Shown here: in pieces, positions 1 through 41,742 of the stretch
Layout of the letters: every line of letters starts with the position of its first letter
How positions within the stretch are numbered: position 1 is the first letter of the stretch
NCBI GenBank assembly: GCA_003152075.1
Contig: PLZG01000075.1
Location: forward strand, 1 to 41,742
DNA: 41,742 nt
Reading direction: 5' to 3'
From: a candidate division FCPU426 bacterium
Lineage (GTDB): Bacteria; Oederibacteriota; Muellerivitia; Muellerivitales; Muellerivitaceae
Translations under genes and position numbers: made by a program
Notes under the pieces: generated by a model
What the model saw: only the letters and a program-made list of their open reading frames with translations
Databases searched by the model: none
Told to the model about the DNA's origin: nothing

Positions 1-391
1 CCACCACCCCTAAATCCACCCGGTAACCGCCGTTCACCTTTTTTGTGACACGGCCCTTAATCAAGGCTCCTGCCTTATTTTGTTCCTCAAGGGTTTGCCA
101 GACCCGGCTGCGGTCAACATTGCGTTTGGATAATCTTAAACGGCCGTTGGAATCGGCCATGCGTTCCACCGATACCTCGACCTTGTCGCCGATTTTTACG
201 GTCAGTTCGCCGGTGATATCCAAAAACTCGGACCGGGGAATGACCCCTTCCGTTTTATAGCCCACGTCGATGACCAATTCATCGTCACCAATTTTAACGA
301 TCTCGCCAGTGACCACCTGGCCACGCGCGACGCGTTTTTCCTCGTTTAGTAGTTCCTCCATTGTCATTTCGGGTAGGGGTGATTCAGCCAT
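1..391 (-). CDS. rpsA: 30S ribosomal protein S1, N-terminal part (cut by window edge)
   Basis: The 130 visible residues begin MAESPLPEMTMEELL and continue into an OB-fold S1 domain at about residues 24-94. That domain carries the S1 hallmark EGVIPRSEF and ends in RLRLSKRN. A second S1 repeat starts near residue 112 (IKGRVTKKVNGGYRVDLGVV). S1 binds mRNA at the 30S subunit and helps initiation on structured or SD-poor messages. The ATG at 391 is preceded by a good GAGG ribosome site 7 nt upstream. The gene continues beyond base 1, so the total number of S1 repeats is unknown. It follows plsC and aroF on the same strand. The neighbourhood resembles the common cmk/plsC/rpsA arrangement, except that cmk lies about 9 kb away here. 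Confidence 0.93.
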   Translation of the reverse strand, partial: MAESPLPEMTMEELLNEEKRVARGQVVTGEIVKIGDDELVIDVGYKTEGVIPRSEFLDITGELTVKIGDKVEVSVERMADSNGRLRLSKRNVDRSRVWQTLEEQNKAGALIKGRVTKKVNGGYRVDLGVV

Positions 392-444
392 GGTTGACCT
401 CAAGTTCTTACTCCGTTGGGAGAAAAGTGGATTTCAGAGGGATT

Positions 445-474
445 ATTCTACAACAGAGGAAAGGACTGTGGGAA
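445..474 (-). promoter_or_regulatory. candidate sigma-70 promoter for rpsA
   Basis: In the 117-nt plsC-rpsA gap, the minus strand reads TTCCCA, 18 nt, then TAGAAT. The -10 box matches 5/6 and the -35 box 4/6. It lies about 55 nt upstream of the rpsA ATG. A separate promoter for S1 is common, but this call rests only on box matches. Confidence 0.3.
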
Positions 475-508
475 TTCTTTCGGAATCGATTAAGAATTCG
501 AAACGTTT

Positions 509-1132
509 TTACTTGAAATTGGTTGGGCGAAGTTTCGCGATTTCTTCCATCAAACGATCGGCGATTTTCCGATAAGTGCTTTTATCGGCTTTTTCACGGT
601 AAAGATCATCCAAGTTTAAGGCAGGCCCATAGCAGACCGATGTGTGTCCAGGCCGGGGTAACAGTTTACCCTTAGGCCAACATTGAAAGGTTCCGTGGAT
701 ATAGGCCGGGATTACCGGCACTTTTGCGTTGTAAAGCAGCATGCCGACTCCTTTTTTGGCTGGTTGAAGCTCTCCGCTCATGGTTCGGGTCCCCTCGGCG
801 AAAATAACCAATGGTTTTCCAGAATGAAGGAAGTCGTGAAACTGCTGAATAGCTTCCGCGTCCCGGCTGCCCCTTTTGACGGGGAATGCCCCACAATATT
901 TGATGATGGCCCCAAAGATTGGAAACTTGAAGAGTTCTTCCTTCGCCATGAAGCCCACTTCCCTTTCAGTGCTGGTATAGCCGATCAAATAAGGATCCAG
1001 AAAACTGGCATGGTTTGAAACAACCACAAAGGGACCGGACTTGGGGATGTTTTCGATGCCGATCCCCTTTGTCTGAAAATAAAGTGAAATGAACCAGGTG
1101 GTGGTGAAGCGAAGTTTTGGGAAAGAGGCCAA
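509..1132 (-). CDS. plsC: 1-acyl-sn-glycerol-3-phosphate acyltransferase (PlsC/LPLAT family)
   Basis: This family transfers an acyl chain to lysophosphatidic acid at the inner membrane to make phosphatidic acid. The acyltransferase motif I NHASFLD (NHx4D, about H41 and D46) is present. A glycine/glutamate motif FAEGTR (about E113) follows, then a proline-containing VIPAYIHG block. The 207-residue length is normal for the family. I chose the TTG at 1132 because AAGGA sits 6 nt upstream. The frame stays open to another TTG at 1222, but that start would overlap aroF by 67 nt, has no ribosome site, and adds residues unlike the family. Even the chosen start is alternative and lies 23 nt after the aroF stop. 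Co-transcription with aroF is likely. Confidence 0.88.
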   Translation of the reverse strand: MASFPKLRFTTTWFISLYFQTKGIGIENIPKSGPFVVVSNHASFLDPYLIGYTSTEREVGFMAKEELFKFPIFGAIIKYCGAFPVKRGSRDAEAIQQFHDFLHSGKPLVIFAEGTRTMSGELQPAKKGVGMLLYNAKVPVIPAYIHGTFQCWPKGKLLPRPGHTSVCYGPALNLDDLYREKADKSTYRKIADRLMEEIAKLRPTNFK

Positions 1133-1155
1133 TTCCAATCCTTTCAGGATTGAAT

Positions 1156-2268
1156 TTATCTGTGCCAGAGTTTCTTGAGGCGCTTGTGGGCGGATAGGAT
1201 CAGTTCTTCCGTGGTGACCCAATTGATGCAGGCATCCGTGATGGAAACGCCGTATTTCAATTTGGATCGGTCCTTCTGGAGCGGCTGGTTACCCTCGTGG
1301 AGGTGGCTCTCTAGCATGAAGCCGACCGCCGATTCGTTCCCCTTCTCAATTTGATCCAAAACACTATTGAAGGCTACGGGCTGAAGGTTGTAATCCTTGT
1401 TAGAATTTCCATGACTGCAATCCACCACGATGTTCTTGGGCAAACCGGCTTCGGCCAAACCTTTTTCGCAGGCGGCGATGGAGGCGGCGTCATAATTGGG
1501 CTTGGCCCCTCCCCGTAGGACAATATGAGCGTAGGGGTTCCCAGTGGTCCGGAAGACCGCGGTCTGTCCGTTCTGGTTGATGCCCAGGAAATGATGCGAA
1601 GTCCGGGCGGATCTTATCCCGTTCAAGGCGATTTGGATGCTACCATCGGTGGCGTTCTTGAAACCGACCGGCATGGAAAGTCCACTGGCCATTTCCCGGT
1701 GGGTTTGGGATTCGGTCGTGCGCGCTCCAATGGCCGACCAGCTGATGAGATCGGCGATGTATTGGGGAATGATAGGATCTAAGGCCTCGGTGGCCGTGGG
1801 CAAGCCCATTTCGGTGAACTTCAACAACAAACGACGGGCCAGTAATATTCCTTTCTCAATGTGGAAGGAGTCATTCATGTCGGGATCGTTAATCAGGCCT
1901 TTCCATCCGATGGTGGTACGGGGCTTTTCAAAATAAACCCGCATAATCAGAAGCATGGTGGAAGAAACCATTCCCGCCAGCCGTTTCAGTTTGGTGGCGT
2001 ACTCGTAAGCGGCCTGGGGATCATGGATGGAACAAGGCCCTATCACGACAAAAAGACGGCGGTCTTTGCCGTCCAGAATGGCTTCTACTTCTTTACGGCC
2101 TTTGAGTATGGTCTCAAAAGCTTTTTTGTTGCCTGGAAGTTTGGTTTTCACCTTTTTAGGGGTAATGAGAATTTCGGCCCCCGCTACATGGGTATCCTGG
2201 GCTTTTGAGCGCAAATTAATATTTCCGATTTGGGAGAATTTTAATTTCGGGTGGATTTTAGTTTTCAT
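1156..2268 (-). CDS. aroF: 3-deoxy-7-phosphoheptulonate synthase (DAHP synthase, AroF/G/H type I)
   Basis: The enzyme condenses phosphoenolpyruvate and erythrose-4-phosphate, the entry step of the shikimate pathway. The protein has the family signatures VIGPCSIHDP (metal Cys79), FEKPRTTIGWKG, GARTTESQTHRE, VDCSHGNSNKD (metal His), MLESHLHEGNQ (metal Glu) and ITDACINW (metal Asp). The four metal ligands and the phosphate-binding segments are therefore complete. The 370-residue length is slightly longer than the E. coli isozymes, with an N-terminal arm of the type that often carries feedback control. ATG at 2268 is the only ATG; an in-frame TTG at 2280 is possible. Neither has a strong ribosome site. 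The other aromatic genes are in a separate operon at 10.4-15.4 kb. Confidence 0.95.
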   Translation of the reverse strand: MKTKIHPKLKFSQIGNINLRSKAQDTHVAGAEILITPKKVKTKLPGNKKAFETILKGRKEVEAILDGKDRRLFVVIGPCSIHDPQAAYEYATKLKRLAGMVSSTMLLIMRVYFEKPRTTIGWKGLINDPDMNDSFHIEKGILLARRLLLKFTEMGLPTATEALDPIIPQYIADLISWSAIGARTTESQTHREMASGLSMPVGFKNATDGSIQIALNGIRSARTSHHFLGINQNGQTAVFRTTGNPYAHIVLRGGAKPNYDAASIAACEKGLAEAGLPKNIVVDCSHGNSNKDYNLQPVAFNSVLDQIEKGNESAVGFMLESHLHEGNQPLQKDRSKLKYGVSITDACINWVTTEELILSAHKRLKKLWHR

Positions 2269-2306
2269 TTCAGTCGCCAAGCTTTCATTTGAGGATTGAG
2301 GGGGGA

Positions 2307-2335
2307 ATTATAGGGACTTCAGATGGGGCTGCCAA
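2307..2335 (-). promoter_or_regulatory. sigma-70 type promoter of aroF
   Basis: The minus strand reads TTGGCA (5/6 to the -35 consensus), exactly 17 nt, then TATAAT (perfect -10). Transcription would start near 2300 and give a leader of about 30 nt before the aroF ATG. No attenuator or long leader fits in that space, so feedback control of the enzyme seems likelier than attenuation (inference). Confidence 0.65.
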
Positions 2336-2400
2336 GTAGGAGTTTAAGCGGATGTTTCGTCCACGGACTTATAGCCGGACTTGGCCTATCTCCTGAGTGG

Positions 2401-3039
2401 TCAGGGGTCTCCGGTTCTCCGGTGATGGGCAAGGTTGGGTTGTACTACCGACTCAACCTTGGGCTGAAGCAAATCGATGAATTTTTTGGGCCGGGGGCAG
2501 TTCAAAAGAACAAGGGGTCCACTAGGGCTTCCGGTGTCGATTTCAATGTGGCCATAATTGAAAATAAGTCCAATCGGGCTTTGCTGAAAACCCACCCTTC
2601 GGACAGACCCATAAGGAACATTAGTGACTTGGTGAAGTGGAAACCAACTTACTAGGTTTATATTGTTGGCGGTTAGTTTGTAGCGGGTCCCCAATTGCCA
2701 TAGATTATGGTAAACTGCGGCGACAATGGCGATGGTTTTCAATCCGCGTTCCCCCCAATAAAGCCCCAAATCGGCCCAGGTCGTGGGTAGACCCCGCAGA
2801 TTTTTGAAAACTTCCAGCAAGTAGGGTGGAAACCAAACGAAGAACCGGTGATTGAGATCGCAGAAAGCATAAGCCAACAAGTAAGCGAACAAAACCATCC
2901 ACCAGGAGGGCATGGCTTTAAATATTACGTCAAGTGAAAAAGGAGTCTTGTGGGCATCCGAGGGCGAGGATGTTTTCCCGTGAGCTGACGGTTTTAGGTG
3001 TTCCGGCCGTTTAAAAAAATTTAAGATGCGGGTCTTCAT
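2401..3039 (-). CDS. membrane-anchored bacterial PH-domain protein (DUF304/bPH2-like)
   Basis: The 212-residue protein has a charged N-terminus, hydrophobic stretches at about 44-60 and 98-112, and a C-terminal bacterial PH-like domain at about 118-192. That domain shows the pattern LTANNINL, LHQVTNVPYGSVRRV and SPIGLIFNYGHIEI, typical of YdbT/DUF304 proteins. These membrane proteins have mostly unassigned roles. ATG at 3039 is preceded by a strong AAGGAAGG site; a longer frame to 3117 lacks one. It lies downstream of the secreted glycosidase gene with a 122-nt gap and may be a separate unit. No specific function can be assigned. Confidence 0.8.
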   Translation of the reverse strand: MKTRILNFFKRPEHLKPSAHGKTSSPSDAHKTPFSLDVIFKAMPSWWMVLFAYLLAYAFCDLNHRFFVWFPPYLLEVFKNLRGLPTTWADLGLYWGERGLKTIAIVAAVYHNLWQLGTRYKLTANNINLVSWFPLHQVTNVPYGSVRRVGFQQSPIGLIFNYGHIEIDTGSPSGPLVLLNCPRPKKFIDLLQPKVESVVQPNLAHHRRTGDP

Positions 3040-3161
3040 GAATCCTTCCTTTGCAACAAACTTAACTTTATCAAAAAATTCAACAATCAGTGGACTAAAA
3101 AATACAATTTGAACCAAACATTAGTTTATTCATTCTTTTGCGCTCTGTTTAACTTCCCGAA

Positions 3162-6100
3162 CTATTCTAAGTTTTCTGATTTAAGAAAAACCTTAATTAC
3201 ACCGATGGAGTCCTCGAGGGCCAATTCGCTTCGGACAATATATCCTTTCCTTATTTTTTGAAGAATGAGGGCCGATTGTTCCGGATGTTTCATGAGTGTT
3301 AAAGGTGATTTCCATTGTTTTCCTTGTGGAATCAATCCGTGACTGACTTGTCCCACTGCCTGGTTAGAGGCAAAGCCTAATATTTGGGCGAGAGGTTGGT
3401 TTTGACCCGATTCCACCTTGTACATCCACAGGTGATACACATTTACTTCATCGTTCGTTTTCGAAACAAGTCTTAAAAGTGTCTGGTTTGAAGTGATCAT
3501 TACTTCTGGAATATCAAAATAAAGTGCCAGAAAACGCCGGGTGGTCCCGTCGGGCTGGGTACGAACCCCCACCTGTTGCCATTTACCATCTGCCTGCACC
3601 TGGAGGGCCATGCCTTGTATGTTGTGGCCAGTGTTTACCCTTAACCAAAGACGGTGTTTATAACCCGGCTCCGTTTTGATCGCGAATTGATAGAAGCCCG
3701 TAAAACCACGGCCCTCGTCCCGAATCATTTTTTTTTCGTTCTGACTATCGGGCAGATTCTGCGTATCCTCGAAAGTTTCACCGGTAAAAGTAACAGCGTG
3801 AGATAATTCCGAACCGGGATTATTCACGTCCACTTCGTCCAGGTACTTTTGGTTGGATTGCATTTTTGTCGAGTCGGACACAACCGCCTCATCTGACAGG
3901 GTTCCTTCCTCCCAGCCGCCCGTCAAGTTAATCAACCACTCGGGCAGCACTTCTCGATTTGGATAAGAGGGTCCAATGAATAAGCACCCTCCCTGTTCAA
4001 CGAACTTTTTAACGGCTTGGCCCAATTTAGGATAGGCCCAATAGTAAACCGGTTTGAAATCGTGTTTACCCGAGGAAAATGCCCCTCTTCCAAAAACGGC
4101 CACCTTCGTTTTGGGGATTCCGCGTCCATCCAACAGCCCTTGAGCGATATCCTCCGGAGAAACCGGCAGGTCCATGTCGAGAAAGCTCACGGACGAAGAT
4201 ACTTTTTGCATAAGTTTCAACTCGCTTCTGCCAATTTTTAGAAAATTATCGGGCGATGTGTGTTTGTGTTTGTTGAAAACTCCCGAAGGAGAAGTGATTA
4301 GTAATAGGTCCGCGTTGGAAACGCCATAGGGCTCCGGCTTGAAAACTTGAGGCTTCGGAGGATTAAGTTCGGTGTCTGAAAGAAGAGATCCTTCCCATAT
4401 GGTAAAAAGCACGTCCTTTTCCGCGTCTAAATCAAAACTACACCGAGCCTGACGTCCACCTGAGCCGGTCAAGATTTTGTCCCACTCCACCTGTCCATCG
4501 GTCTCAATTTTGGAGAAAGGCCGATTGTGGGCCCAAAAATCAATCGTAACGTGAAGAGGTTGAGGTTTTTCTAAATGGAGGGAGATGGTCCATTCCTGGG
4601 GCCCTTTCCGATTCATGGAAAGAGTGATCTGAGCAGTTCCTACAGCGAGACGTTTAGCAGATAACTCCTTCATGTCTTCGGGAAGATATGGTGCAAACAC
4701 GACGCGGTTGTTTCCAGCATCGGGCGCGAAACCGGTCAAGTACTCGAGGATGGATTCTGTGTTCAAGCCCCCTTCCCAGGGCCGGACTCGGCCGCTCGTA
4801 CCAAGACCCCAGGCGGGGGGGTTCCATGGCCGGTAATTGACATCGTACATTTCCGCAAACTCCCCGGAAGGGGTGACGGTTTTTAAAACAGCCCGGTAAG
4901 CTTTTTCAGCCCAAGCCATGCGGGCTTTGCAGAGGGAAACCAACAACTGGCCTGGGTTCATTCCCACAAAGAAATCCATGGCTGGAGTCGTTTTCCAAAA
5001 GCCGTCTTCCCTTCCCAGCCAGGGATATGCATTTTTAATTGAATCAATCGCTCTTTTAGAGGTAAAGGGGGTTTCCCCTAAAGGATCCAAATCGTTGCGG
5101 GCGTAACCACACCAGAATGGGTTTATCAGGATATTGGCGAAAGGGGCGTTGTAAAGGGGGCCCAGGAGGGATTGAGCCGGAGCCCAATAACCTGCTTTCT
5201 CGTTCCAGTAGGTTTCCTCCGCTTTGGCGCGTACACGATCCGCCAGTTTTTTTATCGAAGTGACATCGCGGTCCATTTCCAAATACTTTCCCAAATAAAC
5301 CAAGTGGTCCGCGGCTGAGACAATATCGAAACTAGAATCAGTTGCGAATGCATAAGTGGAGAGATCGTAGTTGGGGAAAGGACATTGGTCGAAGCAGCGG
5401 GACTCGATACACCAAAGATAGGTTTCGTCACGGTGAAAGAAATATTTATCATCCTGATTGACCTGGCCGGTGATGCACCGCTTGAGATAGTTCCAACGAG
5501 CGCGGATAAGTTCCAGGTCCCCAGTAGTCAAGTAATACCACCAGTGTTGGAGCACGATCCAATTGGGAGTTTCGGCGTGTTCAACGTGGATGGTGGAAAG
5601 GTCCTTCAACCGGTAATTGAGGGGATAGTCCACCCTAATGCTGTTGGGAAGGGATCCCATTGTGGACCCTACCCCGTAGAAAAAATCCATAGCCCTTTTT
5701 GCTTCTTGGGGATGCCCGGTTTTCAGGAACCATCGAATGGGCCCATTGTTGTCCCGGATCCAGGTGTAGGAATAGCCGACTAATGGCGAGAACCCACCTG
5801 TATGGGACTGCTCGCATTTGAAGATCATTGACTCGATCTCAAAAAGATCGCAAGTTTTTTGGTCTCCAGAAAACTCGGTTCCCCGCTCGAACCATTTTTG
5901 ATAATAATCGCGGGTTTGGTCCAAAAGTTGTAGCGCGCCGGTTTTTCTGATTTCAGTGGCCACGGCGTTGTTTTCCCGGGTGCTGTCGGATGAGATAAGA
6001 AAAAAACCCATCCAAGCTTCCCCACCGATCCGCAGGGCGGGGAGACTGTAATGGACTTCGTTGTCCCATATTCTGACTTTTCTTGAATTGAAGGCTCCCA

Positions 6101-6827
6101 GCCTCCAAATCGTCCGTTTCTTGGCCCTCGTGGACTTCTGGTCGATCAGAATATCCTTCCCCTCTGCTTTTTCCTTAAACTTAACGTTCCATGCGGATTG
6201 GATTTTAAAGGCGATATCCAGATCGCTTTCTGTTTTGTCCCCGGTATTTAAAACATGGACCAAACGCACCAGGACCGGCGGATTGTTCCATTCGTTCTCC
6301 CCGGTCACGGTGACAGGGGCAAAATCGTAGCTTTCCACAGTGAGTCCTTTGCCTTCGGCATGGACCTTGACTACGCCAGAACGCCGGAGCCATCCGATTT
6401 GCTGTTTGGGCATCCAGGCCGAAAGTCCCGCCCGGGTAACCTCCATCCGCGCGCCCCCTAAGTCAGGCTCCTGGTAGGAAGCCCCATACAAGTTGCTCCA
6501 ATTCCAGAGGGGACTGGAAAGTCCTATGAGAGCGAAGGCCCGTCCGTTTCCGATGCAATAAGCTCCAGTTTCATTTGGTTTAACTTGCTGGCGGTCTAAG
6601 TCGAAAGTTTCATTCCACGAATAAAGGTCAGTTAACCAAGTCCTGTCTTTCAGGAGGTCGGCACCGGCTTTTTCCAAGTCCCGATTGATGACCGGGGTTG
6701 GGCTTGGCCTAGGCGTTTCCATCTTTGTTAATTCGGGAGTGGGTTCTTGAGGCATTCCCTTTGACGGAATAATTCCATGGAGAGCACAAATGAAAACAAA
6801 CGGAAGAAGAATTTTTTGAACTTTCAT
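3162..6827 (-). CDS. secreted six-hairpin glycosidase-like protein with C-terminal GATase1-like and beta-sandwich regions
   Basis: The 1221-residue protein starts with a signal peptide (hydrophobic about 5-20) and a Pro/Thr linker (27-46). Residues about 80-300 look like an all-beta N-terminal domain. Residues about 325-700 look like an (alpha/alpha)6 barrel, with YTWIRDNNGPIRWFL (353-367) resembling the substrate-binding W-RD segment of glucoamylase-type enzymes and PWEGG (683-687) near its end. A beta region follows. Residues about 838-970 resemble a Rossmann/class I glutamine amidotransferase-like fold (LLLITSPSG, VAVFGRG, KFVEQGGCLFIGPSYP). Residues about 1035-1140 look like a carbohydrate-binding-type beta-sandwich. 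The product is probably a periplasmic or exported glycan hydrolase of unknown substrate; I cannot name a GH family. It overlaps the upstream membrane gene by 4 nt (ATGA), with an AAGGA ribosome site. Confidence 0.72.
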   Translation of the reverse strand: MKVQKILLPFVFICALHGIIPSKGMPQEPTPELTKMETPRPSPTPVINRDLEKAGADLLKDRTWLTDLYSWNETFDLDRQQVKPNETGAYCIGNGRAFALIGLSSPLWNWSNLYGASYQEPDLGGARMEVTRAGLSAWMPKQQIGWLRRSGVVKVHAEGKGLTVESYDFAPVTVTGENEWNNPPVLVRLVHVLNTGDKTESDLDIAFKIQSAWNVKFKEKAEGKDILIDQKSTRAKKRTIWRLGAFNSRKVRIWDNEVHYSLPALRIGGEAWMGFFLISSDSTRENNAVATEIRKTGALQLLDQTRDYYQKWFERGTEFSGDQKTCDLFEIESMIFKCEQSHTGGFSPLVGYSYTWIRDNNGPIRWFLKTGHPQEAKRAMDFFYGVGSTMGSLPNSIRVDYPLNYRLKDLSTIHVEHAETPNWIVLQHWWYYLTTGDLELIRARWNYLKRCITGQVNQDDKYFFHRDETYLWCIESRCFDQCPFPNYDLSTYAFATDSSFDIVSAADHLVYLGKYLEMDRDVTSIKKLADRVRAKAEETYWNEKAGYWAPAQSLLGPLYNAPFANILINPFWCGYARNDLDPLGETPFTSKRAIDSIKNAYPWLGREDGFWKTTPAMDFFVGMNPGQLLVSLCKARMAWAEKAYRAVLKTVTPSGEFAEMYDVNYRPWNPPAWGLGTSGRVRPWEGGLNTESILEYLTGFAPDAGNNRVVFAPYLPEDMKELSAKRLAVGTAQITLSMNRKGPQEWTISLHLEKPQPLHVTIDFWAHNRPFSKIETDGQVEWDKILTGSGGRQARCSFDLDAEKDVLFTIWEGSLLSDTELNPPKPQVFKPEPYGVSNADLLLITSPSGVFNKHKHTSPDNFLKIGRSELKLMQKVSSSVSFLDMDLPVSPEDIAQGLLDGRGIPKTKVAVFGRGAFSSGKHDFKPVYYWAYPKLGQAVKKFVEQGGCLFIGPSYPNREVLPEWLINLTGGWEEGTLSDEAVVSDSTKMQSNQKYLDEVDVNNPGSELSHAVTFTGETFEDTQNLPDSQNEKKMIRDEGRGFTGFYQFAIKTEPGYKHRLWLRVNTGHNIQGMALQVQADGKWQQVGVRTQPDGTTRRFLALYFDIPEVMITSNQTLLRLVSKTNDEVNVYHLWMYKVESGQNQPLAQILGFASNQAVGQVSHGLIPQGKQWKSPLTLMKHPEQSALILQKIRKGYIVRSELALEDSIGVIKVFLKSENLE

Positions 6828-8599
6828 TTTTTCCTTCCCCTTGTTTTCAAAAGGTTTAAATCGACGGGAGCGGGGGTAAGACGGATTTCTTTTTCCGTCG
6901 GAGTGGGGCTCGGGGAGGGCTTTACAATCTCGTAAAAGTAAGTTCTTCCGTGGTATTCCACGGGAGTTAGTTCGTACTGGTGAAAGAAAGTCAACAATCG
7001 TCCTTTGGGAAGGTCCATCATTCGTTCAAGCTTTTCCCGCCAAGCGTCATTTTCTTCAATCGATTCGGACAGGGCCCAAACTTTTCGGTGGTGCTTCCAG
7101 ATCGTCTGGAAAACATCTGAAAGATCCTGCCAGGGATCCGGCGGGGGTACCGGGGCGGCTAAATTCATTACGGTTTTTTTGCCGAGTTTTATTTCCTTTT
7201 CCTCTTTTTCCATCTTCCTATACTTTTTAAGAAACGCGTGGAGGCTCAAATAATTCCTTTTTTGATAACGATCAAGATAAAAGGGGATGGTATTGATTCC
7301 GTCCAGAATTAACAGGTCATCTACCCGAACTTTCCAATCGAGAGCCCCCAGAAGGGCGCTATGCCCATAAGTGATTTTTGCCGTCGGGGCAAGGGCGTTA
7401 TTGATGGCCTTCTGGAAATTGTAAAAAAAAAGCAGGATTACCAGACCGCCCCAAATGGCAATAATGAGTCCCCGATTGGAATAATGCAGGATTGGATTTT
7501 TCCACCGGCTTGACAAATCAGAGATGATGATTCCCATGAGAATCCAACAGGGCACGGTGGAAGATACCCAAAATTCAATATTCCAAGGTTCCCACCAGAT
7601 GAAAAACGGAACAAAAGCTAAGAGCCAGAAGAAACCAACCCACAGGGTTTGTCTATAGTTATTCCAGTAGGATTTCAAACGCATAAGCAATAAACCGAGA
7701 AGCGAGAAAACGGCGTATTGAAAGATGTTTTTTGCCGCCAGGAAAGTGAATGGAGCGGCCATCGTCTTGTAGGGCAAGGTATCTAGAAGGAAAGCCTGGA
7801 CCATGGCAAATTTTCCCCGTTCAATTCCCGCCTGTTGAAGATGCCCGCCCCATTCTTTGACATGAAAGTAGGAAAAAACCCACCAAACCCAGGACTCATA
7901 AGTTTTCCGGTAGCAGACAAATCGGCCGATGAAACCATAAGCCGCCAGAACTCCGATCGTAAGCGCGGCAAGGTAAAAAAGGCTGATCTTGAGGCGGTCC
8001 CAGGGTGTTTTTTCTGGAAGACACCAAATTCCCCCTAAAAAGGCAGGAACGAGCAGGAGATTTGTTTGGTGGCCAGTAACAGCGAAAGCATGGGCGAATC
8101 CAATGACCCAACCGAAAACCGGAGGCGCTTTTTTCAGATAAGTCAGCGCGTACCAAGCCAGAAGTGGTGTGACGGTGGCAAAGATACGAACACCGGGCGA
8201 GGTGGAAAAATACCAATAGCTGTAGGTAAAGGAAAGGCCCGCCGCTGAGAGAAAGGAAACCAGGCGATCATTGGTTACCCTCACCATGAGATGGAAGGCA
8301 ATCAGGACACCAAGGGCGCCCGTAAGAATGTCGAAAAACTGCAATGCGACTAAGCCATCCCAGGTAGCCCCATTGGCCCGACCCCACAGGAAGATCAATC
8401 GGCCAAAGAAGGTATAAAAAAGATGGTGAGGATGGAAGTAATCCCACAATGGCCTATGATCCTGTTCAATGTGGGAGGCAAAAACCATTCCATCATAGGT
8501 GTAATTCACAGGAAGGTTAGAAAGATAGACGCAAAAGCAAAATGTCCAAAGGCCGACCCCGAGCAAAAGGGTGGTGGCAGACTTGTTCCACTCACGCAT
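6824..8599 (-). CDS. polytopic membrane protein, GT-C glycosyltransferase-like
   Basis: The 591-residue protein has about ten hydrophobic segments over residues 8-400 and a soluble C-terminal part of about 190 residues ending in a Pro/Ser/Thr-rich tail. An aromatic loop after the first helix contains YDGMVFASHIEQ and FHPHHLFYTFFGRL. An acidic residue and His cluster in the first large loop is where GT-C (PMT/ArnT-like) enzymes place their catalytic acid, so transfer of a sugar from a lipid carrier is a plausible inference. It is not demonstrated. The gene is translationally coupled to the secreted glycosidase gene. ATG at 8599 has AAGGA about 10 nt upstream. It could instead be a substrate channel or a member of an uncharacterised membrane family. 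Confidence 0.62.
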   Translation of the reverse strand: MREWNKSATTLLLGVGLWTFCFCVYLSNLPVNYTYDGMVFASHIEQDHRPLWDYFHPHHLFYTFFGRLIFLWGRANGATWDGLVALQFFDILTGALGVLIAFHLMVRVTNDRLVSFLSAAGLSFTYSYWYFSTSPGVRIFATVTPLLAWYALTYLKKAPPVFGWVIGFAHAFAVTGHQTNLLLVPAFLGGIWCLPEKTPWDRLKISLFYLAALTIGVLAAYGFIGRFVCYRKTYESWVWWVFSYFHVKEWGGHLQQAGIERGKFAMVQAFLLDTLPYKTMAAPFTFLAAKNIFQYAVFSLLGLLLMRLKSYWNNYRQTLWVGFFWLLAFVPFFIWWEPWNIEFWVSSTVPCWILMGIIISDLSSRWKNPILHYSNRGLIIAIWGGLVILLFFYNFQKAINNALAPTAKITYGHSALLGALDWKVRVDDLLILDGINTIPFYLDRYQKRNYLSLHAFLKKYRKMEKEEKEIKLGKKTVMNLAAPVPPPDPWQDLSDVFQTIWKHHRKVWALSESIEENDAWREKLERMMDLPKGRLLTFFHQYELTPVEYHGRTYFYEIVKPSPSPTPTEKEIRLTPAPVDLNLLKTRGRKK

Positions 8600-8671
8600 T
8601 CGGAAATTTCCTTAATCGATTAAATAAATACCGTGTTATTTAATGATAAAAAATGGAGCTTCGCAAGGGAT

Positions 8672-8696
8672 GAAAAAGTAGGGTCTTTACTTTTTC
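8672..8696 (-). terminator. candidate intrinsic terminator at the msrB 3' end
   Basis: The minus strand forms GAAAAAGTA / TACTTTTTC with a short loop. The stem overlaps the msrB stop codon and ends in a T-rich arm. The stem is AT-rich, so strength is uncertain. It sits between msrB and the next gene, 88 nt downstream. Confidence 0.35.
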
Positions 8697-9199
8697 TTCG
8701 CTTCATCTGGAATGAACTTGAGCGACGCGGAATTGATGCAATAGCGCAAACCCGTGGGTGCCGGTCCATCCTCGAAAACGTGGCCCAGGTGGCCGCCGCA
8801 ACGAGGGCAATAGACTTCCACCCGATGCATGCCGAAGGAGTTGTCTTCCCTACTGGCGACATGTTTCGGGTCCGCGGGTTGGGAAAAACTTGGCCAGCCG
8901 CAACCGGAATCGAATTTACCATCGGAAAGAAAAAGTTCCAGCCCGCAAGCCGCGCAAACGTACTTTCCTTTTTCCTTGGATTTGTAGTATTTCCCGGTAA
9001 ATGGCCTTTCGGTCCCCTTTTCCCGGAGGACTTCATATTGCTCAGGATTCAGGATTTTTTTCCACTCCGCGTCGGTTTTCACCACCTTGTCGCTCATTAC
9101 AGATCCTTTTTTATCCTTTTTGTCTTTCGCGGCAGCCACGACGAAAAAACCAATGGTAAGAGCAGTGATGAAACAACCCAAAATTAATTTATTTTTCAT
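8687..9199 (-). CDS. msrB: peptide methionine-(R)-S-oxide reductase, exported
   Basis: The 170-residue protein reduces the R-epimer of methionine sulfoxide in proteins. It has a hydrophobic signal segment at about 4-23, with likely cleavage after VAAA, so it acts in the envelope. Zinc cysteines are CAAC and [14 protein letters not shown] and the catalytic [11 protein letters not shown] are intact. ATG at 9199 follows GAGGGTGA, a good ribosome site; a GTG at 9223 is less likely. A Cys at residue 9 after LILG resembles a lipobox, but hydrophobicity continues beyond it, so ordinary signal cleavage is preferred. No msrA partner is visible. Reduction would need an envelope thiol donor not encoded here. 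Confidence 0.93.
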
Positions 9200-9262
9200 T
9201 TCACCCTCACTGAACCTATTCACCCGGATATACCCTGAAGCAAGAATGAATAGTTACAAATG

Positions 9263-10297
9263 CTAGGCCAACCCCTGTTGTAATCTTTCACCCGTGACCG
9301 AGTAAGGCCGGTGGGTTCCGCTTTTTCCTTTAATTCGAACAGGCTCCAAAGCTTCCATTCGAAATTGATCGCCCGCAACCAAGGCAAGGTCCTGGTTAAT
9401 AAGAATTTGCCCATCCTCGGCGATGGAACAAAGGCGGGAGGCCATATTAACCGTATCTCCAATCAAGGTAAATTCCATGCGCCGTGCCGAACCGATGTTA
9501 CCGATGACAACATCACCTGAGGCCATGCCGATTCCAAGCCCCGTGTGAATGGACTCGCTGTAATCGTTTTGAAAGGTCGTTTGGATATGGTGAAAAGCAT
9601 CCTGCATCCTGAGAGCCGCCATAAGGGCTTTTTTGGTGAAAGATTCAGGGGATTCGGCTGGAAGTGGAAAAAAAGCCATGATCGCATCTCCCATGAATTT
9701 GTTGATCTCGCCACCTGAGAAAGCAATCATTTCCTCGAACTCCGTGAACATCCGGTTCAGGTACCGGACCGTTTCCTGTGGCCGCAGTTTCTCAGACATC
9801 GAGGTAAATCCACGGACATCCGAAAATAAGACAATAGCCCGGGTCAATTCCCCTTCCCAGACCGCTTGGATTCCTTTTTGCGTGGCGAATTGGGATCCCT
9901 TGGTGCCGACGAATTTGTCCAGGACGTGGCGGGTTTCGGTGAGCTTTTTCTCGCTTTGCTGGAATCGTCCCGAGGCTAAGTCCATGAGTTCTTGTTTCTG
10001 CTTTTCCAGGGTCATCAATATGGGATTGCGAACGATTTTATAATCTTCGGGCAAAATACGGCAGCGGATCAGAAAAAGTTGGAGTTCCACAAAGAGCCCC
10101 TTTTGGGCCCGGCGAAAAAAATCCACCCAAGAAAGAATGAGAAGAAAAACGCCGGCGAGACTTACGCCCAGGCAGGCCCTCCAATCTTTAGTGAAATACC
10201 AGCAAATACCGGAGGAGGCCAGGATTAGGAAAAAACACCAGAGGATAATCGAGGAAGCATTAAGGCGAAAAGTGGATTTGTTTCCTGGAGCAGACAT
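9263..10297 (-). CDS. membrane-bound class III adenylate/guanylate cyclase
   Basis: Two predicted transmembrane helices (about 16-35 and 43-60) form an N-terminal hairpin. A charged, coiled-coil-prone linker (about 95-130) leads to a class III cyclase domain (about 150-335). The metal-binding aspartates are present in LFSDVRGFT (D160) and NKFMGDAIMAFF (D204). The purine-recognition Lys200 and Thr277 (EFTLIGDTVN) and transition-state residues N284 and R288 in VNMASR are also in place. It is likely a cAMP-producing class IIIb-type enzyme, though substrate choice is inferred. No periplasmic sensor domain exists between the helices. It lies between cmk and msrB with gaps of 90 and 63 nt. The ATG has only a distant GAAGG site. 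Confidence 0.88.
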   Translation of the reverse strand: MSAPGNKSTFRLNASSIILWCFFLILASSGICWYFTKDWRACLGVSLAGVFLLILSWVDFFRRAQKGLFVELQLFLIRCRILPEDYKIVRNPILMTLEKQKQELMDLASGRFQQSEKKLTETRHVLDKFVGTKGSQFATQKGIQAVWEGELTRAIVLFSDVRGFTSMSEKLRPQETVRYLNRMFTEFEEMIAFSGGEINKFMGDAIMAFFPLPAESPESFTKKALMAALRMQDAFHHIQTTFQNDYSESIHTGLGIGMASGDVVIGNIGSARRMEFTLIGDTVNMASRLCSIAEDGQILINQDLALVAGDQFRMEALEPVRIKGKSGTHRPYSVTGERLQQGLA

Positions 10298-10387
10298 CGA
10301 AGGGTTGCCTTCAAAAGGTTATTAGGTGGGCCTATCATACAACAAAAAGGTTATTCGGGGGGAGCCATACCCAAAGCAACCTTGGTT

Positions 10388-11077
10388 TTATCGGGGATGT
10401 TGTCGGATAAATTTATAGAGTTCTTCGGCGGATTGCTCCACGGTTAGTTGGGAATGGTCCATTACGATTGAATCTGAAGTTTTTCTTAAACCTCCAACCG
10501 GCCGGTTCATGTCCCTGTCATCCCTGGCTTTTACATCTGCCATCACTTGATCCAAAGTCGAGGGGACACCCGCTTTTTCCAAGTCCTTGAGGCGTCTTTT
10601 GGCACGCATTTCGACGGAGGCGTCAAGATAAAATTTGTATTGGGCGTCCGGAAACACGTCGGTGGCAATGTCACGCCCTTCCAACACGGCCCCGCCAAAG
10701 GGCCCACTGTCCACCTGACCCATTTGTTGTTGACGGGCGACAAGGATTTTTCGAACCGGAACACAGTTGGCGATAAAGGCGGAGGCTTGGGTCACTTCAG
10801 GCGTGCGGATTTCCTTGCTTACGTCCTCACCATTCAAAAATACCTTGTTTTCGGGTTCGCTTGGTTTGAGCTCGATCTTGGATTCGTTGGCTAGTTGTTC
10901 CAGTTTGGCCTGGTTATTTAAGTCGGCTTTTTGGCGCAAGGCCGCCAACGTAATCGCCCGGTACATGGCTCCTGTATCGATGTGAAGAAACCCAAGCTTC
11001 TTGGCAAGGGTCTTGGCGACAGTGCTCTTCCCAGCGCCAGCTGGACCGTCAATGGCTATGATGATCGTTGGTTTCAA
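10388..11077 (-). CDS. cmk: (d)CMP kinase
   Basis: Cmk phosphorylates CMP and dCMP for nucleotide supply. The P-loop GPAGAGKST (residues 11-19), DTGAMYRA, GRDIATDVFPDA and RDDRDMNRPVGGL signatures are all present over 229 residues, a typical length. I chose the TTG at 11077. It overlaps the aroA stop as TTGA and puts the P-loop strand at the very N-terminus as in homologues. The frame stays open to 11263 inside aroA, but that extension has no family similarity. aroA-cmk is a widespread gene pair. Confidence 0.93.
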   Translation of the reverse strand: MKPTIIIAIDGPAGAGKSTVAKTLAKKLGFLHIDTGAMYRAITLAALRQKADLNNQAKLEQLANESKIELKPSEPENKVFLNGEDVSKEIRTPEVTQASAFIANCVPVRKILVARQQQMGQVDSGPFGGAVLEGRDIATDVFPDAQYKFYLDASVEMRAKRRLKDLEKAGVPSTLDQVMADVKARDDRDMNRPVGGLRKTSDSIVMDHSQLTVEQSAEELYKFIRQHPR

Positions 11078-12369
11078 AACCGTGAGACCTTTTGAAGGAA
11101 TTTTGAAAAACCCGGAAAAGAGGTATCGATATTCACGGTGTCCATAATGGTCGTTGGGCCTTGGGCAATTAGGGCCGCAATGGCCAGTGACATTGCGATG
11201 CGATGGTCGCCTCCGGAAGAAAGACTGCATCCACTTAGAGTTGTTGGGCCCTGGATTATCCAACCATCATCCGTGGGCTTGATATTGGCACCCATCTTTT
11301 TAAGGGTAACTGTCATCATCAGAATTCGATCGGATTCCTTCACTTTCAACTCCCCGGCGTTACGGATAACCGTTGTCCCCCTGGCCTGGGTTGCCGCCAC
11401 CGCGAGGATTGGGAATTCATCAATCATTCGAGGGATGACTTCCCCACCCACTTCCACTCCTTTGAGATTTGAAGAATAAACCGTTATGTCCGCGACCGGT
11501 TCTTCTCCTTTTCGTGTTTTCTTAGTGGTTACCGTGATATGTGCTCCCATTTTTTTCAAGACTTCCAGTAATCCAGTGCGGGTGGGATTAACTCCAACGT
11601 TTTTCAAGGTCAGTTGGGATTGAGGCGCTAGGAGACCCGCTACGACAAAAAAGGCTGCGGAAGAAATATCCCCGGGAATATCAAGATTCCGTCCCTTAAA
11701 AGGCGATACCGGTCCCTGGACCGTAATTTTCTTTCCCCGGCGTGAATAGGGTATGGAGAAGGCGCTGAACATTCTTTCAGTGTGATCGCGGGTCGGGGCT
11801 GGCTCAGTGACGGAAGTTTTTCCCTCCGCGAATAGACCCGCTAACAAAAGAGCGCTTTTAACTTGGGCGCTGGCCACAGGAAGCTTATAGGTAATGCCTT
11901 TGAGCTTGCGAGGTTCCAACTTCAAAGGAAGAAGATTTGCTTCATCCGTACCCGTGATGCGGGCACCCATTTGGCCGAGGGGGGCGGTCACCCTTTTCAT
12001 GGGGCGGCGGCACAGATATTTATCACCGGTTAAACGGCTGGTAAAGGGTTGGCCCGCGAGCAGGCCCAGCAAAATGCGGGCGGTGGTTCCGGAATTTCCG
12101 GCGTTCAGTATTTTTTTCGAAGGCTTTAGGGAGTTAAGACCTTTTCCCTGGATGGTAATCCTGTCCCCCGCTTGCTTGATATTAACACCCATGTTCCTGA
12201 AAATTCCGATGGTTGAAAGGCAATCGGCGGAAGACAGAAAATGCCGGATATGGGTGGTTCCGTAAGCCAGGGAGCCCATCATGACTGCTCGGTGAGAAAT
12301 GGATTTGTCGCCGGGGATTTCGATCGAGCCAATTAATCTTTTCACGGGGTGAACAACAAGATTTTTCAT
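11074..12369 (-). CDS. aroA: 3-phosphoshikimate 1-carboxyvinyltransferase (EPSP synthase)
   Basis: EPSP synthase joins PEP to shikimate-3-phosphate, the sixth step of the shikimate pathway. The 431-residue protein shows PGDKSISHRA (19-28), LNAGNSGTTAR (88-98), RRPMKRV, ASAQVKSALLLAG, the catalytic MIDEFP (D317) and ELKVKESDRI (340-349). The overall pattern is closer to the Bacillus-like than the E. coli-like class by eye. ATG at 12369 overlaps the tyrA stop by 1 nt (TAATG), implying translational coupling. It is the fourth gene of the pheA-hisC-tyrA-aroA-cmk operon. Confidence 0.96.
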   Translation of the reverse strand: MKNLVVHPVKRLIGSIEIPGDKSISHRAVMMGSLAYGTTHIRHFLSSADCLSTIGIFRNMGVNIKQAGDRITIQGKGLNSLKPSKKILNAGNSGTTARILLGLLAGQPFTSRLTGDKYLCRRPMKRVTAPLGQMGARITGTDEANLLPLKLEPRKLKGITYKLPVASAQVKSALLLAGLFAEGKTSVTEPAPTRDHTERMFSAFSIPYSRRGKKITVQGPVSPFKGRNLDIPGDISSAAFFVVAGLLAPQSQLTLKNVGVNPTRTGLLEVLKKMGAHITVTTKKTRKGEEPVADITVYSSNLKGVEVGGEVIPRMIDEFPILAVAATQARGTTVIRNAGELKVKESDRILMMTVTLKKMGANIKPTDDGWIIQGPTTLSGCSLSSGGDHRIAMSLAIAALIAQGPTTIMDTVNIDTSFPGFSKFLQKVSRF

Positions 12370-13214
12370 TACAATTTTTCCCTGGACGCGCGTGCCTTCT
12401 TAAAAAAGGAAAGCCAGTAGGAACTCCGGCCTTTCCTCAAGTTTTTTTCAAGAACAGAAAGGCTCCGGCGGAAGCTCGATAAGAAAGATTTCAGCTCGAC
12501 GGCGTTCATTTCCACGATATCGGCCCACATGGCGGGGTTACCCGCGGAAATGCGGGTGAAATCACGAAAGCCCGAGCCGACCGCCTGCCGGATGGATGGC
12601 GAGCGATGCCGTTGAGTTTCGTAAGTGTTCATGAGTGCCGACGCCAAAAGATGGGGTAGGTGGCTAGTTAATGCCACGCTACGGTCGTGGGTTTGTGGAT
12701 TCATGACGATCGGGATCGCCCCCACGTTTTTCCAAAGTTTCCGGGCACGATGGATAAGCGATGCCGGTGTGTTTGGAAGCGGTGTAATAAAAACAAAACG
12801 ACCCTTATAAAGCTGATCATCCGCGTTGGATGGTCCTGATTTTTCCTTTCCGGCCATGGGATGGCAAGGAACAAAGTACCGATTCATTCCGGGAATCTGG
12901 CTTGCTTGTTGAACCACCTCTCCCTTGACGCTCGAAACGTCCACAATGAGGGTTTGAGGACCAACGAGTTTGGTAAGCTGTTTTAAAACCGGCGTGATCG
13001 TCCCCGAGTGAGCGCACAAAACGATGATATCGGCTCCCTCAACCGCTTTTTCAAACGTTGGCGCCACGGATAACAGTTTCGCGGCTTTTCGGCGGGAGGA
13101 GGCGCGGTGGTTCCAGCCAACCAGTTGTATCCCTTTACGTTTTTTTAGCGCAAGCGCGAGCGAACCTCCCAAGAGGCCGACACCGATAATTGCGACTTTT
13201 TGTTGAAGTGGCAT
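12369..13214 (-). CDS. tyrA: prephenate dehydrogenase
   Basis: TyrA oxidatively decarboxylates prephenate to 4-hydroxyphenylpyruvate in tyrosine synthesis. An N-terminal Rossmann motif GVGLLGGS (11-18), DVSSVKG, the substrate-binding CHPMAGKEKSGP block and the helical C-terminal segment SHLPHLLASAL are present. At 281 residues it has no ACT or chorismate mutase domain, so feedback control must lie elsewhere or act directly on the catalytic domain. An arogenate preference cannot be excluded from sequence alone. It overlaps hisC by 1 nt (TAATG). Confidence 0.94.
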   Translation of the reverse strand: MPLQQKVAIIGVGLLGGSLALALKKRKGIQLVGWNHRASSRRKAAKLLSVAPTFEKAVEGADIIVLCAHSGTITPVLKQLTKLVGPQTLIVDVSSVKGEVVQQASQIPGMNRYFVPCHPMAGKEKSGPSNADDQLYKGRFVFITPLPNTPASLIHRARKLWKNVGAIPIVMNPQTHDRSVALTSHLPHLLASALMNTYETQRHRSPSIRQAVGSGFRDFTRISAGNPAMWADIVEMNAVELKSFLSSFRRSLSVLEKNLRKGRSSYWLSFFKKARASREKL

Positions 13215-14314
13215 TATTTATTCCCAACCCGGCTCGGCATTAATATCTCCTCAAAAACTTTCAGGAAATTCGCAGTTTCTTCCTCGGTTCCGGTTGTTAC
13301 CCGAAGGGCTTTGGGTCCCATCGGACGCACAATGATTCCCCTTTTTAAAAGCTGTTGATACAAGCTATCCGCTTCGGGTGTCTCAAAATAAACAAAGTTA
13401 GCCTGGGTTTGAGCTGGCTTTAAACCGAGGGTTACCAGTCCGTCATAAAGCCTTTTCCGCATAAGCTTGTTCAATTCCGTGACCTTTTTGACATGGGCAA
13501 GATCACTCAAGGCCGCTTCGGCGGCCACCATCGCCAATCCGTTAACGTTGAAGGGTTCCCTGATTTTCTGGAAGACTTCAACCAGTTCGGGATGGGCGAC
13601 ACCATAACCCACCCGGAGGCCCGCCAACCCAAAGGCCTTTGAGAAGGTTCTTAAAATCACTAGATTTGGGTATTGGGGTAAAAGTTTTAAAGATTCAAAG
13701 TAGCTTGAATCATCAACATACTCATAGTAGGCCTCGTCTAATACTACCAATACATGCGCCGGGCAAGACTTTAAGAAGTCCTCAATATCGGAAAGGGGGA
13801 TCATGGTTCCAGTGGGGTTATTAGGATTGGCGATGAATACCAACTTGGTTTTGTGGTTGATGGCCCGCTCGAAAAGCTTCAAATCATGCTTAAAATCCCT
13901 CAACGGTTGAGGTCTTGGTACTGCTTCGCAAAGCAAAGCGGTGGAAGAATAAACAAAGAAACCTGGTTCGGCGGAAATTACCTCATCGCCAGGGTTTAAA
14001 ACCATTTGGCCCAACCGTACGATCAATTCATTTGACCCGTGCCCTAAAAGAAGCTGGTTGGCTTCCATTCCCAAATGGCGGGCCAGGGCGTGGCTTAAGC
14101 TATAAGCCCCGCCATCGGGATAACGGTGGATTTTAGGCAAGGCCTTTTCCAGCGCTTGGATGACCTTAGGCGAGGGGCCGAGGGGATTTTCATTTGAGGC
14201 TATTTTAGACGCGTTTTTAATCCCCAGTTCCCTTTCCAAATCCTCAATGGGTTTTCCGGGAACATAAGGTTTTATACCCAAGAGATTTTTTCGAAAGAAC
14301 ACGGGATAGGACAT
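13214..14314 (-). CDS. hisC: histidinol-phosphate/aromatic aminotransferase (PLP fold type I)
   Basis: The 366-residue aminotransferase has the HisC-type pattern KIASNENPLGPSP and HRYPDG. ANPNNPTG (162-169), VVLDEAYYEY (D193) and TFSKAFGLAGLRVGY, with PLP lysine K226, complete the active site. Family members make histidinol phosphate but often also transaminate phenylpyruvate and hydroxyphenylpyruvate. Its place between pheA and tyrA argues that it supplies the last step of Phe and Tyr synthesis here, and possibly the histidine step too. No other his gene is in the window. The start is 1 nt after the pheA stop (TAAGATG). Confidence 0.92.
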   Translation of the reverse strand: MSYPVFFRKNLLGIKPYVPGKPIEDLERELGIKNASKIASNENPLGPSPKVIQALEKALPKIHRYPDGGAYSLSHALARHLGMEANQLLLGHGSNELIVRLGQMVLNPGDEVISAEPGFFVYSSTALLCEAVPRPQPLRDFKHDLKLFERAINHKTKLVFIANPNNPTGTMIPLSDIEDFLKSCPAHVLVVLDEAYYEYVDDSSYFESLKLLPQYPNLVILRTFSKAFGLAGLRVGYGVAHPELVEVFQKIREPFNVNGLAMVAAEAALSDLAHVKKVTELNKLMRKRLYDGLVTLGLKPAQTQANFVYFETPEADSLYQQLLKRGIIVRPMGPKALRVTTGTEEETANFLKVFEEILMPSRVGNK

Positions 14315-14315
14315 C

Positions 14316-15398
14316 TTAGTTTTCGCTACGGGGATAGGAACCTAAGACCTTGACGGTCAGAGAAGCCTTCTCGATTTCTCTGAGGGCCTTTTGCGCTTTC
14401 GGGTCGTCCACGTGGCCAAGGAAGTCGATAAAAAAATAATAGTCCCAAGCCTTCTTTCGGGATGGGCGGGATTCAATGCTGGATAAGTTAATTCCCTGTT
14501 TTTCAAAAGGATAAAGCAGTGAAAAAAGGGCTCCCACTTTGTCCTTGATGGAAACCATGATGGAAGTCTTGTCATTTCCCGTTTTTTCCGCGTTAATTTT
14601 TCCGATGACGAGGAAACGGGTGAAATTGTCCTGCATATCCTCGATCCGTTTGGCGATTGGCTTTAACTTGTAAAGTTTGGCCGCCAAGTCAGGAGCGATA
14701 GCTGCGGCTGAACCGTCGGTCGCCGCTAGTTGGGCTGCGCGGGCCGTGCTGGCGCTTTCAACAATGCTAACACTCGGTAAATTAGCTTCTAGCCAAACGC
14801 GACACTGGCCCAAGGCTTGGGGATGACTGTAGACCTTCCGAACTTTGTCCAGGCCGCCCGTCTTGGACATCAGGGTGTAGGAAATGGGCATGAAGATTTC
14901 GGAGCAAATCTTCAAATCCGATTCCACGAATAAATCCAAGGTGTGGTTAATCGTCCCCTCGGTGGAATTTTCAATGGGGACTACCCCGTAGTGGGCCCGG
15001 CCCCTTTCCACTTCCAAAAAAACATCCTTAAGGGTCGCTCCAGCGATGTAAGCGGAGGAACTCCCGAATTTTTGAAGCGCGGCGATATGGGTGTTGGTCC
15101 CCAACTGGCCGAAATAAGCTATTTTCAATTTGGACTCGAGCGCAAGGGAGCCTGACATGATTTCACAGAAAATCGAGGCCAAAGTTTCCGTAGGAAAGGG
15201 ACCACGGTTCAACTTGGCGATCTTCCGGTAAACTTCCATTTCCCGGTGGGGGGCGTAGAAATGTAGGGCACCTTTGGACTTGACTGCCTTTATTTTCAAG
15301 ACGTTTTTGGCCCTCTCATTTAAAAGAAGCACCAATTTGGCGTCGATTTTGTCGATGGAGTCTCGGAATTTTTTTAATTGGTTTTTTGATGTTTTCAC
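14316..15398 (-). CDS. pheA: bifunctional chorismate mutase / prephenate dehydratase (P-protein)
   Basis: The 360-residue fusion has an AroQ chorismate mutase domain (about 5-90: FRDSIDKID, LLLNERAKNVLKIKAVK). A prephenate dehydratase domain follows (about 91-270: GQLGTNTH, VVPIENSTEGTINHTLDL, SHPQALGQC, catalytic DNFTRF with T260-R261-F262). A C-terminal ACT domain (about 278-355) carries the Phe-binding GALFSLL and ESRP motifs. Phenylalanine feedback inhibition is therefore expected. The start is GTG at 15398 with GGAG 9 nt upstream. It leads the pheA-hisC-tyrA-aroA-cmk operon and has no visible leader peptide. Confidence 0.95.
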   Translation of the reverse strand: MKTSKNQLKKFRDSIDKIDAKLVLLLNERAKNVLKIKAVKSKGALHFYAPHREMEVYRKIAKLNRGPFPTETLASIFCEIMSGSLALESKLKIAYFGQLGTNTHIAALQKFGSSSAYIAGATLKDVFLEVERGRAHYGVVPIENSTEGTINHTLDLFVESDLKICSEIFMPISYTLMSKTGGLDKVRKVYSHPQALGQCRVWLEANLPSVSIVESASTARAAQLAATDGSAAAIAPDLAAKLYKLKPIAKRIEDMQDNFTRFLVIGKINAEKTGNDKTSIMVSIKDKVGALFSLLYPFEKQGINLSSIESRPSRKKAWDYYFFIDFLGHVDDPKAQKALREIEKASLTVKVLGSYPRSEN

Positions 15399-15442
15399 GC
15401 CCGAGCTCCGGAAAATCTGTAAAATACCTAACGAATCCGGAG

Positions 15443-15448
15443 ATTATA
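15443..15448 (-). promoter_or_regulatory. candidate -10 element of the pheA operon
   Basis: A perfect TATAAT lies on the minus strand 45 nt upstream of the pheA GTG, in the 92-nt divergent gap. No convincing -35 box sits 16-18 nt upstream (best TTCCTA). An activator or a weak constitutive start is possible. Confidence 0.4.
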
Positions 15449-15490
15449 TTACATTTAGTGTCTCACTAGGAAAGAGATTGTGCCTCCCCA

Positions 15491-16327
15491 ATGATGATCC
15501 ATAAACCCAACCTATTGATTCCTTTGACCTTTTCCATTCTGGCGTTCGTTTCTGGTTTTGGAATCTCCTATCAGCAAGACATTGCCCGTGTCAAAGAGGT
15601 GGGCCAACTGGCTTGGCTTCATTTGGAATATGCCGAAGAATTGAAGGACGATATGGCAATTATTGATTGGTCGAAAAACCTTCAAAAGCTTGATGGGATT
15701 TTGGCTTTTCAAGCGTTGAATGACACAAAATTGATAGCTGAAGGCGGCAACAGGAATTTTCTTCCCGCTGTAAAAAAACTGGGCGTTTCATATTTATTCC
15801 CCGCAAAATGGATTTTTGATACAGAATTGACGAACGCCGATAAAATGCGGAAAGAATTCACGATGGTTTACCGGGCTTGGCCCGGGCCCTTGATTTGGGG
15901 ACTATTTACATTTTTACTTTGCTTTGTGGTGGGTGTGGTTACCCCTGTACTGGCTGCCTTTTTTTCACCGGTCAATATTTTAAAACCACCTCCGTCGCCT
16001 ACCGTTTCCAAACCAAAAGTCATATTGCCCGCTGTTCAACCTCAAAACCCATCTCCTTCAAAAAACGAAAAACCTTTCTTGTTTCTCGACAAAAACTACG
16101 TTATTCAACAAGTCACTCCTGAAGCCGCGAAGCTTCTCCGGCGAAATGCGGACGATTTGGTGAACGTGCACCTTTTCGACTTGGATCCCGACCCTAGTTT
16201 GATGCAAGGGATTGAAAAAGCCGAAGAGACAAAAATTTTGAAGCCCATTTTGTCAAATCCCAACCTCTCGGCATTTTTAAAACCCGATCCCAATGGCACC
16301 CTCTTATACCTGGAGAGCGTTGAATAA
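15491..16327 (+). CDS. two-TM protein with extracytoplasmic domain and C-terminal PAS-like segment, no output domain
   Basis: The 278-residue protein has a first transmembrane helix (about 9-26) and an extracytoplasmic domain of about 105 residues. That domain contains LAFQALNDTKLIAEGGN, reminiscent of CHASE-type sensors. A second helix (about 133-157), a Pro/Ser-rich linker (about 166-190) and a PAS-like stretch (about 195-240: FLFLDKNYVIQQVTPEAAKLL) follow. The frame then ends with no kinase, cyclase or GGDEF domain. Stop codons directly follow, and I see no continuing frame suggesting a simple frameshift. It may be a decayed or stand-alone sensor. The start is the first of two adjacent ATGs and has a weak ribosome site. 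It faces away from pheA. Confidence 0.65.
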   Translation: MMIHKPNLLIPLTFSILAFVSGFGISYQQDIARVKEVGQLAWLHLEYAEELKDDMAIIDWSKNLQKLDGILAFQALNDTKLIAEGGNRNFLPAVKKLGVSYLFPAKWIFDTELTNADKMRKEFTMVYRAWPGPLIWGLFTFLLCFVVGVVTPVLAAFFSPVNILKPPPSPTVSKPKVILPAVQPQNPSPSKNEKPFLFLDKNYVIQQVTPEAAKLLRRNADDLVNVHLFDLDPDPSLMQGIEKAEETKILKPILSNPNLSAFLKPDPNGTLLYLESVE

Positions 16328-16411
16328 CCCGAAACCGCCAAAAGCGTTGATTTTGTTGACTTTTTAAGTGGGAAACCCTAAACTCGTAGAAATCTTAGAC
16401 CTTTCCCAGGA

Positions 16412-17734
16412 ATGGCCCGATTGCGCGAAACTTTAAAAAGTTTATCCATTTTCTCCGCAATGCTGTTGTTTTTGCTTCTGATTTCCTCAGGCTGTGATGT
16501 CACCATCCCTTATTTTGGTAAGCGTTCACTTCCCTTTTTCAAAAAAATAGTGCCTCCACCAACTCCAACCCCAGTACCTGCTTTGCCTCCTACCGGAAAT
16601 CCGGCTACTTTCGCGGTTTCTAGTCCTACGGTTTCAATATCGGTTTCTCCCAAAACTCCCTCCAACCGTCCAACGCTTGAAGTTTCGACCGAAATGTCCA
16701 TTAGTAAACCAAAGACTCTGCCTACTGTTACTTTCACCCCAACGTCTACGGCCACACCCATGGAAGTTGAAAAGATCGCTTATACCAGTATTGAAAAGGG
16801 AAAATCCACCCTTTGGACCATGAATACGGATGGTACGGGAAGAACAAGATTAACCGCCGTAGGAACAAATAGTTGGTATCCCCTTTGGTCGCCCAACGGC
16901 AAAGTTTTGGCGTTTCTTTCAGATATGACAGAAGGAAAAATAAATCTCTATACCATTAAAAAGGGCACCACCGAAGCTATCCAAGTAACCTCATTTTCGG
17001 ATATGACACTTGAGAATGCCAAAGGTTTAAAAGCCCCCTTTTGCTGGTCCCCTCGAAGTGATGAAATCTCCTTTACCTACCATAGTCAGGTTTGGAAAGT
17101 GGATTTATCTACTTTAATCCTTCAAACCCTGGCGGATCTTGATCCCCATTATCTGGTTTCGGGTATCGAATGGGCCCCGCATAGGGATAATAAGTACATC
17201 GCTTTTTTAGTTAAGAAAGGCATTAATTTCTTTAGTTTGAACCTGGTAAATCCCCGATTATTAGATCAATTGAAATTAGTCGATTCTTCAACTCCCCTTG
17301 CGGATATTTCTTGGTCGCCTGACGCTAGGAAAATTGCTTATATTTCAAACAAGGAATCTATTTATACAGCCTCCGCAGAAACTTCATTACCCAAACAAAT
17401 TATTTGGGGTGCAAGCCCTGAATTAGGGCCCTTGCTGTGCTATTCGCCCATTGAATCCACCACACCCCAACTTATGTTATTAGCAAAGAAAAAATTAACG
17501 GATAGTGGTTATTGCGTAGCCTTAGTGGACAAGCTTTCTTCTGGCGACCAGGACTCGGGAACTTTGAAATATCTTACCGAACCAGGAGTGGAAAACGCAA
17601 TTTGGGCCCCCGACGGGTCCAAAATAGCTTATATTCTGGATGGTGAGCTTTGGATTATGGAATCTTCAACCGGAAAAAATAAAGTTAGGATTGCCGCGAC
17701 TGGTATTCAATCACCCAATTGGTCAAAAAAGTGA
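16412..17734 (+). CDS. lipoprotein with TolB/PD40-type beta-propeller
   Basis: The 440-residue protein starts with a hydrophobic segment ending LLLISSGC (Cys28), a probable lipidation site. A long Pro/Thr/Ser linker (about 48-115) follows, then repeated WD40-like PD40 blades: LWTMNTDGTGRTRLT, PLWSPNGKVLAFLSD, FCWSPRSDEISF, ISWSPDARKIAYIS and AIWAPDGSKIAYILD. Such propellers usually bind partner proteins in the periplasm, as TolB does. This is not TolB itself, because it is lipidated and lacks the TolB N-terminal domain. AGGA abuts the ATG at 16412, so the TTG at 16421 may be the real start. It pairs with the next gene, 7 nt downstream. Confidence 0.78.
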   Translation: MARLRETLKSLSIFSAMLLFLLLISSGCDVTIPYFGKRSLPFFKKIVPPPTPTPVPALPPTGNPATFAVSSPTVSISVSPKTPSNRPTLEVSTEMSISKPKTLPTVTFTPTSTATPMEVEKIAYTSIEKGKSTLWTMNTDGTGRTRLTAVGTNSWYPLWSPNGKVLAFLSDMTEGKINLYTIKKGTTEAIQVTSFSDMTLENAKGLKAPFCWSPRSDEISFTYHSQVWKVDLSTLILQTLADLDPHYLVSGIEWAPHRDNKYIAFLVKKGINFFSLNLVNPRLLDQLKLVDSSTPLADISWSPDARKIAYISNKESIYTASAETSLPKQIIWGASPELGPLLCYSPIESTTPQLMLLAKKKLTDSGYCVALVDKLSSGDQDSGTLKYLTEPGVENAIWAPDGSKIAYILDGELWIMESSTGKNKVRIAATGIQSPNWSKK

Positions 17735-17741
17735 GGAATAA

Positions 17742-18788
17742 TTGAGCTTGTTCCCCAAAATTATTAAAACAGGGTTATGTCTTATTTTAATGCTCTTCCT
17801 TGGGTTGTTGGCCACAACGGGTTGCAAAAGGAAGGAAGCTCCCCCGCCTCCACCTGCGCCTACCCCTATTCCAGTCATTCCGCCCGGGAGCATTGTTTTC
17901 ATCCAGAGGGGCCATTTGGCCAGGCTGGATTTGGAGTCCTCGCAAATAACTCCCTTAACAAGTGGAAAAAGCACCGAATGGTTTCCAACCTGTTCCCCCG
18001 CGGGCGATCAAGTAATTTATTGGTCTAACGCGGAAGGCGGCTACAATCTTTGGAAAATTAATTTAGACGGTTCGAACAGGGTACAAATTACTTTTGAACA
18101 AGATAACGGCCTTCAAACCGGTGACCAGAATCTTCTGGTCAATGCCGCCGCTTCTTGGTCCGCCGACGGGAAACGCATTTATTATGTAATTGGCGGAGAT
18201 TTATGGGTCATGGATTCGGATGGATTTAATCCAGAAACGGTTTTACTTGGGCATAAGGCCCTTTGCCCCTTCGTTTCCGAGGATGGGAAAATCCTTTATT
18301 TCATCTCGGATATGGACGATGCTGTTAAAAACCTTTGGGCCTTGACGCTTTCAGATAAGACTGCGAAGAAATTAACGGAATATACCGATTGGAATGTTGG
18401 TTCCCCCTCCATGTCCTCAGATGGAAAGAAAATAATTTTCAATTTGTACCGCGCTAACACGTCCCAAGTTTATACCGTGTCTCCCGATGGTTCTGACGCC
18501 CTTAACCTCACCACCAACAACCGAAGTTTATGCCCAAGATTCGCAATGAAAGACAGGAAGATCGTGTATTGCGCTTATGGCATAGGTGAGGATGTCGCAC
18601 TGAATATGTTTATCATGAACAACAATGGAACGGAAATTAAACCCTTAACGACCGAAGGGGGTTCATCCCCAAGCTGGGCACCGGCGAGGATTTTATCGAT
18701 AGCGCCTATTAGCTCTCCCGTCACATCAACTACCCCTGCCCCGTCCTTGCCAACCCCGGTTGGTTCAAGCTCCAACGCGAGCAAATAA
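17742..18788 (+). CDS. lipoprotein with TolB/PD40-type beta-propeller (second of a pair)
   Basis: The 348-residue protein has a signal segment ending GLLATTGC (Cys28) and a proline run (PPPPPAPTP). PD40-type blades follow: LWKINLDGSNRVQIT, ASWSADGKRIYYV, LWVMDSDGFNPET, PSMSSDGKKIIF and VYTVSPDGSDALNLT. A Ser/Thr/Pro tail closes it. The start is TTG at 17742 with AGGA 5-6 nt upstream. It shares architecture with the preceding gene, so tandem duplication with divergence is likely, and the two probably form one transcript. Its stop codon abuts that of convergent glyA with no intervening base and no recognisable terminator. Confidence 0.76.
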   Translation: MSLFPKIIKTGLCLILMLFLGLLATTGCKRKEAPPPPPAPTPIPVIPPGSIVFIQRGHLARLDLESSQITPLTSGKSTEWFPTCSPAGDQVIYWSNAEGGYNLWKINLDGSNRVQITFEQDNGLQTGDQNLLVNAAASWSADGKRIYYVIGGDLWVMDSDGFNPETVLLGHKALCPFVSEDGKILYFISDMDDAVKNLWALTLSDKTAKKLTEYTDWNVGSPSMSSDGKKIIFNLYRANTSQVYTVSPDGSDALNLTTNNRSLCPRFAMKDRKIVYCAYGIGEDVALNMFIMNNNGTEIKPLTTEGGSSPSWAPARILSIAPISSPVTSTTPAPSLPTPVGSSSNASK

Positions 18789-20102
18789 TTACCCAATCAT
18801 TTTCAAGAGATCCGGATACAAAGGAAACTTCTTTGTAACTTCCGCGATTTCCCCTTTTACCCGCGTGCACACGCCCGTATCCTCGTGAGCTGAAATAATG
18901 TCATTTATCCATTTGGCGACCATCTTAAATTCGGCTTCCTTGAACCCACGGGTCGTAAGCGCGGGTGAGCCTAATCGAAGCCCACTCGTTAAGAGAGGGG
19001 ATTCGGTATCCCAAGGAACCGCGTTCTTATTAGCGGTTATATTTGCCTCGTCAAGCGCCAATTGGGCCTGTTTGCCGTTCACCTTCTTATTCCTCAAATC
19101 TATCAGCATCAAATGGTTGTCAGTTCCGCCCGAAATAACGTGGAAACCAAAACCCATTAACCCATCGCAAAGGGCTTTCGCGTTTGCCTTCACTTGTTTC
19201 CCATAATTTTTAAAGGAGGGTTGTAGAGCTTCGCCAAAAGCTACGGCTTTCGCACCAACCACGTGCATTAAGGGGCCACCTTGAATTCCTGGGATTATCT
19301 GGCTGTCCAAAAGTTCCCCCATTTTTTTTGTTCGGCCACTTTTTGGCGCGACAATCCCAAATGGATTATCGAAATCTTTGCCCATTAGGATCATTCCGCC
19401 TCTCGGACCCCTTAAAGTTTTATGAGTTGTGGTGGTAACCACGTGGCAATGTTCCATTGGATTATTGAGTTCTCCGGCGACAATCAAGCCAGCCGTATGG
19501 GCGATGTCAGCCCAGAGGAAGGCGCCTACTTCATCAGCGATTTTACGGAAAGCGGCGTAATCCCAGTCCCTTGAATAAGCCGAAGCTCCAATACTTATCA
19601 TTTTAGGTTTGTGCTTTTTTGCCAAATCCCTGGCTTGGTCCAGGTCCACCCGGCCGTCTTCCTTCCGGGTCTGATAAGCGAAGAAGTTGTACATCTTTCC
19701 AGAAAAATTTACTTTGCTTCCGTGAGTTAAATGCCCCCCATGTGACAAGTCCAGGCCCAGGATTATGTCCCCCGGTTGAACAAAGGTGAAATAAACGGCC
19801 ATGTTGGCTTGGCTGCCGGAATGGGGCTGGACATTAACGTATTCGGCGCCAAAGAACAGTTTTGCGGCCCTTTCCCGTGCCAAGTTTTCAACCACGTCCA
19901 CATATTCACAACCCCCGTAATAACGGTTACCCGGATAACCCTCGGCGTATTTGTTGGTCATGACCCCGCCTTGGGCGGCCATCACGGCCAGGCTGGTGAA
20001 GTTTTCAGAGGCGATGAGTTCTAGTTTTTCATTTTGCCGTTTCAATTCGTTCTTGTTCGCCTCCCAAACTTGGGGGTCGGCTTTTAAGAAATCCAATGAC
20101 AT
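18789..20102 (-). CDS. glyA: serine hydroxymethyltransferase
   Basis: GlyA interconverts serine and glycine with tetrahydrofolate using PLP. The 437-residue protein has [40 protein letters not shown] and the PLP-lysine motif [14 protein letters not shown] (K228). Relative to E. coli GlyA there is an insertion of about 14 residues around 242-262 ([15 protein letters not shown]) before [10 protein letters not shown] recall this from Bacteroidetes-type enzymes. A strong AAGGAG ribosome site precedes the ATG. It is the last gene of the long minus-strand operon, 24 nt after the DUF192 gene. Confidence 0.96.
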
Positions 20103-20126
20103 GAGATTCTCCTTCGGGTTTAAATT

Positions 20127-20447
20127 TTAAAACTGGATAAATTTCCCTTTTTTGAGATTCAACTTTTTAACAGTTCCGGCCCGGAGTTCCAAACTATGGA
20201 GACATCCAACGGGTCCCCTAAGAACCCTCCAAGAACCAACCGCTGGAATGATTTTCAGTATTTTATATTCTTTGTCCAGGAAAACAATGTCCGGAGCCAA
20301 ATAAGTGAAAAGCGTATGGAGTGAGCGGCAATGGGGGAAGCAGAGTCCACCCCAACCCTTTGGCCATTCCCGCTTCCCCATCAAGCCCCAAAAACGCGGG
20401 AAAAAAGTTACCGCAAATTGAATATTTGAAAGTTTAATTTGATTCAC
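20127..20447 (-). CDS. DUF192 family protein (COG1430-like)
   Basis: The 106-residue protein matches the DUF192 pattern: RFWGLMGKREWPKGWGGLCF, CRSLHTLFTYLAPDIVFLD, KILKIIPAVGSWR and SLELRAG. Function is unknown for the family. This copy lacks the usual signal sequence and reads as a short cytosolic form, and the usual HTM motif is HTLF here. The GTG start at 20447 overlaps the tadC stop by 4 nt (GTGA), so it is translationally coupled to tadC. DUF192 genes near tad loci have been seen elsewhere to my knowledge, but I cannot verify a link. Confidence 0.85.
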   Translation of the reverse strand: MNQIKLSNIQFAVTFFPRFWGLMGKREWPKGWGGLCFPHCRSLHTLFTYLAPDIVFLDKEYKILKIIPAVGSWRVLRGPVGCLHSLELRAGTVKKLNLKKGKFIQF

Positions 20448-21343
20448 TGGTTGAAAAATTGGAGAAGGATGGGCCCGAAAATGATTAAAAAGGTCACCGG
20501 CATAATGAAGAGGATCAGAGGAATCAGCATTTTAACCGGCATTTCCTGGACAGCTTTTTCAGCTCTTTGCGTCTGTTTATCCCGCATAGTCAGGGAAAGC
20601 TGCCGCAGTGTCATGGAGATACCCGTTCCAAACCTTTCGGCATGGATAAGACTGGTGGTAAAAAGAGAGAAATCCGTTAGGTCGAGCCGTGAACTGGTGG
20701 ATTCAAGGGCGCTTTTCCGGCTGGAACCGCTTCTGGTTTGTTCCAGGAGACCTGCGAATTCATCGTGAAGCGGCCCAGCTTTGGCATTTTTAAGGTATTG
20801 ATCCATCGCCTGCTCCAAGGACAAGCCAGCTTCGGAGCAAAGAGATAGTATTTCCAAGGCATTAGGAAGCTCTCGCAATAACATTTTCTCCCGCCCCAAA
20901 GCCTTCTCTTGAAGCCAAATTAATGGCAGCCCCGCCCCAACGAAAAAGGCGATGATGGAAATCTCGAGGTTTTCGGATAAAAGGATAAAAAAAGATGCGG
21001 CAAAAACGGATATTAGGATTTGGAAACCCAAAATTTGAACTGGCTTAATTTCCGTCCGGTTCATGCGCAGAAGTTGTTTTGAAAGATACCCTACGTACCT
21101 CTCGAACCATCTATGATTTAAAAAAACAGATGAATTGTTTTCGATAAATGAAAGTAATGTCCGAAAGGGAAGAGGTTTTCTTCCCGAGGGACCCATGCCG
21201 TTTCCAACAATGGGGGCTGTCATCAAAAATTTCAACCGGACGTTTTGTTGGTATTGAGAGAACCTTTCCAGAGCTTCCGATACAATTATAAAAGCGAACC
21301 ATCCGATTGAGAGGGAGGATAGGCAAAGAAGAATAGTGGTCAT
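20444..21343 (-). CDS. tadC: type II secretion F-domain protein, TadC-like
   Basis: The 299-residue inner-membrane protein has hydrophobic segments at about 5-25, 105-122, 128-145 and 275-297. A cytoplasmic T2SSF domain lies between the latter (LPNALEILSLCSEAGLSLEQAMDQYL, FGTGISMTLRQLSLTMR). TadB and TadC form the platform of Flp/Tad-type pili. It starts 1 nt after the tadB stop and is followed by a coupled DUF192 gene. No TadA ATPase, secretin, prepilin or prepilin peptidase is in this window, so the remaining machinery must be elsewhere or the pair has a reduced role. Confidence 0.85.
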   Translation of the reverse strand: MTTILLCLSSLSIGWFAFIIVSEALERFSQYQQNVRLKFLMTAPIVGNGMGPSGRKPLPFRTLLSFIENNSSVFLNHRWFERYVGYLSKQLLRMNRTEIKPVQILGFQILISVFAASFFILLSENLEISIIAFFVGAGLPLIWLQEKALGREKMLLRELPNALEILSLCSEAGLSLEQAMDQYLKNAKAGPLHDEFAGLLEQTRSGSSRKSALESTSSRLDLTDFSLFTTSLIHAERFGTGISMTLRQLSLTMRDKQTQRAEKAVQEMPVKMLIPLILFIMPVTFLIIFGPILLQFFNQ

Positions 21344-22189
21344 CTAAACCTCCAACCGAAGAAGCTGGCGGATCCATGCAAACCCAATCGTTTCCAGAAT
21401 AGCGGCCAGCAAGAGTATGGCCCAGCCAATTTTCTCGGTGAAAAGGGGGATAATTAGGGTTGGGTCCATCAAAAAAAACACAAAACCCAGAAAAAAAGGA
21501 AGTAACCCAATCATGAGACCGGATAGCCTAGCCTGGGCGGTCATGGCCTCCATCTTTCTCAACAATCGATTTTTTTCTTCCATTCCCTCCATCAAAACTT
21601 GCAGTAAGTGGGTCAAATTTGCTCCCGTTTGCCGAGATATTTTATAGGATTCCAGGAATTGGTGGAATTCTGAAAAATCAGGGAATCTTTCCGCCATTTT
21701 TGAAATCGCTTGCTCGGCTGAGGACCCCAAATCCATTTCTGCGCAAACCAAAAATAATTCATCTTTTAAGGGCGAAGGGCTTTCGTGGGATAAATACTCC
21801 AGCACTTGTGGAACCGTTTGGCCTGTTTTAAGGGCTTGAACGGCCATCCCTAAGGCCTGGGGAAAAACTGAGCTCATTTTTCCTTGTCTTTTTTTCAATT
21901 CACGTTCGTGCATCCAAGTCGGCCCCTTCTGATAAACCAGACAACCCATTAGAAAAAGTACAAGTAAAAAAAAACCTAGGAAAAAATCCCCAAAGAGGGT
22001 TACCAATAGGCAAAGTAAAATTCCCGCAAGCAATATTTTCTGGGAGGAATTCATTACCAAAGGACCTGAGGAAGGTTTTGTTAAAGGGGAAATTTTTATT
22101 TTCGGCAAAATGGTCCTAGTAACAGACCAACCCAAAAATCCAGCAGAAAAGGTCCCAAGAATTATCGCCAAATGGAGATTCGTGTTCAT
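21344..22189 (-). CDS. tadB: type II secretion F-domain protein, TadB-like
   Basis: The 281-residue protein has N-terminal hydrophobic segments (about 8-24, 52-90), a cytoplasmic T2SSF domain and two C-terminal helices (about 222-270). The domain shows FPQALGMAVQALKTGQTVPQVLEYL, FLVCAEMDLG and SRQTGANLTHLLQVL. These features fit TadB, the partner of TadC in the Tad/Flp platform. The ATG overlaps the upstream lipoprotein stop by 4 nt (ATGA). The coupled lipoprotein, tadB and tadC suggest one envelope assembly. The lipoprotein may act like the TPR-containing TadD, although its lipid anchor and repeat content are generic. Confidence 0.85.
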   Translation of the reverse strand: MNTNLHLAIILGTFSAGFLGWSVTRTILPKIKISPLTKPSSGPLVMNSSQKILLAGILLCLLVTLFGDFFLGFFLLVLFLMGCLVYQKGPTWMHERELKKRQGKMSSVFPQALGMAVQALKTGQTVPQVLEYLSHESPSPLKDELFLVCAEMDLGSSAEQAISKMAERFPDFSEFHQFLESYKISRQTGANLTHLLQVLMEGMEEKNRLLRKMEAMTAQARLSGLMIGLLPFFLGFVFFLMDPTLIIPLFTEKIGWAILLLAAILETIGFAWIRQLLRLEV

Positions 22190-22899
22190 TCAGAGACTCC
22201 AACACCCTTCCGGACGGGTTCTTCCTCTTCAATTTGCCGCAGGGCCTTTTGGGCGGACCGTTGGATGTCAGCATTTCGAGTAAAAGCCATTAGTTTTTGC
22301 AATTCAGATTTGGCTTGTTTTGGATTTTGAAGTTTGATGTAGGAATTTGCAATCATAAGCTGGGCGGTATCAGCCGCGGCATCGGTTGGATATTTCTCGA
22401 CGAGCTCCCTATAAGCAGCTAAGGCATCGGCTACCTTGTCATCCAAAAGCAGGCAATTTGCGGCCTGCATCAGGGCGTAGCTAGCAAAACCCTTTTCCCC
22501 ATAAATCGCGGCCAATTTTTTGTAATCCCTGGCGGCGTTACGGTAATGTCCCTGCCAATATTGGCAGTCGGATACCAGTTTCTGGGCTTCAGCCGCATAG
22601 ACCCCATTGGGATACAGATCCAGTAGTTGTTTTAACGGAAGGCGGGCCCCTTGAAAATCAGCCTTTCCAAAGGCGCAAGCGTAAGCCTCGGTATAAAAGG
22701 CTTCCTCAGTGCCAATCCCCAGGGGAACCTGGGTTGATATTTCCTTCGAAAGCTTGATAGTTTCATCGTAGCGGCCCGCGGCCAACGCTTCCTTCATTTT
22801 TTTGACAGGAAGGTTATCAGGAGGCACTGCGACCTTCGTTTTGGAACATCCCAGGATAAAAAATAAGGATATGAGAAAAATAGCAAGGTTTCGTTTCAA
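22186..22899 (-). CDS. TPR-containing lipoprotein (TadD- or BamD-like)
   Basis: The 237-residue protein has a lipoprotein signal with lipobox FILGC (Cys18) and then helical tetratricopeptide-like repeats (about 32-220: AAGRYDETIKLSKEI, GHYRNAARDYKKLAAIYG, VADALAAYRELVEKYP, NPKQAKSELQKLM). Such proteins scaffold outer-membrane or pilus assembly. Its coupling to tadB makes a TadD-like role the best inference; BamD-like or CpoB-like roles are alternatives. The start is TTG at 22899 with GGAG 8 nt upstream. It begins 15 nt after argS. Confidence 0.75.
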   Translation of the reverse strand: MKRNLAIFLISLFFILGCSKTKVAVPPDNLPVKKMKEALAAGRYDETIKLSKEISTQVPLGIGTEEAFYTEAYACAFGKADFQGARLPLKQLLDLYPNGVYAAEAQKLVSDCQYWQGHYRNAARDYKKLAAIYGEKGFASYALMQAANCLLLDDKVADALAAYRELVEKYPTDAAADTAQLMIANSYIKLQNPKQAKSELQKLMAFTRNADIQRSAQKALRQIEEEEPVRKGVGVSE

Positions 22900-22914
22900 A
22901 GGGTCACTCCAAAT

Positions 22915-24576
22915 CTACATTTGTTCCGGTGCCGACACTCCTAGGAGTCCCAGCGCATTTCGAATCACGTTTTTAACCCCCAAGACAAGCGCCAGCCGGG
23001 CCCGGGCCACCTCTACCGGAGCGTCCAAAATGCGGTGCTTTGAATAAAAAAGATGGAAATCGGCCGCCAAATTTTGCAGGTAAACCACCATTCGGTGGGG
23101 CTCATAAGCCCGACCGCTATCGACCACCCATTGTGGATATTCCATGATTTCTTTCAAGAGTAAAAGCGACTCAGGCTCGTTCAGCGGGGCAAAGTCCTCG
23201 GCCCGGTTAAAAGGAGTCAATCCCTTTTCGGCGCACTTCCGCAACAAACTGCAGATTCGCGCGTGGGCATATTGGATGTAAAAAACGGGATTCTCGTCGG
23301 TTTGTTTTCGAGCCACCTCGATGTCGAAATCCAAATGACTGTTGGCGCTTCGCATGACGAAGAAAAACCGGGCAGCGTCCTTCCCCACCTTTTCCAAGAG
23401 TTCGTCCATCGTGACGAATTTTCCTTCCCGTTTGGACATTTTGACCTTTTCCCCGCCTTCTAAAAGGTTCACTTGCTGGGCGACCAGCACCTCGAATTTT
23501 TCTGGTGGGAAACCCAAGGCTAAGTGGGCCGCCTTCATGCTGAGGATATGGCCGTGATGATCGGGCCCCATGATATTGACCACTTTGTCATATCCCCTGT
23601 CCATTTTGTGCAAGTGGTAGGCGATGTCAGCCACGATATAAGCGGGGAGGCCGTTGCTTTTGACGAGAACTTCGTCCTTATGGGCTCCATGTTCAGAAGT
23701 TTTAATCCAAGTGGCTCCATCCTTATCATAGGTAAGGCCCCTTCTCTTGAGGTCCTCCAGGGTTTGAGCGACCAACCCAGAATCATGAAGCTCGCGCCTT
23801 TCCGAGAACCACTTATCAAAAAGAATTCCGTACTTTTCCAGGACTTCCTTATGCCATTGAACCACCTGATCCATTCCCCATTCGCCTAATAATTTGGAAG
23901 TAACATTGAAATGGGAGTCAGGAAGGTCGTCCTTTTGGGTTAAATAAGTCTTGGCCAAATCCTCCATGTAAGCGCCCTGGTATCCCCCTTCGGGAGCGCT
24001 TTTGGGAACACCTCTTATCCGGCTGATGGCCGCTTCCAAGGATTCGCCAAAAAGCCTGGCTTGATTCCCCGCGTCGTTGACGTAATATTCCCGCAGAACC
24101 TCAGTTCCGGAAGCGGACAGCAAATTGGCAATCGAATCCCCAATGGCGGCGGCCCGGGCGTTCACGACGTTCAAGGGTCCCGTGGGATTGGCGCTCACAA
24201 ATTCCAAGAGAATTTTTTCACCCTTCCCCTGAGTGCTCTTGCCGTAGTTAACGTCCTGGGACAGGGCATTTTGGAGAATGAAGCCAAAGAGGGCAGGGTT
24301 CAAGCGTAAATTAATGAAACCAGGGGCGGCAATCTCGGCTTTTAAAAGAATTGAAGGATCAATATTCAAGTTTTGAAGTATTTCCTGGGCGATGTTTAGG
24401 GGAGGCTTTTTAAGTTTTTTAGCCAAAACCATGGCCAGAGGAGCTGAAAAATCACCATGGGATTTGTCTTTTGGTTTTTCGATGGAAACAGTCGTGTCAC
24501 CGGAACCCATCTTTTCGGCAGACTTTTGAAATGCTTCGGACAATATTTTTTGGAGGGAAAAAATGTCGTAATTCAT
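22915..24576 (-). CDS. argS: arginyl-tRNA synthetase with altered HIGH motif
   Basis: ArgRS charges tRNA-Arg. The 553-residue length, ArgRS N-terminal domain (HGDFSAPLAMVLAK, about 40-53), EFVSANPTGP (125-134), NDAGNQ, IMGPDHHGH, KMSKREGKFVT (KMSKR 379-383) and the helical anticodon-binding C-terminus all fit. The catalytic HIGH site, normally H-x-G-H right after NPTGPL, reads N136-V137-V138-N139. Both histidines are therefore asparagine. The rest of the protein shows no sign of decay, so it is likely functional, either as a lineage variant or with compensating changes. No second argS is visible in the window. The ATG has a weak ribosome site and follows the winged-helix gene by 6 nt. Confidence 0.92.
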   Translation of the reverse strand: MNYDIFSLQKILSEAFQKSAEKMGSGDTTVSIEKPKDKSHGDFSAPLAMVLAKKLKKPPLNIAQEILQNLNIDPSILLKAEIAAPGFINLRLNPALFGFILQNALSQDVNYGKSTQGKGEKILLEFVSANPTGPLNVVNARAAAIGDSIANLLSASGTEVLREYYVNDAGNQARLFGESLEAAISRIRGVPKSAPEGGYQGAYMEDLAKTYLTQKDDLPDSHFNVTSKLLGEWGMDQVVQWHKEVLEKYGILFDKWFSERRELHDSGLVAQTLEDLKRRGLTYDKDGATWIKTSEHGAHKDEVLVKSNGLPAYIVADIAYHLHKMDRGYDKVVNIMGPDHHGHILSMKAAHLALGFPPEKFEVLVAQQVNLLEGGEKVKMSKREGKFVTMDELLEKVGKDAARFFFVMRSANSHLDFDIEVARKQTDENPVFYIQYAHARICSLLRKCAEKGLTPFNRAEDFAPLNEPESLLLLKEIMEYPQWVVDSGRAYEPHRMVVYLQNLAADFHLFYSKHRILDAPVEVARARLALVLGVKNVIRNALGLLGVSAPEQM

Positions 24577-24582
24577 TTGAAC

Positions 24583-24948
24583 TTAAATCGGCATCTTGAG
24601 TAAGGTTTTATATGTCAAGGATCTCATCTTCAATTCCACGGCTTCAAAATCACCTTTTCGCCCATCAAAAAGTTCCCATATTATCTTTTCAAGTTCGGGA
24701 TTTGGAGAGGGCAAGAACTCAACTAAACGTTCCCCGATGGCGTCCGTATTGACGTGAACAAGACCCATGCCCGCCAAGGTTTGCAATTTTGCCTCCAAGG
24801 CATCCTCGGGAAGGGAGATCAATTCGGCTACCGACTTCAAAGTGTGCCGGGAATTTTTCGCCAAAAGCCAAATTCCTACCAAAAACCTGGAAGTGGTATT
24901 GGAAAAAATTTTTTTATACTTATAACGTTCAGTGATGGGTTCGGTCAC
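24583..24948 (-). CDS. small winged-helix-like protein of unknown function
   Basis: The 121-residue protein has an N-terminal basic stretch (ERYKYKKIF). A helical segment resembling a winged helix follows (about 18-70: LVGIWLLAKNSRHTLKSVAELISLPEDALEAKLQTLAGMGLV), then an acidic, helical C-terminus. The helix-turn-helix-like pattern with a following hydrophobic strand suggests DNA or protein binding. I do not recognise a named family. The GTG start at 24948 has AAAGGAG 8 nt upstream and overlaps the end of the LytR_C gene by 20 nt in another frame. It sits where rsfS often follows yqeK, but it does not resemble RsfS. Confidence 0.6.
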   Translation of the reverse strand: MTEPITERYKYKKIFSNTTSRFLVGIWLLAKNSRHTLKSVAELISLPEDALEAKLQTLAGMGLVHVNTDAIGERLVEFLPSPNPELEKIIWELFDGRKGDFEAVELKMRSLTYKTLLKMPI

Positions 24949-25792
24949 GCAAACGCTCCTTTAGTTTACGAAAATCTTTGCCAACAATAACCACAACATC
25001 CGCCGATGCGGGAGGATTGGAAATTTCCTCCACCGATTCTTTTGGAAGGCCCAGACGATCCAAAGCTTCTTCTAAGGCGACGGGTGAACCAGCGGCACTA
25101 CGAACAATGGTTTTGGCGTATAGAAAATTGTCAGCGTTATCCTTGCCAACAATCGTGATCCCATTGCCTTTCAATCTTCTCGCCGCCCAATCAGCCGCAT
25201 TAGTTATACCACACCCATTCAGGATTTCCACGCGAACCACCCCCTGGGGAATAGAGGTTACGGGAGTGGAAACAAAACTCGGCACCATCTCAGGGGGAAT
25301 CACCGGTTTTTGCTCCAATTGGGCGGCTGTTTTATTCGGCTCCACTAAAGAAAGTGAAGAAGGCATTTTCAACATGAGTGACAAATATAAACGGTCTAAT
25401 GGTTGAAGGTTGTCAAAGCTTTCAGGTTGGTCCCTTTGCAAAAAACCATGAATCCCCCCGCCCAAAAAACCCGGCCAACTTTCTTCGACCCCGGGAATCG
25501 CGGTCACAAAAGACCATTTCCCTAAATGGTTAGAAAAGGCCAGCAGCGATTTTATATCTTTTGACCGAAGCGTTTCCCTTCCTAGCTTCTGATATTCGGA
25601 CGAGAGTGTAATCGATTTCAATTCCGGATCCAGGTTATCCAAAAAAAAATCGATCGCGTAAGCATCAATGCCTCCATCCGACCCTTTCAAAACAAACATT
25701 GAAAGAGGTAATTTTTGAAATTTCGAGAGGGAAAATAAAATTAGGAAAACCGCAGAGATGAATAAAATATAAAAGATTTTAATATTTTTCAT
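24929..25792 (-). CDS. membrane-anchored LytR C-terminal-domain protein with degenerate LCP-like N-half
   Basis: The 287-residue protein has an N-terminal transmembrane helix (about 4-21). Residues about 30-150 resemble a worn LytR-CpsA-Psr fold (FVLKGSDGGIDAYAIDFFLDNLDPELKSI). Residues about 200-285 match the LytR_C domain (VRVEILNGCGITNAADWAARRL, LGLPKESVEEI, ADVVVIVGKDF). LCP enzymes attach glycopolymers to the wall using conserved Asp and Arg residues, and I do not see the Arg-rich catalytic patterns here. A non-catalytic envelope role is therefore likely. ATG at 25792 has GGAG 4-5 nt upstream and overlaps the yqeK stop by 1 nt (TAATG). The yqeK-LytR pairing is common in bacteria. Confidence 0.78.
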   Translation of the reverse strand: MKNIKIFYILFISAVFLILFSLSKFQKLPLSMFVLKGSDGGIDAYAIDFFLDNLDPELKSITLSSEYQKLGRETLRSKDIKSLLAFSNHLGKWSFVTAIPGVEESWPGFLGGGIHGFLQRDQPESFDNLQPLDRLYLSLMLKMPSSLSLVEPNKTAAQLEQKPVIPPEMVPSFVSTPVTSIPQGVVRVEILNGCGITNAADWAARRLKGNGITIVGKDNADNFLYAKTIVRSAAGSPVALEEALDRLGLPKESVEEISNPPASADVVVIVGKDFRKLKERLRDRTHH

Positions 25793-26370
25793 TAGACTCC
25801 AACTTTTAAAAAAATGTTCCAAGTTTCTAATAGGCGCGGATGAATTATCATTCTCTTTTCAAAGAGAAACGTGATCGTCATCGAGGCTTTCATTGAAACG
25901 GCCTTAGTTAAGTTTTTTTTTGCCGTTAATCGGACCTGATCCACACCTTGAAATTTTCTACCCGGCTCAATAAAATCCGCGACGAATATCAATTGAGCAA
26001 GGGAACCCATACGTGGATGCCCAAGTGTGTGGCACCTTATCGCCTCCAAAACTCCCAAGTCCCGAACACTCCATTTGTTAAGGGCAATTGACGCGGCAAC
26101 ATGGGGATGCCAAAGTCCCGGCATTTCCCTTTCCTCGTCGTCTAACCGAAAGCGACTCTTCCGTAACCAGGATTTCATTTCTGATTTAGGCAATTCCTTA
26201 GCGCAATCATGAAGCCAGGCGGCCAAAACGGCATTTGTAACCGACAACCCGTGATGAATGGCCAAGAGTTTTGCGGTTTTGGCCACTCCCGAGATATGCT
26301 TAAAACGCCGCGGGCTGACTTGTGTTTTAACCCAATTTTGAATCGATTGAATATTTCTCTCGGCCTTCAC
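25792..26370 (-). CDS. yqeK: HD-domain symmetrical Ap4A hydrolase, YqeK type
   Basis: YqeK-type HD hydrolases split diadenosine tetraphosphate into two ADP, limiting an alarmone made by aminoacyl-tRNA synthetases. The 192-residue protein has H25 (RRFKHISGVA), the H54-D55 doublet (AAWLHDCAKEL), WHPHVAA (H88 and H90), RCHTLGHP (H114) and VADFIEPGR (D132). This is the expected metal ligand set. The GTG start at 26370 overlaps the upstream permease stop by 4 nt (GTGA). It lies in the same transcript as argS, so synthetase and Ap4A clearance may be co-expressed. The usual nadD and rsfS neighbours are absent. Confidence 0.9.
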   Translation of the reverse strand: MKAERNIQSIQNWVKTQVSPRRFKHISGVAKTAKLLAIHHGLSVTNAVLAAWLHDCAKELPKSEMKSWLRKSRFRLDDEEREMPGLWHPHVAASIALNKWSVRDLGVLEAIRCHTLGHPRMGSLAQLIFVADFIEPGRKFQGVDQVRLTAKKNLTKAVSMKASMTITFLFEKRMIIHPRLLETWNIFLKVGV

Positions 26371-27296
26371 CCGTAAATACCCGTATAGGCAATACCACGA
26401 ATGATGGTTCTTTGGAAAAAAATCAAAAGAATTATTGAGGGAATTGTGCTAAGAACCAAAGCGGCCATCACCACGTTCCAAGGCTCGCCTGTATCGATCA
26501 GTCTTTGGACCCCAAGGACAAGTGGGTAATAATCCGGATTGTTAAGAACAATGAGGGGCCAAAAAAAGCTGTTCCAAGTCGTCACGAAAGAAAAAATAGC
26601 GAGAATCGACATAATGGGTTTTGTCATTGGCAGGATAAAGCGGAAAAAAATCCGCGTCTCGGTACAACTGTCAATACGAGCGGCGTAAATAATTTCATTC
26701 GGGATGGAATCGTAAAAATCCTTTAACACGACGATGCTGAAAGCGCTAAAAACCCCGGGCAAAATTAAGGCCCAATAGGTATTGATCAAGTTCACGTTAG
26801 CCATTCCCGGCCCGAATGGAAAGAATTTCATTATGAGATAAAGGGGGATGACCAGAACCTCGAAAGGAACCATCAGGCTTGTCATGAATAAAAGCAGTAT
26901 CCCTCCGGCAAAGCGGACCCGAAGTTTTGTTAAAGAATAGGCCGCCATGGAGGAAATCAACAACTGCCCGAGAACCACGCAAGCGCACATAAACAAGCTG
27001 TTAAGGAAATACCTTCCGAACGACACCAAACGGAGGGCTTCCCCGTAGTTTGAGAAACTGAAATCTTTTGGGATGTAGTTTTGGGGCACCGAATATATCT
27101 CGCTGGGTGTTTTGAAGGATCCCAGGATCATCCAAACAATTGGCGCAATGGTCAACAGCCCTCCCAAGGTCAGCAAAAATGTACCCAGCACCAGGGCTAT
27201 TTTGACCGATTTTTTCTTCCGGTCCTGATGGGAAAATAAGCCTCGGGGACCAGCTTTGATTTTTTTTTGTTGGAGACTTTCCCCGAAAATTTCCAT
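26367..27296 (-). CDS. carbohydrate ABC transporter permease, MalG type
   Basis: The 309-residue inner-membrane permease has about six transmembrane helices. It carries the EAA coupling loop (EIIYAARIDSCTETRIFFRFILP), where the usual E-A-A---G reads Y-A-A---S with the LP end conserved. The MalG-type N-terminal FKTPSEIYSVPQNYIP and C-terminal FFQRTIIRGIAYTGIYG ending are typical of CUT1 sugar importers. ATG at 27296 has AAAGGAAG 6 nt upstream. It follows the MalF-type gene by 12 nt. No ATPase gene is in the operon, so a shared MsmX-like ATPase encoded elsewhere is expected. Confidence 0.92.
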   Translation of the reverse strand: MEIFGESLQQKKIKAGPRGLFSHQDRKKKSVKIALVLGTFLLTLGGLLTIAPIVWMILGSFKTPSEIYSVPQNYIPKDFSFSNYGEALRLVSFGRYFLNSLFMCACVVLGQLLISSMAAYSLTKLRVRFAGGILLLFMTSLMVPFEVLVIPLYLIMKFFPFGPGMANVNLINTYWALILPGVFSAFSIVVLKDFYDSIPNEIIYAARIDSCTETRIFFRFILPMTKPIMSILAIFSFVTTWNSFFWPLIVLNNPDYYPLVLGVQRLIDTGEPWNVVMAALVLSTIPSIILLIFFQRTIIRGIAYTGIYG

Positions 27297-27308
27297 AAAG
27301 CTTCCTTT

Positions 27309-28574
27309 CTATCGGGACGTTTGTTTCATCTGTAAAAAACGGGCCATGGTGAAAATAAATAGTATCCCGAACATCAACATCGCCATGGCGGAGGCGTAAC
27401 CTAAATCCATGGTTCCAAAAGCGGTTTTATAAATGTAGGTGCCTATTACCTCTGTGGCGTGCATGGGCCCCCCTTTCGTCATGACGAAAACCTCCGTGAA
27501 AATTTGGAAAGCGGTCAAAACCTGGATGATCGATAAAATCCATAAGATCGGCATCAAATGGGGAACGGTAATGTTAAAAGCCTTTTTGCGGATCCCGGCT
27601 CCGTCCAGCTCCGCCGCCTCATAGAGTTCCTCCGGAAGGTTCTGAAGTGCGGCGAAATAAATAAGCATAAACCAACCGGTGTTTTTCCAAACGAACATCA
27701 CCGCGATGGAAATGAGTGCCCACCGTTGGTCGGTAAGCCAACCAACTGGAGGAAGCGAGAGCAAACCCAGGATGGAATTCAAAACCCCGAAACCCTCATC
27801 AAATATCCACTTCCACAAATTGGCGGCAGGAATGGCTGGGATTACAAACGGAAGTAGGTACAGGACCTTGAACAGCCCCTTACCTCGGCTTATTTCATTG
27901 AGTACAATTGCCAGCAAAATAGGTGGCCAAAGTCCCAGTGCCAAGGAAAAAAGAGTGAAAAAGAGAGCGTTGACCACTGTTTGCCAAAAAAGCGAATCCT
28001 GAAAAGCCCGCTGGTAATTATCCCAACCCACCGGAATACTATTTCCCAAAGGGCTGTAATGGGTCAAGCTGATTTGAAAACCTTGGATCATCGGATAAAG
28101 GTAGAAAAGCCCAAAAAAACCGAAAGCAGGAAACAGAAACCAGAAAGCCTGCGCCCGGTAACTCAAGGGGTGCCAAAAGGCCTTGCCGGGTCTGATGGCT
28201 TTATCGGGTTCGATGGGTTTGTCGAAGATCGAGGCGGTTTTACGCCTGTCCCGGACTTTCCCAGAATCCTGGCGCTTGCGGATAAGGGCTTTTGCCCGGT
28301 CCTCGACGGATTCGGTGGATTGTCCCTGAAGAAAGGGGACGTTTTCCAAAGATTCGGATGATTTTTTGGGACCGGAATCATGGGAGGGTTCCACCGAACC
28401 TCCCCCCAGCTGTTTCATCAATTCCAACCGGGTCTTCTCGTCGTCTGGTGTGGGTACATCCTCGATCTCCAAATCAAGGTCGCCTTCTTTGGAAGACATT
28501 TCCTTGGGAAGCGGAACGGGCTTTTTCTTTTCCTCGTCATCATCGTAAATGGAAAATGGTTTGTAATCCGTCAT
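27309..28574 (-). CDS. carbohydrate ABC transporter permease, MalF type, with 140-residue charged N-terminal extension
   Basis: The 421-residue permease has six transmembrane helices starting near residue 142 and a canonical EAA loop (ELYEAAELDGAGIRKKAFNITVPHLMP). It pairs with the MalG-type permease. The first 140 residues are unusual: hydrophilic, highly charged and low in hydrophobics (DDDEEKKKPVPLPK, EDVPTPDDEKTRLELMKQL, RKRQDSGKVRDRRK). They are probably disordered and cytoplasmic. Typical MalF/UgpA proteins begin with only 10-30 residues before the first helix. ATG at 28574 overlaps the binding-protein stop by 4 nt (ATGA). Confidence 0.9.
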   Translation of the reverse strand: MTDYKPFSIYDDDEEKKKPVPLPKEMSSKEGDLDLEIEDVPTPDDEKTRLELMKQLGGGSVEPSHDSGPKKSSESLENVPFLQGQSTESVEDRAKALIRKRQDSGKVRDRRKTASIFDKPIEPDKAIRPGKAFWHPLSYRAQAFWFLFPAFGFFGLFYLYPMIQGFQISLTHYSPLGNSIPVGWDNYQRAFQDSLFWQTVVNALFFTLFSLALGLWPPILLAIVLNEISRGKGLFKVLYLLPFVIPAIPAANLWKWIFDEGFGVLNSILGLLSLPPVGWLTDQRWALISIAVMFVWKNTGWFMLIYFAALQNLPEELYEAAELDGAGIRKKAFNITVPHLMPILWILSIIQVLTAFQIFTEVFVMTKGGPMHATEVIGTYIYKTAFGTMDLGYASAMAMLMFGILFIFTMARFLQMKQTSR

Positions 28575-29881
28575 CGATCCACCTTCACTTTAGAAAAGAT
28601 GTCCCTATCCGCCTCTTTGGCGTAACTTAATAATAATTGCTGGGGATCCGCGTCTGGGTCTAAAAATATTTCTTGAAGGGGGGACTCGTCCAACATATCC
28701 CTCACCTCGGGCCAGCCGTTGACATGGGGTTCCACCCGGGCTGTTTCAAGGGCGTCCTTGACCATTTTGAATTCATCCTGATTGGCGATGTTGGTCGCCG
28801 AACTGAACGCGCCCGGATAGACGAACATTTTGAGCTCGTGCATTCTCAGCCATTTGCGCAGTTGGTTAGCAGGCGAAAGGTCGAACTCGACCCATTTCCA
28901 AGCCGCGTTTTTTTTCTCTTCCGAAGTGGTCGCGTTGATGACATAGACGTCTCCTCCCAAATGAGCCGCCTTTCCGGCGGGTCCCGCGGGAAGGGGGGCG
29001 ATCCCAAAGGATTGGGGATCGATTTTGTACCGGGTGATGAGGGCTGGAAGTTGGTTTTCCGTCCCAAATGTCATGGCGATCTTACCCAGGGCGAAGAGGT
29101 GGAGAATCTCATTTTCAGGCATGAGGACATCGGGTTGCAGAACCTTATATTTCCAGCACAAGTCTTTCCAAAAACGCAAGGCTTGAACGCCTGGTGGTTC
29201 ATCAAAAGCCGCGTGGACTTTGTCGTTTTCCGTGCGGGTCATTTCCCCGCCCGCTTGCCACACAAAATCCTGGAAATACCAGGTCTTAGGTACCAATCCC
29301 AAACCATATTGGCCTTTTTCACGGTGGGTTAAAGTCTTGGCCGTGTTGGCCAACTCATCCCAGGTCGTCGGGGGAGTCTCCGGATTCAATCCCGCAGCCG
29401 TGAAAAGATCCTTTCGATATAGCAGGAAAAGAAAGTAAGTATCCGCGGGGACTCCGTAAAAGTGGGTTCCCACCTTGGTACTTTCCAACAATACGGGTTT
29501 TATGAAATCCCTTTGGCTCCAGTTCTGGATGTAAGTATCGACCGGGTCCAGGAAACCCAAGTTGGCCAAGGTTTGTATGGCACCCACCCAAACCTTGACC
29601 AAATCAGGACCCTTCCCCCCGGCCATGACCGTGATAAATTCCTCAGGCTGATATTCCCTTTCAACACCTTCGACTTTGATATTCGGATTCTGGGTTTCAA
29701 ACTCCTTTACCGTTTCTTCCCAGATTTGACGGTCAAGGGGAAGGGACTTGGGAGGCACGTTCCAGAGGGTTAAATGTGTGACCGTCTTATCTTGAATATC
29801 TTTTTCGTTTTGACGCATCAAAAATTGGCTTAATCCAAAGGCCAACAAGGCGAAAAGAAATATGTAAAAAAGGTTTTTCAT
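28571..29881 (-). CDS. carbohydrate ABC transporter substrate-binding protein (family 1), membrane-anchored
   Basis: The 436-residue protein has an N-terminal hydrophobic segment (about 4-20) and a family 1 solute-binding fold (LTLWNVPP, FETQNPNIKVEGVE, VMAGGKGPDLVKVWVG, LYRKDLFTAAGLNPETPPTTWDEL, GKIAMTFGTENQ). It presents an oligosaccharide or sugar to the two permeases encoded next. No lipobox cysteine follows the hydrophobic segment and no clear signal cleavage site is seen, so it may stay anchored by an uncleaved signal. The substrate is unknown. It heads the 29.9-18.8 kb operon. Confidence 0.9.
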   Translation of the reverse strand: MKNLFYIFLFALLAFGLSQFLMRQNEKDIQDKTVTHLTLWNVPPKSLPLDRQIWEETVKEFETQNPNIKVEGVEREYQPEEFITVMAGGKGPDLVKVWVGAIQTLANLGFLDPVDTYIQNWSQRDFIKPVLLESTKVGTHFYGVPADTYFLFLLYRKDLFTAAGLNPETPPTTWDELANTAKTLTHREKGQYGLGLVPKTWYFQDFVWQAGGEMTRTENDKVHAAFDEPPGVQALRFWKDLCWKYKVLQPDVLMPENEILHLFALGKIAMTFGTENQLPALITRYKIDPQSFGIAPLPAGPAGKAAHLGGDVYVINATTSEEKKNAAWKWVEFDLSPANQLRKWLRMHELKMFVYPGAFSSATNIANQDEFKMVKDALETARVEPHVNGWPEVRDMLDESPLQEIFLDPDADPQQLLLSYAKEADRDIFSKVKVDR

Positions 29882-29920
29882 GAGCTAGGTCAATTCCTAT
29901 GTGGGCATCGAATGACGCAT

Positions 29921-29929
29921 ATTTTAACA
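29921..29929 (-). promoter_or_regulatory. candidate extended -10 promoter for the ABC/argS/tad/glyA operon
   Basis: The minus strand reads TGTTAAAAT, an extended -10 (TGn plus 5/6 of TATAAT), 40 nt upstream of the binding-protein ATG. No good -35 box accompanies it. It is the only plausible start I see in the 106-nt gap. Confidence 0.35.
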
Positions 29930-29987
29930 AATAATGAAGAGGCCGGAGGGATTTCTTTAAAGGGGTGAATTCAAATCAAACCTGATG

Positions 29988-32351
29988 TCAGGGCTTCGTG
30001 GTAAGCGTGATGATGGCCCTTCGCGGGGATTCGCCAGTTCCAGCATCGTTGGTGGCCTTAGAAGGCGCCCGGGAGCCGTAACCCACGGCGTAAATAGTGT
30101 CAGGAGAGATTCCCAGTGTTTTTGATAAAAACTTTTTTACTTCCATCGCGCGGTTGCGGGATAACGACAAAAGGTCGCCGGTTTCGGTGGGGGCGGCGTA
30201 ACCCTTAACCACCAAAATGCTTTTGTTGAGGTAGGGACGAATGGATGACGCGGCCTTTTCAAGTTCTTTTTTTGACTCCTCACCCAGATCCGAGCTTACG
30301 ATGGCGAAATAAACCGTCGTTAAATTCAAGGTCATCTGCTCACCCGACTGGGGTGGTTGGTAATCGACCTGGAGAGTGAAGGGATCGGTGACAGTAAAGT
30401 TTCCAGCGTTATCGGTAGCGGAAAAAACCGCCGATAAAAGATTTCCAGGCTGGACCATTTCCCCTTTGCGGGATTTCCCGTCCCAAACCACGCTTTTTGG
30501 TGGCGTACCGTTCCCCCCAAAATCCATGAGTGCCGAACCAGTCTCATCGAGCAGGTCCATTCTCCAATTCTGGAAACCAATGCGGTCACCCGCGGCAAGA
30601 CTAAAACGAAAATTCTTTTTAACGTTGAAATCCACTAAGTTGTCCTCACCGGTCAGGGTCAATTCAGGCGGGGTATTGTTGATGGTGATTTGGAGCGCGT
30701 CGGTTTTAAGCGAATTCCCCGCTTTGTCTTGGGCAATCAAAAGACATAAATAGGTTCCGTCCGGAGCCACTCCACTGTTAAGATTTTTTCCGTTCCACCG
30801 GATAGTTTTTGGCAATTTTGCTTGTCCTTGGCTTTCAAAAACAACCTTGTTCGTTGAGGCTTCACTCACCTCAAAATCCCAGTTCTGAACCTCCGAGGTT
30901 CCACCGGGTAATACAGTGAAAACAATTTCATTTTTACGTTTCTTCCCCGCGTTAGTAGAAAAATACCGGCTGGTGGTCTGAATCTCAAAGTGGGATCGAG
31001 TAGATAGGATTTCCACGTTTTCAAAATCGTCCGATAACATTTCATTTTTTCGGTTGAACGTTTTTAAGGCCACCCGGTATTTCCCGTCCGCGACCTGTTT
31101 TCCCTCCTCATTGATGCCATCCCAGAGAACCATGGGCACCAAGGGTCCTGTTCCACCGACCCGCCGAACAGGTTTTTGACTCGAATTTTGGAATTCCAAA
31201 ACCCATCGGGAAACATCAACCGTTTTTCCCTCGGGAAAGGAAATGGCGGTTGTTTTTTGTCTTCCAGAAGGGGAGAAAATGGGTGGATCCACTTGAATGA
31301 TCATTTTTCTTAAAGGAACAGCCGAGACTGGTTTTCCAGTGGAAGGTGGGGCCTCGGTCAGATCGGCACCTGAAGCGATGTTGATTTCGGAGGATTCCGT
31401 GATTGCGGACGGTGCCTTTTCAATTGCGGGTTCTTTTTTGCCAAAATCATCAAATCGGTAAATGAAAGACAAATAATGGGTAAACTGGGAATTATTGACA
31501 GAAGCCCGAAAAGCATAGCTTACTTCAAAAGGTTGGGCTGGATGGTACCCGGCTCCCAACGTGAAATAGCCGTCGTTATTGAATAAATCATCATAACCCA
31601 TGCGGACAGAATAAAAACGGTCGCCGAAAAACCTCTCAGCCCCCAAGCGTAACCGGTTATGAAGGGAGGAATTTTGCAGGGTTTGATCGACGATTTGCAA
31701 ATCCGATTCAATCCTCGTGTCAGGAATGTTCTCGTAGGCGACCCCCAGGATGAAGGTGCGGGTAACCGCCTGCTCATCCGTATTATTGAACCGAACCTGG
31801 GTTCCGGCGTCCTTGACCGCCAAGGCGAAGGAAGCGATGGTTCCCTGGGGCCGTCGAAGGTCATAGGAAAGCCCAAAATCAAGGCCCAGGCCCCTCCCAT
31901 TTTGAGTCGTGGATCCGACCAATGTGGAAAGGGCAAGGTACTTTAAATTAACTCCAAACAAGAAATCCCGGGCCGAGTTCAAGGGCAGGGCTACCGAACC
32001 GATGTAAGTCGTATTGGAGGTAGGTGAAGCGGGAAAATCCGAAAATTGGGACAGGGCAAAAACGGTTCCATCCGGAAAGGGATACAAAATACTGGTATTC
32101 ACTTGAAGATCGGAGTTGCTGGGGTTGAACCCCAAACCTAATTGACCCATTGGAACCGTGGCTCGGGCAATACCAGCCGGGTTCCATTGAATGGCGTGGG
32201 TTCCCCCCGCGATGGCGGCTACCGCGCTTCCCATGCTTAAGCCAAATGTGTCTTGTTCCAAGTTGGGATTAAAGGCGAATAGAGGGCGGGCAATGAAACA
32301 GAAGCCTAAAAGCAAAAGGAAGCGTGGGAGTCGGTATAACTTAAAAAACAA
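29988..32351 (-). CDS. outer-membrane PorV-like beta-barrel fused to FlgD-like repeats and an OmpA C-terminal domain
   Basis: The 787-residue protein begins with a signal peptide (about 8-26). A PorV/UPF0164-like barrel follows (about 32-300), opening with the typical DTFGLSMGSAVAAIAGGTHAIQWNPAGIA pattern (about 34-62). Next come a Pro/Ser linker, three FlgD-type Ig-like repeats (about 353-448, 457-556, 561-664) marked by VLWDGINEEG, IRWNGKNL and VVWDGKSRKG, and an OmpA-like domain (about 676-785: LSRNRAMEVKKFL, GYGSRAPSKATND, PRRAII). It would sit in the outer membrane and hold peptidoglycan. FlgD-like repeats usually occur in secreted surface proteins. The start is TTG at 32351 with AGGAG 6 nt upstream. 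It is probably a single-gene unit. Confidence 0.82.
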   Translation of the reverse strand: MFFKLYRLPRFLLLLGFCFIARPLFAFNPNLEQDTFGLSMGSAVAAIAGGTHAIQWNPAGIARATVPMGQLGLGFNPSNSDLQVNTSILYPFPDGTVFALSQFSDFPASPTSNTTYIGSVALPLNSARDFLFGVNLKYLALSTLVGSTTQNGRGLGLDFGLSYDLRRPQGTIASFALAVKDAGTQVRFNNTDEQAVTRTFILGVAYENIPDTRIESDLQIVDQTLQNSSLHNRLRLGAERFFGDRFYSVRMGYDDLFNNDGYFTLGAGYHPAQPFEVSYAFRASVNNSQFTHYLSFIYRFDDFGKKEPAIEKAPSAITESSEINIASGADLTEAPPSTGKPVSAVPLRKMIIQVDPPIFSPSGRQKTTAISFPEGKTVDVSRWVLEFQNSSQKPVRRVGGTGPLVPMVLWDGINEEGKQVADGKYRVALKTFNRKNEMLSDDFENVEILSTRSHFEIQTTSRYFSTNAGKKRKNEIVFTVLPGGTSEVQNWDFEVSEASTNKVVFESQGQAKLPKTIRWNGKNLNSGVAPDGTYLCLLIAQDKAGNSLKTDALQITINNTPPELTLTGEDNLVDFNVKKNFRFSLAAGDRIGFQNWRMDLLDETGSALMDFGGNGTPPKSVVWDGKSRKGEMVQPGNLLSAVFSATDNAGNFTVTDPFTLQVDYQPPQSGEQMTLNLTTVYFAIVSSDLGEESKKELEKAASSIRPYLNKSILVVKGYAAPTETGDLLSLSRNRAMEVKKFLSKTLGISPDTIYAVGYGSRAPSKATNDAGTGESPRRAIITLTTKP

Positions 32352-32401
32352 CTTCTTCTCCTGCGGTCATTAGGCTAAAAACCTATTTTTAAAGGAGATT
32401 T

Positions 32402-32430
32402 ACTATAAATCATCCCGGGAATGATAAAAA
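32402..32430 (-). promoter_or_regulatory. candidate promoter with palindromic operator upstream of the barrel-OmpA gene
   Basis: The minus strand has TATAGT (5/6 to -10) about 50 nt before the start codon and a poor TTTTTA 17 nt upstream. The spacer holds a near-perfect palindrome, ATCATcCCGGGaATGAT on the plus strand (32409-32425). A regulator bound there would block RNA polymerase. This is inferred from sequence shape only. Confidence 0.35.
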
Positions 32431-32442
32431 GCCTTAATTTTT

Positions 32443-32586
32443 AACAGGGTGCTGAAAAAATGAATTTACACCCTGTCTACAGCCACGGGCTTGGAGCGAA
32501 TCCCAGTAAACCCCTTGTTTTTGAAGGGGTGATTCGCGGCGAAGATACGAAAAAGTCCGTTCTTTGGACTTTTTCAACATCCTGCT
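32443..32586. repeat. multi-hairpin palindromic element
   Basis: This 144-nt stretch is built of nested inverted repeats. The outer arms are AACAGGGTGCTGAAAAA (32443-32459) and TTTTTCAACATCCTGCT (from 32570). Inside are an 8-bp perfect hairpin (32444-32451 with 32469-32476), a long hairpin (GCGAATC with GATTCGC, then ACCCCTT with AAGGGGT, 32496-32537) and the terminator hairpin 32550-32574. Elements of this 'GGATGTTGAAAAAGTCC' type are, to my knowledge, dispersed in some genomes. No other copy is inside this window. Confidence 0.55.
32550..32574 (-). terminator. intrinsic terminator after yggT (bidirectional)
   Basis: Directly after the yggT stop, the minus strand forms AAAAAGTCC / GGACTTTTT with a 7-nt loop and a T-run in the 3' arm. 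The stem is symmetric and could also act on plus-strand transcripts. Confidence 0.6.
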
Positions 32587-32884
32587 AAAGCCGACTGGCT
32601 ATCCCATAAAGGGTTGAGAGGATGAACTTTTGGGCAAAAATGAGGGTTAAAAGTGCGAAAAAAGGAGATAAATCCCATCCATGGAGCCTCCAAGGTGGAA
32701 GCAACCGTCGGAAAGGCGCAAATAGCGGATCGGTAATGCCGTAAATCGCTCGAACAAAGCCATTGAAAGGATCCGCGCTCGCCCAGGACAAAATCACTCT
32801 GATCACGATGACAATCTCAATGGCGTTTAAAATCATTCCCAGGATATCCGCGGAAGCCCTTAAAAAATTCGCGAGGATGAACAA
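32585..32884 (-). CDS. YggT family membrane protein
   Basis: The 99-residue protein has two hydrophobic segments (about 12-35 and 72-95) around the family block VIRVILSWASADPFN...ITDPLFAPFRRLLPP, then the WDLSPFFALL signature. YggT proteins are associated with cell division, osmotic stress or membrane organisation; the mechanism is uncertain. I chose TTG at 32884 because AAAGGAG of the preceding gene's last codons sits 7 nt upstream, 1 nt after that gene's stop. An upstream in-frame start at 32974 lies deep in the peptidase gene and adds unrelated residues. It is followed by a strong terminator. Confidence 0.87.
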   Translation of the reverse strand: MFILANFLRASADILGMILNAIEIVIVIRVILSWASADPFNGFVRAIYGITDPLFAPFRRLLPPWRLHGWDLSPFFALLTLIFAQKFILSTLYGIASRL

Positions 32885-32885
32885 T

Positions 32886-35480
32886 TTATTTCTCCTTTGG
32901 ATTAAATTTGGGAGTGAGAAGGACCCAGGTCTTTTGATTGGTTTGCAAATATTTTTTAACCGCTTTTTGGACATCCTCCGCGGTTATCTTTTGGATTAAT
33001 TGGGGGAATTTTTCCACGGTGGATGCCCCCAAACCCGACATTTCATATCTGGCGTAGGAGTGAACTTGGGACCGGTTGGATTGGAGACCCATCCGGTATA
33101 GGCCAACCATATAGGTTTTTGCCCTTTGGAGTTCAGCGGCGGAAACTTTCTTTTTGGAAAATTCGGATAAAAGCTCGACCAGTTCCCTTTTGGCTTCGGT
33201 GACTTTCGAAGGCGCGCAACCGATATAGATTTGATAGGCTCCGGCGAGGATTCCGGCGTCATGGGCGGCGTAAACGCTATAGGCTAGGCTTCGTTTTTCC
33301 CGCAATTCCACGAAAAGCCGCCCTCCCATGCCATTCAACAGGGTGTTCATCACCCGAAAAACAAAATATTCGCTGGATCCAAAAACAGGAGCACGAAACC
33401 CCAGGACCAGGTTGGCCTGTCGTCCGTCCGTTTTCAACTCAAATTGGACGGGCTTCAAGGCCGGCGCGGCGACCTTAATCAAACTTTTTCGTTCGCCTGA
33501 GGGCAATAGGGGAAGTTTAGAATCGAGAAACTTTTTAAGATCTTGGGCGTCAAAATCGCCCACGGCCACCCAAGTCATGTTTTTAGCCGTCAAATGATCG
33601 CGGTGCCACCGCAGAATATCCTTCTGGTTTATTTTCGTGAGGCTTCCCTTTGTGCCCATAGGCATGTGGGCATAGGGCGTCTGGGCAAAAGTGAGGACAT
33701 CCGACTGAAGGAGCGCGTATTCGCTTGGGTCGTCTTTCAACCGTTCGATCGCGGCGATTTGTAATTTCTTTTCCTTCCCCACTTCATCAGCCGAAAAGCG
33801 GGGGTTGAAAAGGCATTCCACCATCAAGTCAAATGACTTATCAAAATTCGAGCCTAAACAATCGAGGGTCATGCCCCAATAATCCTTTTCCATCAGGGGG
33901 TCCAAATGGGCCGCCAGGTTTTCCAGTTCCCTGGAAAATTCCTCGTGTGTCTTCCTCCCAGTACCTTTTAAAAGGCACTTGGTCATCAAAGCGGTTATGC
34001 CATGAAGCTTTTTTTCCAGCGGAAAACCACCATTGACAAAGGCCCCCAGGGAAACCAGGGGCACCCCCCTTCGTTCCTTGACCCATAATTCGGAGCCGTT
34101 TTTTAACGAAAGTTTTTGCAATTGTTTCCGTGACCTGGGGTTGATGGCATGGGGAGGGATGAAATCCAATCCCTTTTTTAGTAGGGCTTGCCAATGGCCG
34201 GCATTTATATTTAGTTTTTCGGATTTAGGATGGTAGAGGAGAAGGGAGGCTTTTGGGGGTTGAATATATTTTTCAGCGACTTGTTGAACCTCTTTGAACG
34301 TCACCGAATCCAGCTTAGCGAGGAATTTTTCCTCGAGTTGAAACCCACCCTGTAATTCCCAAAAACCGAGGGTTTTCGATTGACCGTCCATATTTTGCTT
34401 TTCGAAAATTTTAGAAGCCTTGATCTTATTTTTGACCTTGATCAACTCATCCTCAGGAACTCCCTCCCGAATGATCTTCTTCACCTCTGCCATTATTTCC
34501 ATTAAGCATTTATCCACCCGCCGCAAATCGGTTAAAGCCTGAAAGACCAGGGCTCCCCCGTATTTACCGGCAAAATGATCGCTTCCAACCTCGTCGGCGG
34601 ACTGGCTTTTTTCCCGGATGGCCAGGTTCAAGCGGCTGGCCGCGCCATCCCCCAACAGGGCCTCTAATATCTCAAGGCTGGCGGCGTCCGGATGCTGGAG
34701 CGGGACCGTTGGAAAGCCCAGGGAAAGATATAGCTGCTGGACATCCCCTGGTTCTATTTTTAACCGCAATTCCAGGGGATCCTTGTCAAAGATGAATTTC
34801 CGCTTGGGGGGAAGTGGTTTGACCGACGATTCGAATTTCTTTTGAACCCATTGGAGCACCTGGCTTGTCGAGACATCACCGACGATGGATATAACCGTGT
34901 TCGAGGGAACATAGTGGGTTTTATAATATTTAAGCAGGGTTTCCCGGGGAACCTTTTTGAGTATTTCCAGGTCACCGATGACGGGCCAATGGTAGGGATT
35001 TTTTTGGTAAAGAATCTTGAACAAAAGCTCCCAGGACCAGCTCCAGGGATCGTCCTGGCGCATGCGCATTTCCTCAAAAACGACTTCTTTTTCCTTCTTT
35101 AACTCGTCCCCATCAAAGGTAGAGTTGAAATAAGCGTCAAACTCAATTTCAAGGGCCTTTTGAATCTGGTCGCTGGGCAAAACCACATAAAAGCAGGTGT
35201 GCTCGAAACTGGTAAATGCGTTGAGATAGCCCCCGGCGGCCTCCACCTCCCTGGAAATTTCACCCACTCCCCTCTTGTTCGTTCCCTTAAAAATCATATG
35301 TTCAATGAGGTGGGCCATTCCCCTTTCCTCGGGTTTCTCGTCGATGGAGCCAGCTTCAATCCATATGTTGAGGGACACGACCGGGGTGGCGTGGTCCTCT
35401 TTGATGAGCAGGGTGGCGCCATTTTTGAGCTTCGCTCGGAATACTCCGTCACCAGCCGCGATAGTTTTTTTATTTTTCAT
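32886..35480 (-). CDS. M16 family zinc metallopeptidase, two-half fused form
   Basis: The 864-residue protein contains two M16 halves. The first (about 1-430) has the inverted zinc motif HLIEH (H57, E60, H61), and Glu136 in EVVFEEMRM is the likely third ligand. In the second half (about 450-864) the matching site reads HGITALMTKCLL, without zinc ligands, but it has the substrate-clamping REKRSLAYSVY motif. This active/inactive pairing is the usual M16 arrangement, here on one chain. No signal peptide is seen, so a cytosolic peptide-degrading role is likely. ATG at 35480 is preferred over a TTG at 35522 that lacks a ribosome site. It is co-transcribed with yggT. Confidence 0.92.
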   Translation of the reverse strand: MKNKKTIAAGDGVFRAKLKNGATLLIKEDHATPVVSLNIWIEAGSIDEKPEERGMAHLIEHMIFKGTNKRGVGEISREVEAAGGYLNAFTSFEHTCFYVVLPSDQIQKALEIEFDAYFNSTFDGDELKKEKEVVFEEMRMRQDDPWSWSWELLFKILYQKNPYHWPVIGDLEILKKVPRETLLKYYKTHYVPSNTVISIVGDVSTSQVLQWVQKKFESSVKPLPPKRKFIFDKDPLELRLKIEPGDVQQLYLSLGFPTVPLQHPDAASLEILEALLGDGAASRLNLAIREKSQSADEVGSDHFAGKYGGALVFQALTDLRRVDKCLMEIMAEVKKIIREGVPEDELIKVKNKIKASKIFEKQNMDGQSKTLGFWELQGGFQLEEKFLAKLDSVTFKEVQQVAEKYIQPPKASLLLYHPKSEKLNINAGHWQALLKKGLDFIPPHAINPRSRKQLQKLSLKNGSELWVKERRGVPLVSLGAFVNGGFPLEKKLHGITALMTKCLLKGTGRKTHEEFSRELENLAAHLDPLMEKDYWGMTLDCLGSNFDKSFDLMVECLFNPRFSADEVGKEKKLQIAAIERLKDDPSEYALLQSDVLTFAQTPYAHMPMGTKGSLTKINQKDILRWHRDHLTAKNMTWVAVGDFDAQDLKKFLDSKLPLLPSGERKSLIKVAAPALKPVQFELKTDGRQANLVLGFRAPVFGSSEYFVFRVMNTLLNGMGGRLFVELREKRSLAYSVYAAHDAGILAGAYQIYIGCAPSKVTEAKRELVELLSEFSKKKVSAAELQRAKTYMVGLYRMGLQSNRSQVHSYARYEMSGLGASTVEKFPQLIQKITAEDVQKAVKKYLQTNQKTWVLLTPKFNPKEK

Positions 35481-35583
35481 GGTTAGGAACTCGAAGGAAA
35501 GAGTATTGGTGGTGCGTATCAATTGTCGTCAATTAAAAGAAATGCGTTTCAATAACTTAGGGCCGCGCCACCCTCAATAACAA

Positions 35584-35608
35584 GGCATCAAAATTTATTT
35601 TTGATGCC
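35584..35608 (-). terminator. hairpin, candidate terminator between tRNA-Leu and the M16 gene
   Basis: GGCATCAAAA pairs with TTTTGATGCC around a short AT loop. On the minus strand it is followed by TTGTTATT, a weak T-tract. It would separate tRNA-Leu transcription from the peptidase gene. Confidence 0.4.
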
Positions 35609-35689
35609 GGTTTTCATGTTGGTGGTGCGCTTGGGCTTCGATGGAAACCTCATGAGGGTCCAAGCACGTACCACTCTCCATTTACTTTC

Positions 35690-35708
35690 ACGGCGGCAAA
35701 GCCGCCGT
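35690..35708 (+). terminator. GC-rich hairpin with T-rich tail downstream of tRNA-Leu
   Basis: ACGGCGGC pairs perfectly with GCCGCCGT around AAA. On the plus strand it is followed by TGTTTTATG, so terminator shape fits plus-strand transcription, although no plus-strand gene lies upstream. On the minus strand it lies 16 nt beyond the tRNA CCA end and may aid 3' processing. Confidence 0.35.
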
Positions 35709-35723
35709 TGTTTTATGTACGTG

Positions 35724-35810
35724 TGGTGCGGAAGGGGGGAGTTGAACCCCCATGAGGTTGCCCCCGCTAGAACCTGAATCTAGTGCGTCTGCCAGTTTCG
35801 CCACTTCCGC
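35724..35810 (-). tRNA. tRNA-Leu (anticodon CAG)
   Basis: The minus strand folds into a class II tRNA. The acceptor stem is GCGGAAG / CTTCCGC, with a D-arm GCG...CGC and anticodon stem CTAGA / TCTAG. Loop TTCAGGT gives anticodon CAG, which reads CUG. A long variable arm (GGGGGCAACCTC region), T-arm GGGGG-TTCAACT-CCCCC and encoded CCA end complete it. The long variable arm and A discriminator are as expected for leucine. Confidence 0.95.
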
Positions 35811-35857
35811 GCTTGAGAATCGCTTGACAGTTAGGGCCTTGTTTCAAAAGAGGGCGT

Positions 35858-35886
35858 AGTATAAAGTAGCTCACAACACCTGTCAA
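35858..35886 (-). promoter_or_regulatory. strong sigma-70 promoter of tRNA-Leu
   Basis: The minus strand reads TTGACA (perfect -35), exactly 17 nt, then TATACT (5/6 -10), about 48 nt before the tRNA 5' end. The -35 box sits in one arm of a 9-bp inverted repeat (GCTTGACAG at 35822-35830, CTGTCAAGC at 35880-35888). Confidence 0.75.
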
Positions 35887-36006
35887 GCAACGGTGCTTCG
35901 GCAGAAAATTGAAAGAAACCTCCGCCTTCCCGGCTTCTTCACTCCAGCACCACCCATCACAGGATTATTTTTAATACTCCCGTTAAAGTTATAAAAGGAA
36001 TAAAAA

Positions 36007-38040
36007 TTGTTCAAAAAGCAAAAACCGCAGCATGGAAAAAAATCTAAAGGCCGGCATTTCCAGGACCAGGGTCACAAAAAAAATAAATCAGCCCACGGAA
36101 AATCCGGACGTCAACAGCCGAAACACGATGCCTCAGCCCGTGAATTGATCGGTAAAGTCCAAGCCAACGAGAAAGGCTTCGGCTTTTTCGTCCCCGAGGA
36201 CGGTTCCCCGGACGCCTTTATCCCGCCCCGTGAAATGCGGGGTATCTTAAACGGGGATACGGTCAAGGCACGGGTCGGAAAAGACTCGTTCAAAGAGGGA
36301 AAATTCTCCGCGACGGTGGTTTCTATCGTGAAACGCGCGCGCGAGGAAATGGTTGGAACCTTGGTTAAGGAGCACGGCCATTATTATTTAAAGCCGGACG
36401 ATTTCCGGGTGAACCAGCCCATTCTCCTGGGTCGTGGAAGCGTAAAAGGCGAGGAGGGGCAAAAAGCCATGGTGAAAATTACCAAATGGCCCGGCGAGGG
36501 CCCCATGGAAGGCCTTTTGACCGAGGTCCTGGGTTTTCCGGATGACCCCGGCGTGGATATCAAAACCGTCATCCGTAAGTACCAATGGCCGGAATCCTTT
36601 CCCAAACCCGTGGAATCCCAGGTCGTGGGCTTGCCCGAAAATCCCAGGGAAGAGGATTGGAAGGGGCGTTTGGATCTTCGGAGCCTTTCCATCATGACCA
36701 TTGACGGGGCGGACGCGAAGGATTTCGACGACGCCATTTCCCTCGAGAAAGACACCCAAGGTCATTACCGGCTGGGAGTCCACATCGCTGACGTTTCCCA
36801 TTATGTGCGCGAAGGCACACCACTAAACGAGGAAGCCCAGGACCGGGCCACAAGCCTTTACCTGGCGGACCGGGTCTTGCCGATGCTCCCCCATTCCCTT
36901 TCGGACGGGCTCTGTTCCCTGCGGGAAGGGGTTCCCCGCTTAACCTTGAGCGCTTTCCTAACCTATGATTCAAAAGGACAATTCGAAAAATCTGAATTCG
37001 CCATGTCCGTCATTCAAAGCGGCCGCCGGGGTATTTATGAGGAAGTTCAACAGGTTCTCGACGGCACTGGTTCGCCTGAAATCCGGGCCAAATACAAAAC
37101 CTTCGAGCCCATTCTGGCCAACATGGTCACACTTTCCCGCTTGATCCGGAAAGAGAGGGAGGCCAACGGTTCCCTGGATTTTGATTTTCCAGAAGTCCGG
37201 GCCGTCATCGAGAAAGGAAAAGTGGTCGATGTCCGCAAAAAAGACCGCTTGGAAACCCACCGCCTCATCGAGGATTTCATGGTGGCCGCGAACGAAACGG
37301 TAGCCGCCCATCTGGAACGCATTAAAATGCCGGCGGTTTACCGCATTCACGAACCTCCCAACGACAGCGACACGGAGGAATTGGTGGCTTTCTTAAGGGC
37401 CTATAACGTCCCTTTTAAGAATATGGACCTGACAACTCCCATCGGCATGCAATCCCTTTTGAAATCGGTCAAGGGCGGGGCCTATGAGGCCGTTATCTCC
37501 AACCTGGCCTTGCGGTCTTTAAAGTTAGCCGTTTATTCCACCCGCAACGCCGGTCATTTCGGACTGGGTCTGAAATCCTACTGCCATTTCACCTCGCCCA
37601 TCCGCCGCTTTCCGGATCTGATGGTCCATCGGGCCCTGAAAAAAGCCATCCAACAGGAAAGGACAGTGGGTCAAAGCCAGTCCCTGGAAAAGATCGCTCT
37701 TCATAGCAGTGAGCAAGAAAGAAACGCGGAAAAAGCGGAGCGTGAAAGCCAAAAGATATTGCAGTTAAGGTTCATGGAAAACAAGGTGGATCAGTTATTT
37801 ACGGGCCCCGTCAAACACCTTACCTCCCATGGAGCCTACGTGGAATTGAACCCCTATGGTATTGAGGGTTTCCTCCCTATCGAGAGCCTTACCGATGACG
37901 TCTACCAATTCGAGGCCCAAGCCCTTCAACTAAAGGGAAAAAGAGGTTCAAAGATCCAAATGGGCGACCAATTGAAGGTGAAAGTTATGAGCGTGGACAT
38001 GATTTTCCAAAGGCTACTGCTGACAAGGGTGTATCAATAG
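36007..38040 (+). CDS. rnr: ribonuclease R (RNase II/RNB family)
   Basis: RNase R is a processive 3'-5' exoribonuclease that degrades structured RNA, rRNA fragments and trans-translation targets. The 677-residue protein has a very basic, Lys/His/Gln-rich N-terminus (1-45) and a cold-shock/OB region (about 48-110: KGFGFFVPEDGSPDAFIP). The RNB catalytic domain carries aspartates in IDGADAKDFDDA (D233, D239, D241, D242) and the SYCHFTSPIRRFPDLMVHR motif. A C-terminal S1 domain (about 595-675) closes it. The start is TTG at 36007 with AAAAGGA 7 nt upstream. It is somewhat shorter than E. coli RNase R, mainly at the ends. smpB follows on the same strand after a repeat-filled gap. Confidence 0.95.
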   Translation: MFKKQKPQHGKKSKGRHFQDQGHKKNKSAHGKSGRQQPKHDASARELIGKVQANEKGFGFFVPEDGSPDAFIPPREMRGILNGDTVKARVGKDSFKEGKFSATVVSIVKRAREEMVGTLVKEHGHYYLKPDDFRVNQPILLGRGSVKGEEGQKAMVKITKWPGEGPMEGLLTEVLGFPDDPGVDIKTVIRKYQWPESFPKPVESQVVGLPENPREEDWKGRLDLRSLSIMTIDGADAKDFDDAISLEKDTQGHYRLGVHIADVSHYVREGTPLNEEAQDRATSLYLADRVLPMLPHSLSDGLCSLREGVPRLTLSAFLTYDSKGQFEKSEFAMSVIQSGRRGIYEEVQQVLDGTGSPEIRAKYKTFEPILANMVTLSRLIRKEREANGSLDFDFPEVRAVIEKGKVVDVRKKDRLETHRLIEDFMVAANETVAAHLERIKMPAVYRIHEPPNDSDTEELVAFLRAYNVPFKNMDLTTPIGMQSLLKSVKGGAYEAVISNLALRSLKLAVYSTRNAGHFGLGLKSYCHFTSPIRRFPDLMVHRALKKAIQQERTVGQSQSLEKIALHSSEQERNAEKAERESQKILQLRFMENKVDQLFTGPVKHLTSHGAYVELNPYGIEGFLPIESLTDDVYQFEAQALQLKGKRGSKIQMGDQLKVKVMSVDMIFQRLLLTRVYQ

Positions 38041-38042
38041 CT

Positions 38043-38187
38043 GTCATTGCGAGGAGCGTCCTTCATTGGTGTTGGCGACGAAGAAACCTAAGTTTAGGGG
38101 TGGTGCAAGCTTGAGAAATGATTTTTTAAAACTGGGGTTGCTTCGTCATGGTCGTCCGCCTATTCGGCGGCCATTCCCCGCAATGGC
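38043..38187. repeat. dispersed inverted repeat, GTCATTGCGAG type, copy 1
   Basis: The left arm starts GTCATTGCGAGGAGCGTCC and ends GCGACGAAGAAACC. The right arm starts GGTTGCTTCGTCATGG and ends CCCCGCAATGGC, nearly the reverse complement. A small hairpin CCGCC-tattc-GGCGG lies in the right arm. Elements with this consensus are known to me as abundant non-coding repeats in several bacterial lineages. With copy 2 it fills the 359-nt rnr-smpB gap, which holds no gene. Confidence 0.75.
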
Positions 38188-38239
38188 TGAAATTAAATTA
38201 AAGGATTTACTCGACTTTTTTAAATCCGGTTTTATATCC

Positions 38240-38359
38240 GTCGTTGCGAGGAGCCCAAGATTTTTGGGCGACGCGGCAACCCAAAATAATCCAAAAACTG
38301 CAGTTTCTGGAATGTTTGGATGGCCACGTCGGCTCAAGAAAGAGCCTCCTCGCCATGAC
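38240..38359. repeat. dispersed inverted repeat, GTCATTGCGAG type, copy 2
   Basis: The left arm GTCGTTGCGAGGAGCCCAAG and right arm ending CTCCTCGCCATGAC are inverted copies. Each carries an internal hairpin (GCCCAA-gattt-TTGGGC at 38253-38269; GGCTC...GAGCC on the right). The spacer between the arms is about 30 nt. It is a better-conserved unit than copy 1. Confidence 0.75.
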
Positions 38360-38399
38360 ACAATGGCGTTGAGTCTTTTTGCAAAAGTCGAGGTTTTAT

Positions 38400-38858
38400 A
38401 TGCCTGAGCGCGCCCCTTCCCTACAGAACCGGAAGGCTTTTCATGATTATTTTATTTTGGAAAGTGTGGAAGCCGGTATCGCCTTGGTAGGCTGCGAGGT
38501 CAAGTCCATCCGCAATGGAAAAGCCAACCTGCAGGAAAGTTTCGCCCGTGTTGAGAAGGATGAAGTTCTCCTTTATGGGATGCATATTTCCCCCTATGAG
38601 CAGGGAAACCGCTATAACCCGGACCCTACCCGTACCCGCAAGCTTTTATTGAACCGCACCGAGATTAACCGGCTGGCCTCCCGCGTACACGAGAAGGGTT
38701 TGACCCTGGTCCCGGTCAAACTTTATTTCAAGGGCGGAAAAGTTAAGATCCAATTGGCCATGGCCAAGGGGAAAAACGTCCAGGATAAGCGGGAAAAGCT
38801 GAAGGAAAAAGAAGCCAACCGGGATATCGAAAGAGCCCTTCGAAAAAGGTCAAAGTAA
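38400..38858 (+). CDS. smpB: SsrA-binding protein SmpB
   Basis: SmpB binds tmRNA and delivers it to stalled ribosomes. The 152-residue protein has [64 protein letters not shown] and [27 protein letters not shown]. It ends with the basic C-terminal tail [18 protein letters not shown] that enters the mRNA channel. ATG at 38400 has GAGG 7 nt upstream; an earlier frame extension to 38379 lies in the repeat and is unlikely. tmRNA itself (ssrA) was not found in the window. rnr-smpB adjacency is a conserved pairing. Confidence 0.96.
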
Positions 38859-38978
38859 GAAACCAGCCAAACCTATCTCACCACCAAGGTCACCAAGTTC
38901 ACCAAGAAAAAAATAATTGTTGGCCGGATCTTCAGAATTATAAATGGTTTGCTTGTGTTTTGCCTTACTTTGTGCCCT

Positions 38979-39013
38979 TGGTGTCGGTCATCCTCGTAAG
39001 AGGATGTTGGTTC
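38979..39013. repeat. short hairpin repeat (CGGTCATCCTC...GAGGATGTTGGTT), copy 1
   Basis: The perfect stem CATCCTC / GAGGATG (38989-38995 with 39000-39006) is embedded in TGGTGTCGGT...TTGGTT. A second copy with the same flanks lies at 41670-41716. Nearby, 38880-38905 holds CACCAAGG-type short repeats whose inverse CCTTGGTG occurs at 38977. The 192-nt smpB-GGDEF gap has no gene. Confidence 0.5.
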
Positions 39014-39050
39014 AAATTGCCTATTTTGATTTTGATTCGAGGTTCTAGGG

Positions 39051-41507
39051 TTACTTCGAAGAATATTCCCGCAGGGTCTTCAGGAAATTCTCTTCCGACA
39101 GGGGATGGCTGTAGATATAGCCCTGAACATGGTCGCAATCGTGGGATTTCAAAAAGCTCAACTGGCCTTCCGTTTCAACCCCTTCCGCGACGACGTTTAA
39201 TTTCAAACTGTGCGCCAGCGCCACAACGGCCGTTACAATGGCCGCGTCGTTAGGGTCGGTGGTAATGTCCCGAACGAAAGACCGGTCGATCTTCAGCGTC
39301 TCCAATGGGAATCGCTTTAAGTAGCTGAGCGAGGAATAACCCGTCCCGAAATCGTCCAAGGACAAGTGTATCTTCATTTTTTTCAATTCCATCAACGCGG
39401 AAATGGTGAAATCAGCGTTTTTCATGGCGATGGATTCGGTTATTTCGAGGCCCAAATACTGCGGGTCCAAACCTGTTTCCTGGAGAATATGCGCGATGTT
39501 GTTTACCAGGTTTCGCTGCTGGAATTGCCTGGCTGAAAGATTGACTGACACGCAAACTTTATCGTAACCCGTGTCCTGCCATTTTTTCATTTGACTGCAA
39601 ACTTTTCGAATGACCCATTCCCCTATCGGCACAATTAGCCCGGTTTCCTCGGCTAAGCCGATGAATTCGGTTGGGAAAACCAATCCCAGGTCGGGGTGCT
39701 GCCAGCGCACGAGCGCCTCTGCCCCGATAATTTTTTGGGTTTTGATGTCAATTTGAGGTTGGTAGTAAACGACAAATTCTTCTTTTTCTAAGGCCCTCCT
39801 CAAGCTGTTCTCCATCAACAATTGCTTAAAGGCGCTGACATTCATGATGGAGGCGTAAAGCTGATAGTTATTCCTGCCCTGTTCCTTGGCCCGGTACATG
39901 GCGGTCTCGGCGTTTTTAAGAAGAATCTCGGAATTTTCACCATCGTCAGGGTAAAAGGCTATCCCAATACTGGTGGTAACGTGCAATTCGTGGTTGCTTA
40001 ACTTGAATGGCGCGGCGAGCAATTCGATGATTTTCTGCGCGTGTTGGGTTGCCTCCTCGACGTTGTTGACCTGGGGCAACAATAGGGTGAATTCGTCCCC
40101 TCCGAATCGGGCGATAGTTTCGCTTTCATTTAATATGCCCAGGAGACGTTCGGAAACCGCCACCAATAATTTATCCCCCAAAAGATGACCCAGGGTTTCG
40201 TTGATGTTCTTGAACCGGTCGAGGTCCAGGACAATCACTCCCAACATTTGCTTATTGCGGTGCGCGTGTTTCATGGCCTGTTCCAACCGGTCCTTGAATA
40301 ACATTCGGTTAGGCAGGTTGGTCAAGACGTCGTAATAGGCTTGCCGGCGGATGGTTTCCTCGGCCCTTTTACGGTCGGTGATATCCCGCGCGATGGATTG
40401 AATGACCTTCTGGTTCCGCCATTGGAATAGGTGACAGCTGATTTCCACCGGCATCTTCAATCCGCTTTTGGTCAGGTAAGACCTTTCAAAAGTAATATGC
40501 CCCTGTTGCTGGAGTTTTTTAAAAATTTTTCCCAATTCGGCCAAATCCTCGGGTATCGAAATGTCAAAGGGGGTCATCCGCAGAAGTTCTTCCCGGGTAT
40601 ACCCGAGCTTTGAACAAGCGATGTCGTTCACCTCTATAAATTTACCCGGAACCCCCTCGTCCGAGATGTCAGAAAGGAATATGGGGTCAATGGCGTTATT
40701 GAAAAGTTCCTTGAACTTCCCTTCGCTTTCAAGAAGCGCCTTTTCCGCTTTGATGTGCTGGGTAATGTCGGAAACCATCACCACCCTCGCCTTTCGGCCG
40801 TCGAAATCGATGGGATGCGACATGATCTCCACGTCCATCAACGAGCCATCTTTTTTCCGGTGGCGGATGGTTTCCTTTATGACGTTCATTTCCTCTTTCA
40901 ATTCCATTACTTTTTTTATGAGGGTCGGGATGTCGTTCGGGTCGCGAATATCCTTAAGTGAAAGATTTACGAATTCTTCCGCAGTATACCCATACTTCAG
41001 AACGGCGGCGTCGTTCACCGCCAAGATGGATAAACTGTCCAATTCGTAAATCAACATGGGGTTGGGATTGGATTGGAACAGGAGCTTGTACTGGAAATCC
41101 TGGTTTTCAAGGGTGACTTTGAGTGATTTTTGATGGGTGATGTCCCGGACAATGGAAACGATCCTCGCGGGTGAATCCTCGTTGATCGAATTGATGGTCA
41201 GTTCCAGGTGGGCCAGTACTCCATTTTTGCACTTGATCGTTGTTTCATAACGGCCGGATGTCTTGAGGTTCTTGAGATGGTCGGTGATTTTCCCCTGGAT
41301 CAGTTCCCGGTCTTCGACGCGGACCAGGTCAAACAAGGAAGGCAGGGCTTCGAGATCGTCCTCGGAATAACCGGAGATTTTGCAGAAGGCGTCGTTGGCG
41401 TAAATAATACGGTAGACGTCCAGGACAATGACGCCATCACCGATATCGCTGATGGCCTTGAGAAGAACATCGTCTAGAAAGGTTTTAAGTTGACTCGGTA
41501 CGTTCAA
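39051..41507 (-). CDS. PAS-PAS-PAS-GGDEF-EAL cyclic-di-GMP signalling protein
   Basis: The 818-residue cytosolic protein has three PAS domains (about 14-125, 138-250, 263-378), each ending in the DIT-type helix. A GGDEF diguanylate cyclase domain (about 388-550, FGGDEF at 468-473) and an EAL phosphodiesterase domain (about 565-815) follow. EAL residues are present in GAEALVRW (E597), LEITES, DDFGTGYSS, KIDRSFV and VAEGVET, so both catalytic sites look intact. The inhibitory RxxD site before GGDEF reads NESE, so product inhibition is probably lost. No transmembrane helix is seen, so ligand or redox sensing is internal. The start is TTG at 41507 with AAGGGG upstream. Confidence 0.93.
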   Translation of the reverse strand: MNVPSQLKTFLDDVLLKAISDIGDGVIVLDVYRIIYANDAFCKISGYSEDDLEALPSLFDLVRVEDRELIQGKITDHLKNLKTSGRYETTIKCKNGVLAHLELTINSINEDSPARIVSIVRDITHQKSLKVTLENQDFQYKLLFQSNPNPMLIYELDSLSILAVNDAAVLKYGYTAEEFVNLSLKDIRDPNDIPTLIKKVMELKEEMNVIKETIRHRKKDGSLMDVEIMSHPIDFDGRKARVVMVSDITQHIKAEKALLESEGKFKELFNNAIDPIFLSDISDEGVPGKFIEVNDIACSKLGYTREELLRMTPFDISIPEDLAELGKIFKKLQQQGHITFERSYLTKSGLKMPVEISCHLFQWRNQKVIQSIARDITDRKRAEETIRRQAYYDVLTNLPNRMLFKDRLEQAMKHAHRNKQMLGVIVLDLDRFKNINETLGHLLGDKLLVAVSERLLGILNESETIARFGGDEFTLLLPQVNNVEEATQHAQKIIELLAAPFKLSNHELHVTTSIGIAFYPDDGENSEILLKNAETAMYRAKEQGRNNYQLYASIMNVSAFKQLLMENSLRRALEKEEFVVYYQPQIDIKTQKIIGAEALVRWQHPDLGLVFPTEFIGLAEETGLIVPIGEWVIRKVCSQMKKWQDTGYDKVCVSVNLSARQFQQRNLVNNIAHILQETGLDPQYLGLEITESIAMKNADFTISALMELKKMKIHLSLDDFGTGYSSLSYLKRFPLETLKIDRSFVRDITTDPNDAAIVTAVVALAHSLKLNVVAEGVETEGQLSFLKSHDCDHVQGYIYSHPLSEENFLKTLREYSSK

Positions 41508-41669
41508 GCCGGACCCCTTCGGATTACGGTTAAAACGGTGGGTGAAGTTAAGGTTTAACTATCAACCATGATAATCCTAAGGGTGGGTTTTTACATGAAT
41601 AAAGAAGTAAACAATGTAATAGGCAATTTACAAGGGTTTTTGAAAGACCTATTGTCCATCTGGGTGAAC

Positions 41670-41716
41670 TTGGTCCCGGTCATCCTCCGAAGTTTTGACA
41701 TTGGAGGATGTTGGTT
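41670..41716. repeat. short hairpin repeat (CGGTCATCCTC...GGAGGATGTTGGTT), copy 2
   Basis: The stem CATCCTCC / GGAGGATG (41681-41688 with 41703-41710) sits in TGGTCCCGGT...TTGGTT, matching the copy at 38979 but with a longer loop. It has the same orientation as copy 1, so the two copies flank the GGDEF-EAL gene as direct repeats about 2.7 kb apart. Confidence 0.5.
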
Positions 41717-41731
41717 ATGGGTCAGTTTTAT

Positions 41732-41742
41732 GTCATGGCGAG
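41732..41742. repeat. start of a third GTCATTGCGAG-type repeat, cut by the window end
   Basis: The last 11 bases, GTCATGGCGAG, match the arm sequence of the repeats at 38043 and 38240. The element would continue past the window. Confidence 0.45.

Follow-up and report, generated by a model that had tools for sequence, protein, structure and literature searches.

Type 9 secretion systems (T9SS) have been described mostly from Bacteroidota and, in the literature covered, at most from the FCB phyla (PMC11285876, PMC4793230). In the translocon, the barrel protein PorV lies across the lateral opening of SprA and holds the C-terminal, Ig-like CTD of the cargo with its loops (PMC10994853). Genes for PorP/SprF carriers in Flavobacterium johnsoniae lie directly downstream of type B cargo genes, with PorE-like OmpA proteins near several of them, and in Porphyromonas gingivalis PorE, PorP and PG1035 are found in one complex that is proposed to be wall-anchored (PMC9143113, PMC12618676). 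An orphan shuttle of F. johnsoniae, Fjoh_1677, serves distant cargo (PMC12618676). The candidate phylum FCPU426/Goldbacteria has been placed near Elusimicrobia and Firestonebacteria (PMC7031533). No description of a barrel-Ig-OmpA fusion protein, or of any T9SS in FCPU426/Goldbacteria, was found in the literature covered, which excludes most subscription journals and preprints.

The window analyzed here, a stretch of 41,742 nucleotides, belongs to an uncultured bacterium of this phylum (genome G000, 4.1 Mb in 114 contigs). An earlier note had proposed that one of its genes encodes a PorV-like barrel, FlgD-like repeats and an OmpA domain on a single chain, serving as an envelope tether or a secretion shuttle.

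Gene and domain organization

The protein contains 787 residues and is translated from a TTG codon that lies 11 nt after the first base of an AGGAG ribosome-binding site; start codon and frame are kept in close relatives. The features of the locus are as follows.

29988..32351, reverse strand: 787-residue PorV-type barrel / three FlgD-like Ig / OmpA protein (open frame, TTG start with Shine-Dalgarno sequence, relatives)
32358..32362, reverse strand: AGGAG ribosome-binding site, 5' of the TTG start (sequence)
32274..32351, reverse strand: signal peptide, about residues 1–26, KLYRLPRFLLLLGFCFIARPLFA (sequence reading)
32172..32183, reverse strand: NPAG motif, residues 57–60, a FadL-type NPA hatch motif (21-sequence alignment, FadL fold match)
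31452..32150, reverse strand: 14-stranded outer-membrane barrel, residues 68–300 (AlphaFold2, Foldseek PorV/FadL, profile match to 6h3i PorV)
31761..31811, reverse strand: longest inter-strand barrel loop, residues 181–197, predicted external (alignment, models)
31311..31448, reverse strand: low-confidence linker, residues 302–347 (pLDDT <50)
31008..31298, reverse strand: FlgD-like Ig domain 1, residues 352–448 (Pfam FlgD_ig at 409–431, model)
30681..30989, reverse strand: FlgD-like Ig domain 2, residues 455–557 (sub-threshold Big_13 match, model)
30366..30665, reverse strand: FlgD-like Ig domain 3, residues 563–662 (VWDG motif, model)
29997..30332, reverse strand: OmpA-type peptidoglycan-binding-like domain, residues 674–785 (Pfam, alignment to Pal structures, PorE contacts from PMC7192894)
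28571..29881, reverse strand: extracellular solute-binding protein, first gene of the downstream sugar-type ABC transporter operon (Pfam SBP_bac_1)
27309–28574 and 26367–27296: ABC transporter permeases (Pfam BPD_transp_1)
32585..32974, reverse strand: YggT-family membrane protein, upstream of the barrel gene (Pfam)
32886..35522, reverse strand: M16 peptidase, upstream of the barrel gene (Pfam)

Open reading frame, Pfam, AlphaFold2 and Foldseek all agree with the proposed order of barrel, FlgD-like repeats and OmpA domain. Four relatives of the same family (f1) share 52–69% identity with the protein over its full length. This conservation rules out a chance open reading frame, and the identical architecture in independent genomes rules out an assembly artefact; a fusion gene unique to G000 was likewise rejected, as relatives carry the same architecture. 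The protein is also not a T9SS cargo itself, since its C-terminus is an OmpA domain and not a CTD. No CTD gene adjoins the window gene, whose neighbors are the YggT and M16 genes upstream and the sugar ABC transporter downstream, and the same holds in the rest of f1.

Barrel

A barrel is present where the earlier note had placed it (residues 32–300). Two AlphaFold2 models both show 14 strands within residues 68–299, with moderate confidence (mean pLDDT 69.6 and 66.2) and on a shallow alignment of 9–10 sequences. In the NPAG motif, Asn57 and Ala59 are invariant, and Pro58 and Gly60 nearly invariant, in 21 sequences. The predicted external loops are short in both models, with at most 17 residues, and neither model shows evident long cargo-binding loops like the ones in F. 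johnsoniae PorV. The longest loop (181–197), whose external side is deduced from the topology, carries the consensus DLDTxxxWxNGxxExxP across the phylum.

Ig matches dominate a Foldseek search with the complete protein, and the answer becomes clear when the barrel is used alone: the best PDB entry is 8gl6_F (E 3.6e-9), followed by FadL and then by 6h3i_F (E 1.6e-8), with 8gl6_F and 6h3i_F both being PorV within the SprA translocon complex. At the sequence level, a profile of nine barrels finds 6h3i PorV with an E-value of 6.7e-5, and the next match, at 0.05, is unrelated. The 6h3i PorV is thus the sole convincing sequence-profile match of the barrel, and PorV is also its top fold match in the PDB. 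The barrel further matches the NCBIfam PorV/PorQ model PorV_fam (NF033709), which spans a barrel only, with 55.6 bits (E 6e-15), below the curated cut-off of 90. UPF0164 (PF03687) has 13 matches elsewhere in the genome, several of them paralogous barrels, whereas the window protein misses this profile in Pfam and its barrel gives only a sub-threshold DUF5723 match.

Stalk and OmpA domain

Sequence motifs and the AlphaFold2 model define three Ig domains between residues 352 and 662, each with a W-(D/N)-G motif (WDG/WNG). Pfam FlgD_ig (PF13860) scores 33.2 bits at residues 409–431, with sub-threshold Ig matches at 526–557 and 455–558. Because the number of barrel strands is even, the N-terminus and the stalk are predicted to lie on the periplasmic side.

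The OmpA profile (PF00691) matches residues 681–769 with 41.7 bits (E 1.5e-10). In PorE, the side chains of Asp576, Asn584 and Arg591 contact peptidoglycan (PMC7192894). When the window protein is aligned to Pal structures, the Asp is replaced by Ala720, the Asn position is deleted and the Arg is retained (Arg734); throughout the window's clade the alignment lacks Asp and Asn, with only the Arg present. The OmpA domains of the f3/f9 relatives retain both Asp and Arg. A periplasmic Ig stalk with a terminal OmpA domain, as in the earlier note, is supported, and the case for anchoring to the wall is weakened by the loss of two of the three contact residues.

Distribution and phylogeny

A whole-protein search found matches in 48 of 59 relatives. 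Families f1, f3, f8, f9, f11, f13 and f14 have matches of nearly full length that include the barrel, the Ig region and the OmpA domain, and f16 also has a protein of equal length with these parts; altogether, the architecture is found in at least 18 relatives of several families. Many genomes of the phylum that encode SprA (f4, f5, f12) gave no full-length relative in the same 59-genome search. In one genome (G006) an in-frame stop or a break in the frame divides the relative at L039:5941-8352 into pieces of 594 and 190 residues; the protein is intact in other genomes.

In a tree of the barrels (midpoint root, for drawing only), the window clade joins the f3/f9 proteins and an 862-residue f9 paralogue with a support of 96/87, and this group is placed, with weak support (83/60), beside barrels encoded directly behind CTD genes. 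The proteins of f8, f11, f13, f14 and f16 lie in the same half of the tree but make up a clade of their own with full support, which leaves their strict orthology to the window protein unproven. Another barrel with an OmpA domain (L081) groups with an OmpA-less barrel at 99/92, and the OmpA domain has therefore been gained or lost more than once.

The architecture is thus not unique: it recurs across the phylum and has counterparts in another phylum (see below). No named family takes in the barrel-Ig-OmpA chain.

Export machinery in the same genome

The SprA profile (TIGR04189) matches one frame of 1988 residues in G000 (contig C39; best stretch E 3.2e-31) and has matches in 47 of the 59 genomes; the whole SprA proteins of three relatives score 227–229 bits, above the equivalog cut-off of 200. 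With the type A CTD model Por_Secre_tail (TIGR04183), G000 gives 37 matches, and it also encodes about 17 PorV-type barrels besides that of the window. No match to Peptidase_C25 (PF01364), which represents the PorU sortase, was detected in G000 or in any f1 genome, and the same search gave strong matches elsewhere. The profiles of GldM and GldN had no match in any genome, including those with strong SprA matches, in a search that had no positive control; a T9SS motor in G000 is unproven. Of the parts named in the earlier note (PorU, SprA, GldN and CTD-bearing cargo), SprA and the cargo were thus found and PorU was not detected; the blank GldN result is not read as absence.

SprA-like translocons of about 1900–2100 residues were noted in the phylum at L086:5308-11274 (contig C39 of G000) and at L060–L063; at L086, L062 and L063 the gene is followed by that of a giant CTD protein.

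Pairing of barrel genes with CTD genes

Pairing was examined in fourteen regions of G000, each with SprA or with PorV-type barrels besides the window's own, under a single HMM threshold for the CTD. At least 8 of the 17 paralogous barrel genes follow directly on a CTD gene of the same strand, compared with 15 of 166 other genes (Fisher P = 2e-4). This test compares genes within the same CTD-rich regions and is more conservative than the binomial estimate with an assumed background rate that it replaces. Three further upstream genes encode CTD-like C-terminal strands that score below the HMM threshold.

Five pairs of a CTD gene and a barrel gene were verified by reading the open frames in f1, f2 and f7 genomes. 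In f3/f9, the barrel-Ig-OmpA gene itself begins at or right beside the stop codon of a gene for a Thr/Pro-rich CTD protein. The overlap is 4 bp at L044, L046 and L047, with some doubt about the precise start at L045. A solute-binding protein and two permeases follow the barrel gene in the same order as in the window. The barrel-Ig-OmpA relatives of f8, f11, f13 and f14, whose neighborhoods were read, have neither an adjoining CTD gene nor a sugar transporter. Pairs of CTD and barrel genes are also present in other phyla (G053, G045). In G047, likewise from another phylum, two CTD genes are each followed by a fusion of barrel and OmpA parts of 974–981 residues with a different middle.

Several further observations concern barrel and CTD genes. 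The G047 proteins L113, L114 and L115 (974–1017 residues) have a PorV-type barrel and, on visual reading, a CARDB-like stretch, together with a single FlgD-like Ig domain and several domains of OmpA-like type; two of the three are encoded directly behind CTD genes. The CTD proteins encoded upstream at L044–L047 contain very long Thr/Pro repeats (TATPTxT) and are possibly heavily glycosylated stalks. The barrel-paired cargo genes L081:10418-11683 and L082:8795-9952 encode proteins that resemble ice-binding proteins (NF045625, about 95–99 bits, below cut-off) and have CTD-type C-termini. Close to CTD/barrel pairs, L075, L076, L077 and L084 hold small sigma-factor-like frames (about 190 residues), each followed by a frame of 200–320 residues with a FlgD-like C-terminus, possibly for cargo-linked regulation. 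Finally, the PorV-type barrel genes L078:5860-9577 (G000, contig C97) and L099:5141-6844 (G011, contig C17), from two families and one with an FN3-like tail, adjoin apparent flagellar rod/ring genes (FlgG/FlgI-like endings).

Possible function

A secretion-shuttle role, as suggested earlier, is plausible because an SprA translocon and CTD cargo occur in the same genome; PorU was not found, and the function itself is deduced. The reading that we favor, and to which we give an even chance, is that the protein is an outer-membrane carrier of the PorV family, working in an export pathway like the T9SS, whose chain also supplies a periplasmic stalk and an anchor to the cell wall. Cargo with a C-terminal Ig-like CTD would leave through the side of the SprA channel while held by the external loops of the PorV-type barrel. 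Since the barrel carries a stalk that ends in an OmpA domain, barrel and cargo would stay at the wall, held there by the three Ig domains and the OmpA domain, and the cargo would not be handed over to a PorU sortase. One chain would thus combine the jobs of a PorP/SprF-like carrier and of the OmpA-domain lipoprotein PorE, which are separate in Bacteroidota. The computations show the chain of domains, the kinship of the barrel with PorV, the SprA and CTD genes of the genome, and the pairing of cargo and barrel genes for the paralogues and the f3/f9 relatives. Docking to SprA, binding of cargo and of the wall, and which cargo would be served in the window's own species are matters of inference.

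The same parts could instead make a purely structural link between outer membrane and wall in the style of OmpA/Pal, in which the barrel is a mere plug, the Ig stalk sets the width of the periplasm and export plays no role. The OmpA-type C-terminus, the long stalk, the orphan position of the gene in the window's family, the conservation of the entire chain across much of the phylum and the f8, f11, f13 and f14 copies that lack an adjoining CTD gene all fit such a tether. We nevertheless regard it as rather unlikely, given that two of the three wall-contacting residues are gone in the window's clade, that the barrel is of PorV type and not of OmpA type, and that a plain tether would not account for the strong pairing with CTD genes seen for its paralogues and its f3/f9 relatives.

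A wall-held uptake channel of FadL type that supplies the downstream sugar ABC transporter appears less probable still. Its FadL fold and NPAG motif speak for this role, as do the genes for a solute-binding protein and two permeases that come immediately after the barrel gene in f1 as well as in f3/f9. However, 106–147 bp separate the barrel gene from the transporter (window and L044), compared with the 4-bp overlap of barrel and CTD genes in three f9 genomes; the transporter is absent beside the f8, f11, f13 and f14 relatives; and PorV is as close as FadL in fold and closer in sequence. We consider it quite improbable that the protein is a relic or special-purpose carrier, once the partner of a CTD cargo and in the window's lineage now serving other, unlinked cargo or no longer bound to the wall. 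The f1 proteins, with an intact chain that has neither an adjoining cargo gene nor the Asp and Asn wall contacts, would suit this history, for which Fjoh_1677 is a precedent (PMC12618676), but the whole-chain identity within f1 argues for retained function and an ancestral cargo neighbor is not established.

The carrier reading extends, more tentatively and with somewhat less than an even chance, to a sortase-free branch of the T9SS in FCPU426/Goldbacteria, in which many cargo genes would adjoin the gene of a dedicated PorV-type carrier, modular tails (OmpA, FN3, TPR) would decide the location of the cargo, and the window protein would be a stalked, wall-linked, single-chain analogue of PorP plus PorE. 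The picture for the phylum as a whole, in which SprA and numerous CTDs occur together with PorV-type barrels that are paired with cargo genes and bear modular tails, and in which no PorU was found, outweighs the single protein in interest. A system of this kind would show how proteins can be displayed at the cell surface in the absence of the sortase.

Comparison with known systems

The Ig stretch of the window protein (residues 406–638) aligns with Lsa66 of Leptospira (NF053608, cut-off 700 bits) with 48 bits (E 5.9e-13) and with nothing matched beyond the Ig part. With the C-terminal domains of OmpA, Pal and MotY, the OmpA domain of the window protein shares the fold and the Arg of the DAP pocket; unlike them, the window's clade lacks the Asp and Asn contacts.

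PorV (LptO), the type A carrier (6h3i, 8gl6), resembles the window barrel in fold and family, and SprA and CTD genes accompany the latter in its genome. PorV lacks both a stalk and an OmpA domain, and all type A cargo shares a single PorV. In G000, by contrast, the PorV-type barrels number about 18, their tails vary and about half are paired with a cargo gene; the external loops of the window barrel are also shorter.

PorP/SprF together with PorE offers the other close parallel, in that the carrier is encoded directly downstream of its cargo (in relatives and paralogues of the window protein only) and an OmpA domain provides the link to the wall. The window protein was not classed with this system because its gene does not adjoin a cargo gene and its OmpA pocket is incomplete. 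PorP/SprF and PorE are separate proteins in Bacteroidota, compared with one chain with a PorV-type barrel here, and the stalk of PorE consists of TPR and propeller domains rather than Ig domains. By analogy, the 787-residue protein may work like PorP and PorE combined; with carrier and wall anchor on one chain, the proposed complex of PorP, PorE and cargo would become testable in a simpler form.
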